Shown piece after piece: positions 1 through 56,572 of a stretch of 56,572 nt of DNA. Source of the stretch: Bacillota bacterium (GTDB lineage Bacteria; Bacillota; Sulfobacillia; JACIYH01); contig JACIYH010000008.1 of the NCBI GenBank assembly GCA_014360055.1, positions 1-56,572 on the forward strand. Reading direction: 5' to 3'. Made by a program: the position numbers and the translations under genes. Within the stretch, counting starts at the first letter, position 1. The number at the start of each line of letters is the position of its first letter. The notes under the pieces are model-generated. The model had not been told where the DNA came from and made no database searches. It was given only the letters and a program-made list of their open reading frames with translations.

Positions 1-498
1 ACCCTGAGTGAGGAGCACGGCATCGGGGCGGTGCTTTCCCGGCGGGTGCCCGACCGGCAGGGGAAACTCGGTGCCTACCTGAGATCTCTCCAGACGGCGC
101 AAGCCCTGTTGCGTGAGTACCCCGACGTGCTCTTCTTGTTCGACATTCACCGCGATTCGCCCGGCCGGGAGGCCACGACCACCGTGGTCAACGGGCAGCC
201 CGCGGCCCGCATCATGATTGTGCTGGGATCACCGTACCAGGTGGGGCCGGGGTGGGCGCGCAACCGGGCTCTGGCCGACCGTATGGCCCAGATCATGGAG
301 GAGCGCTATCCGGGGCTGCTGCGCAAGGTGCTGGTGGCGGATGCCCGTTACAACCAGCACCTTTCCCCGGGGGCCCTGCTCTTCGAGATCGGCGGGGTGG
401 AGAACACCCTGGAAGAAGCCCTTTACTCTGCCCGCCTGCTGGGGGACGTGCTGTCCCTCGCCATTGCCGAGGAACTGGCCGCCTCCGCCACCAAGTAA
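1..498 (+). CDS. spoIIP: Stage II sporulation protein P (SpoIIP), C-terminal part
   Basis: The frame is open to the left edge, so this is the 3' portion of a longer gene. SpoIIP is a cell-wall amidase/endopeptidase that works with SpoIID during engulfment of the forespore. The visible part carries family hallmarks: FDIHRDS near the start, then a segment ending YPGL, then YNQHLSPGALLFEIGG, and NTLEEA near the C terminus; the His and Glu in these motifs are the expected metal ligands. The product ends in AASATK. Family assignment is by motif recognition. The missing N terminus would hold the membrane anchor. It shows that the host makes endospores or descends from a spore former. Confidence 0.88.
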   Translation, partial: TLSEEHGIGAVLSRRVPDRQGKLGAYLRSLQTAQALLREYPDVLFLFDIHRDSPGREATTTVVNGQPAARIMIVLGSPYQVGPGWARNRALADRMAQIMEERYPGLLRKVLVADARYNQHLSPGALLFEIGGVENTLEEALYSARLLGDVLSLAIAEELAASATK

Positions 499-569
499 CA
501 CCTGCTGGTGGCGGGCTGGGGGTCGGGTGCGGGGTACGAGCAGGAATTGGTCGGGCGGCGGCATATATA

Positions 570-582
570 GTATCTTGCATAC
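570..582. promoter_or_regulatory. Candidate GntR operator (GTAT-N5-ATAC palindrome)
   Basis: GTATCTTGCATAC is a perfect inverted repeat (GTAT, 5-nt centre, ATAC) 28 nt upstream of the first GntR gene, inside the only AT-rich patch of this intergenic region. It also overlaps TTGCATACAA, a TTG-N4-CAA palindrome of the sort bound by FadR/FCD-type GntR proteins. No convincing -35/-10 pair could be fixed here, so the site is proposed as an autoregulatory operator by position and symmetry only. Confidence 0.35.
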
Positions 583-610
583 AAAATGCAGTCAGAAAGG
601 GGGGACAAGA

Positions 611-1303
611 TTGAAGCGCCTCCCGGAGATCCTGGCCCGTCCCCTGCGCGACGTGGTGTACGAGCACCTGAAGGAGGCCATCCTGGTGGGGAAGCTCCTC
701 CCCGGGGAAAGGCTCCTGGAAGTGGAACTGGCAGAGCAGATGGGCGTGAGCCGCACCCCCGTACGCGAGGCCATGCGCCGCCTGGAGAGGGAGGGGCTGG
801 TGGTGCTGCGGCCCTTCCGGGGTGCCGAGGTGGTGCGGGTGCCCCGTGAGCGAGCCGAGCAGCTGTTCCAGGTGCGGGAGGCCCTCGAATGTCTGACCGC
901 CCGCCTGGTGGCCGCGCGGGCGGGCCCGGCCGACATCCTGCTCCTGCGTTCCATCATCGAGCAGGCCGAGGTGGCGGCGCGCAACGGCGACTACCCCGGG
1001 GTCAACGCCCTCAACCGGCGGTTCCACGGTGAACTGGCGCGCATGAGTGGCAATATCCCCCTGGTGACCCTGTTCGAGCAAATCCAGGACCACATCAACC
1101 TGCTCCGGGCCACCGCTCTCTCCCGTCCCGGTCGCCCCGAAGAGGCCATCCGCGAGCACGCCGATATCGTGGATGCCGTGGCGGCGGGCGATGCCGACCG
1201 GGCAGAGGTGCTGGTGAGCGAGCACATAAGGAGGGGCCGCCTGGCCGCCCTCGCACAAATGGAGGCGTCCGACGAAGATGTACATCGATCCGCAGAAGTG
1301 TAA
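611..1303 (+). CDS. GntR family (FadR/FCD subfamily) transcriptional regulator
   Basis: A 230-residue regulator. An N-terminal winged helix-turn-helix (about residues 12-78) contains SRTPVREA (47-54), the classic GntR recognition-helix segment. The C-terminal FCD domain (about 85-220) keeps the metal-binding histidines in FHGEL, REHAD and SEHIRRG, so a carboxylate ligand held by a metal is likely (family knowledge). The TTG start at 611 is chosen because AAAGGGGGG lies 8-10 nt upstream; the frame is open farther upstream but that part reads as unrelated sequence. Its end overlaps the start of the ferredoxin-like gene, so it is probably the first gene of the transporter operon and its regulator. 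Confidence 0.85.
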   Translation: MKRLPEILARPLRDVVYEHLKEAILVGKLLPGERLLEVELAEQMGVSRTPVREAMRRLEREGLVVLRPFRGAEVVRVPRERAEQLFQVREALECLTARLVAARAGPADILLLRSIIEQAEVAARNGDYPGVNALNRRFHGELARMSGNIPLVTLFEQIQDHINLLRATALSRPGRPEEAIREHADIVDAVAAGDADRAEVLVSEHIRRGRLAALAQMEASDEDVHRSAEV

Positions 1304-2045
1304 CGGCTGCAGCATCTGCATCCCCTATTGTCCGGCGGGGGCCATTTCCCTGGTGGAGGCGCCCGGCAGCAAGCGGGGCCGGGTGGCCGTCGTCGACCAG
1401 GAAGCCTGCCTGGAGTGCGGCAACTGCATTCACCGGGGAGTGGTGAAGTGCCCCACCTCGGCCTTCTCCGAGGATCCGGGCATTTGGGATACCGCCCGCG
1501 CCATCCGCCGCTTTTTCTCGGACCCCATGGTCAAGCACCCGGTTACCAGCGTACCGGGCCGGGGTACCGAGGAAGTGAAGACGAACGATGTCACCGGCCG
1601 GGTGAAGCGGGGCGAGGTCGGCATCGGTATCGAGATGGGGAGGCCGTGCCTGGGTACCAGCTTCGCCGAGGTGGAGAAGGTGACGCGGGCCCTGGCCCCC
1701 CTGGGGATCGCCTTCGAGGAGTGTAATCCCCTTACCCACCTCATGGATGATCGCACGCGGGGAACCTTCCCTCCCGAGGTGAAGGCCCAGCGGGTGATCT
1801 CGGCCATCATCGAGTTCACCGCCCCGGCCGCCCTGCTGCCCGACATCCTGCGCGTGCTGCGGGAGGTCGCACCCACCCTGGAGACGGTGTTCTCGCTCGA
1901 CCTCATAAGCTGCTTCGAACCGGACGGTTCCCTGCCCGTCCTCAGCGTGCTCCGTGAACTGGGGATCGAACCCCGGCCCAACGCCAAGGTGAACCTGGGC
2001 ATGGGTCGACCCCGTGCGGTTGATAAGGAGGTGGCGGCCTCGTGA
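1278..2045 (+). CDS. Ferredoxin-like 2x[4Fe-4S] protein with unknown C-terminal domain, copy 1
   Basis: A 255-residue protein. Residues 8-18 are CxxCxxCxxxCP, and 44-58 hold a second set, CxxCxxC with a longer gap before the last Cys-Pro; together they predict two [4Fe-4S] clusters. After about residue 85 comes a domain I do not recognise, with VPGRGTEE and KTNDVTGRV (92-109), then a basic RGE and EMGRP (119-123). The same motifs occur in the protein at 5823-6551. It overlaps the GntR gene upstream by 26 nt and shares a GTGA overlap with the next gene, so the three are probably co-translated. A role in electron transfer for metabolism of the transported substrate is inferred; no known enzyme is claimed. 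Confidence 0.8.
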   Translation: MYIDPQKCNGCSICIPYCPAGAISLVEAPGSKRGRVAVVDQEACLECGNCIHRGVVKCPTSAFSEDPGIWDTARAIRRFFSDPMVKHPVTSVPGRGTEEVKTNDVTGRVKRGEVGIGIEMGRPCLGTSFAEVEKVTRALAPLGIAFEECNPLTHLMDDRTRGTFPPEVKAQRVISAIIEFTAPAALLPDILRVLREVAPTLETVFSLDLISCFEPDGSLPVLSVLRELGIEPRPNAKVNLGMGRPRAVDKEVAAS

Positions 2046-2689
2046 CCCACTCCCTGCACAGGCGGGGTTCGTCCGCATCTCTGGCCAACGACTATGTGAT
2101 CCTGGTCACGCCCGCGGTGGGGTTCAATGACGAGGGTGCTCCCGACAAGCTGCGCGAGGCCCTGGAGGTGGTCCTGGAAGCGGGACCGGCGAACATCGGG
2201 TCCTACGCCACCGGCACCGTCTTTGCCGGGGCCACTCCGGAGGAGATCCGGAAGGGGCTGTGGGAGCAACCCCGGGTGCGCTGCGCCTTTGCCGGACGCG
2301 AGCAGGTGAAGCGTGTCCTCGAGGAACTCAAGAAGAAGGACCTGGGGCTTTCCGTCACGGTGAGCGGCCTCACGGACGAGGTGCTGGACCTGGCCCGGGA
2401 GGTGGGCCTGAAGCCCCACTCCATCAACCTGTCCCTGGGGGTCTGGGGCAACACCGCCGCCCTCCCCTCCGAGGACGTGCTCGAGTTCGTGACCATGTGC
2501 GGGCACGGCTTGATCTCCCGTTACCTGGTGGAGAAGGCCATCGATCTGGTCAGGCGGGGGCGCCGCACGCCCGAACAGGCGGCGCGCATGATCGCACCTC
2601 CCTGCGTGTGCGGCATCTTCAATCCGGTGCGGGCGGCGGAATTATTCCGCAAGTATGTTCCGGCGGGGGGGCGAGAGGAGCAGGAGTGA
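2042..2689 (+). CDS. Conserved protein of unknown function (MTHSLHR / CGH / CxCGIFN), copy 1
   Basis: A 215-residue soluble protein that I do not recognise. It begins MTHSLHR and has conserved blocks KPHSIN (124-129), SLGVWG (131-136), TMCGH (151-155) and CVCGIFN (188-194). Three cysteines (153, 188, 190) and His155 are shared with the paralogue at 6680-7348 and look like metal or Fe-S ligands. No signal peptide or membrane segment is seen. The GTG start overlaps the stop of the ferredoxin-like gene (GTGA), implying translational coupling and probably complex formation with it. The gene precedes the transporter binding protein by about 40 nt. Function is unknown; an enzyme or redox-linked partner acting on the imported acid is the simplest inference. 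Confidence 0.75.
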   Translation: MTHSLHRRGSSASLANDYVILVTPAVGFNDEGAPDKLREALEVVLEAGPANIGSYATGTVFAGATPEEIRKGLWEQPRVRCAFAGREQVKRVLEELKKKDLGLSVTVSGLTDEVLDLAREVGLKPHSINLSLGVWGNTAALPSEDVLEFVTMCGHGLISRYLVEKAIDLVRRGRRTPEQAARMIAPPCVCGIFNPVRAAELFRKYVPAGGREEQE

Positions 2690-2731
2690 GACGAGAGGTT
2701 CCGGCGGGTGGAAAGGCAATCTGAGGGAGGG

Positions 2732-3727
2732 ATGAACGCAGTGAGGAGACACTGGCTGGTGACCGTCGTCATGGTACTTGCCCTGGCACTGCTGGCCGGC
2801 GCGGCCTGCCAGAAGGCCCCCCAGCAGGCCAAGTACCCCACCAAGCCCATCGAGTTCGTGGTGCCCTTCAACCCGGGCGGCGGCAGCGACATCCTGGCGC
2901 GCAACATCGTGGCCGTGATCGAGGCCGAGAAGCTGCTGCCCCAGCCCGTCCAGGTGGTGAACAAGGCGGGCGGGAGTGGGGCCGTGGGGTACGGGTACCT
3001 GGCCGAGAAGAAAGGCGATCCTTACTACATCGGCACGGTGAGCTCGAGCTTCTGGACCACCCCTCTGCTGGGTGGTGCGCCCTTCAACTACACCATGTTC
3101 ACCCCGGTGGCGGGCCTGTGCTACGACAGCTACGTCCTCCTGGTGAGGCAGGACTCCAAGTTCGCCTCCCTGGAGGATGTGCTCAACGCCATGAAGGACA
3201 AGCCCGAGGGCCTCACCATAGGGGCGACCGGGGTCTCTTCTGACGACCGCGTGGTCACCTACCTGCTGGAGAAGGCAGCCAACGTCAAGTTCAAGCTGGT
3301 ACCCTTCCAGAGCGGCGGTGAAGTGATGACCGCCCTGCTGGGCGGGCACATCGACGTGGCCTGGGCCAACCCCGGCGAAGCCAGGGGACAGCTGGATGCC
3401 AAGCAGGCGCGCGGGCTGGCGGTGGCCGCCGAGAAGCGGCTGGAAGGCCTGCCGGACGTGCCCACCTTCAACGAGAAGGGTATCAATCTGGTGTTCCGGC
3501 AGTTGCGGGGCGTGGTGATGCCGGCGGGAGCGCCTGAGGACGCCGTTAAGGTGATGGAAGAGGTCCTCAAGAAGGTGTCCGAAAGCCCCAAGTGGAAGAC
3601 CGACTACGTCAAGAGGAACGACCTGGTGCCCACCTTCCTGGGGGCGGCCGAATTCAAGACCGCCATCGAGCAGATGAACAACACCTACAAGCAGGTGTTC
3701 GAAGAGCTGGGCGTGCTCAAGAAGTGA
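2732..3727 (+). CDS. tctC: TctC-family extracytoplasmic solute-binding lipoprotein
   Basis: Binding protein of a tripartite tricarboxylate transporter (TTT, Bug/TctC family), 331 residues. The start at 2732 follows GAGGGAGGG; an in-frame ATG 24 nt earlier would give a poor leader. The N terminus is a lipoprotein signal: basic residues, a hydrophobic core and a lipobox with Cys26 (LLAGAAC). Then come YPTKPIEFVVPFNPGGGSDILAR-type family motifs, a GG(S/T)GAVGY loop, and the PAGAPEDAVK segment typical of TctC C-terminal domains. It should be anchored outside the membrane and deliver a carboxylate to TctAB. The substrate cannot be read from sequence. A strong hairpin follows the gene. Confidence 0.9.
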   Translation: MNAVRRHWLVTVVMVLALALLAGAACQKAPQQAKYPTKPIEFVVPFNPGGGSDILARNIVAVIEAEKLLPQPVQVVNKAGGSGAVGYGYLAEKKGDPYYIGTVSSSFWTTPLLGGAPFNYTMFTPVAGLCYDSYVLLVRQDSKFASLEDVLNAMKDKPEGLTIGATGVSSDDRVVTYLLEKAANVKFKLVPFQSGGEVMTALLGGHIDVAWANPGEARGQLDAKQARGLAVAAEKRLEGLPDVPTFNEKGINLVFRQLRGVVMPAGAPEDAVKVMEEVLKKVSESPKWKTDYVKRNDLVPTFLGAAEFKTAIEQMNNTYKQVFEELGVLKK

Positions 3728-3737
3728 CGTGTGGGTA

Positions 3738-3787
3738 GGGGCGGGATGCCTCCGGCGGCCGCGCGTCGCCGGGCGGCGTCCCGCCCC
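3738..3787 (+). other. 13-bp intercistronic stem-loop between tctC and tctB
   Basis: Bases 3738-3750 pair with 3775-3787 over 13 bp with a single G-T wobble (GGGGCGGGATGCC against GGCGTCCCGCCCC), and the loop itself can form an inner GC-rich stem. No T-run follows, so it is unlikely to be a full terminator. In solute-binding-protein operons such hairpins often protect the upstream message or attenuate downstream expression; that role is inferred. Confidence 0.55.
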
Positions 3788-3812
3788 CACTCCCGGCGGA
3801 GGTGGTGGCGAG

Positions 3813-4262
3813 ATGATTACGGCAGAGGTGGTGGGGGGTCTGGTGGTGCTGGGCCTGGCCCTCTTCACAGGGGCGCAGGCCGCCTCCATGCCCTACCTGG
3901 TTGAGCGGGTGCCCGGTCCTGGCTTTGCCCCCCTCTGGTCAGCCGCCCTGATGGCCATCTGCGGGCTGGGTATCCTGGCGGAAGTGTTGCGGGCTAAACG
4001 CGGACGGGAGCCCTTCGTGAGCGGGCCGGGGGTGTTGCGGGTGCCCGTGATGGTGGGCGTGATGGGCGCCGGGGTGGGACTGGCCCCTTACCTGGGCATG
4101 CGCCTGTGCTGCGGTCTGGTGACCCTGGGCCTGGCCCTGGCCATGGGTGAACGCCGGCTGGTGCTCATCCTCCCGGCCGCGGTGGGGGCCGTGCTGGCGG
4201 TGCATTTGGTGTTCGGGTACTGGCTGCAGGTTCCCTTCCCGCGCGGGCTCGTGGGCTGGTAG
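3813..4262 (+). CDS. tctB: TctB-family small membrane subunit of TTT transporter
   Basis: A 149-residue integral membrane protein with about four hydrophobic segments (near residues 5-20, 40-57, 75-110 in two helices, 115-135). The motif PGPGFAPLW just after the first helix matches the conserved G(P)GFxP region of TctB proteins. The ATG at 3813 follows GGAGGTGG; the frame is open 84 nt further upstream but that stretch is the intercistronic hairpin. TctB is the small, poorly conserved subunit that assembles with TctA to form the permease. Its location between tctC and tctA is the usual order and supports the call. Confidence 0.85.
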   Translation: MITAEVVGGLVVLGLALFTGAQAASMPYLVERVPGPGFAPLWSAALMAICGLGILAEVLRAKRGREPFVSGPGVLRVPVMVGVMGAGVGLAPYLGMRLCCGLVTLGLALAMGERRLVLILPAAVGAVLAVHLVFGYWLQVPFPRGLVGW

Positions 4263-4276
4263 AAAGGGGGCTGCGC

Positions 4277-5785
4277 GTGGACACGCTTTCCAACCTGCTT
4301 ATGGGCTTCTCCGTGGCCCTCACCCCCGTGAACCTGCTCTTCTGCCTGTTGGGGGTTGTCATGGGCACCCTGATCGGTGCCCTGCCCGGCATCGGGCCCT
4401 CGGCCGGGGTGGCCATCCTGTTGCCGGTCACCTTTGGTATGAGCCCGGTGACCTCCATCATCATGCTGTGCGGGATCTACTACGGGGCCATGTACGGCGG
4501 TACCATCACCTCGGTGCTCATCAACGTGCCCGGTGAATCGTCCTCGGTGATGACGGCCGTGGACGGGTACCAGATGGCCCGCAAGGGACGCGCGGGCGCC
4601 GCCCTGGGCATCGCCGCCATCGGTTCCTTCCTGGCCGGTACCGGGGGCGTGGTGATCTTCACCTTCCTGGCTCCGCTCATTGCCCGCTTCGCCCTCTCCT
4701 TCGGGCCGCCCGAGTACTTCGCCCTCATGATACTGGGCCTCACCACCCTGAGCGGGCTCACCGGTCGCTCCATGTGGAAGAGCCTGGCGGCCGCCGCTTT
4801 CGGCCTCATGCTTTCCTTCGTGGGTATGGACATCGTGACGGGAGTGGCCCGTTTCACCTTCCACAGACCCGACCTGCTCAGCGGCGTGGACTTCCTCCCC
4901 GTGGCCATCGGGCTTTTCGGGGTGGGAGAGGTGCTCGCGAGTGCCGAAAGCCCGGCGGAACTGGAGATCACCCGTGCCGACCTATCCCTGCGCAAGGTGT
5001 TCCCCACCATGGCCGACTGGGTGAGGAGCCGCCGGTCCATCCTGAGGGGCGGGGTGATCGGGTTCCTCATCGGGTCCCTGCCCGGCGCCGGTGCCACCAT
5101 GGCCTCCTTCATCTCGTACGCGGTGGAGAAGAAGTCCTCCCGTCACCCGGAGGAGTTTGGCCAGGGCGCCATCGAAGGCGTGGCGGGTCCGGAGTCAGCC
5201 AACAACTCGGCCAGTGTGGGGGCCCTGGTGCCCCTGCTCACCCTGGGCGTGCCCGGCTCGGCCACCACGGCCGTCATGATGGGCGCCCTGATGATGTACG
5301 GACTGCACCCGGGTCCCCTGCTCTTCCAGAAGAACCCCGACTTCGTGTGGGGCCTGGTGGCCAGCATGTACATCGGGAACGTGCTGCTGGTGATCCTGAA
5401 CATCGCCTTCATCCCCGCCTTCGTCAACGTCCTCCGCATCCCGCAGCGGATCCTGTCACCGCTCATCGTGGTGTTCTGCATGGTGGGTGCCTACACCCTT
5501 GACAACAACCTGTTTGACGTGTGGCTCATGCTGCTCTTCGGCGTGCTGGGCTACCTCATGAAGAAGCTGGACTACCCGCCCGCCCCCCTGGTGCTGGCCC
5601 TGGTGCTGGGGAATCTGGTGGAGACCAGCCTGCGCCAGTCCCTGATCATCTCGGGGGGGAGCATGGCCATCTTTGTGACACGGCCCATCAGCGCGGTGTT
5701 GCTGGCCATCGCCGCCGCCGTGCTCCTGGCCCCGGCCCTCAGGTCGCTGGGCCGGGTGATCCGGGTGCGGGCGAGCCGCGCCTGA
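4277..5785 (+). CDS. tctA: TctA-family large permease subunit of TTT transporter
   Basis: A 502-residue polytopic membrane protein, the normal length for TctA. It contains the family glycine motifs GALPGIGPSAGVAILLPVTF near residue 40, YYGAMYGG(T)ITS near 75, and a repeated pseudo-symmetric element GSLPGAGATMASF near 270 followed by GPESANNSA and LTLGVPGSATTAVMMG. The GTG start is 6 nt after AAGGGGG. It couples ion entry to carboxylate uptake with TctB and TctC (family knowledge). It is the last transporter gene, and 37 nt later the second ferredoxin-like gene begins on the same strand. Confidence 0.93.
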   Translation: MDTLSNLLMGFSVALTPVNLLFCLLGVVMGTLIGALPGIGPSAGVAILLPVTFGMSPVTSIIMLCGIYYGAMYGGTITSVLINVPGESSSVMTAVDGYQMARKGRAGAALGIAAIGSFLAGTGGVVIFTFLAPLIARFALSFGPPEYFALMILGLTTLSGLTGRSMWKSLAAAAFGLMLSFVGMDIVTGVARFTFHRPDLLSGVDFLPVAIGLFGVGEVLASAESPAELEITRADLSLRKVFPTMADWVRSRRSILRGGVIGFLIGSLPGAGATMASFISYAVEKKSSRHPEEFGQGAIEGVAGPESANNSASVGALVPLLTLGVPGSATTAVMMGALMMYGLHPGPLLFQKNPDFVWGLVASMYIGNVLLVILNIAFIPAFVNVLRIPQRILSPLIVVFCMVGAYTLDNNLFDVWLMLLFGVLGYLMKKLDYPPAPLVLALVLGNLVETSLRQSLIISGGSMAIFVTRPISAVLLAIAAAVLLAPALRSLGRVIRVRASRA

Positions 5786-5822
5786 GCCCTCGGGCGGAGG
5801 GATCGTAGGAGGTTGCGCGCAA

Positions 5823-6551
5823 TTGGTCACAGTCAACGATCATTGTAACGGCTGTGGAGTGTGCGTTCCTTACTGTCCGGTGGGAGCGCTCAGCGTGGAC
5901 GCCGGCCGGAAGAGGGCGGTGGTGGACGGGAGCCTGTGCACTGACTGTTACGTGTGCATCCGTCACGCCTGTGCCCGCAAGGCCCTCGAGCCCGGTCCCC
6001 TACCTGAGTTCATAGATGTGTTCCGCCACCTGCTCTCGGACCCCACGGAAACCATGGCCGAGACGGGCGTCCCGGGCCGCGGTACGGAGGAATCCAAGAC
6101 CAACGATGTGACCGGCCGGGTGCGGCGGGGCGAGTTCGGCCTCTGCATCGACATGGGGCGGCCGGGCATCGGGGTGAGGCTGCGGGACGTGGACAGGGTG
6201 TCCCGGGCGGTGGTGGCGGCCGGGCTCAGGCTGGAGCCCCCCCAGGTGAGTCCCCTGGGGATGGTGGTGGAGGACCCCGAGACGGGCAGGTTACGGCAGG
6301 ACGTGCTGGACCAGCACCTGCTCTCCATCATCATCGAGGGAAAAGCCCCTCTTGATCGGCTGGAGCCGGTGCTACAGGCCCTCCGTGAGGTGGAGTCCCG
6401 GGTCGATACGGTTTTCTCGGTGGGGCTGGTGATGCGGGCCGACGAAGGTCTTTCCCCGCGCCTGCGGGAGGTGCTGGATCGCCTGGGGATCCCCTACCCG
6501 TTCCGGGCCAAGGTGAACGTGGGACTGGGGCGTCCCCTGGCGGAAGGCTGA
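5823..6551 (+). CDS. Ferredoxin-like 2x[4Fe-4S] protein with unknown C-terminal domain, copy 2
   Basis: A 242-residue paralogue of the protein at 1278-2045. Cys8, 11, 14 and 18 form a standard [4Fe-4S] motif; Cys39, 42, 45 and 50 form a second with a four-residue gap before the last Cys, differing from copy 1. The shared domain follows, with VPGRGTEE, KTNDVTGRV (92-99 region) and DMGRP. The TTG start at 5823 is supported by AGGAGG at 5808-5813. The two copies are clearly divergent, so this is an old duplication rather than a recent tandem repeat. It probably pairs with the next gene as copy 1 does. Function unknown; electron transfer is inferred from the clusters. Confidence 0.78.
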   Translation: MVTVNDHCNGCGVCVPYCPVGALSVDAGRKRAVVDGSLCTDCYVCIRHACARKALEPGPLPEFIDVFRHLLSDPTETMAETGVPGRGTEESKTNDVTGRVRRGEFGLCIDMGRPGIGVRLRDVDRVSRAVVAAGLRLEPPQVSPLGMVVEDPETGRLRQDVLDQHLLSIIIEGKAPLDRLEPVLQALREVESRVDTVFSVGLVMRADEGLSPRLREVLDRLGIPYPFRAKVNVGLGRPLAEG

Positions 6552-6552
6552 C

Positions 6553-6621
6553 CCGCCCCGGTGGCGGCGGGCGCCGTGCGGGTGACATCCTCCCGCGCGC
6601 CCGGACCGCCCCGGTGGCGGC
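6553..6621. repeat. Pair of 16-bp perfect direct repeats, each able to fold
   Basis: CCGCCCCGGTGGCGGC occurs at 6553-6568 and again, unchanged, at 6606-6621, 53 bp apart, in the 128-bp gap between the second ferredoxin-like gene and its partner. Each copy contains a CCGCC/GGCGG inverted repeat. They may form two small hairpins in the message or be binding sites; no function can be assigned. Confidence 0.5.
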
Positions 6622-6679
6622 CCACCTGGGCTGCAGGCACTGACGACTTACCCTGCGTCGTGGAAGGGAGAGAGGGGAA

Positions 6680-7348
6680 TTGACGCACAGTCTGCACCGC
6701 ATTGGCGACCGCCGCTTCATGGATGAGGATTTCGTCTGGTTGGCCTACCAGGCCAAGGGGATCAACGACGACGATTTCCCGCGCAAGGCCCGGGAGGTGC
6801 TGGAGGCGGCCGAGGAAGCCGGCTGCACCAACTGGGGCGACGTCAAGGCCGGGTGTGTCCTCGACCTGGATCCCGCCCAGATAAAGGCCGGACTGGGACA
6901 GACCTCCCGCATCCGCGGAGTGTTCACCTCCCGCCAGCAGGTGGTCTCCTTCCTGCGTCTCCTGCGGGAAAAGGATGTGGGGCTGTCGCTGGTGGTGAGC
7001 GGCCTGCTGGACGAGGTGCTGGCCGCCTGCGACGAGGCAGGTGTGAAGCCGCACACCATCAACTTCTCGCTGGGGGTGTGGGGCAGGAAGGAGTTGCTGC
7101 CCTCGCCCCAGGTGCTGGCCATCACCACCATGTGCGGCCACCACATGATTGCCTCCCGGCTGGTGGAGAAGACCATCGAGGACGTCAGGCGCGGCAAGGT
7201 GAAACCTGCCGCCGCGGCCAGGCGCCTGGCCCGCATGTGCCCCTGCGGCATCTTCAACCACGAGCGGGCGGCACGCCTCCTGGAAGCCTTTGCGGCGGAG
7301 GCGGAGGCCCCCCAGCCGGCGGCGGGAACGGGAGCCGGGGCCGATTGA
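6680..7348 (+). CDS. Conserved protein of unknown function (MTHSLHR / CGH / CxCGIFN), copy 2
   Basis: A 222-residue paralogue of the protein at 2042-2689, colinear within one residue over the core. Shared blocks are MTHSLHR (1-7), SGL-DEVL (107-114), KPHTIN (123-128), SLGVWG (130-135), TMCGH (150-154) and CPCGIFN (187-193); Cys152, 187 and 189 match the conserved cysteines of copy 1. The last 20 residues are Ala/Gly-rich and unique. The TTG start follows a long purine run ending GAGAGGGG. Unlike copy 1 it is separated from its ferredoxin partner by 128 nt holding a 16-bp repeat pair. Function unknown; invariant Cys and His suggest metal or Fe-S binding. Confidence 0.75.
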   Translation: MTHSLHRIGDRRFMDEDFVWLAYQAKGINDDDFPRKAREVLEAAEEAGCTNWGDVKAGCVLDLDPAQIKAGLGQTSRIRGVFTSRQQVVSFLRLLREKDVGLSLVVSGLLDEVLAACDEAGVKPHTINFSLGVWGRKELLPSPQVLAITTMCGHHMIASRLVEKTIEDVRRGKVKPAAAARRLARMCPCGIFNHERAARLLEAFAAEAEAPQPAAGTGAGAD

Positions 7349-7360
7349 GCGCATGGGGAT

Positions 7361-8032
7361 TCAGTAACCTGGCCGACCGCCCAGCACGTTGGCGCGGGCG
7401 TGCTCGATGTGTGCGGAAATGGCCCTGGCCGCCCCCTCCGCGTCGCGGGCGGCCAGGGCCCGGTAGACCTGGCGGTGTTCTTCCAGGGCCCGTTGCAACC
7501 TCCCCGGTACCCGCAGGGAGGCTGCCCGGGCCTGCTGTACATAGTATACGGCCCCTCCCAGGGCGAGCTTGAGGGGCCGGCTGCGGGATGCATTCACGAT
7601 CAACTGGTGGAATCTGGCGTCCAGGCGGGTGACCTGTTCCACGTCCTGGCGGGCAGTGTAAAACTCCATCAGGTCGACGATCTCGCCCAATTCGGCCAGT
7701 TCCTGGTCAGTCATGTGCTGGGCGGCCCAGCGGGCGGCCAGGGCCTCCAGCACCGACCGGATGGTGAAGATGTCGTCCACTTCTGAGGGCGTGATCCCCT
7801 CCACCACCACGCCGCGGTTGGGGAGGGTGCGTACCAGCCCTTCTGCTTCCAGTGCCTGCAGGGCTTCCCTGACCGGAGTGCGGCTGACGCCGAGCTCTTC
7901 GGCCACGCGGGCCGCCAGCAACACTTCCCCCGGCTGGTACCTGCCGGAGACGATCGCCTCTCTCAGTCGGGCGAGCACCTGGCTCTTCAGGGAGACGGGT
8001 GCGCCTTCCGGTGCGTCCAGTGACTCGGCCAC
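7361..8032 (-). CDS. GntR family (FCD subfamily) transcriptional regulator
   Basis: A 223-residue regulator convergent with the transporter operon, 12 bp after its last gene. Winged HTH at about residues 14-80 with SRTPVREALQ; FCD domain behind it with DARFHQL, LEEHRQV and SAHIEH supplying the expected Asp/His metal ligands. The GTG start at 8032 follows TGGAGG, which overlaps the stop of a possible short upstream frame. It differs from the regulator at 611-1303, so two FCD regulators bracket the island. Its own promoter (8233-8262) contains three 8-bp iterations that could be its operator. Target and effector are inferred to be the neighbouring transporter genes and their substrate. Confidence 0.86.
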   Translation of the reverse strand: MAESLDAPEGAPVSLKSQVLARLREAIVSGRYQPGEVLLAARVAEELGVSRTPVREALQALEAEGLVRTLPNRGVVVEGITPSEVDDIFTIRSVLEALAARWAAQHMTDQELAELGEIVDLMEFYTARQDVEQVTRLDARFHQLIVNASRSRPLKLALGGAVYYVQQARAASLRVPGRLQRALEEHRQVYRALAARDAEGAARAISAHIEHARANVLGGRPGY

Positions 8033-8039
8033 CGCTGTT

Positions 8040-8198
8040 TCAATCCTCCAGGGGCAGCGTGGCGAGGAAGTCGTTGACTATCAGTTCCCACATGGCCAGG
8101 GTTTCCGCCCCGGGCGAAGATTCGCCAGCCGGGAAGGTCGGCCGGTGCGGGAACCACTCTCTCGCCCATTCCTGCTCATTCTCGCCGTGAGCCCTCAT
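8040..8198 (-). CDS. Possible small leader protein upstream of the second GntR gene
   Basis: An open frame of 52 codons if the ATG at 8198 is used. It ends TLPLED and its final codons contain the TGGAGG ribosome binding site of the GntR gene, which would couple the two. The frame is open further upstream, but the earlier ATG at 8243 lies within the promoter and cannot be used from that start point. The product is acidic with no recognised domain. The RBS for ATG 8198 (GGAGG only 2 nt away) is badly spaced, so this may be just an untranslated leader. Confidence 0.28.
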   Translation of the reverse strand: MRAHGENEQEWAREWFPHRPTFPAGESSPGAETLAMWELIVNDFLATLPLED

Positions 8199-8232
8199 GT
8201 CCTCCACGCTCCCGCCCCCCGCAGCTAGCATT

Positions 8233-8262
8233 ATTGTATCCACGTATCTCCGTATCCGTCAA
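8233..8262 (-). promoter_or_regulatory. Sigma-70-type promoter with three 8-bp GTATC iterations
   Basis: Reading on the minus strand: TTGACG (8262-8257), 18-bp spacer, TACAAT (8238-8233). On the plus strand the spacer shows GTATC beginning at 8236, 8244 and 8252, an exact 8-bp period, which looks like a regulator binding array placed between -35 and -10. Transcription would start near 8226 and read the second GntR gene. Confidence 0.6.
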
Positions 8263-8362
8263 GAGCCAGGCACCGGTCGGGGGAATGGAGCGTGCGACGG
8301 AAATCCGAGCCCCTGAGCAGGGGCGGTGGTTAGGCTGAGCGGACCGAGCAGGTCGCCAGTGC

Positions 8363-8391
8363 TTGCATAGTTATGCGGGGGGAAGTATAAT
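8363..8391 (+). promoter_or_regulatory. Promoter of the arginine operon with a candidate ArgR site
   Basis: TTGCAT (8363-8368), 17-bp spacer, TATAAT (8386-8391): a near-consensus sigma-70/SigA promoter whose start point would be about 25 nt before argC. The -35 lies inside TGCATAGTTATGC, an imperfect palindrome (TGCATA/TATGCG) that resembles half-sites of arginine repressor boxes. Repression by ArgR/AhrC is inferred from position and pathway. Confidence 0.7.
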
Positions 8392-8423
8392 GTGGAGCAT
8401 GGAGAAGGGGGGCCCGAGCGGTT

Positions 8424-9554
8424 TTGGCAGACGGGATTGGACTCACCCACGGGGCAGACCTCGCCCGACCGGTTGCCGGTGAGCCGGCGCCGGGGCGGGG
8501 CCAGGGGCGCGCTAAGGTGGCGGTTTTGGGGGCGACCGGCTATACCGGCGTGGAACTGGTCCGGTTGCTGATGGGCCACCCGGGAGTGGAGGTGGTGGCC
8601 GCTACCTCGGACTCCCACGCGGGTGAGCGACTCGACCGGGTGTTCCCCCACCTGCGTCCCTGCCCCATCCGCCTCTTGCCCACCTCGGCCCCGGTCCTCG
8701 AGGCGGTAGGGGATGCCGCGGTGGTGTTCATCTGCCTGCCGCATGGCCTGGCCATGGAGAAGGTGCCCGGCCTCCTGGAGGCGGGGAAGCGGGTGATCGA
8801 CTTCGGGGCGGATTTCCGCCTGCGTGACGACGCCGTGTACCAGCAGTGGTACGGGCGTCCCCACGCCTGCCCGGATCTCCTGGGGGAGGCGGTGTACGGG
8901 ATACCCGAGGTCAACCGCGCCCGGATAGCGGGGGCCCGGCTGGTGGCCAACCCCGGCTGCTACCCGACCAGCGTGATCCTGGCGCTGGCTCCCCTGGCCG
9001 GCTGGCCGGGGGTGGAGTGGTCGGCGGTGGTGGCCGACTGCAAGTCCGGTGTGACGGGCGCCGGCCGCAGTCCCTCCCAGGGCACCCACTACCCCGAGGT
9101 CAACGATTCCCTGCGACCGTATAACGTGGCGGGTGCCCACCGGCACGTGCCCGAGATGGAGCAGGAACTGGAATCCCTGGTGGGCGGCCCGGTGCGGGTG
9201 GCTTTCACGCCCCACCTGGTGCCGATGTCGCGGGGCATGCTGTCCGCGGTCTACCTGCGGTGCCGTCCGGTACCGTCGGTGGAGGAACTGCAGGCGGCCT
9301 ACCGCCGGCGGTTCGAGGGAGAGCCTTTCGTGGAGGTGCTGGAGCCCGGAGAACTGCCCGCCACCGCCCACGTGCGGGGGACCAACCGGTGCCACCTGGC
9401 GGTCACGGTGGACGGGCGCACGGGGACGGTGGTGGTCTTTTCCGCCATAGACAACCTGGGCAAGGGTGCCGCCGGGCAGGCCTTGCAGAACCTCAATGTC
9501 ATGATGGGGTGGCCGGAAGACACCGGGCTGCAGGCCCCCGGCCTGTTCCCCTGA
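8424..9554 (+). CDS. argC: N-acetyl-gamma-glutamyl-phosphate reductase (ArgC)
   Basis: Third step of arginine synthesis: NADPH-dependent reduction of N-acetylglutamyl phosphate to the semialdehyde. The nucleotide-binding glycine motif GATGYTG is at residues 36-42, the catalytic Cys179 lies in NPGCYPTS, and GAHRHVPE and the C-terminal NLGKGAAGQA motif are present. From the TTG at 8424 the protein is 376 residues, with about 30 residues before the usual family start; AAGGGGGG upstream supports this start, but a GTG at 8517 would give a conventional N terminus. First gene of argC-argJ-argBD-argG-argH, reading from the promoter at 8363-8391. Confidence 0.95.
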   Translation: MADGIGLTHGADLARPVAGEPAPGRGQGRAKVAVLGATGYTGVELVRLLMGHPGVEVVAATSDSHAGERLDRVFPHLRPCPIRLLPTSAPVLEAVGDAAVVFICLPHGLAMEKVPGLLEAGKRVIDFGADFRLRDDAVYQQWYGRPHACPDLLGEAVYGIPEVNRARIAGARLVANPGCYPTSVILALAPLAGWPGVEWSAVVADCKSGVTGAGRSPSQGTHYPEVNDSLRPYNVAGAHRHVPEMEQELESLVGGPVRVAFTPHLVPMSRGMLSAVYLRCRPVPSVEELQAAYRRRFEGEPFVEVLEPGELPATAHVRGTNRCHLAVTVDGRTGTVVVFSAIDNLGKGAAGQALQNLNVMMGWPEDTGLQAPGLFP

Positions 9555-9647
9555 CCGGGTTCGGGCGCTCTCCGACGCCGGGAATGGTGGTGCGGGGGCC
9601 AATTACGGTAGATCAGTTTTGGCAGATCAGTGGGGGCTGGAAGTGGC

Positions 9648-10868
9648 ATGGGGGAGTTGCGTGCGGTGACGGTGGGAACAGGTGAAGTGCGCTGGCCGGC
9701 CGGTTTCCTGGCCGCGGGAGTGAACGCGGGGCTCAAGAAGAACGGGAAGCTGGATCTGGCCCTGGTGGCGAGCCTCCAGCCCGCCGCGGCGGCCGGGGTG
9801 TTCACCCGCAACCGGGTCCAGGCTGCCCCCGTGCTGGTTACCAGGGAGCACCTGAAGAGTGGCCGGTTGCGGGGGCTGGTGTGCAACAGCGGGCGGGCCA
9901 ACGCCTGCGTGGGGGAGCGGGGCCTGGCGGACGCCCGCACCATGGCGGCCGAAGCAGCCCGGGTCCTGGCGGAGGTACTGGGTGAACCGATTGGCCCTGG
10001 CGAGATAGCCGTGGCCTCGACCGGGGTGATCGGGGTTCCCCTCAACATGGAGGCGGTGAAGGAAGGGATCCGGCGCGCGGGGGCGGCGCTCTCGACCACC
10101 GGGTTTGCGGCGGCCGCGCGTGCGATCATGACCACGGACACCCGTCCCAAGATGGCGGGCGTCACCGTGTCCGCGCAGGGAGGCGAGTTCACCGTGGCCG
10201 GCATGGCCAAGGGGTCGGGTATGATCCACCCTGACCTTGCCACCATGCTGGCCTTCCTGTTCACCGATGCCCGGGTCGGTACCGAGGAGTTGCGCGGAGT
10301 GCTGGGACGGGCGGCGGACGATACCTTCAACATGCTCACCGTGGACGGGGATACCTCCACCAACGACATGGTGGTGCTCATGGCCAACGGGGCCGCCGGG
10401 GTGGAGCCGGCACGCGAGGTCCTGCAGGAAGCGGTGACAGCCGTGTGCCTGGAACTGGCCCGCGAGATCGCGCGGGACGGGGAGGGGGCCTCCCGCTATC
10501 TGGAGGTGGAGGTCGGGGGGGCGGCTACCCTTGCCGATGCCCGGCGGGCGGCGCGGGCGGTGGCATCTTCCTCCCTGGTGAAGACCGCGGTGGCGGGGGC
10601 CGACCCCAACTGGGGGCGCATCCTGGCCGCCCTGGGGTACTCCGGTGCCTCCTTCGATCCCGGGCGGGTGGCCGTTTTCCTGGGTCCCGTGCAGGTCGCC
10701 GACCGCGGGGTGGAGATACCCTTCGACGAGGGTGAGGCCCGGCGGGCCCTCAGCGGGACGGAGGTGCACATCCTGGTTGACCTGGGGGGAGGTCCCCACC
10801 GGGCCCGGGCCTTCGGTTGCGACCTCACGGAAGATTACGTACGCATCAACGCCAGTTACCGCACCTAG
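9648..10868 (+). CDS. argJ: Bifunctional ornithine acetyltransferase / N-acetylglutamate synthase (ArgJ)
   Basis: Moves the acetyl group from N-acetylornithine to glutamate, making the pathway cyclic, and may also use acetyl-CoA. The 406-residue product has the autocleavage site in KGSGMI...ATML, with Thr199 as the nucleophile that becomes the N terminus of the beta chain. Other family motifs are STGVIG, NMLTVDGDTSTND and GADPNWGRI. The ATG at 9648 was preferred to a GTG 18 nt upstream because GGGGGCTGGAAG precedes it. It lies 93 nt after argC and 31 nt before the argB-argD gene. With ArgJ present, a separate argE deacetylase is not needed (none is in the window). Confidence 0.95.
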   Translation: MGELRAVTVGTGEVRWPAGFLAAGVNAGLKKNGKLDLALVASLQPAAAAGVFTRNRVQAAPVLVTREHLKSGRLRGLVCNSGRANACVGERGLADARTMAAEAARVLAEVLGEPIGPGEIAVASTGVIGVPLNMEAVKEGIRRAGAALSTTGFAAAARAIMTTDTRPKMAGVTVSAQGGEFTVAGMAKGSGMIHPDLATMLAFLFTDARVGTEELRGVLGRAADDTFNMLTVDGDTSTNDMVVLMANGAAGVEPAREVLQEAVTAVCLELAREIARDGEGASRYLEVEVGGAATLADARRAARAVASSSLVKTAVAGADPNWGRILAALGYSGASFDPGRVAVFLGPVQVADRGVEIPFDEGEARRALSGTEVHILVDLGGGPHRARAFGCDLTEDYVRINASYRT

Positions 10869-10899
10869 GTGCGGTGCGGGCGCGGGTGGGGGGAATCCC

Positions 10900-13023
10900 A
10901 TGCGGGCGGAAGAGAAGGCGGCCGTTCTCCTGGAGGCCATGCCCTACGTGCAGGCCTTCCAGGGTAAGACGGTGGTGATCAAGTACGGGGGGCACCTGGA
11001 CGGGGAACTGGGCGCATTTGCCCAGGACGTGGTGTTTCTCCACCTGGTGGGCATCCGGCCGGTGGTGGTGCATGGGGGCGGGCGGGAAATCTCCGCTCTC
11101 ATGGAGCGTCTCGGCAAGAAGCCCGTGTTCGTGGAGGGGCTGCGCGTCACGGACCGCGAGACCGCGGAAATAGCGGAGATGGTCCTCTCGGGCAAGGTGA
11201 ATCAGGAGATAGTGGCCGCCATCGCGTCCCGCGGGGGCCGCGCCGTGGGCCTCAGCGGCAAGGATGGCGCCCTCATCAGGGCGCGCAAGAAGGACGGTCC
11301 CGTCGACCTGGGGTTCGTGGGAGAAGTGGAGGAAGTCGACCCCCGTCTGGTGACCACCCTCCTGGAGAGCGGCTACATCCCGGTATGCGCGCCCATCGCC
11401 CTGGGACCGGGTGGAGAAGCTTACAACCTGAACGCGGACACCGCCGCGGCCGAACTGGCGGTGGCTCTGGGGGCGGAGAAGCTGGTCCTGTTAACCGACG
11501 TCCCCGGATTGCTCCGAGACCGGGCCGACCCCGGCTCCCTGGTTTCCGTCCTGGGCGTGCGGGAAGCGGAGGACATGCTCTCCCGCGGCGGGGTGGAAGG
11601 GGGCATGATCCCCAAGCTGAAGGCGTGCCTGCGGGCGGTGGGCGGAGGGGTGAAGTCGGCCCACATCGTGGACGGGCGGCGGGCCCACTTCCTCCTGGTG
11701 GAGATCTTCACCCAAGAGGGGGCCGGCACCATGGTCACCCCGGGCCACCACGATGTCGCGGTTGCGGCTGCGGCCGGGGCTGCCGCCGAGGATACCGTTG
11801 TGGAACTGGAGCGGCAGCACTACTGGCCGGTATTCCGGCGCCAGCCCCTGGTGCTCGTGCGGGGAGAGGGGTCGTGGGTCCGGGACATACACGGCCGCCG
11901 CTACCTCGACTTCGTCACCGGCCTGGCGGTGTGCGGCCTGGGCCACTGCCACCCCCGCGTTACCCGGGCCATCTGCGAGCAGGCGCGGGAACTGGTACAC
12001 ACCTCCTGCCTGTACTACACGGTTCCTCAGGTGCTGCTGGCGCGGGAGTTGGCCCGGTTAAGCGGCCTGGAGCGGGTGTTTTTCGCCAATTCGGGTGCCG
12101 AGGCCAACGAGGGGGCCATCAAGCTGGCGCGCAAGTTCGGCTCCCGGGAGGGGCGATTCCACATCGTGACCGTGCGCCGCTCCTTCCACGGGCGCACCCT
12201 GGCCACCATGGCCGCCACGGGACAGGAGAAGTACCACCGGGGCTTTGGCCCCCTGCCTCCCGGCTTCAGTTACGTCCCCCTGGGAGACGTGCAGGCCCTG
12301 GAAAGGGCCATCACCCCCCAGACGGTGGCGGTGATGGTGGAGCCGGTGCAGGGGGAAGGGGGTATTTACCCCGCCCCGCCCGGGTTCATGGAGGCTCTCG
12401 CCGGCTGGCAGGGGAAGGGTATCCTGCTCATCTGCGACGAGATCCAGTGCGGGTTGGGGCGCACGGGGAGGTGGTTTGCCTTCCAGCATTACGGGCTCCG
12501 GCCGGACATCGTCACCCTGGCCAAATCCCTGGGCGGAGGGGTACCCATCGGGGCGGTGCTGGCCCGCGAGGAGGTGGCGGCCTGCCTGGGTCCCGGGGAT
12601 CACGGCTCCACCTTCGGGGGCAATCCCCTGGCCTGCCGGGCGGCGCTGGCCTACCTGGAGGCCTTGCAGGAGGAAGGGGCGGTGGAAAACGCTGCCCTCA
12701 TGGGTGAGCGCCTGGGCGCCGGGCTGAGGGCGCTGGCCGCCCGGCACCCGGCGGTGGCAGAGGTGCGCTCCGTGGGGCTGATGGCAGGGCTCCAGTTGCG
12801 GGTACCGGGTGCGCCGGTGGTGGCGGCCTGCCGGGACCTGGGCCTGCTGGTGAACTGCACCGAGGAAGTGGTGATCCGCCTCTTGCCGGCGCTGAACGTG
12901 AGCGCGGAAGAGGTGGACCTGGCGCTGGGCATCCTGGACCGGGCCCTGGCGGTGGCGGACGAGGCCCTGGCGGGCGCCCCCGCGGGGGCGCAGGACGTCC
13001 CGGCGCCGGGCGTCTCGCAGTGA
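10900..13023 (+). CDS. argB-argD: Fused acetylglutamate kinase-acetylornithine aminotransferase (ArgB-ArgD)
   Basis: One uninterrupted frame of 707 codons covers two enzymes. Residues 1-277 are acetylglutamate kinase: an N-terminal helix, KYGG with Lys28, HGGGREIS, and a C-terminal VEIFTQEGAGTM. The N-helix before KYGG is typical of arginine-inhibited hexameric kinases. Residues about 300-707 are a class III PLP aminotransferase with FFANSGAEANEGAIK, CDEIQCGLGRTG and the PLP lysine at 542 in TLAKSLGGG. The linker (about 278-300) is Ala-rich. Met278 has GAGGGGG 8 nt upstream, so a free ArgD could also be made by internal initiation. Separate genes are the norm; either a true fusion or loss of a stop codon in the assembly is possible. 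Confidence 0.9.
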   Translation: MRAEEKAAVLLEAMPYVQAFQGKTVVIKYGGHLDGELGAFAQDVVFLHLVGIRPVVVHGGGREISALMERLGKKPVFVEGLRVTDRETAEIAEMVLSGKVNQEIVAAIASRGGRAVGLSGKDGALIRARKKDGPVDLGFVGEVEEVDPRLVTTLLESGYIPVCAPIALGPGGEAYNLNADTAAAELAVALGAEKLVLLTDVPGLLRDRADPGSLVSVLGVREAEDMLSRGGVEGGMIPKLKACLRAVGGGVKSAHIVDGRRAHFLLVEIFTQEGAGTMVTPGHHDVAVAAAAGAAAEDTVVELERQHYWPVFRRQPLVLVRGEGSWVRDIHGRRYLDFVTGLAVCGLGHCHPRVTRAICEQARELVHTSCLYYTVPQVLLARELARLSGLERVFFANSGAEANEGAIKLARKFGSREGRFHIVTVRRSFHGRTLATMAATGQEKYHRGFGPLPPGFSYVPLGDVQALERAITPQTVAVMVEPVQGEGGIYPAPPGFMEALAGWQGKGILLICDEIQCGLGRTGRWFAFQHYGLRPDIVTLAKSLGGGVPIGAVLAREEVAACLGPGDHGSTFGGNPLACRAALAYLEALQEEGAVENAALMGERLGAGLRALAARHPAVAEVRSVGLMAGLQLRVPGAPVVAACRDLGLLVNCTEEVVIRLLPALNVSAEEVDLALGILDRALAVADEALAGAPAGAQDVPAPGVSQ

Positions 13024-13035
13024 AGGAGGGATACC

Positions 13036-14370
13036 GTGGACAAGGTGGTGCTGGCGTATTCGGGCGGGCTGGACACTTCTGTGGCCATCCATTGGTTGAA
13101 GGAAAAGTACGGCATGGAGGTAGTCGCGCTCATCGCCGACCTGGGAGAGGGGCGTGACCTGGATGCCCTGGTGAGTAAGGCGGTGCAGGTGGGCGCCGTC
13201 TCCTGCCGGGTGGTCGACGCCCGGGAGCGCTTTGCGCGGGAGTTCGTGTTCCCCGCCCTGCGGGCCCACGCCGTGTACGAGGGCGTGTACCCCCTTTCCG
13301 CCGGGCTGTCACGGCCCCTCATCGCCCGGCTCCTGGTGGACGCAGCCCACGCCGAGGGGGCCAAGGCGGTGGCTCACGGGTGCACCGGTAAGGGTAACGA
13401 CCAGGTGCGATTTGATGTCTCCGTGGCGGCGCTGGACCCGAGTCTCAAGGTGATCGCCCCCGTCCGGGAATGGAGTTGGTCCCGTGAGGAAGAAATCGAT
13501 TACGCCCGCGAGCACGGCATTCCCGTGCCGGTGGGCAAGCGCAACCCCTTTTCCATCGACCAGAACCTTTGGGGGCGCAGCATCGAGTGCGGCGTGCTCG
13601 AGGACCCCTGGGTGGAACCGCCCGCGGAGGCCTTTGCCTGGACAAGAGATGTGGCCGACACGCCCTCCCGGCCCTGCTACCTGCAGATCGAATTCGCCGA
13701 GGGAATACCGGTGGCCGTTGACGGCGAACCCCTGGGGCCCGTCGACCTGCTGGTGCGCCTGAACCAGGTGGCTGGCGAGCACGGGGTCGGGCGCATCGAC
13801 CACGTGGAGAACCGGCTGGTGGGGATCAAGTCGCGCGAGGTGTACGAGGCTCCGGCCGCCACCGTGCTGCTCGCCGCCCACCGCGCCCTGGAGACACTGT
13901 GTCTGCCCCGGGAAACCGCCCACTTCAAGACCCTGGTGGAGCAGAAGTATGCCGAACTGGTGTACTTTGGCCTGTGGTACTCCCCCCTGCGGGAGGCACT
14001 GGACGCCTTCGTGGCGTCCACCCAGCGCTACGTCACCGGCACGGTGCGGGTGAAACTCCACCACGGCACCTGTCAGGTGGTGGGCCGCCGCTCGCCGTAC
14101 TCCCTGTATGATTACGGGCTTGCCACCTACGACCCCGCCGACACCTTCCGGCACGATTCCGCCGTGGGATTCATCGACATCTGGGGCCTGCCCACCCGGG
14201 TGGCCGCCCGCGTGCAGGGGACGGCCCGTGCGCCGCACGCGGCGGCGCCGGAACGGGTTGCTGGCGGCAGTGCGGAAGCCGTGAGCACCGCGACCGCAAC
14301 GGGGGCCGGGGCGGTGGAGGAGCCTCTGGCCTCCGGCGTGGCGGCGGCCGGTGGGGGATGCCGGGCGTGA
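13036..14370 (+). CDS. argG: Argininosuccinate synthase (ArgG)
   Basis: Joins citrulline and aspartate using ATP. The PP-loop motif AYSGGLDTS is at residues 7-15, and [13 protein letters not shown], the citrulline/aspartate-binding segment, follows near 115. [10 protein letters not shown] and the [10 protein letters not shown] region are also typical. The GTG start is 5 nt after a perfect AAGGAGGG. The enzyme proper ends near [14 protein letters not shown]; after it come about 45 residues of Ala/Gly/Val-rich low-complexity sequence ending GGGCRA that is not part of the family, making the protein (444 aa) longer than usual. The gene overlaps argH by 13 nt. Citrulline formation (argF) is not in this window. 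Confidence 0.95.
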
Positions 14371-15758
14371 GGTTGTGGGGGGGGCGCTTCGAGTCAGAGC
14401 CGCAGGAGGAGGTGCTGGCCTACACATCCTCCCTTCCTTACGACCGCCGCCTGGCCCGCCACGACGTGGAGGGGAGCCGGGCCCATGTACGCATGTTGAG
14501 AGACCGCGGCATCCTGAGCGGTGAAGAAGCCGCGCAGCTACTGGAGGGACTGGACGCCGTCGCGCGCGAGATCCAGGAGGGTAGCTTTCCCTTCCGGCCC
14601 GAACTGGAAGACGTGCACACGTGCGTGGAGGCGCGCCTGCGCGAGCTGGTGGGAGAGGTGGCGGGGAAGCTGCACACCGCCCGCAGCCGCAACGACCAGG
14701 TGGCCCTGGACATGCACCTCTATCTGCGCGAGAGGGTCAGGGAACTGGATGGCGCCGTGCGCACCTTGCAGGTGAGCATCCTCGACTTGGCGGAGAGGCA
14801 CCGCGACCTCATCATGCCCGGCTACACCCATCTGCAACCCGCCCAGCCCGTACTCTTCGCCCACCACCTGCTGGCGTACTTCTTCATGCTGCAGCGAGAC
14901 CGGGAGCGCCTGGCTTTCTGCCGGGAGCAGCTGGACCGCATGCCACTGGGGGCGGCGGCCCTGGCCGGTACGGGTTTCCCCATCGACCCCGGCCGGGTGG
15001 CTGCCGAACTGGGCTTCTCCCGCCTGTACGACAACTCCATGGATGCCGTCTCCGACCGGGACTACGTGGTGGACGTCCTCTCCGCCTGCGCCCTCATCAT
15101 GATCCACCTCGGACGCCTGGGCGAAGAACTGGTACTGTGGACCAGCCGCGAGTTCGGATTCCTGGAGCTGGACGACAGCTACACCACCGGTTCCAGTATC
15201 ATGCCCCAGAAGAAAAACCCGGATGTCGCGGAACTGGTGAGGGGTCGGGTGGGACGGGTGGTGGGGCAACTCACCGGCTTCCTGATGGTGCTCAAAGGGC
15301 TCCCCCTCACGTACGCGCGCGATCTCCAGGAGGATAAGGAGGCCGCCTTCGGGGCCCTGGATACCACCCTGGCCTCCCTGCAGGTGATGGCGGGCATGGT
15401 GGCCACTGCGCGCCCCCGTGCGGAGGCCATGGTGCGGGCCTGCCGGGGCGGGCTCCTCACCGCCACCGATCTGGCCGATTACCTGGCCAGGAAGGGGATG
15501 CCCTTCCGGCAGGCTCACGAACTGGTGGGGCGCATAGTCCGCTACTGCCTGGAGCGGCAGAAGGAGTTGTGGGAACTGACCACCGAGGAATACGCCGCCT
15601 TTTCGCCCCTGTTCGGCGACGATGTGCGGGAGCACGTTACGCTGGAGGCCAGTGTGCGCGCCCGCACTTCCCCGGGGGGGACGGCCCCCGCGAGCGTGGC
15701 GGCCCAACTCGAGAAGGCGCGAGCCCTGGCAGGAACTTCCCCGCGGGGGATGGTATAA
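14358..15758 (+). CDS. argH: Argininosuccinate lyase (ArgH)
   Basis: Last step of arginine synthesis, splitting argininosuccinate to arginine and fumarate. The 466-residue product shows the fumarase/aspartase superfamily signature [12 protein letters not shown] from residue 278, the N-terminal [23 protein letters not shown] with its catalytic region, and [11 protein letters not shown]. Length and domain order are normal. The start overlaps the end of argG by 13 nt in another frame. It is the final gene of the arginine operon; the stop codon lies within a TATAAT that might serve the next gene. Confidence 0.96.
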
Positions 15759-15773
15759 TGGCACCGTGGTGAT

Positions 15774-17204
15774 GTGCGGTTGACCCCATCCCCCGACGGT
15801 CCCCGTCCCGATCCTCCCGCGCCGGGAGGGCCTCCTTCCGGACCCCTGGCCGGCGATTCCGACCTGGGCCCGCGGCTCGACCCCGCCTCGCGGCAGGCGC
15901 TGCAGCAGATCGTGGAGCAGAGCCGCGCTGTCCTGGCCCGGGACCCCCGCAATCTGGCGGCGCGGCGGGACCTGGGTTCGGCCCTCTATCAACTGGGGGA
16001 AGTGGCGGCGGCTACGAACGAGCTAGAGCAGGTGGTGAAGCGGGATCCCCGCGATGCGGGCGCGCGCTACCTGCTCGCATTGTGCCTGGCCGAGGGGGCC
16101 AGGCTGGACGAAGCGGCCACCCACCTGCGCCAGGTGGTGAAGGTGAGGCCTCGTCACGCCCTGGCCCATTATTTCCTGGGCCGCATCCTGGGACTCCAGG
16201 GCAGGTTGGCCGAAGCGGAGGCGGCCGTCCGCCGCGCCGTGGACATCCAGCCCCACCCACGCATGATCACCTACCTCGGGGAGCTATACCTTTCCCTGGG
16301 CGACCTGGGGCGTGCTGCCGCGTGCTGGCGCAAGCTGCTGGAGATGGACCCGGGTGACCACCACGCCCGGCGCAACCTGGTGGCGACCTACGTGGACCGG
16401 GGTATGTACGATCAGGCCATCGAGGAGGGAAATCGGGCCCTGGTGGCGGGCGCTTCCCACCCCGCCCTGTATTACAACCTGGGGCTGGCCTACCTGCGCC
16501 GGGGAGACGTGGAGCAGAGCATCGAGCACCTGGAAAGGGCCCACGCCATCGATGCCGCCCACATCCCCACCCTGGTGGCGCTGGGGGAGGCATACGCCAC
16601 TGCCGGCCGCCTGGCCGAGGCCGGGCAGGCCTGGGAGAAGGTCCTGGAACGTGACCCGGGCAATCCCGTGGCCCTCTACGACCTGGGGGTGGCGGCCCTG
16701 CGGGAAGGCCGGCCCGAAGGGGCGGCCTCGTACTGGCGGCAGGTGCTGGCCGGCGGGTCTGGCTTCCTCCCTGCCCGCCGGGCTCTGGCCACCTTGCTGG
16801 TGCAGCAGGGACGCGCCACCGAGGGCATCGCCCTGTGGGAGGAAGTGGTGCGGGCCGAACCTCGTAATGCGGAAGCCCGCAGCTACCTGGCGCAGACCCT
16901 GCTCCTGAGCGGCGAGTTTGAGCGGGCCCGCCAGGCCGCCCGGGAGGCGGCCGAACTGGACGCGGACGACCCACGGTCGGCGGTGGTGGAACTGCTGGCG
17001 TCGGCCCGCCGGGACGACGAATTGGGGGTGGTACGCTCCCTGCGGCGGGCCGCCCGTATCCGCGGTTTTGTCCCCCGGGCCCTGGCAGCCTGCCGGGACA
17101 TCCTCGATCCCGAAGAGTTGAAGCGCTGGAGTGAAAGGTTGAAGGATCGCACTGCCGCCCGCGTGCTGGCCTTGCTCCTGGACGAACTGATGCAGGCGCC
17201 CTGA
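15774..17204 (+). CDS. Tetratricopeptide-repeat protein
   Basis: A 476-residue protein made almost entirely of TPR units: at least nine repeats run from about residue 50 to 410, each with the W/L-G-Y-A-P spacing (for example LGSALYQLGEVAAA, YYNLGLAYLRRGDVE, LVALGEAYATAGRLAEA). The N-terminal 40 residues are Pro/Gly-rich and the C terminus is helical. No signal peptide is evident, so it is probably cytoplasmic and mediates protein-protein contacts. The GTG start at 15774 has no clear Shine-Dalgarno; TATAAT at 15754-15759 would place a transcript start only about 8 nt upstream, suggesting a nearly leaderless message, or the true start may be internal. Its specific role is unknown. Confidence 0.75.
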   Translation: MRLTPSPDGPRPDPPAPGGPPSGPLAGDSDLGPRLDPASRQALQQIVEQSRAVLARDPRNLAARRDLGSALYQLGEVAAATNELEQVVKRDPRDAGARYLLALCLAEGARLDEAATHLRQVVKVRPRHALAHYFLGRILGLQGRLAEAEAAVRRAVDIQPHPRMITYLGELYLSLGDLGRAAACWRKLLEMDPGDHHARRNLVATYVDRGMYDQAIEEGNRALVAGASHPALYYNLGLAYLRRGDVEQSIEHLERAHAIDAAHIPTLVALGEAYATAGRLAEAGQAWEKVLERDPGNPVALYDLGVAALREGRPEGAASYWRQVLAGGSGFLPARRALATLLVQQGRATEGIALWEEVVRAEPRNAEARSYLAQTLLLSGEFERARQAAREAAELDADDPRSAVVELLASARRDDELGVVRSLRRAARIRGFVPRALAACRDILDPEELKRWSERLKDRTAARVLALLLDELMQAP

Positions 17205-17294
17205 CCCGGCCCTCCGCCCCCGCAGCGACCCGGGCCACGACCCCACCCCTGCGGGCAAGCTGGCAGCCCGAGGGTGGTCCTTTCGGCAGCCGGT

Positions 17295-17939
17295 TCAGTC
17301 AGGGAGGGCGGTGCCTGGGCTGGCGGTCAGGCTGCGCAGGCGGTCCAGGTCCTCGGGGCTGTTGACGTTGAAGAAGGCCAGCCGGGGCGGGGCGAAGCGG
17401 CGGATTTCATCTTCTTGCAGGGCAAGGATCCTGATCCGGGGGTAGAAGGAGACGACCCGCCTTTCCCCGCGGGCGAGCGTCTCCTCCACGGCGGCCAGGC
17501 AGGAGCGGGCATACAGCGCCGCCAGGGGTTCCCAGAAGCCATTCCACCGTGGTACCACCGCCTGCCAGCCTTCCCCGCCCGCTGCCAGTTCCAGCATGCG
17601 GGCAGCCAGCCCGGCCGGGAACAGGGGCAGGTCGCAGGCCAGCACCAGGGCCCAGGGCGCCGGGCACGCCCGCAGGCCGGCGGCCAGGGCACCCAGGGGC
17701 CCGCTGCCGGGCACTTCGGAGTCTACCAGGCGGTAGGGCAGGCCGGCCGCCACGCTGGCGTCACGGCTCACGATGAGGACAGTTCCCGCCAGGCCCCCCA
17801 GCAGCCGGGCGGCTCTGGCCACCAGGGTTTCCCCGCCCGCTGCGGCCAGGGCCTTGTTGAAGCCCATGCGCGAGGAACTTCCTCCCGCCAGCACCAGACC
17901 GGCCACCGCCTCCCGCGGCAGCCTCTCCGCGCCGGTCAC
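17295..17939 (-). CDS. mobA: Molybdenum cofactor guanylyltransferase (MobA-like)
   Basis: Transfers GMP to molybdopterin to make the bis-MGD-type cofactor of molybdo- and tungsto-enzymes. The 214-residue product begins with the nucleotidyltransferase signature LVLAGGSSSRMGFNKAL, followed by GPLGALAAGL and the metal-site ACDLPLF, all MobA features. The C terminus has FFNVNSPEDLD, typical of the family. The GTG start overlaps the stop of mobB by 4 nt, so both are one minus-strand unit convergent with the TPR gene. Presence of mobAB implies molybdoenzymes elsewhere in the genome. Confidence 0.9.
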   Translation of the reverse strand: MTGAERLPREAVAGLVLAGGSSSRMGFNKALAAAGGETLVARAARLLGGLAGTVLIVSRDASVAAGLPYRLVDSEVPGSGPLGALAAGLRACPAPWALVLACDLPLFPAGLAARMLELAAGGEGWQAVVPRWNGFWEPLAALYARSCLAAVEETLARGERRVVSFYPRIRILALQEDEIRRFAPPRLAFFNVNSPEDLDRLRSLTASPGTALPD

Positions 17940-18442
17940 CGGTCCGGCCCCCCTTCCCGGCGGGCCAGGCCCAGGGTCTGCTCCACCAGGTCGGCCAGGC
18001 GGCTGGCCTCCTGCGGCCCCCGCACCACGCCCAGGCAGCGCGGTCCCGGCTCACGGTGAAGGCCAGGGCCTTCCACGTGCACGCTGGGCACCTCCAGGTC
18101 GTGATGACCCTCCACCAGCAGCAGATCGGGGGGAGGCACGCCCAGGTGGCGGCAAAAGGCGGCCAGGGCCGTGGCCGTGCGGGCGGGGTCCAGGGGGTCC
18201 TCCGTCTGCCCCAGCACGGCCAGGGCACGGTCGGAATGCAGCATCACCAGGCCCGCGCCGGCCCTGGTGAACCGCCAGCTGTCCTTGCCGGGCCGGTCGA
18301 GGCTGAACCCGCCGGGAGTGTGCTTGAGCACGGCAACCCGCCACCCGCGCTCCCTCAGTACGCCGACCAGCGCCTCCAGCACGGTGGTCTTGCCGCTCCC
18401 GGACGCTCCGGTAACCCCGAACATGGGGACGGCCTCAGGCAA
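17936..18442 (-). CDS. mobB: Molybdopterin-guanine dinucleotide biosynthesis adapter MobB
   Basis: A 168-residue GTP-binding protein. The P-loop GASGSGKTT is near the N terminus (about residues 12-20), followed by VAVLKHTPGG, the conserved MobB segment, and LLLVEGHHDLEVPSV. MobB binds GTP and assists MobA in cofactor maturation; it is dispensable in Escherichia coli (family knowledge). The start was taken as TTG at 18442 with a weak GAGGT upstream; an ATG six codons later (18424) is an alternative. It overlaps mobA and no other gene lies upstream for nearly 300 nt. Confidence 0.88.
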   Translation of the reverse strand: MPEAVPMFGVTGASGSGKTTVLEALVGVLRERGWRVAVLKHTPGGFSLDRPGKDSWRFTRAGAGLVMLHSDRALAVLGQTEDPLDPARTATALAAFCRHLGVPPPDLLLVEGHHDLEVPSVHVEGPGLHREPGPRCLGVVRGPQEASRLADLVEQTLGLARREGGPDR

Positions 18443-18719
18443 TTACCTCACTCCCCGGCTGTTTCCGGTGACTCCCGGGGGGCACCAGTCCCCCGGCATC
18501 GCCCCGGACGAACCGCAGCGCCGCCCACAAGATAATGTCACCGCTTCGTTACACCTGCCTCCAGGCGCGGACGACGGCCCTTCACCCTATTCCACGGCTG
18601 CGCCCGCTTCCCTCCCGCGGCCCCGCGACATAGGCGTTCGGACTTGAAAGCGGGTCGTGCCGTGTGGGGCAGGGATGGTGGCTGGGGAGGCGGGAGAAGA
18701 TACGGGTGGAGGTGGTAAT
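18443..18719. other. Intergenic region upstream of mobB and the SASP-like gene
   Basis: 277 nt without a supported gene, between divergent genes. On the minus strand, the mobB leader side, it can fold a stable 7-bp hairpin (CCGGGGG/CCCCCGG around 18475-18496) followed by a second GC-rich stem. I compared this with the molybdenum-cofactor riboswitch and the match is not convincing. No confident promoter could be fixed in either direction. Confidence 0.4.
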
Positions 18720-18902
18720 TTGGGTCGCCAGCAGGACAGGTCCGGAAACAGGACCCGTCTCCCTGACTTGGATCAGGAACGACTTGAGTACGAGGTGGCG
18801 GAAGAGATAGGGGTGGACCCCAACCGGGCCCGCCAGGCCCGGGAGAGGGGGCGGAAGGGTCGCCGCGACGACCGGGCGAACCCGCCCGTCAACCCCACCT
18901 GA
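18720..18902 (+). CDS. Small acid-soluble spore protein-like small protein
   Basis: A 60-residue, Arg-rich protein. The TTG start is chosen for GTGGAGGTGG lying 5-8 nt upstream; the frame continues upstream without a good start. Residues about 20-33 read DQERLEYEVAEEIGVD, close to the alpha/beta-type SASP segment in which the germination protease cuts after Glu before x-Ala. The second SASP hallmark, a GGxxV-R-M block, is absent; instead the C terminus is Arg/Gly-rich and ends PPVNPT. SASPs coat spore DNA. This may be a divergent or truncated member. A convincing intrinsic terminator 35 nt downstream supports a real transcribed unit. Confidence 0.55.
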   Translation: MGRQQDRSGNRTRLPDLDQERLEYEVAEEIGVDPNRARQARERGRKGRRDDRANPPVNPT

Positions 18903-18934
18903 TCGAGCACGCACGCTGGGGTGCTGCGCAGAAA

Positions 18935-18967
18935 GAGAGTGGTCCCGCCCGGGCGGGGCCCTCTTTT
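18935..18967 (+). terminator. Intrinsic terminator after the SASP-like gene
   Basis: GTCCCGCCC and GGGCGGGGC arms form a long GC stem extended by flanking GAG/CTC pairs, followed directly by CTCTTTTT. This is the clearest rho-independent terminator in the window and separates the small gene from the P-loop/Asp23 gene. Confidence 0.8.
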
Positions 18968-19042
18968 TGTGCGGTGTTAGTGGTTCGGGTGATCCCGTCC
19001 GGCAGCAGGAGGTGGCCGGGGAGGTGTTGAATCCTGGTCGGC

Positions 19043-19867
19043 ATGGAAGTGCTGGCCTTCGTGGGACCCAGCGGGACGGGAAAGAGCCACCACGCTTCCC
19101 TGGTGGCATACGAGACCCAGGCCGATCTCATCGTGGATGACGGCCTGGTGATCCGGGATGGGCGCATCGTGGCGGGCAAGTCCGCCAAGCGGGAGGCCAC
19201 CCGGGTGGGTGCCCTGCGCGCCGCTTTCTTCGTGGATCCCGAACACGCCCGGCAGGCGGCCGCCAAGATCCGCGAACTGGCACCGGAGCGGGTGCTGGTG
19301 CTGGCGACTTCCACGGGGATGGCCGACCGCATCTGCCGAACCCTGGGCCTGCCCCTGCCCCAGGAATACATCTCCATCGAGCAGGTGGCCTCGGCCGAAG
19401 AGATCCGCCTCGCCCTGCGGGCCCGCCGCCAGGAGGGCAAGCACGTCATCCCGGCCCCCACCTTCGAAGTGAAGAAGGGGTTTTCCGGTTACCTGGTGGA
19501 CCCCCTGCGCTTCCTGTTCCGGCCGCGGCAGGCCCCCGAGCCCGCCCGGCTGGTGGTGGAGAAGTCGGTGGTCAGGCCCACGTACAGTTCCCTGGGTAAG
19601 TTTTTCATCTCGCAGGCGGTGGTGGTGGCCATCGCCGCGCGGGCCTGCCGGGAGGTGGAGGGGGTGGCCCGGGTGGTGCGCGCCCGGGTTGACCTCAAGC
19701 CGGAGGGGGTGGTGGTGAACATTGACCTGGCGCTGCGGCGATCTCCCGGGCTGGCCCACACCATGCCCGCCGTGCAGGAGAAGGTGGCCGATACCCTGGA
19801 ATACATGACGGCCCTTAACGTGCTGGGGATCAATGTATGCGCCCGCAGGCTGGTGGTGGAGGGATAG
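19043..19867 (+). CDS. P-loop NTPase fused to an Asp23/Gls24-family domain
   Basis: A 274-residue two-part protein. Residues 8-15, GPSGTGKS, are a Walker A motif, followed by IVDDGLVI (a Walker B-like acidic pair) and a small NTPase-like region to about residue 150. From about 180 to 270 the sequence matches the Asp23/Gls24 envelope-stress family: SSLGKFFISQAVVVAIAARACREVEGV, then the alternating V-x-V strands and the C-terminal VQEKVADTLEYMTALNV. Asp23-type proteins usually stand alone and sit at the membrane via partners. The combination suggests a nucleotide-dependent envelope or stress function, but none is established here. It ends 1 nt before the M20 peptidase gene, so the two are co-transcribed. 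Confidence 0.75.
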   Translation: MEVLAFVGPSGTGKSHHASLVAYETQADLIVDDGLVIRDGRIVAGKSAKREATRVGALRAAFFVDPEHARQAAAKIRELAPERVLVLATSTGMADRICRTLGLPLPQEYISIEQVASAEEIRLALRARRQEGKHVIPAPTFEVKKGFSGYLVDPLRFLFRPRQAPEPARLVVEKSVVRPTYSSLGKFFISQAVVVAIAARACREVEGVARVVRARVDLKPEGVVVNIDLALRRSPGLAHTMPAVQEKVADTLEYMTALNVLGINVCARRLVVEG

Positions 19868-19868
19868 C

Positions 19869-21068
19869 ATGGGGAGCGATTATGCCCGTCACGTGGATGC
19901 CGACCTGGTGGTGGAGGTGCTGTGCGACCTGGTGGCCATTGACTCCCGCAACCCCGACCTGGTGCCGGGCGCTCCGGGAGAACGGGCCATCGCCACCTAC
20001 CTGGGCGAACGGCTGCGGGATCTGGGGCTGGAGGTGCACTGGCAGGAGGTGGCCCCGGGGCGGCCCAACGTGGTGGGCATCCTCAGGGGCAGAGACCCTT
20101 CCGCCCCGTCCCTCCTGTGGAACGGGCACCTGGACACCGTGGGTGTGGAGGGGATGGATGCCCCCTTCTCCCCCCGGCGGGAGGATGGGTTCGTCTACGG
20201 GCGGGGTGCTTACGACATGAAGGCGGGGCTGGCGGCCGCGGTGGGGGCCCTGGCTGCCATCCGGCGTGCGGGCCCGCCGCCGGGGGATGTGCTGCTGGCC
20301 GGGGTGTGCGACGAGGAGTATGCCAGCCTGGGCACTTCGGCCCTGGTAAGGGAGTACCGGGCCACTGGCGCCCTGGTGCTGGAACCCACCGCCCTGGGGG
20401 TGGGGCTCTGCCACAAGGGGTTCGTGTGGGTAGAGGTCGAGGCTGCCGGCAGGGCGGCCCACGGTAGCAACTACCGGGAAGGGGTGGACGCCATCCTGCG
20501 CATGGGGCGGTTCCTGGCGGCGCTGGACGTGTACCAGCGGAGCGAGTTGATGGCCCGTCACCACCCCTACCTGGGTTCTCCCTCCCTGCACGCCTCCCTG
20601 GTCGAGGGAGGCGGGGAGTGGAGCACTTACCCGCCCCACTGCCGGTTGCACCTGGAACGCCGCACCCTGCCCGGGGAGACGGACGAGCAGGTGCGGGCCG
20701 AAGTGGAGCGGCTGGTGCGGCAGGTCACCGAAGAAGAGGCGAGGGCGGGGCTGGCCGTCCCCCCGGAGCCGTGGCGGGTAGGAATCGTCCTTTCCCGGCC
20801 GCCCTACCAGGTGGGTGCGGGGGAGCGCGTGGTGCGGGCGCTGCGGGAGGGGTACCGGCGTGCCCTGGGGCAGGAGCCTGCCTTCACGGGTTCTTACCCC
20901 TGGACGGACGCTGTGCTCATGGGCCAGGCGGGCGTGCCCTGCGCCATCTTCGGGCCGGGGGGCGGAGGGGCCCACGCCCGGGTGGAATACGTGAGTGAGG
21001 AGCAGACGGTGATGGCGGCCCGGGTACTGGCCGAGATGGCGGCGGTATTCGCGGGCCTGCCCTCCTAG
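19869..21068 (+). CDS. M20 family metallopeptidase / deacylase
   Basis: A 399-residue zinc-dependent hydrolase of the M20 (ArgE/DapE/carboxypeptidase G2-like) group. Visible features are NGHLDTV with the first metal-ligand His and the catalytic Asp, YGRGAYDMKAG with the bridging Asp, CDEEYASLGT with the catalytic/ligand Glu residues, and a final GPGGGGAHARVEYV with the last His. The lid/dimerisation domain sits between. The ATG at 19869 has GGTGGAGGG upstream and is 1 nt after the preceding stop. Substrate is not identifiable; since the arginine operon encodes ArgJ, an ArgE role is not required. Alternatives are dipeptidase or succinyl-diaminopimelate desuccinylase-like. Confidence 0.87.
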   Translation: MGSDYARHVDADLVVEVLCDLVAIDSRNPDLVPGAPGERAIATYLGERLRDLGLEVHWQEVAPGRPNVVGILRGRDPSAPSLLWNGHLDTVGVEGMDAPFSPRREDGFVYGRGAYDMKAGLAAAVGALAAIRRAGPPPGDVLLAGVCDEEYASLGTSALVREYRATGALVLEPTALGVGLCHKGFVWVEVEAAGRAAHGSNYREGVDAILRMGRFLAALDVYQRSELMARHHPYLGSPSLHASLVEGGGEWSTYPPHCRLHLERRTLPGETDEQVRAEVERLVRQVTEEEARAGLAVPPEPWRVGIVLSRPPYQVGAGERVVRALREGYRRALGQEPAFTGSYPWTDAVLMGQAGVPCAIFGPGGGGAHARVEYVSEEQTVMAARVLAEMAAVFAGLPS

Positions 21069-21200
21069 CTCCTGCCCGGCGCAGGGGACGGCGGGGGGAT
21101 GCGTCCCCGGCGCGCGTGGGCCTGTGCCAGTACCCCGTGGCGCAACGGGTTATTCTGCGGAGCCCCAGTCGCCGTAATGGCGGACGGGGCGCCGGAATAA

Positions 21201-22151
21201 ATGGTGGCAGGGGGGATACCCCTGCCCTTATTGCGGTTGCTGGGCGGGCTGGGTCTCTTCTGGTACGGACTGGATTCCCTGGCGCGGGGCGCACGGGGGG
21301 CGCTGGGTCACCTGCAGGACCGGCTCTGGAAGGGCAGCGACCACCCTCTCGTCGCGCTCCTGGTCGGTGCGCTGTGTGCGGCCCTGCTCAACTCCTCCGG
21401 GGCCACCGCCCTGCTGACGGTGGGACTGGTGGAGGCCGGTCTGGTGAGCCTGCGGGGGGCCATTGGCCTCATCCTGGGGGCCAACGTGGGCACCACGGTG
21501 GTCCCCCAGTTGCTCGCCTCCCCCGTGGGTGACTGGGGGTTGCCCCTGGCGGGGCTGGGGGCGATGGTGAGGCTGGCGGCTCCCCGCCTGCGCCTGCGGG
21601 CCGCCGGACAGGCCCTCATGGGTTTCGGCCTGGTTCTGTTCGGCCTCAACACAGCGGCCTCGTCCCTTCAGCCCCTGGCCCGGGGTGTGGACTGGCCCGC
21701 CCTGTTGCAGGGGCTGCGCGGACCGTTCCTGGGACTGGCCCTGGGCGTGGTGATGGCCGTCACCATGCAGTCGGGAAACGCCGCCGTGGCCATCCTGCAG
21801 GGCGTGGCGGCCCGGGGCGACTTCCCCCTGGTGCTGGCGGCCCCGGTGGTCATGGGGGCAAACCTGGGTTCGTCGCTGCCCACCCTGCTGGCCGCCCTGG
21901 TGGCGGGCAGTGTCGCCGGCCGGCGGGTGGCGGTGTTCCACGTGCTGTGCAACGCCGTGGGGGTGGCGGTGTTCTTCCCGGCGGCCTCCGCGCTGGCTCA
22001 ACTGGCTACCGGAGTGTCCGCCCACCCCGCCGTGCAGGTGGCGTGTATCCACACCCTCTTCAACCTGGGCACCAGCCTGGTGGAACTCCCTTGGGTGGCC
22101 TGGTGGGAAAGAGTGTGCCGGTGGCTCGTGCCCGGGGAAGGCAGCCGTTGA
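21201..22151 (+). CDS. Na/Pi-cotransporter (NptA/YjbB-like) family membrane protein
   Basis: A 316-residue membrane protein with about eight hydrophobic segments. The two inverted repeats typical of the family appear as LLNSSGATALLTVGL followed by ILGANVGTTVV, and MQSGNAAVAIL followed by GANLGSSLPTLL; these correspond to the QSSSAT and GANxGTT motifs. The PhoU-like domain often found at the C terminus is missing, so this is a short form. The start is ATG 21201, with only a weak purine run before it. Phosphate export or uptake driven by sodium is the family role; the substrate here is uncertain. Confidence 0.82.
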   Translation: MVAGGIPLPLLRLLGGLGLFWYGLDSLARGARGALGHLQDRLWKGSDHPLVALLVGALCAALLNSSGATALLTVGLVEAGLVSLRGAIGLILGANVGTTVVPQLLASPVGDWGLPLAGLGAMVRLAAPRLRLRAAGQALMGFGLVLFGLNTAASSLQPLARGVDWPALLQGLRGPFLGLALGVVMAVTMQSGNAAVAILQGVAARGDFPLVLAAPVVMGANLGSSLPTLLAALVAGSVAGRRVAVFHVLCNAVGVAVFFPAASALAQLATGVSAHPAVQVACIHTLFNLGTSLVELPWVAWWERVCRWLVPGEGSR

Positions 22152-22178
22152 AAGGAACAGGCTGGGCGGGGCTAGAAT
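22148..22178 (+). promoter_or_regulatory. Possible promoter upstream of rpoN
   Basis: TTGAAA (22148-22153) and TAGAAT (22173-22178) are separated by 19 bp, a little long. They overlap the stop codon of the preceding gene. This would give a short leader before the TTG start of rpoN and could also serve the glycolytic operon. Confidence 0.35.
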
Positions 22179-22221
22179 ACCAATGCGGGACACGCCCGGA
22201 CTGTGTGCTGGAGGTGAGGTG

Positions 22222-23625
22222 TTGCAGGGACAATTCCTCAGCCTGGAACAGCGCCAGAAGCTGGTTCTGAGCCCGCAACTGCGCCAGGCGCTGTCGGTGC
22301 TGCAATTGCCCCTGGCCGGGCTGGCCCAGTTGGTGCAGCAGGAACTGTGCGAAAACCCCGTGCTGGAGGTGAGGGAGGAACCAGTCTGGCACGAGGAGGA
22401 GGCCGCCCCCGAGGAACCGGACTGGCTTGAGTTTTTCGGCGACTCGAGCGACCTGGGGCTGGTTCGTGGCGAACCGGTGCGGGATGAGCCCCGCGCGGGA
22501 GAGCCCGCCGCGGGTGCTGCGGGGGGGCTGGTGGGCGGGCTGGGCGACTATCTCCTCTTCCAGCTGCACGTGAGTGGTGCGCCCCCCCAACTGCAGGTGG
22601 TGGGCGAGTACCTGGTGGGATGTCTGGATCCGCGCGGGTACCTCAGCCTCCCCACCGATGAGGTGGCGGGCGCCCTGGGCTGCGAGATTGCGGTGGTGGA
22701 AGAGGCCCTGGCCCTGTTGCAGAGCCTGGACCCCCCCGGAGTGGGGGCCCGCTCCCTGCAGGAGTGCTTGCTCTTACAGCTTTCCCGGTCGCCGGTGGAA
22801 GGGGCGGACGCAGAAGTCGTCCGCCTGGCCGAGCGCCTCGTGCGGGAGCATCTGGAGGAACTGGCCGGGGGACGTGTGGATCGGCTGGCTGCCGTCCTCT
22901 GCGCGGACCTGGAGAAGGTGCATCTGGCCGTGAGACTGGTGCGCGCCCTGGATCCCAAGCCGGGTCTGGCCTTTGGGGGACAGCAGGATGTGCGCTACGT
23001 GCAGCCCGACGTGGTGGTGGAGCGAGTCGGGTCCGACTACGTGGTGCTGGTGAACGATTGGGGGGTGCCCCGCCTGGGGCTGAGCAGGTACTACCGCCGG
23101 CTCCTGGAGGGGGATCTGGTAGATGAGGCCACCCGCCAGTTCCTGCAAGACCGCATGCGGCGGGCGGTATGGTTCCTGCGCAGCGTTGAGCAGCGGCGCC
23201 ACACCCTGCACCGGGTGGCGGAGGCGGTGTTCCGTTTCCAGCGAGATTTCCTGGAACGGGGGTGGCCGGGATTGCGGCCGCTCACCCTCCGGCAGGTGGC
23301 GGAAGCTGCCTGCTGCCACGAGTCCACGGTGTCCCGGGCGGTGGCGGGCAAGTATGCCCAGACCCCCCGGGGCATGTTTCCCCTGCGCTTCTTCTTCCCC
23401 AGCGCCCTGGCGGGACGGGCGGGAGAGGCGGTGGCCACCGCCTCGGTGAAGAAGCTGCTGCAGGAGATGGTGGCGGGGGAGGACCCCTCGTCACCGTACA
23501 GCGACGAGGCGCTGGCCGTCCTCCTGCGGGAGCGCGGAGTGGACATTTCGCGGCGTACGGTGGCCAAGTACAGGGCCGAGCTGGGCATCGCCCCGTCGGC
23601 CAGGCGACGCTGCTACCACAAGTAG
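22222..23625 (+). CDS. rpoN: RNA polymerase sigma-54 factor (RpoN)
   Basis: Sigma-54, needed for enhancer-dependent promoters with -24/-12 elements. The product is 467 residues from the TTG at 22222 (GGAGG 7 nt upstream); GTG 22219 and ATG 22183 are alternatives. Region I is [23 protein letters not shown]; the acidic linker follows; the core-binding domain holds [18 protein letters not shown]. The C-terminal part has [21 protein letters not shown] (the HTH) and the RpoN box [14 protein letters not shown] near the end, with one change from the usual [10 protein letters not shown]. It stands directly upstream of gap, the position often held by the RpoN-related repressor CggR in Firmicutes, which is absent here. 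Confidence 0.95.
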
Positions 23626-23641
23626 TATGGAGGGGTGCGCG

Positions 23642-24643
23642 ATGAGAGTGGGCATCAACGGTTTCGGACGGATCGGCCGCATTTTCTTCCGGGCTGCCTG
23701 GCGGGAGGGCCTGGAGGTGGTGGCGGTCAACGACCTGGCGGACGCCCCCACCCTGGCCCACCTGTTGAAGTACGATTCCAACTACGGCACCTTCGAGCCC
23801 GAGGTGCGGGCGGACGGCGATACCCTGCTGGTGGGGGACAGGCGGGTACATATGACCAGGGAGAAGGACCCGGCCGCCCTGCGCTGGGCCGATCTGGGTG
23901 TGGACCTGGTGGTGGAGTCCACGGGGCGCTTCACCTCGGGTGAGCAGGCGGTCCTGCACATCGACCGGGGCGGGGCGAAGCGGGTGATCATCTCCGCCCC
24001 TGCCAAGGGCGAGGACATCACCGTGGTGATGGGGGTGAACCACGAGTCGTACGACCCCGCCCGTCACCGGGTGGTGTCCATGGCCTCCTGCACCACCAAC
24101 TGCCTGGCGCCGGTGGCCAAGGTGCTGGACGAGTGCTTCGGCCTGGTGAAGGGCCTCATGACCACCTGCCATGCCTACACCAACGACCAGGTGATCCTGG
24201 ATTTCCCCCACCGCGACCTGCGGCGGGCGCGGGCGGCGGCGCTGAGCATCATCCCCACCACCACGGGGGCGGCCCGGGCGGTGGGTCTGGTCATCCCGCA
24301 CCTGAAGGGGAAGCTGACCGGGCTGGCCTTCCGGGTGCCGGTGGCCACGGTTTCCGTGGTGGACCTGGTGGCGGAGCTGGCCCGTCCGGCCACGGAGGAG
24401 GAGATCAACCAGGCCATGCGGGAGGCGGCGGCGGGGCCCCTGAACGGCATCCTGGGCGTATGCGACGTCCCCCTGGTTTCCGCCGACTTCAGGGGCATCA
24501 CCGAGTCGGCCATCGTGGACAGTTCCCTCACCATGGTGGTCGGTGAGAGGCTGGTGAAGGTGGTGGCCTGGTACGACAACGAGTGGGGTTACTGCCAGCG
24601 GCTGGTGGACCTGGCCCGCTACATGGCCCGCCGGGGCCTGTGA
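23642..24643 (+). CDS. gap: Glyceraldehyde-3-phosphate dehydrogenase (type I)
   Basis: NAD-dependent oxidation and phosphorylation of glyceraldehyde-3-phosphate. The 333-residue protein starts [13 protein letters not shown], the Rossmann motif, with the start set at 23642 by TATGGAGGGG; an in-frame ATG 15 nt earlier lacks a site. Catalytic Cys150 is in [10 protein letters not shown], followed by the phosphate-binding His in THAYTNDQ-like CHAYTND, and WYDNEWGYC closes the protein. First gene of gap-pgk-tpiA-gpmI-eno. The residue after the fold's second strand is NDL rather than a phosphate-repelling pattern clear enough to define NAD versus NADP use, so cofactor choice is from family habit. 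Confidence 0.97.
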
Positions 24644-24688
24644 TGGCGGGACCGGGCGTGCCCGCGGGGTAACGGGGGGTTCGAGGAC

Positions 24689-25957
24689 GTGCAGTTGAAG
24701 AGGATGGCCGACCTGGAGGTGCGCGGGCGCCGGGTGCTGGTGCGGGTGGATTTCAACGTGCCCCTGGCGGAGGGGAAGGTGGCGGACGACACCCGCATCC
24801 GCGCGGCCCTGCCCACCGTGCAGGAGTTGCTGGCGCGGGGGGCGGCGGTGATCCTGTGCAGCCACCTGGGGCGGCCCAAGGGTCGGTACGATGAGAAGTA
24901 CAGCCTGGCGCCGGTGCGCGATCGCCTGGAGGAATTGCTGGGCCAGCCCGTGCGCTGGGCCTCCGACTGCGTGGGGCCGGAGGCGGAACGGGCGGCCGCT
25001 GCGCTGGGGCCGGGTGAGGTGCTGCTGCTGGAGAACCTGCGTTTCCACCCCGGGGAGGAGGCGAACGACCCCGATTTCGCCCGGGCCCTGGCGCGGCTGG
25101 CGGATGCCTACGTGAACGACGCCTTCGGGGCCGCCCACCGCGCCCACGCCTCGGTGGCTCGGGTGGCGGGGCTGCTGCCCGGCGCAGCGGGGCTGCTCAT
25201 GGAGAAAGAAGTGGCCTTCCTGGGTGGTTTGCTGGAGGCTCCCCGGCGGCCTTTCCTGTGCTTGCTGGGCGGGGCCAAAGTATCGGACAAGATCGGGGTG
25301 ATCCGCAACCTGCTCCCCCGCCTGGACGTGCTCGCCCTGGGGGGCGGCATGGCCAACACCTTCCTGGCCGCCCTGGGGTGGGACCTGGGGTCCTCGCTGG
25401 TGGAAGAAGGCGGCCTTGGCCTGGCCCGCGACCTGGTGGGGGAAGCGGAGAAGGCAGGGGTGCGTGTGCTCCTTCCCGTTGACCTGGTCGTGGCCGGGGG
25501 GGCGGAGGCGGGTGCCGCCACCCGTGTGGTCACGCTTCCGGCACCGGGTGGGGTGGTGGGCCGGCGCGGAGTTACCGGGCGCGCGGATGCGGTGCCGCCG
25601 GGTGGTTCCCGCGGGGAGCAGCGGCCGCTGGTGCCGGCCGGGTGGAAGGCCCTGGACGTGGGACCGGCCACGGTGAACGCCATCCTGGAGGAGGCGGAAC
25701 GGGCGGGTACGGTGTTCTGGAACGGTCCCCTGGGGGTATTTGAGGTGGAGCCCTTCGACCGGGGGACGATGGCGGTGGCACGGGGCCTGGCCACCGTACC
25801 GGGCATGGTGGTGGTGGGTGGCGGGGATTCCGCCGCCGCCGTGGCCCGTGCGGGGGTGGCAGGGCGCCTGGCGCACGTTTCCACGGGCGGGGGGGCGTCC
25901 CTGGAATTCCTGGAAGGGAAGGAACTGCCCGGCGTGGCCGCCCTGCGTACCGGCTAG
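24689..25957 (+). CDS. pgk: Phosphoglycerate kinase (with a low-complexity insertion)
   Basis: Transfers phosphate from 1,3-bisphosphoglycerate to ADP. Family motifs are RVDFNVPL at the N terminus, SHLGRPKG, LLENLRFHPGEE, GGAKVSDKIGV and the C-terminal GGGDSAAAV. The product is 422 residues, about 25-30 longer than usual. The extra length sits between about residues 280 and 308, where a Gly/Arg/Pro-rich stretch (PGGVVGRRGVTGRADAVPPG) interrupts the normally short link before GWKALDVGP. The insertion is in frame and unlikely to destroy the active site, being on the surface of the nucleotide-binding domain (inference). GTG start at 24689; a TTG 6 nt later is possible. Confidence 0.95.
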   Translation: MQLKRMADLEVRGRRVLVRVDFNVPLAEGKVADDTRIRAALPTVQELLARGAAVILCSHLGRPKGRYDEKYSLAPVRDRLEELLGQPVRWASDCVGPEAERAAAALGPGEVLLLENLRFHPGEEANDPDFARALARLADAYVNDAFGAAHRAHASVARVAGLLPGAAGLLMEKEVAFLGGLLEAPRRPFLCLLGGAKVSDKIGVIRNLLPRLDVLALGGGMANTFLAALGWDLGSSLVEEGGLGLARDLVGEAEKAGVRVLLPVDLVVAGGAEAGAATRVVTLPAPGGVVGRRGVTGRADAVPPGGSRGEQRPLVPAGWKALDVGPATVNAILEEAERAGTVFWNGPLGVFEVEPFDRGTMAVARGLATVPGMVVVGGGDSAAAVARAGVAGRLAHVSTGGGASLEFLEGKELPGVAALRTG

Positions 25958-26033
25958 CCGGCCGGGTGGCGGCGCGGCGAGAGCGGGCGGGGTGCCCGGT
26001 GGGCACGGCGTCCCTGCACAGAGGGGGTAAGCG

Positions 26034-26803
<770 letters not shown>

Positions 26804-26804
<1 letters not shown>

Positions 26805-28339
26805 TGGGGCTCGAGCGGCGCCCCTGGGTGCTCCTCGTCCTGGACGGCTGGGGATACAGTCCCCGCCGGGAGGGGAACGCGGTGGCCCTGGCCCGCCTCC
26901 CCTTTTTCCGCCACCTGGAGGCCACCTTCCCGTGCACCCTGCTGCGGGCGGACGGTGAGTGGGTGGGGCTCATGGAGGGCCAGATGGGCAACTCCAACGT
27001 CGGGCACCTTAACCTGGGGGCGGGGCGGGTGGTGTACCAGGACCTGGTGCGTATTTTCCGGTCCATCAGGGACGGTTCGTTTTACCGCCATCCCGTGCTG
27101 CTGGAGGTGGTGCGCCGGGCACGGGAGCCGGGGCGGGCCCTGCACCTTTTAGGCCTGCTTTCCGACGGGGGGGTGCACAGTCACCAGGAACACCTGTACG
27201 CCCTGCTGGAACTTGCCCGCAGGGAAGGCGTGGAGAGGGTGTTCGTGCACGCCTTCATGGACGGGCGCGACACGCCGCCCACCAGCGGGGCGGGGTACAT
27301 GGCGGCGCTGGAGCAGAAGATGGCCTCGCTGGGAGTGGGCCGGGTGGCTACGGTGAGCGGCCGGTACTGGGCCATGGACCGCGACCGCCGGTGGGAGCGC
27401 ACGGAGAGGGCCTACCGCGCCCTGGTGGCGGGCGAAGGGGAAGCGGCCGGCTCCGGCGCGGAGGCAGTGGCCCGCGCCTACGCCCGGGGTGAGACGGACG
27501 AGTTCATCACACCCACCGTCATCCGTGCCCCGGGCAGGCCCGGCTGCATCTGCCCGGGGGATGGGGTGGTGTTCTTCAACTTCCGGGCCGACCGGGCCCG
27601 CCAGCTTTCCTGGGCGCTGGCGGCCGAGGAGTTCGAGGGTTTCTCCCGACCGGGGGGCCGGTTACCCCTCAGTTTCTGCACCTTCACCCGCTATGACGAG
27701 AAGCTCCCCGTGCCCTGCGTTTTCCCTCCCCAGGACGTGCGCAACACGCTGGGGGAGGTGTGGTCGCAGCACGGGCTGAGGCAACTGCGCATCGCCGAGA
27801 CGGAGAAGTACGCCCACGTCACCTACTTCTTCAGCGGGGGCCGCGAGGAACCGTTTCCCGGCGAGGAGAGGCGGCTGATACCGTCCCCGAAGGTGGCCAC
27901 GTACGACCGGAAGCCGGAGATGAGCGCGCCGGAGGTGACGGCGGCCGTGTTAGGGGAGATCGAGCGGGACGTCCACGACTGCATCGTGCTCAACTACGCC
28001 AACCCCGACATGGTGGGCCACACCGGGGTGCTGGAGGCGGCGGTGCGCGCACTGGAGGCCGTAGACGGCTGCCTGGCCCGGGTGGTGCCGGCGGTGCTCG
28101 GGCGCGGGGGAGTGGTGATGGTGCTGGGGGACCACGGCAACGTGGAGCAGATGCTCGATGAGGAAGGCGGTCCCCACACCGCCCACACCTCCAACCCGGT
28201 GCCCTTCATCCTGGTCGACGAGCATTCCCGCGGCGTCCGGCTGCGCACGGGGGGACTGGCCGACGTGGCGCCCACGCTCCTCCTCATGCAGGGGCTGCCC
28301 GTGCCGCCGGAAATGGAGGGCCAGTCGCTGCTGGCCTGA
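26804..28339 (+). CDS. gpmI: 2,3-bisphosphoglycerate-independent phosphoglycerate mutase
   Basis: Interconverts 3- and 2-phosphoglycerate through a phosphoserine intermediate, using two manganese ions. The 511-residue alkaline-phosphatase-fold enzyme starts [11 protein letters not shown] with the metal-binding Asp, carries catalytic Ser64 in MGNSNVGH, and later [33 protein letters not shown] and GDHGNVE, all conserved. Length is normal. The ATG overlaps the tpiA stop. This Mn-dependent form is the usual one in spore-forming Firmicutes, where its pH and Mn sensitivity matters for 3-phosphoglycerate storage in spores (family knowledge). Confidence 0.97.
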
Positions 28340-29689
<1,350 letters not shown>

Positions 29690-29823
29690 GCCGCACGCCC
29701 GCCAGTGCGGGGGGCCCGGCCGGTCCCCGCTGACGGGGGCCTGGCCCGCGCATCGCTAACGCGCGGCCAGCCGAAACCCCCCAGCGGGTTCCGGCGGGTG
29801 CCTCGCCGTCGCAGGGGCGAGTG

Positions 29824-29832
29824 TGGTACAAT
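29824..29832 (+). promoter_or_regulatory. Extended -10 promoter element before secG
   Basis: TGGTACAAT is an extended -10 (TGn followed by TACAAT) placed 22 nt before the secG start. No good -35 is present at the expected distance, which is tolerated with an extended -10. A separate start for secG is therefore plausible in addition to read-through from eno. Confidence 0.45.
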
Positions 29833-29853
29833 CAGGCCGCTGGAGGTGATACC

Positions 29854-30084
29854 GTGCTGGCCAGCGTGGTGCTGGGACTGCATATTGTGTTCTGCCTTGG
29901 CCTGATCGCCACCGTACTGCTTCAGTCCGGGCGCAGCGCGGGGCTGTCGGGGGCCATAGCGGGCGGGGCGGAGCAACTCTTCGGCAAGAAGAAGGGCCTC
30001 GATGACCTGCTCGCCAGGGTTTCCACGTTCTTCGCCGCCGCCTTCATGATCACGTCTCTCATCCTGACCGTGTTCCACGGTTGA
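29854..30084 (+). CDS. secG: Preprotein translocase subunit SecG
   Basis: A 76-residue membrane protein with two hydrophobic helices (about residues 1-23 and 50-72). Between them is the conserved loop VLLQSGRSAGLSGAIAGGAEQLFGKKKG, the SecG signature. SecG joins SecY and SecE in the protein-export channel and stimulates SecA-driven transport. The GTG at 29854 is preferred to the frame's first start because CTGGAGGTGAT lies just upstream. The gene order eno-secG-(RNase R region)-smpB is common in Firmicutes; here RNase R is missing and an HD-domain gene takes its place. Confidence 0.93.
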   Translation: MLASVVLGLHIVFCLGLIATVLLQSGRSAGLSGAIAGGAEQLFGKKKGLDDLLARVSTFFAAAFMITSLILTVFHG

Positions 30085-30166
30085 GGAAGTGTAACGGGCG
30101 GCTCTCGGCACCGGTGGCTCCGCGGCCGGACCACGCCCTCAAGAAAGCAAATGGGGAGGCATTAGA

Positions 30167-30718
30167 TTGGACAGGGCACAGGCAGCAGCCCTCATGCGTC
30201 GCCATCTGCTCAACAAGAACATGCGCAAGCACAGCCTGGCCGTGGAAGCGGTGATGCGCGCGCTGGCGCGCCGCCTCGGCCAGGACGAGGAGAAGTGGGG
30301 GCTGGCCGGCATCCTCCACGACATCGATTACGAAGAGACCCGGGACGACCCCGGGCGCCACAGCATGGTGGGGGCGGACATGCTTCTGGAGATGGGCCTG
30401 CCCTCCGACGTGGTGGACGCCGTGCGCGCCCACAACGACGCCCACGGCCTGCCCCGGGACGGCCTCATGAGCAAGGCACTGTATGCCTGCGATCCCCTCA
30501 CGGGGCTCATCGTGGCCGCCGCCCTCATTCACCCTGACAAGAAGCTGGCGGCCATCGATACCGGGTTCGTGCTCAACCGCTTCGGTGAGAAGGCTTTCGC
30601 CCGCGGCGCCAGCCGGGACCAGATCCGAACCTGCTCGGAACTGGGGCTGGAGCTGGAGGAGTTCGTGACCATCGGGCTGCAGGCCATGCAGGCCATTGCC
30701 CCGGAACTGGGCCTGTGA
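30167..30718 (+). CDS. HD-domain (HDIG-type) phosphohydrolase family protein
   Basis: A 183-residue protein of the HD superfamily. Metal-binding residues are His22 region (RKHSLAVE), the His51-Asp52 pair in ILHDIDYE, a later HSMVG and the C-terminal-side Asp in YACDPLTGLI. Many such stand-alone HDIG proteins are annotated as metal-dependent phosphohydrolases or hydrolases of unknown substrate. The TTG start at 30167 follows TGGGGAGG. It lies between secG and smpB, where rnr is usually found. Substrate cannot be inferred. Confidence 0.8.
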   Translation: MDRAQAAALMRRHLLNKNMRKHSLAVEAVMRALARRLGQDEEKWGLAGILHDIDYEETRDDPGRHSMVGADMLLEMGLPSDVVDAVRAHNDAHGLPRDGLMSKALYACDPLTGLIVAAALIHPDKKLAAIDTGFVLNRFGEKAFARGASRDQIRTCSELGLELEEFVTIGLQAMQAIAPELGL

Positions 30719-30804
30719 CCGCGGTCGGCCGGTAACCGGGGGCAGCCCCAGGGAGAGGCCGGCCCGCAGCCGGGGGCAGCCGGGGCGAGGGGGTAGATGA
30801 TACG

Positions 30805-31275
30805 GTGCCCGCGCGGCCGGAGGATGTCAGGGTGGTAACCGAGAACAGGCGGGCCCGCCACGACTACCACATCGAAGACACGGTGGAGGCGGGCCTGTGC
30901 CTGCTGGGCTCCGAGGTCAAGTCCCTTCGGCAGGGCGCGGTGAGCCTTCAGGACAGCTACGCGGAGATCAGGCAGGGAGAGGCGTTCCTGGTCAACGCTC
31001 ACATCGCCCCATATCGGGCCGCCGCCTTTTTCGGCCATCACGATCCCAAGAGGCCGCGGAAGCTGCTCCTCCACCGCACCGAGATCCGCCGGCTGGAAGC
31101 GCGCGTCAGGCAGCGCGGCTACACCCTGGTACCCCTGCGCATTTACTTCCGCGGGGGCCGGGCCAAAGTGGAGATCGGCCTGGCTCGGGGCAAGCGCCTT
31201 TATGACCGCCGACGCGAGATAGCCGAGCGCGATGCCCGCCGCGAAGCGCAACGCGAACTCTCGCGCACGTCCTGA
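30805..31275 (+). CDS. smpB: SsrA-binding protein SmpB
   Basis: Binds tmRNA and places it in the A site of stalled ribosomes. The 156-residue product has the family core: ENRRARHDYHIEDTVEAGL, LLGSEVKSLRQGAVSLQDSYAEI, NAHIAPY, RKLLLHRTEI and VPLRIYF followed by KVEIGLARGKRLYDRR. The basic C-terminal tail (RREIAERDARREAQRE) that enters the mRNA channel is intact. GTG start at 30805, with GAGGGGGTAG about 10 nt upstream. Its RNA partner ssrA begins 100 nt downstream on the same strand. Confidence 0.96.
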   Translation: MPARPEDVRVVTENRRARHDYHIEDTVEAGLCLLGSEVKSLRQGAVSLQDSYAEIRQGEAFLVNAHIAPYRAAAFFGHHDPKRPRKLLLHRTEIRRLEARVRQRGYTLVPLRIYFRGGRAKVEIGLARGKRLYDRRREIAERDARREAQRELSRTS

Positions 31276-31327
31276 CCGGCCTGGCTCAGGACGCTTTTCG
31301 GCGAGCGACAGTGCCACGTGCTTCCGG

Positions 31328-31356
31328 TTGCGTGCTGGCACCCGGGATGGTAAAAT
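31328..31356 (+). promoter_or_regulatory. Promoter of ssrA
   Basis: TTGCGT (31328-31333), 17-bp spacer, TAAAAT (31351-31356), preceded by TGG to give an extended -10. Transcription would start near 31363, about 13 nt before the mature tmRNA 5' end. Confidence 0.75.
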
Positions 31357-31375
31357 ACTGACAGCCACAGGATTT

Positions 31376-31723
31376 GGGGGTGAGCTAGGTTCGACGCAGG
31401 TAGTGCGGGTGAGAGCAGCGAGCCGAGGTCCCGTGGCCTCGTTAAACTGCGGGAAGAGCAAACTGCCAACGAGAATCTCGCTCTAGCGGCCTAACGGCCA
31501 CTACGCCCGGCGGGTCCAGCCTGCGGGACCTACCGGGTGCCGACCAGCAGGATAGCGGCCGGGCCTTCCCCCTGGAGGCTCGGGGCGCGAAAACAACCAG
31601 GGTAGCCGCAGCGGATCCCGCCCGTGGGAGCCGGTCGCGGCGAACGGAAAACGCGGGCTACGCTCGTAGAGACTGGCACCTGTTCACCTGCGGACCCGGG
31701 TGCAACTCCCGGCACCTCCACCA
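31376..31723 (+). ncRNA. ssrA: Transfer-messenger RNA (tmRNA)
   Basis: One-piece tmRNA of 348 nt. The 5' GGGGGTG pairs with CACCTCC near the 3' end to form the tRNA-like acceptor, with CCA encoded at 31721-31723, and the T arm is CCGGG-TGCAACT-CCCGG. The 5' part contains the conserved GGTTCGAC. A tag frame ends GCC AAC GAG AAT CTC GCT CTA GCG GCC TAA, giving ...ANENLALAA before the stop at 31492-31494; the resume codon was not pinned down. Directly follows smpB and its own promoter. It rescues stalled ribosomes and marks the products for proteolysis, for which ClpC in this window is one possible partner. Confidence 0.95.
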
Positions 31724-32658
31724 GCTTTTGTGATCGGATACGGCGTGACTACCGCGGCGGTGCGCGAGGGCGCGTCGAAGAGGACGACCTGCCCCAGGGC
31801 GCCGGCCAGGGCGGGCAGGGGGGCCACGGACATGTTGTCCTTCACCATAGGTGGAGGGTCAGCGGCCAGTTCGCTCCCTTCTACCACCACGCGTACCCGC
31901 GGGGGCGGGGGAGGGGGGAGCGCCAGGAGGGGCCGCCGCTGCAGGAAGACGTAGGCGGTGCGGGTGGCGCCGTCCCACTCCACGCGGCGGCCCAGGGCGG
32001 TGGCGAGGGCACGCACGGGGGCCCACAGGGTACCGTCCAGCAGCCACCCCCTGATGGTCGGCGCTCCGTTGCCCACCACGATGCGCACCGTGTCCGGGTC
32101 CCCCTCGGGGGGCTGGAAGGGGGCCTCGCCGTCCAGGCCGTGCAGGCGCCAGGTGACCTGCCAGCGCAGCCAGGGGAGCGCAGCGGTGAGGAATCGCCCC
32201 GGGCACGAGGTGGGATTGAGGGCAGAATGAGGCACGATAGCATCGGGGTCGATATCCCAGGCGAAGCACAGCCAGGCCAGCAGGATGGCCAGGCTGCGCA
32301 ACTGCTCCCGTGAGGGCTGCTCGCTCTCGTAGTCCCCGAGCACGGCCACGCCGATGCTGTCCTGGTTGTGGCCGCGGCTGTGGGCTCCCACGTTCAGGGA
32401 ACCGTCGGCCCCGGTTTCCCGGCCCCAGTAAACGTCCTGCCCGTTTACATAGGGGGGGCGGTCGAGCAGGAAATGGTAACCGATGTCAGCGAACCCCTTC
32501 TGCAGGTGATAGTCCTGGATGGTGCGGATTTCCCGGGAGGGCGCCGCGGGAGCGGAGACGGTGTGATGGAGCACTATCGTGCGCGGCTGCGACAGCGGAG
32601 AGAGTTTGCCGGTGGGGGGTCGGGCTCCCCAGGAAACGCGGCTCCAGATGAAAGGCAT
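31684..32658 (-). CDS. N-acetylmuramoyl-L-alanine amidase (Amidase_2/PGRP) with copper-amine-oxidase-like repeats
   Basis: A 324-residue cell-wall hydrolase. The N-terminal Amidase_2 domain has SWGARPPTG, a zinc His in VLHHT (31-32), IGYHFLLD, VGAHSRGHNQDSIGVAVLGDY and the later zinc site PHSALNPTSCPG. After about residue 190 are two copies of the stalk domain found as copper amine oxidase N-like repeats (APVRALATALGRRVEWDGATRTAYV and a degenerate second one). No signal peptide is evident from ATG 32658; TTG 32682, with GAGGCGAG upstream, is an alternative start. The last 12 codons and stop lie antisense to the 3' end of tmRNA (31684-31723), an unusual overlap. Role in spore or cell-wall turnover is inferred. 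Confidence 0.82.
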   Translation of the reverse strand: MPFIWSRVSWGARPPTGKLSPLSQPRTIVLHHTVSAPAAPSREIRTIQDYHLQKGFADIGYHFLLDRPPYVNGQDVYWGRETGADGSLNVGAHSRGHNQDSIGVAVLGDYESEQPSREQLRSLAILLAWLCFAWDIDPDAIVPHSALNPTSCPGRFLTAALPWLRWQVTWRLHGLDGEAPFQPPEGDPDTVRIVVGNGAPTIRGWLLDGTLWAPVRALATALGRRVEWDGATRTAYVFLQRRPLLALPPPPPPRVRVVVEGSELAADPPPMVKDNMSVAPLPALAGALGQVVLFDAPSRTAAVVTPYPITKAGGGAGSCTRVRR

Positions 32659-32800
32659 TGCCTGAGGGAAGTAGCGGGACAAGGTGATAGCTCGCCTCGT
32701 GCCCCAGTATATGCAGCAGCGCCGAGCGCCTGCGGCGAAGACGCAGGGCTGGCCGTTTGAGGGACGGGCTTGACGAATAGAGATAGGGGAGGGGTGGGTA

Positions 32801-33952
32801 TTGCTGAGCCGACGACAGGTCAATGCACTGCGGGAGTTCGAACCCGGCCAGGACGTGGTGGTCAGCTTCTACCTGGATGTGTCTGCCGACAGGTACCCGC
32901 GGCGCGAGTATCAGGTGAAAGCTCGTACCCTGATCAAGGAAGCGCGGGATGCCCTGGATCCCGGGCTGTCGCGGGAGGTCAGGCGGGCCGCCGAGGGGGA
33001 CCTCGACCGCATCGAGCAGTTCGTGGCCCTTGGGTTCCAGCGCGAAGGGGGTACACGCGGGCTGTCGGTGTTCGCCTGTGAGCCGCGGGGACTGTGGCAG
33101 GCTTATCCTTTGCCGGGCCCGGTTCCCGACCTGGTGGTCCCGGCCGCCACACCCTACCTGCGACCCCTGTGGCTGCAGTTGTATGATTACCCCCGCTTCG
33201 GGGTGGTCCTGCTGGAGCGGGCCGGGGCGCGCTTCCTGGAAGTGGCGGGCGGGCAGGTGCGGGAACTGGAGACCGCCACCTCCGACGTCCCTTCCCGGGT
33301 GCGCCGGTCGGGCTGGGCCGGGTTGAAGGGGCGGCGGATCCAGCGGCACATAGACGACCACGTGCAGCGCCACGTCAAAGATGCGGCCACCCGCGCGGTG
33401 GCCCTGGCCGGGGAACAGGACTGGGACTACCTGGTGCTGGGAGGTAGTGCCGAGCTTTCCGGGCAGTTCGTGGAGTCCGTGGTCGCACCCTGGCGCGAGC
33501 GAGTCCTGGGCGTGCTGCCCCTGCCTGCCACGGCCCGACCCGCCGAGGTGCAGGAGGCGGTGAACCGCTTACACGCCGAAGTTTCCCGCACCCGTGGCCG
33601 CAGGGCGCTGGACGAACTGCTGGCGGCGGTAAGGGCTGGAGGCCAGGTGGTGACCGGGCTGCCGGGCACCCTGCGCGCAGTGCGGGAAGGTGCCGCCACC
33701 ACCGTGGTGGTGGACGCCGGTTTCAGCGCTTTGGGCTTCCGCTGCCCCGCCTGTGGCCACCTGGACCTGCAGGCGGGGTCCTGCCCGCGCTGCGCGCGTC
33801 CCCTGGTGGAGGAGCCCGACCTGGTCACGGAACTGGTGGAACTGGCGCTGGAACGTGGTTGCCAGGTGGAGAGGGTGCGTGAGGCTCCCCGGTTGGACCA
33901 GCTTCGGGGTGTGGGGGCTATGCTGCGCTACCTCCCCGCTCCCGGACCCTGA
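32801..33952 (+). CDS. Bacterial eRF1-like protein (baeRF/Vms1-like) with C-terminal zinc ribbon
   Basis: A 383-residue protein resembling bacterial relatives of archaeo-eukaryotic release factor 1: an N-terminal segment with VVSFYLDVSADRYPRREYQ, a central sensor-like RNase H-fold domain with GVVLLERAGARFLEV (about residues 140-160), GLKGRRIQRHIDDHVQRHVKDAA, then LVLGGSAEL, and a C-terminal L7Ae-like part with Cys315-Cys318 and Cys328-Cys331 forming a zinc ribbon. Such proteins are proposed to act on peptidyl-tRNA at stalled or split ribosomes (published comparative genomics of the family); that is not proven for this one. The TTG start follows GGGGAGGGGTGGG. It lies 1 kb from smpB-ssrA. Confidence 0.7.
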   Translation: MLSRRQVNALREFEPGQDVVVSFYLDVSADRYPRREYQVKARTLIKEARDALDPGLSREVRRAAEGDLDRIEQFVALGFQREGGTRGLSVFACEPRGLWQAYPLPGPVPDLVVPAATPYLRPLWLQLYDYPRFGVVLLERAGARFLEVAGGQVRELETATSDVPSRVRRSGWAGLKGRRIQRHIDDHVQRHVKDAATRAVALAGEQDWDYLVLGGSAELSGQFVESVVAPWRERVLGVLPLPATARPAEVQEAVNRLHAEVSRTRGRRALDELLAAVRAGGQVVTGLPGTLRAVREGAATTVVVDAGFSALGFRCPACGHLDLQAGSCPRCARPLVEEPDLVTELVELALERGCQVERVREAPRLDQLRGVGAMLRYLPAPGP

Positions 33953-33957
33953 ATCGC

Positions 33958-35613
33958 TCAGGGGGTTAACCAGAGGATCTCGCTGCCGAGCCAGCCCAGG
34001 GGGATGCCCCGGGTGGCGGTGGCCACGGTGCCCTGTTCGCGGTCCCAGACGAGGAGCCCGCCCTCGGGCCTGCCGAAGCAGGCCCGTTCACCGCCGGGTG
34101 CCCAGAAGACCACTGCGCAGGCATCCTGGGCGGGCACGAGCGGCGTGCGGGAGCCGTCCCCGGTATCAACCAGGTCCCAACTGCCGTCGGGGTTGCGGAC
34201 GGCCAACTCCCTCCCAGACGGGGAGAAGGCCAGGAACTCGGCCTGGCCGCCCAGGACCCGGGTACCGCCTTTCTCGGGATCGATGAGCGTGAGCATAGCT
34301 TCGTTACGGGTACGGAGGTCGGCGAAGGCGATGGCGCTTTCATCGGAGGACCAGGCGCAGGCCACCGGCACCCAGAAACCCTCCCGCGAGTACAGGTGGC
34401 TGACGGCGGGGTAGGTAGTGGTCGTCCCTTTCCCCGTGATGAGCAGGTCCAGGGCTGCTCCTTCTTCACGGCCGGCGGCCACGAAGCAGGCGATGCGGCC
34501 CGAACGGGGGGCCACCGCCATGCCCAGCAGGGTACGATCTGCCGGCTCGAGGAGTTCGCGGGGCCCCTCGCGGCCTGTGGCATCCAGTTCCACCAGGTTG
34601 CTGCCCGTGTTCACGACCAGGTGGCGGGAGTCGGGCAGCCAGGACGCCGCGAACTGGCCGTAGTCGGTGAAGGAGCCCAGGCGGGTAAGGCCCTTGGTGC
34701 CCAGGTCCAAGGCCCACACCACCACCTCCTGGGCCTCGTCCTGGCCCGTGAATCGTTCCAACAGGGCCACCCGGCGCCCGTCCGGTGAGACGCTCCCTTC
34801 CTGGAACTGGTCCAGGAGGGTGGTGAGGACGGTGTGATCGGGAGGCGTTCCCCTGGCCAACTGCACGGTGCCCACCCCCTCCAGCACCAGGGGGGCGGGA
34901 TCGATGACCGGTACTCCCCGGTGGTCGGGCCATCCCAGGAAGGAGACGCGCACGCTCAGGCCCTGCAGGAGGTCGAGATCCAGGTGGGCGAGTTCGTCGC
35001 TTTCCCAGCGCAGGGCGGGCTGGCAGCGGGGATCGATGGCGGTGAGCAGCATCTGTTCCACGGCCCCGCGGTCCATGGCGCGGGTGAAGTCAAGCCGGAT
35101 GGTTTTCCTGCCTGCGAGCAGCCTGTACATACCCGGTGCCGTCACCCCCGGCTGGCCTTCGACCGATGCCACCACGCGCGGGGGTTCGTTACGCAGCACG
35201 GTGAACCCGAAGGGAAGGGTGGTGGCCCCCGAGGTGGCGCGGGCACCCCCGGCCAGGGTGATTTCGACGGGGCGGTCCAGGGGCAGGCCGGCAAGGCGCA
35301 GTTGCAGGACGTTCCCGTCCGTCCACTGGATTTCCCGTTCCAGGGCGGGCGTCACCGCCAGCGCAGCCCCGACCGATCCCCTGTCCATGGCTTCGGGGAA
35401 GCGGAAGGTTACCACCACCTCCGGCGTGCCCACCAGGTAGGACTTCCCCGCCCCCACGGCGACTTCGCCGGGGAGCAGGTGGGTCTCGGTGACCTGGACC
35501 AGCGAGGCCTGCACGTTTAGCGATGGGGGCGGGGGTGCTGCGCGACGGCAGGAGGGTAGCGCCGGCAGGGCCAGCAGGACCGCGATCATCATGATCACAA
35601 ACCGGGTCTTCAT
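33958..35613 (-). CDS. Lipoprotein with Ig-like region and C-terminal beta-propeller
   Basis: A 551-residue exported lipoprotein: the signal has a basic start, a hydrophobic core and Cys22 in ALPSC. Residues about 60-140 and 145-240 look like bacterial Ig-like domains (PEVVVTFRFPEAMDRGSV and a second copy KTIRLDFTRAMDRGAV), the repeated AMDRG being the tell-tale. From about 280 onward, repeats such as SPDGRRVAL, WLPDSRHLVV, SSDESAIAF and SPSGRELAV with following WD-type strands form a TolB/WD40-like propeller. Start set at 35613 by GAGGGAGAGATGAG. It converges with the eRF1-like gene (5 bp apart). No enzymatic motif seen; a binding or structural role at the cell surface is likely. Confidence 0.78.
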   Translation of the reverse strand: MKTRFVIMMIAVLLALPALPSCRRAAPPPPSLNVQASLVQVTETHLLPGEVAVGAGKSYLVGTPEVVVTFRFPEAMDRGSVGAALAVTPALEREIQWTDGNVLQLRLAGLPLDRPVEITLAGGARATSGATTLPFGFTVLRNEPPRVVASVEGQPGVTAPGMYRLLAGRKTIRLDFTRAMDRGAVEQMLLTAIDPRCQPALRWESDELAHLDLDLLQGLSVRVSFLGWPDHRGVPVIDPAPLVLEGVGTVQLARGTPPDHTVLTTLLDQFQEGSVSPDGRRVALLERFTGQDEAQEVVVWALDLGTKGLTRLGSFTDYGQFAASWLPDSRHLVVNTGSNLVELDATGREGPRELLEPADRTLLGMAVAPRSGRIACFVAAGREEGAALDLLITGKGTTTTYPAVSHLYSREGFWVPVACAWSSDESAIAFADLRTRNEAMLTLIDPEKGGTRVLGGQAEFLAFSPSGRELAVRNPDGSWDLVDTGDGSRTPLVPAQDACAVVFWAPGGERACFGRPEGGLLVWDREQGTVATATRGIPLGWLGSEILWLTP

Positions 35614-35720
35614 CTCATCTCTCCCTCGCACTACAGACGAAACAGGAGCGCCTGTGGTTTCCAGCCGGACGGGCGGCAGGTACAGTCCCCGGACTCCCGA
35701 GGCCCAGTCCCATGTAGTCT

Positions 35721-35750
35721 TTGACCGCGCGGTCCGCCCTCCAGTATAAT
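35721..35750 (+). promoter_or_regulatory. Promoter of the EF-G paralogue
   Basis: TTGACC (35721-35726), 18-bp spacer, TATAAT (35745-35750). The start point near 35757 leaves a leader of about 43 nt before the GTG at 35800. It faces away from the lipoprotein gene. Confidence 0.75.
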
Positions 35751-35799
35751 ACCGGGTGGACTTTTTCGCCGGCGAGCAGAGAAAGTAGGTGGGGAGCAG

Positions 35800-37875
35800 G
35801 TGACGAAGCCGGAACTGATAAGGAATCTGGCGCTGGTATCCCATGGCGGGGCCGGCAAGACCACCCTGGCCGAGGCCATGCTGTACCTGGCGGGTGCCGT
35901 CGATCGTCTGGGCCGGGTGGACGAGGGTTCGGCCACCATGGACTACGACCCGGAGGAAGTACGCCGTAAGGTTTCCATCAGCACTTCCATTGCCCCCATA
36001 CGGTGGAGCGACCATAAGGTGAACCTCATCGACACCCCGGGTTATTTCGACTTCGTGGGTGAGGTTAAGGCGGGTATGCGGGTGGCGGAAGCTGTCTGTG
36101 TGCTCGTGGACGCGGTGGCCGGGGTGGAGGTGGGCACGGAACTGGTGTGGGGATACGCGGGTGAGCGGGATCTCCCCTGCCTGGTCTTCGTGAACAAGAT
36201 GGATCGCGAGAACGCCAGCTTCCGCCGCACGCTGGACGGTCTCGTGCAGAACATGGGGCGCGGAATCGTCCCCCTGACCATCCCCATCGGGGCCGAAGCA
36301 GGGCTGCGCGGGGTGGTGGACCTGGTGGCCAGGCGGGCGCTGGTCTGGGACGGCGGCGCCCAACCGCGTGAAGCCGAAATCCCGGGGGAGATGGGGGACG
36401 AGGTGGAAGCCTACCGGGCGCAGCTGGTCGAGGCGGCCGCCGAGGGCTCCGACGAACTGCTCATGAAGTACCTGGAGGGGGAGGAGCTGACCCCCGACGA
36501 GATCTGGCAGGGGCTGGCCGCCGGCGTGCGGCAGCGCAAGGTGTTTCCCGTCCTGGCGGGATCGGCCCTGCGCACCCTGGGGGTGGGACCGCTCCTGGAT
36601 GCCGTGGTGAAGCTGGTGCCCTCGCCGGTCGAGGCGCCGGCCCGGGCGGAGACTGCAGCGGGCGAGAGCGTGGAGTGCCGGGCCGACCCCGATGCCCCCT
36701 TCGCCGCCCTGGTTTTCAAGACCACGGCCGACCCCTACGTGGGCAGGATGACCCTTTTCCGGGTGTATTCCGGCAAGATCCACTCCGACTCCCAGGTCTT
36801 CAATGCCACCCGGGCCCGGACCGAGCGGGTGGGCCAGCTGTTTTTCCTGAAGGGCAAGCACCAGGAACCGACCGAGGCGGTTGGTCCGGGTGATATCGGC
36901 ACGGTGGCGAAGCTCCAGGAGACCGCTACGGGGGACACCCTGTGCGACCAGGCACAGCCGGTGCGGCTGCCCGGTATCGCTTTCCCCTCCCCCGTGTACG
37001 CGGTCGCCGTTTCCCCCAAAGCCCGTGGCGACGAGGAGAAAATCTCGGCCAGCCTGGCCCGGCTGGCCGAGGAAGACCCTACCTTCCGCGTGGAGAAAAG
37101 CACCGCCACCGGTCAGATGCTCATCTACGGCATGGGCGAGTTGCACCTCGATGTAATCGTAGAGCGGTTGCGCCGCAAGTTCGGGGTGGAGGTGAACCTG
37201 GAACCGCCCCGGGTTCCCTACCGGGAGACCATACGCCAGGCGGTGAAGTCCGAGTACAAGCACAAGAAGCAGACCGGCGGTCGCGGCCAGTACGGCCACG
37301 TGTTCCTGGAGATCGAGCCCGGCGACCCGGAGAAGGAGTTCGAGTTCGGCGAGCGCATCTTCGGCGGGGCGGTGCCCAAGCAGTACATCCCGGCGGTGGA
37401 GAAGGGCGTGCGCGAGGCGCTGCAGGAGGGGGTGCTCGCCGGGTACCCGGTCACGGCGGTGAAGGTCACCCTGTACGACGGCTCCTACCACACCGTGGAC
37501 TCTTCGGAGCTGGCCTTCAAGATCGCCGCCTCCATGGCCTTCAAGAAGGGCATGGCCGAGGCGAAGCCGGTTCTGCTGGAGCCCATCTACCGGGTTGAGG
37601 TCATGGTCCCGGAGGCCTTCATGGGGGACGTGATGGGTGACCTCAACAAGAAGCGGGGCCGCATCCTGGGCATGGAGCCCCACGGTTCCTTCCAGGTCAT
37701 CCGGGCCATGGTGCCGCTGGCCGAGATGTTCCGGTACGCCATCGACCTGCGGTCCATCACCCAGGGCCGCGGCACCTTCACCATGGAGTTCGATCATTAC
37801 GAGGAAGTGCCGGCTCACCTGGCCCAGGAGATCATCGCCCAGGCTAAGGCGGCCAGGGAAGCGGCGGAGAAGTAG
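35800..37875 (+). CDS. Elongation factor G-like translational GTPase (EF-G2 type)
   Basis: A 691-residue protein with all five EF-G domains. G1 is SHGGAGKTT (14-22), not the AHIDAGKTT of canonical EF-G; G3 is DTPGYFDF (from 78) and G4 NKMD (132-135). Later regions match domains III-V, including GMGELHLDVIVERL, the domain IV TGGRGQYGHVF and the PEAFMGDVMGDLNKKRGRILGME motif. The variant G1 and its location away from ribosomal protein genes indicate the EF-G paralogue found beside the main fusA in many bacteria, whose roles (slow translocation, recycling, stress) vary. GTG start with GTGGGGAGC upstream. It ends 2 nt before the methyltransferase gene, so the two are co-transcribed. Confidence 0.9.
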   Translation: MTKPELIRNLALVSHGGAGKTTLAEAMLYLAGAVDRLGRVDEGSATMDYDPEEVRRKVSISTSIAPIRWSDHKVNLIDTPGYFDFVGEVKAGMRVAEAVCVLVDAVAGVEVGTELVWGYAGERDLPCLVFVNKMDRENASFRRTLDGLVQNMGRGIVPLTIPIGAEAGLRGVVDLVARRALVWDGGAQPREAEIPGEMGDEVEAYRAQLVEAAAEGSDELLMKYLEGEELTPDEIWQGLAAGVRQRKVFPVLAGSALRTLGVGPLLDAVVKLVPSPVEAPARAETAAGESVECRADPDAPFAALVFKTTADPYVGRMTLFRVYSGKIHSDSQVFNATRARTERVGQLFFLKGKHQEPTEAVGPGDIGTVAKLQETATGDTLCDQAQPVRLPGIAFPSPVYAVAVSPKARGDEEKISASLARLAEEDPTFRVEKSTATGQMLIYGMGELHLDVIVERLRRKFGVEVNLEPPRVPYRETIRQAVKSEYKHKKQTGGRGQYGHVFLEIEPGDPEKEFEFGERIFGGAVPKQYIPAVEKGVREALQEGVLAGYPVTAVKVTLYDGSYHTVDSSELAFKIAASMAFKKGMAEAKPVLLEPIYRVEVMVPEAFMGDVMGDLNKKRGRILGMEPHGSFQVIRAMVPLAEMFRYAIDLRSITQGRGTFTMEFDHYEEVPAHLAQEIIAQAKAAREAAEK

Positions 37876-37877
37876 TC

Positions 37878-39050
37878 ATGGCCATCGTCCACCTCACCCG
37901 GGGGTGGCACCGGGCCCAGGACGGGCATCCCTGGGTGTTCGCGGGCGAAATCGAGACCATCGGGGGCGATTTCGCCCCCGGCGATCTGGTCACCGTGGTG
38001 GATCACCGCGGGCGATTCGTGGGGCGGGGTTTCATCAACCCCGCCTCTCTGATCAGGGTGAGGCTGCTCACCCACCGGGACGAGCAGGTGGACGACGATT
38101 TCTGGCTGGCCCGGCTGCGCGCCGCCTGGGAACTGCGGCGGTCCTTCTGGGTGGAATCCGCGTTCCGGGTGGTGTTCGCCGAGTCGGACGGACTGCCCGG
38201 GCTGGTGGTCGACCGCTTCGGCCCCTGGCTGGTGATGCAGACCCTGGCCCTGGGGGTGGAGGTGCGCCGGGACTTCCTGGTGGAGGCCCTGCGCTCCCTG
38301 ACCGGGTGTACGGGCGTTTTCCTGCGTAACGACGCCCCCGTGCGGGAACTGGAGGGTCTGCCCCAGGAACGGGGGCCGGCCCCCGGCACCCCGCCGGACT
38401 TGCCCACGCGCGTGGAGGTGACGGAAGGGGACGTCCGCCTGTGGGTGGACGTAGCGGAAGGGCAGAAAACCGGCCACTTCCTCGACCAGCGCCTTAACCG
38501 GGCGGCCGCGGCCCGCCTGGCGCCCGGTGCCCGGGTGCTGGATGCCTTTTCGTACACCGGGGGTTTCGCCATCCATGCCGCCCGCGCCGGTGCCCGCGAG
38601 GTGCTGGCAATAGAGGCGTCCGCCTGGGCAGTGGGACTGGCCCGGGAGAATGCCGAACTCAACGGGGTGGCGGACCGCTGCCGCTTCCAGGAGGGGAATG
38701 CCTTCGACCTCTTGCGCACCCTGGACCAGGAACGCGAGAGGTTCGACCTCGCGATCCTGGACCCACCTGCCTTCGCGCGCTCCCGCGAGGCCCTGGAGGG
38801 GGCTCTGCGCGGCTATAAGGAGATCAACCTGCGGGCGCTGCACCTGCTCAATCCGGGCGGGTACCTGGTCACCAGTTCCTGCTCCTCCCACCTGGACCCG
38901 GATACCTTCCTGGGCGTGGTAGCAGGGGCCGCCCGCGACGCCGGCCGCCGTGTGCTCGTGCTGGAGGCGCGCGGCCAGCCCCCCGACCACCCCATCCTGC
39001 TCGGTTACCCCGAGAGCCGCTACCTGAAGTGCCTCATCTGCCGCACCTGA
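37878..39050 (+). CDS. Class I SAM-dependent rRNA (cytosine-C5)-methyltransferase, RlmI-like
   Basis: A 390-residue methyltransferase. The N-terminal PUA domain (about 1-75) shows HPWVFAGEIETI and GFINPASLIRVRLL; a middle EEHEE-like region follows; the catalytic Rossmann domain has GQKTGHFLDQRLNR, VLDAFSYTGGFAIHAARAGA (SAM motif I) and LDPPAFARS with the DPPxF motif, then NLRALHLLNPGGYLVTSSCSSH, whose Cys is the likely catalytic nucleophile. E. coli RlmI modifies C1962 of 23S rRNA; the exact target here is inferred by family. ATG at 37878 is 2 nt after the EF-G2 stop, linking translation-associated genes. Confidence 0.9.
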   Translation: MAIVHLTRGWHRAQDGHPWVFAGEIETIGGDFAPGDLVTVVDHRGRFVGRGFINPASLIRVRLLTHRDEQVDDDFWLARLRAAWELRRSFWVESAFRVVFAESDGLPGLVVDRFGPWLVMQTLALGVEVRRDFLVEALRSLTGCTGVFLRNDAPVRELEGLPQERGPAPGTPPDLPTRVEVTEGDVRLWVDVAEGQKTGHFLDQRLNRAAAARLAPGARVLDAFSYTGGFAIHAARAGAREVLAIEASAWAVGLARENAELNGVADRCRFQEGNAFDLLRTLDQERERFDLAILDPPAFARSREALEGALRGYKEINLRALHLLNPGGYLVTSSCSSHLDPDTFLGVVAGAARDAGRRVLVLEARGQPPDHPILLGYPESRYLKCLICRT

Positions 39051-39082
39051 TGCAGGGTATGGATTTTTGGGGATGGTTCTCG

Positions 39083-39114
39083 TATAATCAAGGCGAAGGT
39101 CAAATAAAGTCAGA
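39083..39114 (+). promoter_or_regulatory. ctsR promoter -10 and CtsR operator
   Basis: TATAAT at 39083-39088 is followed by GGTCAAATAAAGTCAGA (39098-39114), which matches the heptad direct repeat bound by CtsR (RGTCAAA-N3-RGTCAAA) with one mismatch in the second half. The operator would cover the transcription start. The -35 is weak. Repression by CtsR, relieved by heat and other protein stress through McsB, is the expected control. Confidence 0.8.
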
Positions 39115-39137
39115 CCGGAGCGGTGAGGAGGCAGGAG

Positions 39138-39686
39138 ATGGCCCGCAACCTGGCCGATCTCATCGAGGAGTACCTGGAGTCGCTCCTGGGCGGTGCCCCC
39201 GGCGGGGCGGTGGAGGTGCAGAGGGGCGAACTGGCGGAGAAGTTCGGGTGTGCCCCTTCGCAGATCAACTACGTGTTGGACACGCGTTTCACCTACGCCC
39301 AGGGATACCTGGTGGAAAGCCGGCGGGGTTCGGGCGGGTACGTACGGGTAGTGAAGCTCCCCGCCCCGGCGCGGGAACTGATCCGCCGGGCCCTGGAACA
39401 CACTGCCGACGCCATGAGCCAGATGCAGGCAGAGCGGTGCATCGTGCGGCTGCACCGGGAGGGGATAATAACCGCGCGGGAGGCACGCCTCATGGCGGCT
39501 GCCCTGGGGCGGGAGACACTGGGTCTGGCCCTTCCCTGGCGGGACCAGGTGCGCGCACGGGTGTTCCGGGCCATGCTGCTGGCCCTGGCCAGGGACGCGG
39601 CCGAGGCTGTGGCGCAGGAGCGGGTCGAGGCCGTGACGCGAGAGGTCGAGGCCGTGGCGCGGGAGCGGGCCGAGGGGGAGGAGTGA
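39138..39686 (+). CDS. ctsR: Transcriptional repressor CtsR
   Basis: Represses clp and class III stress genes in Firmicutes. The 182-residue product has the winged-HTH region LADLIEEYLESLL ... VEVQRGELAEKFGCAPSQINYVLDTRF and the glycine-rich wing ESRRGSGGYVRVVKL (about 55-75), which contacts DNA and acts as the heat sensor. The C-terminal dimerisation part includes IITAREARLMAAAL, and the last 40 residues are an Ala/Val/Glu repeat (EAVAQERVEAVTREVEAVARER) longer than usual. ATG 39138 is preferred because GAGGAGGCAGG precedes it. Its operator is just upstream and its stop overlaps mcsA (GTGA). Confidence 0.96.
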   Translation: MARNLADLIEEYLESLLGGAPGGAVEVQRGELAEKFGCAPSQINYVLDTRFTYAQGYLVESRRGSGGYVRVVKLPAPARELIRRALEHTADAMSQMQAERCIVRLHREGIITAREARLMAAALGRETLGLALPWRDQVRARVFRAMLLALARDAAEAVAQERVEAVTREVEAVARERAEGEE

Positions 39687-40198
39687 AACCGGTGCTGTGC
39701 CAGGAATGCGGTAAGCGGCCGGCCACCGTTCACCTCACGCAGATCATCAACGGGCAGAAGCGGGAACTTCACCTGTGCGAGCAGTGTGCCCGCGCCCGCG
39801 GAGAGCTGGGAATTATAGGGGAACCGTTCACCATACCCACCCTGCTCTCCAGCATCATCACCGACGGCGGGCACACTTTCCCGGGGGCGGGCCAGGCGGC
39901 GGGGCTGAAGTGCGACAGGTGCGGCCTCACGTACGCCGAGTTCGCCCGCACCGGGATGCTGGGCTGCCGACACTGCTACCAGGCCTTCGAGGACCAGCTG
40001 GAATCGGTGCTCCGGCGCCTGCACGGTACCACCGTGCACGGTGGCAAGGTGCCTAGCCGCACGGGCGAGGAGGCGCGCCTGAAGCGGGAGATAAACCGGC
40101 TGCAGGAAGAACTGGCCCAGGTTGTCATCCGGGAGGAGTACGAGAAGGCCGCCCAGATACGCGACCGCATCCGGGACCTGGAGAAGAAGCTGCGGTGA
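39683..40198 (+). CDS. mcsA: Protein-arginine kinase activator McsA
   Basis: Activator and zinc-binding partner of McsB. The 171-residue protein has four CxxC pairs: CQECGKRP near residue 6, HLCEQCARA near 28, KCDRCGLTYAEF near 75 and GCRHCYQAF near 92, and a C-terminal UVR motif EEYEKAAQIRDRIRDLEKKL, the typical McsA architecture. The GTG start overlaps the ctsR stop, with GAGGGGGAGGA upstream. The gene is followed after 13 nt by mcsB. In Bacillus McsA-McsB phosphorylate arginines on CtsR and on proteins destined for ClpCP. Confidence 0.95.
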   Translation: MKPVLCQECGKRPATVHLTQIINGQKRELHLCEQCARARGELGIIGEPFTIPTLLSSIITDGGHTFPGAGQAAGLKCDRCGLTYAEFARTGMLGCRHCYQAFEDQLESVLRRLHGTTVHGGKVPSRTGEEARLKREINRLQEELAQVVIREEYEKAAQIRDRIRDLEKKLR

Positions 40199-40211
40199 GA
40201 GGTGGCCCGCG

Positions 40212-41276
40212 GTGAACCTGGAGGAGATCCTTTACAACTCCTATAGTTCCTGGATGGACCCTTCCGGGCCGGACAGCGACGTGGTGCTCTCGTCCCGGGT
40301 GCGGCTGGCCCGCAACCTGGAGGACGTGGCTTTTCCTTCCCGCATGGGGGACGAAGGTGCCCAGCGCGTGCTGCGCATGGTGGAGAGGGCGGTGGAAGAC
40401 CTGGAGCGTGACCCCCAGCTGGGGCCGGTGGGCATGTTCCGGCTTGACCAGCTGGGCAACCTGGACCGCCAGGTGCTGGTCGAGAAGCATCTGATTTCGC
40501 CCAACCACGCCCAGCAGCCCCGGGGGAGGGCGGTCATCCTGCGGCAGGACGAGAGCCTGTGCATCATGGTGAACGAGGAGGACCACCTGCGCATCCAGAG
40601 CCTGACCCCGGGCATGCAGCTCGACGAAGCCTGGCGCACCGCCCAGGCGGCCGACGACGTCCTGGAGGGCAGGTTGAACTACGCCTTCTGCCAGCGCAGG
40701 GGTTACCTCACCACCTGTCCCACCAACGTGGGGACGGGCCTGCGCGGGTCCGTAATGGTGCACCTCCCCGGTCTTACCATGGTGGGGCAGGCCCGGCAGG
40801 TCTTTTCCGCCCTGGGTAAGCTGGGACTCGCCGTGCGCGGCCTGTACGGGGAAGGCAGCGAGGCCCACGGCAACATCTTTCAGATATCCAACCAGACCTC
40901 CCTGGGTCCGTCCGAGGAGGAGATCCTGCGCAACCTCAAGGCGGTCTCCGCCCAGGTCATCGCCCACGAGCGCAACGCCCGGCGGGCCCTGCTCTCCCAG
41001 ACCCGGCTCCAGCTGGAGGACCGGGTGTGGCGGGCGTACGGCATCCTGTCGCACGCGCGCGTGATTTCCTCGGAGGAGGCCATCAGGCTGTGGTCGGACG
41101 TGCGCCTGGGAGTGGATCTGGGGATCATAACCGACGGGATCTCCACGGAGGCCCTGAACGAACTGCTGGTGGCCACGCGGCCCGGCTTCATCCAGAAGGT
41201 GGTGGGGCGGGAACTGGAGCCCGCCGGACGCGATGCGGAACGGGCGGCCCTCATCCGCCACCGCCTCCGCCGGTGA
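40212..41276 (+). CDS. mcsB: Protein-arginine kinase McsB
   Basis: Phosphorylates arginine residues, marking proteins for ClpC-ClpP and inactivating CtsR. The 354-residue product shows the guanidino-kinase fold: [18 protein letters not shown] with nucleotide-binding arginines, [10 protein letters not shown] with the guanidinium-binding acidic pair, and the reactive-Cys loop [14 protein letters not shown] with Cys169. [13 protein letters not shown] and [10 protein letters not shown] are also conserved. The GTG start at 40212 is supported by AGAGGTGG 7 nt upstream. Gene order ctsR-mcsA-mcsB-clpC is the standard Firmicutes arrangement. Confidence 0.96.
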
Positions 41277-41292
41277 GATAGGGGGGAGAAGA

Positions 41293-43776
41293 GTGTTCGG
41301 ACGGTTCACGGAACGAGCGCAGCGGGTCATCGTCCTCGCCCAGGAGGAGGCCCGCCGCCTGAACCACGATTTCGTAGGTACGGAGCACCTGCTGCTGGGC
41401 CTCATCCGGGAGGGCCAGGGCATCGCGGCCAAGGCACTCATCAGCCTGGGGGTGGACCTGGAGCGGGTGCGGCAGGAAGTAGAAAAGATGATTCCCCGGG
41501 GACAGGGTGCACCGCAAGGGGATATCGGCTTCACGCCTCGGGCCAAGAAGGTGGTGCTGGAGCTGGCGGCCGAGGAGGCCCGCATGCTGGGCCACAACTA
41601 CATCGGCACCGAGCACATCCTGCTGGGGCTGCTGCGGGAAGGTGAGGGTGTGGCCGCCCGGGTGCTCGACAACCTGGGGGCCGACCTGGACCGCGTGCGC
41701 AGCCAGGTGATCCACCTGCTGGGCGGTCCCATGCCTGCGGCACCGCCGGGGAAGCCGGCCGGCCGGCAGCGGAGCACCACCCCTACCCTGGATACCTACG
41801 GGCGCGACCTCACCGCCCTGGCCCGCGAGGGCAAGCTCGACCCCGTGATCGGGCGGGAACAGGAGATCGAGCGGGTGATCCAGATCCTGTCCCGCCGCAC
41901 CAAGAACAACCCCGTGCTCATCGGGGAGCCCGGGGTGGGCAAGACCGCCATCGTGGAAGGACTGGCGCAGCGCATCGTGGAGGCCAAGGTGCCCGAGATC
42001 CTGCGCGACCGCCGGGTGGTAACCCTGGATTTGGCCGCCATGGTGGCCGGCTCCAAGTACCGGGGCGAGTTCGAAGAGCGGCTGAAGAAGGTGATGGAGG
42101 AGATCCGCCAGGCGGGCAACATCATCCTCTTCGTGGACGAGATGCACACCATCATCGGCGCCGGGGCCGCCGAGGGCGCCATCGACGCCTCCAACATCCT
42201 CAAGCCCGCTCTCGCGCGCGGGGAACTGCAGTGCGTGGGGGCCACCACGCTGGACGAATACAGAAAGCACGTGGAGAAGGACCCCGCCCTGGAGCGGCGC
42301 TTCCAGCCCATCATGGTGAACGAGCCGACCCCCGATGAGGCCCTCGCCATCCTGCGCGGCCTGCGCGACCGCTACGAGGCCCACCACCGGGTGGAGATCA
42401 CCGACGGGGCCCTGGAGGCGGCGGTGAGGCTGTCCGACCGCTACGTGGCGGATCGCTTCCTGCCCGACAAGGCCATCGACGTCATGGACGAGGCCGCCTC
42501 CCGGGTGAGACTGCGCTCCTTTGTGGCGCCGCCCGACCTCAAGGCCCTGGAACAGCGGCTGGAGGAACTCAAAAAGGAGAAGGAAGCCGCCATCCAGTGC
42601 CAGGAGTTCGAGAAGGCGGCGCGCCTGCGCGACCAGGAGCAGAAGCTGCGGGCCGACCTGGAGAGGCAGCAGAAGGAATGGGAGAAGGAGAAGTCCTCCG
42701 CCAAGGCCACCGTGACGGACGAGGACATCGCCCAGGTGGTGTCGGCCTGGACGGGCATCCCGGTGTCAAAGATGAAGGTGGAAGAGCAGGAGCGGTTGCT
42801 CCACCTGGAGGAGGAGCTGCACCGGCGGGTGATCGGCCAGGACGAGGCCGTGCAGGCGGTGGCTCGGGCCATCCGGCGGGCCCGGGCCGGGCTCAAGGAC
42901 CCCAAGCGCCCCATAGGCTCCTTCATCTTCCTGGGTCCCACCGGGGTGGGCAAGACCGAGCTGGCGCGAGCGCTGGCGGAGGCCCTCTTCGGGGACGAGG
43001 ACGCCATGGTCCACCTGGACATGTCCGAATACATGGAGCGCCATACCGTCTCCCGTCTGGTGGGTGCGCCACCCGGCTACGTGGGCTACGAGGAGGGCGG
43101 CCAGCTCACCGAGGCGGTGCGGCGGCGGCCCTACTCGGTAATCCTGCTGGACGAGATCGAGAAGGCCCACCCGGAGGTCTTCAACATCCTGCTCCAGGTG
43201 CTGGAAGACGGCCGGCTCACCGAGGCCAAGGGGCGCACGGTGGACTTCCGCAACACGGTGGTCATCATGACCTCCAACGCCGGGTCCCACTACCTGCGCG
43301 GGCAGACCGCGGTGGGGTTCCGGGCGGCCCACGATGAGCAGCGCAACTACCAGGACCTCAAGGACCGGGTGATGGAGGAGGTCAAGCGTACCTTCCGGCC
43401 CGAGTTCCTCAACCGCATCGATGAAATCATCGTGTTCCACCCGCTCACCGAGGACCACCTCAAGAAGATCGTGGAACTCATGCTCCGGCGGGTGTCCGGG
43501 CGGCTGAAGGAGAACGGGCTCGAACTCGAATTCACGGAGGGGGCCAAAGAGGTCCTCATCCGGGAGGGGTCCGACCTCATGTTCGGTGCCCGTCCCCTGC
43601 GCCGCACCATCCAGCGCATGGTGGAGGACCGGTTGGCCGACCTCATGCTGGAGGGGCGTTTCGCCTACGGTGATACCGTGGTGGTAGACGCGGGGCCGGA
43701 CGGCCGCACCCTCACCTTCCGCAAGAAGGGGGAAGTGGAGCAGCCCCAGCCCGAGGAGGCTGGCGTGAAGCAGTGA
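41293..43776 (+). CDS. clpC: ATP-dependent Clp protease ATPase subunit ClpC
   Basis: An 827-residue AAA+ unfoldase that feeds ClpP. The N domain has the two Clp_N repeats ([15 protein letters not shown] and [15 protein letters not shown]). D1 holds Walker A GEPGVGKT (211-218); the middle region contains a UVR-type coiled segment [17 protein letters not shown] (about 436-452) that distinguishes ClpC and binds adaptors such as McsB; D2 has GPTGVGKT (548-555). The GTG at 41293 follows GGGGGGAGAAG. The tail ends with a Glu/Gln/Pro-rich stretch. Regulated by CtsR from the operator at 39098-39114; the operon appears to continue into the GTPase, radA and disA. Confidence 0.97.
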
Positions 43777-43804
43777 ACAGCACACTCGTACCGGGGGGAA
43801 CGAG

Positions 43805-44797
43805 GTGCCGGCTAACCTGACTCCCGACTATCTGGCGGCGGAACAGCGCTTTCGGGAAGCGGTCACGCTGGAGGACAAGCTGGATGCGCTGGAGGAGATG
43901 CTGGCCACCATCCCCAAGCACAAGGGGACGGAAAAGATGCAGGCCGACATCAAGCGCCGCATGGCCCGCATCCGCGCCGAACTCGCGTCGCGTCCCCAGG
44001 CGGCCCGCCGTCGCTCCCTCTACCGGGTGGAGAGACACGGGGCCGGGCAGGTGGTGCTGGCCGGTCCTCCCAACGCCGGTAAGTCCCGGCTCCTGGGCAG
44101 CCTGAGCAACGCCGCCCCCGAGGTGGCTCCCTATCCCTTCACCACCCGGTTCCCCCTCGCGGGGATGATGCCCTTCGAGAACGTGCAGGTGCAGCTGGTG
44201 GATCTCCCTCCCCTGGCCCGGGACATGACGCCGGGGGAAGTGCTGGGGCTGGTGCGGGCGGCCGATGCCGTCCTGCTGGTTTTCGATCTCGGGGACGACG
44301 ACCTGCTCAGCCAGGCCGATGAGGTGCTGGGGATGCTGCAGGATGCCCGCATCACCCTGGTGGGCGAGGGGAGGTCTGACCGTTTCCGCAAGCGGGCCCT
44401 GGTGGTGGGTAACAAGGCCGACCTGCCCGGGGCCATGGATCACCTGGAACTGCTGGAGGGGATGTGTGCGGCCCCGCCGGGTGGGCACGAGCCCCTGCCG
44501 GTGCTGGCGATCTCGGCGGCGTCGGGTCTCCACCTGGAGGAACTGCGCGGCCGCATCTTCTCCCTGCTGGAGAAGATTCGGGTGTATCCCAAGGCACCCG
44601 GGCGCAAGGTGGAGTTCGATTCCCCCCTGGTGCTGCCCCGTGGTTCTACGGTGCTGGAGGCCGCCGAAGACCTGCACAAGGATATCGCCCGCAACCTGAA
44701 GTACGCCCGCATCTGGAGTTCCCGCACGTTCGACGGGCAAATGGTGCCCCGCGACTTCGTCCTCGAAGAAGGGGATGTGGTGGAGTTCCACACCTGA
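43805..44797 (+). CDS. Obg/DRG-like GTPase with C-terminal TGS domain
   Basis: A 330-residue GTP-binding protein. An N-terminal helical stretch (about 1-75) precedes G1 GPPNAGKS (87-94), a switch region PYPFTTRFPL, G3-like VDLPPL (the usual DxxG is altered) and G4 NKAD (203-206). Residues about 265-330 form a TGS domain with RGSTVLEAAEDLHKDIARNLKYARIW and the terminal DVVEFHT, the same layout as DRG and YchF-type proteins. The order helical-G-TGS resembles the DRG group more than Obg. GTG start with GGGGGAACGAG upstream. Placed 28 nt after clpC and 31 nt before radA; a ribosome-associated role is likely from the TGS domain (inference). Confidence 0.85.
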   Translation: MPANLTPDYLAAEQRFREAVTLEDKLDALEEMLATIPKHKGTEKMQADIKRRMARIRAELASRPQAARRRSLYRVERHGAGQVVLAGPPNAGKSRLLGSLSNAAPEVAPYPFTTRFPLAGMMPFENVQVQLVDLPPLARDMTPGEVLGLVRAADAVLLVFDLGDDDLLSQADEVLGMLQDARITLVGEGRSDRFRKRALVVGNKADLPGAMDHLELLEGMCAAPPGGHEPLPVLAISAASGLHLEELRGRIFSLLEKIRVYPKAPGRKVEFDSPLVLPRGSTVLEAAEDLHKDIARNLKYARIWSSRTFDGQMVPRDFVLEEGDVVEFHT

Positions 44798-44828
44798 CGG
44801 GTGGCCCGGGGTCAGGGGGGGGTTACGG

Positions 44829-46196
44829 GTGCCGGAAGCGCGCAGCCGATACGTGTGCCAGAGTTGTGGGTACGAGGCACCCCGCTGGCTGGGCCGCTGC
44901 CCGCAATGCGGCCAGTGGAACAGCCTGGTGGAGGAACTCCTGCCCGGCCGCGCGCCGGGCGGGCGGGCCTGGATACAGGAATCGGCTGCCCCCGTGGCCA
45001 TCACCGCCGTGGAGGCCCGCCCCCGGCCGCGCTTTGGCACCGGCAGCACCGAGATGGACCGGGTGCTGGGAGGGGGCGTGGTACCCGGGTCGCTGGTGCT
45101 CATCGGGGGTGACCCCGGGGTGGGGAAATCCACCTTGCTCCTCCAGGTAAGCCGCGCCGTGAGCCGGGAGGCGCGCGTCCTGTACATATCGGGAGAGGAA
45201 TCGGTTCAGCAGATCAGGCTGCGTGCCGAGCGCCTGGGCTCCCTCTCGGACCAGCTGCTGGTCATGGCCCACACCGACCTGGACGACATCACCCGTCGCA
45301 TCGGGGAGGTGGTCCCCCGCCTGGCGGTGGTGGATTCCATCCAGACTGTCTACCGGGCGGATCTCGGTTCCGCCCCGGGGTCGGTGAGCCAGGTGCGGGA
45401 GTGCGCCGCCGAATTGCTGCGCGTGGCCAAGGCCACCGGGGTGGCCATCTTCATCGTGGGGCACGTGACCAAGGGCGGCGAAATCGCCGGTCCCCGGGTG
45501 CTGGAGCACATGGTGGACGCCGTCCTCTACCTGGACGGCGACAGGCACCACGCCTACCGGGTGCTGCGGGCGCACAAAAACCGGTTCGGTTCTGCCAGCG
45601 AGATGGGCGTGTTCGAGATGGCGGAGTCCGGGTTGATCGACGTGCCCAACCCTTCGGGGTTCTTCCTGGCCGAGCGGCCGCAAGGGGTGCCGGGATCGGT
45701 GGTCACGGCATGTCTGGAGGGGATGCGTCCCCTCCTGGTGGAGGTGCAGGCCCTGGTGAGCCCCACTCCCTTCGCTGTGCCCAGGCGTATGGTGGCGGGG
45801 CTGGACGCAGGCCGGGCCGTGCTCATGGCCGCCGTGCTGGAGAAGCGCCTGGGGTTGCACCTGGGCAACCAGGATGCCTACGTGAAGGTGGCCGGCGGCG
45901 TGAAGATCGATGAGCCCGCCGTCGATCTGGCCGTGGCGGTGGCCCTGGCCTCCAGTTTCCGGGACCTGCCCGTGCGGCCGGATGTGGTGGTGACGGGCGA
46001 GGTGGGGCTGGCCGGTGAAGTGCGTGGCATCCCGCGGGTGGCGGAACGCGTGCGGGAAGCCGAACGGGTGGGCTTTGGCCGGTTCATCCTGCCCGCGTCG
46101 GGCCTGCGGAGCCTGGAGCGGATGGGATGGCAGGGCAAGATACAGGTGGAGGGCGTATCCGGCGTGGGCGAGGCCCTCGAACTGGTACTCGGCTGA
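44829..46196 (+). CDS. radA: DNA repair protein RadA (Sms)
   Basis: DnaB-like helicase/branch-migration protein in recombination. The 455-residue product has an N-terminal zinc finger (YVCQSCGYEAPRWLGRCPQCGQW), Walker A GDPGVGKS (94-101), the RadA-specific KNRFGS motif (250-255) and a C-terminal Lon-like domain with FAVPRRMVAGLD and the VKIDEPAVDLAVA segment. The start is GTG 44829, after a run of G residues that serves as the binding site. Radiating from clpC through radA to disA, the order matches Bacillus and clostridia. Confidence 0.96.
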   Translation: MPEARSRYVCQSCGYEAPRWLGRCPQCGQWNSLVEELLPGRAPGGRAWIQESAAPVAITAVEARPRPRFGTGSTEMDRVLGGGVVPGSLVLIGGDPGVGKSTLLLQVSRAVSREARVLYISGEESVQQIRLRAERLGSLSDQLLVMAHTDLDDITRRIGEVVPRLAVVDSIQTVYRADLGSAPGSVSQVRECAAELLRVAKATGVAIFIVGHVTKGGEIAGPRVLEHMVDAVLYLDGDRHHAYRVLRAHKNRFGSASEMGVFEMAESGLIDVPNPSGFFLAERPQGVPGSVVTACLEGMRPLLVEVQALVSPTPFAVPRRMVAGLDAGRAVLMAAVLEKRLGLHLGNQDAYVKVAGGVKIDEPAVDLAVAVALASSFRDLPVRPDVVVTGEVGLAGEVRGIPRVAERVREAERVGFGRFILPASGLRSLERMGWQGKIQVEGVSGVGEALELVLG

Positions 46197-46230
46197 AGGT
46201 GAGCGGGGCAGGAACGGGGCGGAGTGAGCG

Positions 46231-47310
46231 ATGGCTGAAACCGCGGATACCTGGAGCAGGACGGTGCGCATGGTGGCCCCCGGAACGGTACTCAGGGAGG
46301 CGCTGGACAACATCGTGCGCGCCCGCACCGGGGCCCTGATTGTGGTGGGTGACAGCCCCGAGGTCATGAAGCTGGTGACGGGGGGATTTCCCCTGGACGT
46401 GCCCGTGGTGCCGGCGGTGCTGTACGAGTTGTCCAAGATGGACGGTGCCATCGTGCTCAGCCGTGATGCGAGCCGCGTACTGTGGGCCAACACCCAGCTC
46501 GTGCCCGATCCCACCATCCCTTCGGAGGAAGCGGGTATCCGGCACCGCACCGCCGAACGGGTGGCCCGCCAGACGGGGGAACTGGTCATCGCCGTATCGC
46601 AGCGCCGGAACACGATCACCCTTTACCGGGGTAACCTGCGCTACGTGCTCCCCGACGCCCCCGTGGTGCTGGCCAAGGCCAACCAGGCGCTGCAGACGCT
46701 GGAGAAGTACCGCAGCGTTTTCCAGGAAGACCTTCAGCGACTGACCGCATTGGAACTGGAGGACGCCGTGACCCTGGGGGACGTCCTCACCGTGGTCCAC
46801 CGGGCGGAGATGGCCAACCGTATTGTGGCCGAAGTGGACGGCTACGTGGGCGAGTTGGGCACGGAAGGCTGGCTGGTGAACCTGGAACTGCGCGAACTGC
46901 AGGTGGGCATCGAAGAACAGGAGGAGCTGGTGCTGGCTGACTACGTGGCCGACGGCCGGGACCCGGACGAGGCCCGGGACGAACTCACCGCCCTCAGCCG
47001 CGAGGCGCTGCGGGACAGCGCCACCCTGGCGCGCATCCTGGGTTACCCCTCGCCTCCCGGCTTCGCGGACACGCGCGTCTCCCCCCGGGGGCTGCGCGTC
47101 CTGCGTGCCATCCCCCACCTTCCCGTAGCCGTGGTGGACAACCTGGTGGCCCGGTTCGGAAGGCTTCCGGCCGTCATGCAGGCCAGCCTGCAGGAACTGG
47201 ACGAGGTGGAGGGCATAGGCGAGGTGCGGGCCCGCGCCGTCTGCGAGGGCCTCAAGCGCATGCGCGAGGACCTCTCCCGCCGGCTGTCCCCCTCACCTAC
47301 CCCCCGCTAG
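46231..47310 (+). CDS. disA: DNA integrity scanning diadenylate cyclase DisA
   Basis: Makes cyclic di-AMP and checks DNA for damage, notably before sporulation. The 359-residue octameric protein has the DAC domain (about 10-140) with D71-G72-A73 and R104-H105-R106, both intact, so cyclase activity is expected. A helical linker follows, and the C terminus has the HhH DNA-binding domain (LQELDEVEGIGEVRARAVCEGLKR). ATG start with GGCGGAGTGAGCG before it. RadA is known to modulate DisA, and the two are adjacent. It converges with the small minus-strand gene. Confidence 0.96.
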   Translation: MAETADTWSRTVRMVAPGTVLREALDNIVRARTGALIVVGDSPEVMKLVTGGFPLDVPVVPAVLYELSKMDGAIVLSRDASRVLWANTQLVPDPTIPSEEAGIRHRTAERVARQTGELVIAVSQRRNTITLYRGNLRYVLPDAPVVLAKANQALQTLEKYRSVFQEDLQRLTALELEDAVTLGDVLTVVHRAEMANRIVAEVDGYVGELGTEGWLVNLELRELQVGIEEQEELVLADYVADGRDPDEARDELTALSREALRDSATLARILGYPSPPGFADTRVSPRGLRVLRAIPHLPVAVVDNLVARFGRLPAVMQASLQELDEVEGIGEVRARAVCEGLKRMREDLSRRLSPSPTPR

Positions 47311-47325
47311 CCCGTGCAGATCGTG

Positions 47326-47352
47326 CCCGGCGGCCCCATCCGGCCCGCCGGG
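47326..47352. other. GC-rich hairpin between disA and the convergent small gene
   Basis: CCCGGCGG (47326-47333) and CCGCCGGG (47345-47352) form an 8-bp stem with an 11-nt loop, in the 66-bp gap between convergent genes. There is no T-run on either strand, so termination is only a possibility. Confidence 0.35.
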
Positions 47353-47376
47353 GGCCAGCGGGGCAAGCGGCGGAGG

Positions 47377-47775
47377 TCAGGTGAGGGAGTAGGGGCCGAG
47401 GGTCGATATGTGCTGGTGTTCTTTGAGGAGAATGTCGTAGAGATTCAGGTCCAGGAGATTACAAAGGGCAGCCAGGTAAAAGAGGTGGCTGCCCACTTCC
47501 TGTTCCAGGATTTCCCGGCAATGCTCGCACAACTTGCCTTCCAGGTGGGTTTCCATGTACCGCCGCATCTCCTGCAGGGAGGACACGTCGGGCGGGATGT
47601 GCTGCCTGTGGGCGTGCACGTGCAGGCACCCGCAGGTGGTGACGGCCTTGCTTACCGCCCGGTTGATCCGTGCGCTGGACTCCTGCAGCTTGGAGAGAAC
47701 GTCCAGGATGCTGCGGTGCCGGACCAGGGACCCCTCCACTGCCTGCTGGAATCCGTCACACAGAAGATCTTTCAA
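47377..47775 (-). CDS. Small conserved Firmicutes protein often found beside disA (DUF1573-like)
   Basis: A 132-residue cytoplasmic protein. The TTG at 47775 is taken as start since GGAAGGTGG lies upstream and the frame beyond it enters a tRNA gene. The sequence FQQAVEGSLVRHRSILDVLSKLQESSARINRAVSKAV, a TTCGCLHV pair of cysteines, LEGKLCEHCREILEQEVGSHLFYLAALCNLLDLNLYDILLKE and the ending TLGPYSLT match, from memory, a clostridial family that is usually next to disA; the domain name is recalled, not checked. Function unknown. It lies just downstream of tRNA-Ala on the same strand and may be co-transcribed with it. Confidence 0.65.
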   Translation of the reverse strand: MKDLLCDGFQQAVEGSLVRHRSILDVLSKLQESSARINRAVSKAVTTCGCLHVHAHRQHIPPDVSSLQEMRRYMETHLEGKLCEHCREILEQEVGSHLFYLAALCNLLDLNLYDILLKEHQHISTLGPYSLT

Positions 47776-47804
47776 AAACCGGCACCACCTTCCAGAGACA
47801 GTGG

Positions 47805-47879
47805 TGGTGGACGTGGCGGGACTCGAACCCGCGGCCTCTCGGATGCGAACCGAACGCTCTCCCACTGAGCTACACGCCC
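47805..47879 (-). tRNA. tRNA-Ala (anticodon CGC)
   Basis: Minus-strand cloverleaf: acceptor GGGCGTG/CACGTCC with the G3-U70 wobble that identifies alanine tRNAs, D arm GCTC...GAGC, anticodon loop TTCGCAT (CGC, reading GCG), T arm GCGGG-TTCGAGT-CCCGC, discriminator A and encoded CCA (47805-47807). Its own promoter is at 47903-47931. Confidence 0.95.
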
Positions 47880-47902
47880 ACCGTCAGTCTTCTCGCAGGG
47901 CC

Positions 47903-47931
47903 ATTTTACAACGAGCCCTGCGGGGCGTCAA
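47903..47931 (-). promoter_or_regulatory. Promoter of tRNA-Ala
   Basis: Minus strand: TTGACG (47931-47926), 17-bp spacer, TAAAAT (47908-47903), placing the start about 17 nt before the tRNA. Its -35 is one base from the -35 of the opposing carD promoter. Confidence 0.8.
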
Positions 47932-47932
47932 G

Positions 47933-47962
47933 TTGACCCCCGGCAGCGCGTTGTGCTACGCT
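47933..47962 (+). promoter_or_regulatory. Promoter of carD
   Basis: TTGACC (47933-47938), 18-bp spacer, TACGCT (47957-47962), with a TGC extension before the -10. The start point near 47969 leaves a short leader to the carD ATG at 47994. It is back to back with the tRNA-Ala promoter. Confidence 0.55.
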
Positions 47963-47993
47963 TACAGGAGAGGGGTTTGCAGGAGGCCGTGCC

Positions 47994-48470
47994 ATGTTCA
48001 AGGTCGGTGACAAGGTCGTCTACCCCATGCACGGGGCGGGAGTGATAGAGGCGGTCGAGGAGCACGAGGTGCTGGGCCAGAAGCAGGAGTACTACATAAT
48101 GCGCCTGCCTCTGGGAGACATGAAGGTCATGATCCCCGTCAACAGCGTGGATCAGGTGGGTCTGCGGGCGGTGGAGCCGGCGGAGCGCATGGATGCGGTA
48201 ATCGCCACCCTGGGACGGCCGGCTCCTTCCACACCGGGGAACTGGAACCACCGTTACCGCGCTAACCTGGAAAAGATAAAGAGCGGCAACGCCTTCGAAG
48301 TTGCGGAAGTGGTGCTCAGCCTCACCCGGCGCGATCGGGAAAAGGGCCTCTCGACCGGGGAACGGCGCATGTTGGAGGTAGCCAGGCAGATTCTGGTATC
48401 GGAGCTGATACTCTCCAAGGGTCTTGCTCTGCAGGAGGCCTCCTCCCTGCTCGACCGGGCGCTGGCGTGA
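47994..48470 (+). CDS. CarD/CdnL family RNA polymerase-binding regulator
   Basis: A 158-residue CarD-like protein. The N-terminal RNAP-interacting (TRCF-like) domain reads MFKVGDKVVYPMHGAGVIEAVEEHEVLGQKQEYY and continues to VMIPVNSVDQVGLR (about 1-60); the C-terminal helical domain, from about 80 on, has W near residue 84 and the LTRRDREKGLSTGERRMLEVARQILVSELILSKG helices. CarD proteins stabilise open complexes at rRNA and other promoters. ATG start with AGGAGG 8 nt upstream. Position between disA and the PIN/TRAM gene is typical of clostridia and bacilli. Confidence 0.92.
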   Translation: MFKVGDKVVYPMHGAGVIEAVEEHEVLGQKQEYYIMRLPLGDMKVMIPVNSVDQVGLRAVEPAERMDAVIATLGRPAPSTPGNWNHRYRANLEKIKSGNAFEVAEVVLSLTRRDREKGLSTGERRMLEVARQILVSELILSKGLALQEASSLLDRALA

Positions 48471-48576
48471 GGGTACCCTCCGCGCGGGGTGCGTCCTGCC
48501 CGCTCAGGGCAGCCGCCGGAACGGGGTTCCCTGTGCCCCGGGCGGGGACGGGCGCGGATGGGCGGGGAAGGGTTCC

Positions 48577-48606
48577 TTGCCGCCTTCCGCTTTCCTGCCC
48601 TATAAT
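48577..48606 (+). promoter_or_regulatory. Promoter of the PIN/TRAM-ispDF-cysS operon
   Basis: TTGCCG (48577-48582), 18-bp spacer, TATAAT (48601-48606), with transcription starting near 48613 and a 41-nt leader. The following genes overlap one another through rlmB, so this is probably the main promoter of a long operon. Confidence 0.7.
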
Positions 48607-48653
48607 TAGTCTCAGCAGAGAGACAGGCGGGGCGGAGAGGGGGTGTAATCGAG

Positions 48654-49730
48654 TTGGACGTTAAGCTCAGGAGGGTGGTAGCGGTAGTGGGTCTGCTGGC
48701 CGGGCTGGCCAGCGGTGCGTGGGGTGCTGATCCGTTGCTCCTCTACCTGGGGGTTTCTCTGCCGCCCATCCAGCGCGTGGGTGTGCTGGTGTTGGGGGCG
48801 GTGCTGGGCGGCCTCATAGGTTTCATCGTATTCCCCCAGTTGGTGTGGGCGGTCCTGGCGGGGACGAGACGCCTGGAGGGGAGCCTGTCCCGGGTCCCCA
48901 TCCCCGATATGGTGGCGGGTACCGTGGGGCTGATATGCGGGTTGCTCATCGCCAATCTGCTTACCTATCCCTTTTCCCGTCTGCCCAGCGTGGGGCCTTT
49001 CCTGCCCCCGGTGGCCAGCATCATCATCGGTTACCTGGGTGCCAGTCTGGCCGTCCACCGGCGCGATGAACTGGCGGGGTTGGTTCCTTTCCTGGGACGC
49101 TGGGCCGGCAAGGAACGGACGCGCGACGGGATGGCCAAGATCCTCGACACCAGCGCCATTATCGACGGGCGCATCGTGGACGTGTGCCAGACCGGGTTTC
49201 TGGAGGGCCCGGTGGTGATCCCGTCCTTCGTGCTGGAGGAGCTGCGCCACATCGCAGATTCCGCCGACGGCACCCGCCGGAACCGGGGGCGCCGGGGCCT
49301 GGAGGTGCTGGCCCAGCTCCAGCAGACGCCGGGGGTGCCGGTGCAGGTCTGGGACAAAGACGTACCCGGGCGTGACGTGGACAGCAAGCTGCTACGGCTG
49401 GCCAGGCAGATGCGGGGCAAGGTTGTCACCAACGACTTCAACCTGAACCGGGTGTGCGCCGTGCAGGGCATCCCCGTGCTGAACCTCAACGAACTGGCCA
49501 ATGCCCTCAAGCCCAGGGTGCTGCCGGGAGAAGAAATGTCGGTGCACATCCTGCGCGACGGCAAGGAAGCCGGGCAGGGCGTGGGCTACCTGGACGACGG
49601 CACCATGATCGTGGTGGAGGGCGGCAAGCGGCACATCGGGGAAACCATCGAAGTGGCGGTCACCAGCGTGCTGCAGACCGCGGCCGGGCGCATGATCTTC
49701 GCCCGGCCCAAGCTGGACAAGGCGGGATGA
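48654..49730 (+). CDS. Membrane-bound PIN/TRAM domain protein (YacL-like)
   Basis: A 358-residue protein. Four hydrophobic segments (about residues 8-24, 38-60, 84-105, 116-135) anchor it in the membrane. The PIN nuclease-fold domain follows, ILDTSAIIDGRI with Asp165, then VIPSFVLEELRHIADS, KVVTNDFNLNRVC and a LNLNELANAL end, with the conserved acidic residues needed for metal-dependent RNA cleavage. A C-terminal TRAM domain has LPGEEMSVHILRDGKEAGQGVGYLDDGTMIVVE. This is the arrangement of B. subtilis YacL. TTG start with GAGAGGGGG upstream. Function as an RNase is family-inferred. Confidence 0.9.
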   Translation: MDVKLRRVVAVVGLLAGLASGAWGADPLLLYLGVSLPPIQRVGVLVLGAVLGGLIGFIVFPQLVWAVLAGTRRLEGSLSRVPIPDMVAGTVGLICGLLIANLLTYPFSRLPSVGPFLPPVASIIIGYLGASLAVHRRDELAGLVPFLGRWAGKERTRDGMAKILDTSAIIDGRIVDVCQTGFLEGPVVIPSFVLEELRHIADSADGTRRNRGRRGLEVLAQLQQTPGVPVQVWDKDVPGRDVDSKLLRLARQMRGKVVTNDFNLNRVCAVQGIPVLNLNELANALKPRVLPGEEMSVHILRDGKEAGQGVGYLDDGTMIVVEGGKRHIGETIEVAVTSVLQTAAGRMIFARPKLDKAG

Positions 49731-50899
49731 GCCACCGGGTGGGGGCCATCCTGGCGGCAGCCGGCCGGGGGGAGAGGCTGGGGCTGGGCCCCAAGGCCCT
49801 GGTGCCGCTCGGGGGATGGCCCCTGGTGTTGTGGGCTCTGCGGCCCTTACAGGAAGCCGGGCTGGACGAGATCGTGGTGGTGGCGCCTCCGGAGGCCACG
49901 GCCGAGGTGAGGCGCCTGATCGGCGCACGGGGGAGCTTCCCGGCCGTGCGGTCGGTGCTGCCGGGTGGCCTTCGCCGGCAGGATTCCGTGTACGCGGGAC
50001 TGCAGGCACTTACGCAAGAGGTGGGGTGGGTGGTGGTCCACGATGCCGCCCGGCCCTTCACCACTCCGGAACTGGTGGCCCGCGTCCTCGCCGCGGCGCG
50101 GGAAACGGGAGCGGCAGTGGCGGCGGCCCCCGCGGTGGACACTCTCAAAGAGGGGACCGGCACGGTACGGCGGACCGTCCCCCGGGAGGAGATGTGGCAC
50201 GCCCAGACCCCCCAGGCCTTCCGCCGGGACTGGCTGGAGGAAGCCCACCGGCGCGCCCGGAGTGAGGGCTTTGCGGGCACGGACGACAGCGTGCTGGTGG
50301 AGAGGCTGGGTCACCCGGTGAGGCTGGTGCCTTCCTGCCATCACAATCTCAAGATCACCGGGCCAGAAGACCTCAGGCTGGCAGAAGAACTGGTGCGGGG
50401 CAGTACCACGGTGAGGGTGGGGATGGGATTCGACGTCCACCCCTTCGCCCCGGGCAGGCCCCTGGTGCTGGCGGGAGTGGAGATCCCCTCTCCGGTGGGG
50501 CTGGCCGGCCACTCGGATGCAGACGTGGTCTGCCACGCCCTCATGGACGCCCTCCTGGGGGCGGCGGGTGAGCGGGACATCGGCTTCTGGTTTCCTCCCT
50601 CGCATCCCCGGTGGCGGGGGGCGCGCAGCCGGGAGCTGCTCGTGCAGGTGGTGGCACGGCTGGCGGAGAGGGGGTTCACCCCCGTGAATGCCGATGTTAC
50701 CGTGGTGGCCGAGGAGCCGCTGCTGTCACCGCTGGTACCTGCCATGAAGGCGAGCCTGGCCGGCGCCCTGGGGCTGGACGAGGGGGCAGTGGCGGTGAAG
50801 GCCACTACGGCTGAGGGACTGGGAGCCCTGGGGCGGCGGGAGGGCATGGCGGCCTGGGCCGTGTGCGCGGTGCGGGCGCCGGGGAGGTGGAGGATTTGA
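49727..50899 (+). CDS. ispDF: Bifunctional IspD-IspF (MEP pathway isoprenoid synthesis)
   Basis: One 390-residue frame carries two enzymes of the methylerythritol phosphate pathway. Residues 1-225 are 4-diphosphocytidyl-2-C-methylerythritol synthase: AILAAAGRGERLG, QDSVYAGLQAL, VVVHDAARPF, AQTPQAFRRD and GTDDSVLVE are all present. From about 229 is 2-C-methylerythritol 2,4-cyclodiphosphate synthase with GMGFDVHPF (Asp236 and His238 bind zinc), GHSDADVVCHALMDALLGA, DIGFWFP and the C-terminal KATTAEGLGALGRREGMAA. IspDF fusions are known elsewhere, although IspE is not present here. ATG overlaps the PIN gene stop (ATGA). Confidence 0.94.
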   Translation: MSHRVGAILAAAGRGERLGLGPKALVPLGGWPLVLWALRPLQEAGLDEIVVVAPPEATAEVRRLIGARGSFPAVRSVLPGGLRRQDSVYAGLQALTQEVGWVVVHDAARPFTTPELVARVLAAARETGAAVAAAPAVDTLKEGTGTVRRTVPREEMWHAQTPQAFRRDWLEEAHRRARSEGFAGTDDSVLVERLGHPVRLVPSCHHNLKITGPEDLRLAEELVRGSTTVRVGMGFDVHPFAPGRPLVLAGVEIPSPVGLAGHSDADVVCHALMDALLGAAGERDIGFWFPPSHPRWRGARSRELLVQVVARLAERGFTPVNADVTVVAEEPLLSPLVPAMKASLAGALGLDEGAVAVKATTAEGLGALGRREGMAAWAVCAVRAPGRWRI

Positions 50900-52467
50900 T
50901 CAGCGTATACGATACCCTGACCCGGACGCAACGGGAGTTCCAGCCCCGGGACCCGGGGCGGGTGACCATATACGTGTGTGGCGTAACGCCTTACGACGAG
51001 GCCCACATCGGCCACGCGCGCCCCGCCGTGGTCTGGGACGTTATCCGGCGCTACCTGGAGTACCGGGGTTACAGCGTCCACCTGGTGCAGAACTTTACCG
51101 ACATAGACGACAAGGTCATTGCCCGTGGCCGCGAACTGGGCAGGGATCCCCTGGAAATATCGCGTCATTACTCCCAGCGCTACCTGGAGGACATGGCCGC
51201 CCTGGGGGTGAAGCCCGCCCACCAGTATCCGCGGGTTTCCGAACACATCCCCGAGATCGTCGAGATGGTACGCACACTGGTGGAAAAGGGCCACGCCTAC
51301 GAAGCCTCGGGGGACGTCTACTTCCGGGTGGCCAGTTTCCCGGAGTACGGCAAGCTCTCCGGGCGCAGCGTGGACGAGCTGCGGGCCGGCGCCCGGGTGG
51401 AGCCGGGGGAGGCGAAGGAAAGCCCCGAGGATTTCGCCCTCTGGAAGGCGGCCAGGCCGGGGGAACCCTCGTGGCCGAGCCCCTGGGGGCCGGGCCGGCC
51501 GGGCTGGCACATCGAATGCTCCGCCATGGCCCTCCGTTACCTGGGCAACGGCTTCGACATGCACGGCGGCGGCGTGGAACTAATCTTCCCCCACCACGAA
51601 AACGAGATCGCGCAGAGCGAGGCGTACACGGGGGAAGCACCCTTCGTGCGCTACTGGGTGCACAACGGCCTGGTTACCCTGCGGGAAGAAAAGATGTCCA
51701 AATCGCTCAAGAACTTCGTCACCGTACGGGAACTCCTCGACCGGTACCCGGCGGGAGCCATCAGGCTCTACCTCCTCTCCGCCCATTACCGGGTGCCCCT
51801 GGAGTTCGACACCGAGCGCCTGGACGAGGCCAGGCGGGCGTGGGAGCGGCTGGGGAACGCGCTCCGTTCCCTGGACGAGGTGCTCGAGCGCGAGGTGGCG
51901 GCGGGCGACGAGGCGCTGGCGGCGGCCGCCCGCCTGGGAGAAGAGGCCGGGCGCGCGCGGGAGCGGTTCCGCATGGCCATGGAGGACGACTTCAACACCC
52001 CCCAGGCGCTCGCTGCCCTGTTCGATCTGGCGCGGGCCGGCAATACGGCGGTTTCCCTGCTTCTGCGGGGCGGCCCCCTCTCCCTGAGCGGAGACGCCCG
52101 CGACGGGCTGCTGCGGGCCCGCACTGCCCTGGCCGAGCTGGGGGGCGTCCTGGGAGTGGTTGAATCGCCCTGCACCCCCAGCGGCGGTGCCGCGGCACGG
52201 TTCGTCCACGGAAGCGACCAGGCCCAGGGCGGGGAGGACGCGGCGGTAGAGAGAGTCGGGGGCGGGGTCGGAACTGGCGGATGGGATGCCCTGGGGCGGG
52301 AACTGCTGGGCGTGCTCCTCGACCTCAGGGCGCGGGCGCGGGGGGAGAAGAACTGGGCCCTGGCCGACCTCATCCGCGGGCGTTTGGGCGAGTTAGGGAT
52401 CACCCTCGAAGACACCCCCCTGGGGACGCGGTGGCGTCTTCCCGGTGGAGAGGGCGGTATCAGGTGA
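50896..52467 (+). CDS. cysS: Cysteinyl-tRNA synthetase
   Basis: Charges tRNA-Cys. The 523-residue class I synthetase has the zinc-binding [18 protein letters not shown] with HIGH at 37-40, a second zinc set in [10 protein letters not shown] and FPHHENE, and KMSKS at 266-270. The TTG start has GGGGAGG 8 nt upstream and overlaps the ispDF stop. Between the anticodon-binding DALR region and the C terminus (about residues 425-465) lies a Gly/Ala/Val-rich insertion starting [15 protein letters not shown], not usual in the family and similar in style to those in Pgk and ArgG. The C-terminal [22 protein letters not shown] is normal. Confidence 0.96.
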
Positions 52468-52850
52468 AGCGGGATGCGGGGCGGGAGATGACTCCCCGCG
52501 ACCTGGCTTACCTGGGGGATGCCGTCTTCGAGCTGGCGGTGAGGGAATACCTTCTCGCGCGGTGCCCCTCCCCGGCGGCACGCCACCGGGATGCGGTGCG
52601 ACGGGTACGGGCAGCGGCGCAGGCCGCCTTCCTCCATGCCCTGGAACCTCATCTGCTTCCGGCCGAACAGGACCTGGTGCGCCGCGCCCGCAACTTCAAG
52701 GGGGCACCGGTCCCGCGGGGGGTTGCCCCTGCCGACTACCGGGCCAGCACCGCCTTTGAGGCCCTGCTGGGACACCTGTACCTGTGCGGCGAGACCGGCC
52801 GGCTGCACGAGATCCTGAACATGGTGCTCGAGGGGGCGGAGTTGCCGTGA
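52464..52850 (+). CDS. mrnC: Mini-ribonuclease III (MrnC)
   Basis: A 128-residue RNase III-like enzyme without the dsRNA-binding domain, which in B. subtilis matures 23S rRNA. The RNase III core YLGDAVFELAVREYLL (acidic catalytic residues Asp19, Glu23) and the C-terminal DYRASTAFEALLGHLYLCGETGRLHE, which matches the STAFEALIGYLYL motif of the family, are both present. GTG start with GGAGAGGGCGG upstream overlaps the cysS stop; ATG 52488 is an alternative. The cysS-mrnC-thyX/rlmB order is typical of Firmicutes. Confidence 0.93.
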   Translation: MKRDAGREMTPRDLAYLGDAVFELAVREYLLARCPSPAARHRDAVRRVRAAAQAAFLHALEPHLLPAEQDLVRRARNFKGAPVPRGVAPADYRASTAFEALLGHLYLCGETGRLHEILNMVLEGAELP

Positions 52851-53521
52851 AGGTGAAGCTTCTAAAGTACACACCGGATCCCGAGAGGACGGTGGCAGCC
52901 GCAGCCCGCCTGTGTTACTCGGCATCCGGGGTGGACGCCCTGCTCGACATGGGTTGTGATGAGGTGGAGCGCCTGATTGACCTCCTGCGGCAGCGGGGGC
53001 ACGAGTCACCCTTCGAGCATGCCTCCTTCACCTTCGCCGTGGAGGGTATCTCCCGTGCCTGCAGCCACCAGCTGGTGCGTCACCGCCTGGCGTCCTACAG
53101 CCAGCAATCGCAGAGGTGGGTGAGGGGCGACGCCGCCTGGCACGTGGTGCCCCCTTCGGTGGCGCGGCGTCCCGAGGCCGCCCGCCTCTTCGCGGATTTC
53201 CTGGCCCGGGCCGGGGAGGTGTACCGGGCTCTGGCGGCCATGGGGGTACCCCGGGAGGATGCCCGCTACGTGCTCCCCAATGCGGTGGCCACCCGCATGG
53301 TGGTAACCATGAACGCCCGCGAGTTGCTCCACGTCTTCCGCCTGCGTTGCTGCCAGCGTGCCCAGTGGGAGATCAGGGCGGTGGCCTACCTCATGCTCAG
53401 GGAATGCCGCAAGGTGGCACCCCTGCTGTTCGCGAAGGCGGGGCCGCCCTGCCAGGTAGACGGGACCTGCCCTGAGGAATGGACCGGGTGCCCCCGGTAC
53501 CCGGGCCGGAGGCCATCATGA
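52847..53521 (+). CDS. thyX: Flavin-dependent thymidylate synthase (ThyX)
   Basis: Makes dTMP from dUMP using methylene-tetrahydrofolate and FAD. The 224-residue product contains the ThyX motif RHRLASYSQQSQR at 78-90 (RHRxxSxNxxSxR-type, with the normally conserved Asn/Asp position held by Gln), the SPFEHASFTF region before it and ELLHVFRLRCCQRAQWEIR later. GTG 52847 is 7 nt after GAGGGGGCGG and overlaps the mrnC stop. The C-terminal tail adds Cys-rich GPPCQVDGTCPEEWTGCPR, which appears in many Firmicutes ThyX proteins. Its stop overlaps rlmB. Confidence 0.95.
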   Translation: MKVKLLKYTPDPERTVAAAARLCYSASGVDALLDMGCDEVERLIDLLRQRGHESPFEHASFTFAVEGISRACSHQLVRHRLASYSQQSQRWVRGDAAWHVVPPSVARRPEAARLFADFLARAGEVYRALAAMGVPREDARYVLPNAVATRMVVTMNARELLHVFRLRCCQRAQWEIRAVAYLMLRECRKVAPLLFAKAGPPCQVDGTCPEEWTGCPRYPGRRPS

Positions 53522-54393
53522 GCGGGCCGGCGGGTGAAAGACGCGGGGGCACGCGGCGATGCCGCCGCGCCGGCGAAGAGCGCGGGCGGGCGGGCGAAGG
53601 GCGCGGGGGCGCGGATGCGTCTTCGTGCGAAATTATCCCGGGACGGCAGGCGGTGCTGGGCGCGCTGCAAGCGGGACGGCCCCTGCACCGTATTATGGTA
53701 GCGGAGGGGGCGGCTGTATCCCGCATCGTATCCCTGGCCAGGGAACGGGGAGTGCCGGTGCAGGTGACCACCCGGCAGGTGCTGGAAGCCCGCGCGGGCG
53801 GCCTGCGCCACCAGGGCGTGCTGGCGGTCGCGGCGGCGCTGTCATACCGGTCCCTGGACCACCTGCTCGCGGGCATACCGGCGGGTGCCCCGGCACTGCT
53901 GGTGGCGCTGTCCGGGGTAGAGGACGCCGGCAACCTGGGTGCCATCTGCCGTTCCGCCGAGTGCCTCGGTGCCCACGGGCTCATCATCCCGGCCCGGCGG
54001 AGCGCGGGACTGACGCCGGGAGCGGCCCGCGCCGCCGCCGGTGCCCTGGAATGGTTGCCGGTGGCGCGGGTGGTCAACCTGGCGCGCTCGCTGGGCGAGG
54101 TCAAAGAGCGAGGTCTCTGGGTGGTGGGGGCGGAGGCGGATGGAGAGTCCCTGCCCTGGGAGGTCGACCTGAGCGTGCCCCTGGTACTGGTGCTGGGCGG
54201 GGAAGAGCGGGGGCTGGGTCACGCGGTGCGCCAGGCCTGCGACCTGGTGGTGCGCATTCCCACTTCCGGCCGCGTGCCCTCACTCAACGTGGCGGCGGCT
54301 GCCGCCATCTTGCTTTACGAGGTCGGCCGCCAGCGCCGGATGCTTGCGTCTTCCGGCGGGCGTCCTGCCCCGCGGGTGGGTGCGGGCGGTTGA
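53518..54393 (+). CDS. rlmB: 23S rRNA (guanosine-2'-O-)-methyltransferase RlmB (TrmH/SpoU family)
   Basis: A 291-residue SPOUT methyltransferase. The first 35 residues are Arg/Gly-rich and low complexity. The substrate-binding N domain starts near GRQAVLGALQAGRPLHRIMV, and the catalytic SPOUT domain has GVEDAGNLGAICRSAECLGAHG (motif 1, Asn139), LVLVLGGEERGLG (motif 2) and IPTSGRVPSLNVAAAAAILLYE (motif 3), including the Asn-rich final motif that forms the trefoil knot. ATG start overlaps the thyX stop. Modifies G2251 of 23S rRNA in E. coli; the exact site here is inferred by family. Confidence 0.9.
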   Translation: MSGPAGERRGGTRRCRRAGEERGRAGEGRGGADASSCEIIPGRQAVLGALQAGRPLHRIMVAEGAAVSRIVSLARERGVPVQVTTRQVLEARAGGLRHQGVLAVAAALSYRSLDHLLAGIPAGAPALLVALSGVEDAGNLGAICRSAECLGAHGLIIPARRSAGLTPGAARAAAGALEWLPVARVVNLARSLGEVKERGLWVVGAEADGESLPWEVDLSVPLVLVLGGEERGLGHAVRQACDLVVRIPTSGRVPSLNVAAAAAILLYEVGRQRRMLASSGGRPAPRVGAGG

Positions 54394-54428
54394 ACCGTTG
54401 TGTGGTGAGCCATTGCGCCGTGAAGTAC

Positions 54429-54457
54429 TTGATATGCCGGGAAACCACATATATAAT
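54429..54457 (+). promoter_or_regulatory. Promoter of sigH
   Basis: TTGATA (54429-54434), 17-bp spacer, TATAAT (54452-54457): a near-consensus SigA promoter about 80 nt before the sigH start. A vegetative promoter is expected for a sigma factor required at the onset of sporulation. Confidence 0.8.
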
Positions 54458-54534
54458 GGGTGACGGCGGTTTGTCCAATTTTTTGGCGTCAGCGTCGCTT
54501 CGTGTAAAAGAGGGTGTGCTTCCTGGGGGGCGAT

Positions 54535-55206
54535 ATGGTGAGTGTTTCTGCCCACAAGGGGACTTTTAGAGAGTACGAGGCGATGCTGGACGAGGAGGTT
54601 GTGGAATACGCACGGGGCGGTTGTAGCGCCGCCCTGGAGTACCTTATCAACAAGTACAAGAATTTTGTGCGCAGTAAGGCGCGTTCTTATTTCCTGATCG
54701 GAGCCGACCGTGAAGACATCATCCAGGAAGGGATGATCGGGCTTTACAAGGCCATCCGGGATTTTCGTGCCGACAAGCTTTCCTCCTTTCGCGCCTTCGC
54801 GGAACTGTGTGTCACCCGCCAGATCATCACCGCCATCAAGACCGCCACCAGGCAGAAGCACCTCCCCCTCAACTCCTACGTGTCGCTGAACAAGCCCATT
54901 TACGACGAGGATTCCGACCGCACGCTGCTGGACGTGATCTCCGGTTCCCGGGTGAGCGACCCCGAGGAACTGGTGATCAACCGGGAAGAATTTGGAGATA
55001 TCGAAGAGAAGATCGGCGAGATCCTGAGCGACCTGGAATGGAAGGTCCTCATGTCCTACCTGGACGGCAAGTCGTACCAGGAGATCGCCGGCGACCTGAA
55101 CCGGCACGTGAAGTCCATCGACAACGCCCTCCAGCGGGTCAAGCGCAAGCTGGAGCGTTACCTCGACCGCCGGTGCGAGGAAGAGGCGGAGCACGTCCAC
55201 GCCTGA
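54535..55206 (+). CDS. sigH: RNA polymerase sporulation sigma factor SigH
   Basis: Sigma-H controls early sporulation and competence-type genes. The 223-residue protein carries sigma-70 region 2 (YLINKYKNFVRSKARSYFLIGADREDIIQEGMIGLYKAIRDF and FRAFAELCVTRQIITAIKTATRQKH) and region 4 (LSDLEWKVLMSYLDGKSYQEIAGDLNRHVKSIDNALQRVKRKL), whose order and content match Spo0H. ATG 54535 lies 4 nt after GGGGGG; GTG 54538 is also possible. It follows rlmB in the order usual in Firmicutes. Codon choice is a little less GC-biased at its N terminus. Confidence 0.96.
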   Translation: MVSVSAHKGTFREYEAMLDEEVVEYARGGCSAALEYLINKYKNFVRSKARSYFLIGADREDIIQEGMIGLYKAIRDFRADKLSSFRAFAELCVTRQIITAIKTATRQKHLPLNSYVSLNKPIYDEDSDRTLLDVISGSRVSDPEELVINREEFGDIEEKIGEILSDLEWKVLMSYLDGKSYQEIAGDLNRHVKSIDNALQRVKRKLERYLDRRCEEEAEHVHA

Positions 55207-55253
55207 TACCCACGGCGCCACAGCGTCAGCGCCCACGCTGCCGGTCGCCGAGC

Positions 55254-55275
55254 GGCGCGGCGTCAGCGCCGCGCC
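55254..55275. other. Strong hairpin downstream of sigH
   Basis: GGCGCGGCG (55254-55262) and CGCCGCGCC (55267-55275) form a 9-bp GC stem with a TCAG loop in the gap between sigH and the tRNA promoter. The surrounding sequence also repeats GCGTCAGCGC-like words. No T-run follows, so termination is uncertain. Confidence 0.45.
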
Positions 55276-55339
55276 CTCGCCGGGGGTGTGGCGTCGGCGC
55301 TGCCGCGACTCTGCGGCGCTCGCAGCGCTCGGCCTGCAC

Positions 55340-55368
55340 TTGACCGATGGCAGCAAAGCGGCTATAAT
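55340..55368 (+). promoter_or_regulatory. Promoter of the tRNA cluster
   Basis: TTGACC (55340-55345), 17-bp spacer, TATAAT (55363-55368), giving a start near 55375, some 15 nt before the first tRNA. Confidence 0.85.
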
Positions 55369-55389
55369 GAGCGTTGGCTGTCGGGCCGA

Positions 55390-55464
55390 GCTGGCGTGGC
55401 TCAACGGAAGAGCAGCTGATTTGTAATCAGCAGGTTGTCGGTTCGAGTCCGACCGCCAGCTCCA
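55390..55464 (+). tRNA. tRNA-Thr (anticodon TGT)
   Basis: Acceptor GCTGGCG/CGCCAGC with discriminator T and encoded CCA, D arm GCTC...GAGC, anticodon stem GCTGA/TCAGC with loop TTTGTAA (anticodon TGT), T arm GTCGG-TTCGAGT-CCGAC. Confidence 0.96.
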
Positions 55465-55469
55465 GTGGC

Positions 55470-55554
55470 GGAGAGGTACCCAAGCGGCCAAAGGGGGCGG
55501 TCTGTAAAACCGCTGGCGCAGCCTTCGCTGGTTCGAATCCAGCCCTCTCCACCA
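55470..55554 (+). tRNA. tRNA-Tyr (anticodon GTA)
   Basis: Class II tRNA of 85 nt. Acceptor GGAGAGG/CCTCTCC with discriminator A and CCA, anticodon stem GCGGT/ACCGC with loop CTGTAAA (GTA), a long variable arm (TGGCGCAGCCTTCGC region), and T arm CTGG-TTCGAAT-CCAG. Confidence 0.96.
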
Positions 55555-55570
55555 CCCAACTGAATCACGT

Positions 55571-55647
<77 letters not shown>

Positions 55648-55660
55648 AGCACATAAGTGG

Positions 55661-55736
55661 GCTCACATAGCTCAGTCGGCAGAGCGTCGCCTTGGTAAGG
55701 CGGAGGTCCCCGGTTCGATCCCGGGTGTGAGCTCCA
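55661..55736 (+). tRNA. tRNA-Thr (anticodon GGT)
   Basis: Acceptor GCTCACA/TGTGAGC with discriminator T and CCA, anticodon stem TCGCC/GGCGG with loop TTGGTAA (GGT), T arm CCCGG-TTCGATC-CCGGG. Last of the four-tRNA cluster. Confidence 0.96.
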
Positions 55737-56023
55737 TAGATTTGTTACCAGACAAGGGTTTTGGTGGGTGATGACCACCGGTTGTCCACAGACTGCGGGT
55801 GCACGCCGGGCGAGGGGAACGTCTTCCTGTGACCCAGCGGTAAGCTCCCGAGCCAAGTCTTCAGCACCGCGGCGAGGAACGGGTGCCGGCCGTAGACGAT
55901 CACGGCCGCCCGTTTGCCGGGCCCACCCACTTTCGAGAGTGTCCGCGCCCGCTGAGAGGGCGGCTTCTGAAGTATTTCTGCACCAGGGTCCGTCTTAGCC
56001 CGCAGGACGGCGCCAGCGCGGCC
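55737..56023. other. Non-coding or degenerate region after the tRNA cluster
   Basis: 287 nt in which I see no supported gene. A 61-codon minus-strand frame at 55745-55930 has no recognisable family and an unconvincing start; it could be a remnant. The local base composition is less GC-biased than the rest of the window, which fits a change from core to accessory DNA at the tRNA boundary. Confidence 0.4.
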
Positions 56024-56572
56024 TCACCCGTGGAGCACCAGCGCTGTGAGCTGCCGCTCCACCTCCGACAGGTAGCGGGACGGTCGGAAGTCCCGCCACT
56101 CGATTACGCGTTGGGCCCTCGGGATGCCCCAGCGGCGCCGCCACTCCTCCGCCAGCTCGGTGGTTGCCCAGTCCCGGAAGCGGGGACGGGCCCCCTCACA
56201 TAGGACCTCCTCGAGGTTCTCGGCCAGCCGGAACAGGAATACCTGGCGCGGGATGCCGTGGACGATCAGCTCGGGGTCTAGGCCCAGCCTACGCATCGCC
56301 AGGACGGCGAACTGCAGGCGTCGGCGGGGGCCATAGCCGAAGCCCGTCCGCGGGTCCAGGCCGTGCTGGGCCAGGAAGGCCCGGATGTGCGGGAAGAGTT
56401 CGTCCGGTAGGTGGAACGTACCGGTTCTGGCCGTGAAGCCGAGGGGTTCAGCCACCGGCCGACCGCGAAATGTCAGCCGGTTGTAGATGCTGGAGCGGCC
56501 GTAGGCACTGGTGGTGGTCAAAAAAAGGAGGTCGGCCGGAAGCCGCCGGCCCTGCAACCACGTCACCGCTCC
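56024..56572 (-). CDS. Partial protein resembling DUF4338/DruA-type family
   Basis: The frame runs off the right edge of the window, so the N terminus is missing. About 180 residues are visible, with LFLTTTSAYGRSSIYNRLTFRG, a GYGPRRRLQFAVLAMRRLGLDPELIVHG central part and RWGIPRAQR near the C terminus. The pattern of Gly-Arg-Ser-Ser-x-Tyr-Asn-Arg followed by an aromatic-rich core reminds me of DUF4338, a domain also found in the Druantia defence protein DruA; this is from memory and unchecked. Neighbouring tRNA genes and the lower GC suggest an accessory or integrated segment. No catalytic residues can be named. Confidence 0.45.
   Translation of the reverse strand, partial: GAVTWLQGRRLPADLLFLTTTSAYGRSSIYNRLTFRGRPVAEPLGFTARTGTFHLPDELFPHIRAFLAQHGLDPRTGFGYGPRRRLQFAVLAMRRLGLDPELIVHGIPRQVFLFRLAENLEEVLCEGARPRFRDWATTELAEEWRRRWGIPRAQRVIEWRDFRPSRYLSEVERQLTALVLHG

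Follow-up and report, generated by a model that had tools for sequence, protein, structure and literature searches.

The proteins designated X and F, the latter carrying a ferredoxin domain, were found to be encoded by an obligate gene pair (F-X) that co-occurs and co-evolves, and this pairing is a stronger finding than the conserved cysteine/histidine motif of X itself. As the partner gene is obligate, the F-X pair, not X alone, was taken as the unit of function. X is an unnamed protein family, present mainly in anaerobic bacteria.

Gene cluster and distribution of the F-X pair

The window, i.e. the whole stretch of DNA analysed (56,572 nucleotides), starts with a compact catabolic cluster in the order GntR-F1-X1-TctC-TctB-TctA-F2-X2, followed by a convergent second GntR gene (Table 1). 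One TctCBA transporter is thus flanked by two distinct F-X pairs in one operon (window 1278-7348). The first regulator gene and F1 share 26 bases. The GTGA overlap between the ferredoxin-like gene and X1, given in a preliminary description of this DNA, is present in the sequence, with the start codon GTG of X1 at 2042-2044 and the stop codon TGA of F1 at 2043-2045.

Table 1. Positions of the genes and motifs of the F-X cluster in the window
Feature	Position	Strand	Evidence
GntR/FCD-family transcription regulator	614..1303 (start approximate)	+	Pfam GntR 4.5e-19, FCD 4.7e-32
F1, two-[4Fe-4S] ferredoxin domain and ~180-aa C-terminal domain	1278..2045	+	Fer4 hits
X1, 215 aa, GTG start inside F1 stop (GTGA)	2042..2689	+	ORF, alignment, homologues
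X1 MTHSLHR motif (H3, L5, H6, R7)	2042..2062	+	R7 91/91, H3 87/91, H6 89/91
X1 C153-G154-H155	2498..2506 (C153 2498-2500, H155 2504-2506)	+	91/91
X1 C188-x-C190	2603..2611 (C188 2603-2605, C190 2609-2611)	+	91/91
TctC, substrate-binding protein, tripartite tricarboxylate-type transporter	2708..3727	+	Pfam TctC 5e-35
TctB, small membrane subunit	3729..4262	+	Pfam TctB 1e-13
TctA, large membrane subunit	4277..5785	+	Pfam TctA 2e-173
F2, second partner protein, 42% identity to F1	5823..6551	+	Fer4 hits, alignment
X2, second X protein, 222 aa, TTG start	6680..7348	+	ORF, alignment to X1
Second GntR/FCD regulator, convergent with X2, closes the cluster	7361..8032	-	Pfam FCD 1e-29, GntR 4e-18

Four X genes were detected in the genome of the window, two of them on another contig (C98), and every occurrence of the C-terminal domain of F in this genome was beside X. 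Eleven further X loci were found in other species (mostly Bacillota and one Terriglobia MAG). X was present in 26 of the 398 genomes drawn from the phylum, in 22 of the 154 genomes of the class and in 4 of the 297 genomes from the phylum to which the Terriglobia locus belongs. F was detected in 25 of the 398 genomes, and each of these also has X; in the one remaining X-positive genome, X is a fragment at the edge of a contig, accompanied by a partial F. Up to eight copies were counted for each gene (eight F genes in one complete genome and eight X genes in another genome). No F or X relatives were found in the plasmid records searched.

In wide loci, 89 X genes were called. F lies immediately upstream of 78 of these, on the same strand, and the remaining ones were mostly at contig ends or, in a few cases, in the reversed order (X then F). 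The two genes overlap or are separated by 20 bases or fewer in 65 of these 78 pairs, with a four-base overlap in 16. The correlation between the distance matrices of F and X (r=0.78; permutation maximum 0.13) is partly contributed by shared ancestry.

Conserved residues, family and fold of X

X1 and X2 share 50% identity over 202 aa (E 1e-60) and, as previously noted, both begin with the same seven residues including two histidines (MTHSLHR). Since two copies at this identity constitute little proof, homologues were gathered, and 91 distinct sequences with 34-64% identity to X1 were aligned. Only 11 columns were invariant: M1 (start codons being read as M), R7, G102, S104, G136, M152, C153, G154, H155, C188 and C190. 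Three of the four cysteines and one of the four histidines of X1 are therefore invariant, and these residues account for 4 of the 11 columns (hypergeometric P of 2e-4, with phylogeny ignored).

The core of C153, H155, C188 and C190, proposed earlier from the comparison of X1 and X2, was thus retained in all 91 members, and its numbering agreed with the codons. Its flanks, described as varying, are not simply variable, as D17, N29, G53, G109, H126, N194 and R197 were kept in 94-99% of the members. H3 and H6, also expected to be invariant, were nearly so: H3 is replaced by N in three members and by T in one, and H6 by Y or F in two. Their suggested part in the active site is accordingly weakened by these replacements, by the low confidence of the modelled N-terminus (mean pLDDT of 67 for the first ten residues, below the rest of the model) and by a mature N-terminus that would not be His. 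The idea that X may be a new metalloprotein is supported, as a hypothesis, by the invariant Cys/His core, the unnamed family and the ferredoxin partner. In the N-terminal-His copper proteins (LPMO-like His brace), the mature N-terminal residue is His. Such a protein was considered for X and rejected, because the His residues of MTHSLHR are not at position 1 or 2 and 4 of the 91 members have N or T in place of H3.

No consistent match to X was obtained in Pfam, NCBIfam, PADLOC or PHROGs. When the 91 members were scanned with Pfam and NCBIfam, no family was matched by more than eight of them, and those matches were weak. Sequence and profile searches of the PDB gave no credible relative, the best profile match being a 24-residue stretch of XPA (E 0.006). 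The assignment of X as methanogenesis marker protein 8 (TIGR03275/DUF2099) was tempting, as the same family was named by two libraries, but it was dropped because only one or two of the 91 members matched (one member at E 0.0099 with NCBIfam; two, best E 0.021, with Pfam), and none reached the cut-offs of 232.7 bits (TIGR03275) and 25 bits (PF09872). The match was treated as chance because many families without any relation to it scored about as strongly in that scan; matches of similar strength were also seen elsewhere in genomes, at unrelated sites. Recoding of X, considered on account of in-frame TAG codons reported in a genome search, was likewise discarded, the inspected TAGs being natural stops that end X.

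The AlphaFold2 model of X, built with 17 sequences (mean pLDDT 89, pTM 0.86), has an alpha-beta part at residues 18-120, after which comes a helical part carrying the Cys motifs. No match at E<=0.001 was returned by Foldseek for this model against the PDB and a viral library. In the model, the CGH motif (153-155) lies just before a helix at 160-171, and a second helix, at 177-184, ends just before the CxC motif (188-190); as five residues link these helices, the two motifs should meet through an antiparallel hairpin. C153/H155 and C188/C190 are thus predicted, from the secondary structure of the model, to be close in space. A SHOCT-like helical hairpin model was weakly matched by 8 of the 91 members, in line with a helical hairpin in X. 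In residues 18-120 of X, as in the C-terminal domain of F, the strand and helix order is similar to that of the PII/ACT/CutA-type ferredoxin-like alpha-beta fold, and PII-like proteins are among the weak Foldseek look-alikes of both (for X at E 0.1-1). However, X differs from this fold in having no match at E<=0.001 and in its added helical C-terminal part with the Cys motifs.

Partner protein F, operon context and proposed function

The N-terminal ~65 aa of F match Fer4 and Fer4_7 above cut-off, as expected of a bacterial 2[4Fe-4S] ferredoxin, with all eight cluster cysteines (C8, C11, C14, C18 and C44, C47, C50, C58 in F1). All eight were kept in 84 of 84 F sequences, which indicates strict selection on the clusters. 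Unlike such a ferredoxin, F has an extra ~180-aa C-terminal domain, which in the genomes searched did not occur away from X and gave no match in Pfam. F is a new architecture built on a known ferredoxin domain. The C-terminal domain of F1 shows the pattern GRGTEEVKTND...GRP...E179...K237, and its invariant residues in the 84 sequences are G94-R95-G96, E99, K101, N103, G121-R122, P151, G162, E179, K237 and G243. Residues 74-255 of F1 (window 1497-2042) and residues 1-142 of X1 are alike in secondary-structure order and in end motifs (on visual inspection, RG[ST] close to the start and N-L-x-x-G at the end). Homology of these two domains, as in a pseudo-symmetric complex, was rejected, since the profile-profile score of 25.3 was below those of a reversed control (26.2) and the best of 300 shuffles (27.3).

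TTT/TRAP carboxylate transporters were scored in at least 48 of the 76 F-X operons, a lower bound because the Tct genes of the window were lost to overlapping antisense ORFs. AOR, KOR, FAD/NAD reductase or mini-CODH-like genes were scored in 22 of the 76, and neither kind of gene in 15, including the window, which does have Tct genes. Other recurrent neighbours are GntR regulators, FAA hydrolase, M29-like proteins and dehydrogenases of unrelated families (3-hydroxyisobutyrate/GarR type, Ldh2-like, PdxA, DUF1932-like and zinc alcohol dehydrogenase); the identities were assigned partly by eye (KOR, Ldh2, TRAP and DUF1932). The neighbouring enzymes are diverse and do not indicate a single substrate; their change between operons while F-X stays agrees with a type of enzyme that has adapted to several substrates. 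In 12 of the 76 operons there are two or more F-X pairs, which may point to successive steps or to enzymes that each act on one isomer. A literature search on the F-X gene neighbourhood returned nothing, and one on a possible link to 6-hydroxynicotinate reductase gave no supporting paper.

The reading preferred here, whose chances of being right are put at about even, is that F-X would be an obligate two-subunit, ferredoxin-linked oxidoreductase acting on imported carboxylates. F and X would form one complex, in which X would be the metal-bearing, probably catalytic subunit. C153, C188 and C190, together with H155, at both ends of the alpha-hairpin would hold a metal centre, the likeliest candidate for which is an Fe-S cluster in which one site is open or bound by His, and the two [4Fe-4S] clusters of F would wire this centre to low-potential electron carriers. 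Because the two F-X pairs of the window flank a TctCBA importer under GntR control, their most likely substrate would be an imported organic acid, perhaps handled in two steps or as two isomers. Two-component ferredoxin-linked Fe-S oxidoreductases consist of a dedicated ferredoxin-type subunit and a small subunit with conserved cysteines. F-X resembles them by analogy, as such a subunit pair in catabolic operons with low-potential enzymes, but no relative of X, by sequence or by fold, was found among the families searched.

Hydro-lyases use a three-Cys [4Fe-4S] cluster as a Lewis acid, and the three invariant cysteines of X may be read in the same way, F-X then being a non-redox Fe-S (de)hydratase or isomerase, with the ferredoxin domain of F serving only to repair or protect the cluster. 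The many hydroxy-acid dehydrogenases of the operons (GarR-, Ldh2-, PdxA- and DUF1932-like) could be placed before or after a dehydratase. This reading is considered unlikely, as the complete conservation of the F cysteines and the recurrent association with AOR, KOR and FAD/NAD reductase point to a steady electron flow, and no similarity of X to known hydro-lyases was seen in the Pfam and NCBIfam scans. The Cys3 and His site also fits zinc, judged from its residues, the CxH...CxC arrangement being compatible with Zn(Cys3His). X with a structural or catalytic zinc could be a hydrolase, lyase or sensor beside an independent, merely co-transcribed ferredoxin, and no fold match names the chemistry of X; but F and X are not found apart and co-evolve, unlike a casual ferredoxin and its neighbour, and the zinc reading is regarded as highly improbable.

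It is also quite improbable that F-X, rather than being an enzyme for an imported substrate, serves as an activation or electron-delivery accessory of the adjacent AOR, CODH-like and KOR proteins. F-X does adjoin AOR and mini-CODH genes, and every mini-CODH-like gene of the class search lies beside it, but 54 of the 76 operons are without low-potential enzymes, and the 12 operons with two or more distinct pairs are better suited to substrate-specific enzymes than to a generic factor. A wider form of the oxidoreductase proposal, which is put forward tentatively as a possibility short of even chances, is that F-X may be a previously undescribed, ferredoxin-driven enzyme class with a new three-Cys metal centre and a new fold, duplicated (up to eight copies per genome) for different carboxylates, with mini-CODH (clade-G CooS-like) proteins as accessory electron modules in some operons. 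If the proposal is true, anaerobic carboxylate catabolism in Bacillota and some Acidobacteriota would repeatedly make use of a redox enzyme from an unnamed family. With only two genes, F-X is easy to express and test.

Truncated CODH-like genes and other neighbours

In several operons, one of them on contig C98 of the window's own genome, the gene immediately upstream of F encodes a truncated CODH-like protein of about 420-530 aa. Such genes were located beside F-X at L016:9301-10845 (the C98 locus), L050, L052, L060, L085, L103, L115, L137, L138 and L139. In an unbiased search of the 154 genomes of the class with a mini-CODH query, five genes of this type were found, all within about 3 kb of X; two further short frames, both in one genome (G736), extend to the ends of contigs and resemble fragments of ordinary CODH. 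By comparison with solved CODHs, the cysteines of the catalytic-cluster region are lost in L052, L060, L115 and L138, and the N-terminal cluster motif is kept, so that the members form a series from near-complete to degenerate CODH. The degenerate members suggest an electron-transfer role in those operons. Mini-CODH (mini-CooS) proteins have been assigned to CODH clade G (PMC8776680), and clades G and H were left out of a recent survey of CODH genomic context (PMC13056359). F-X would, if the association holds, provide a consistent genomic context for these proteins.

Two single loci contain further genes. At L006:5997-10876, an operon with F-X and AOR runs into genes for a fumarate-reductase-like flavoprotein, MutL, AtuA (PF07287) and DUF4387, which is another uncharacterised catabolic module. 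At L065:9800-10585, a ComA-like gene (phosphosulfolactate synthase family) is present in an operon with F-X and TTT, possibly a link to sulfonates.
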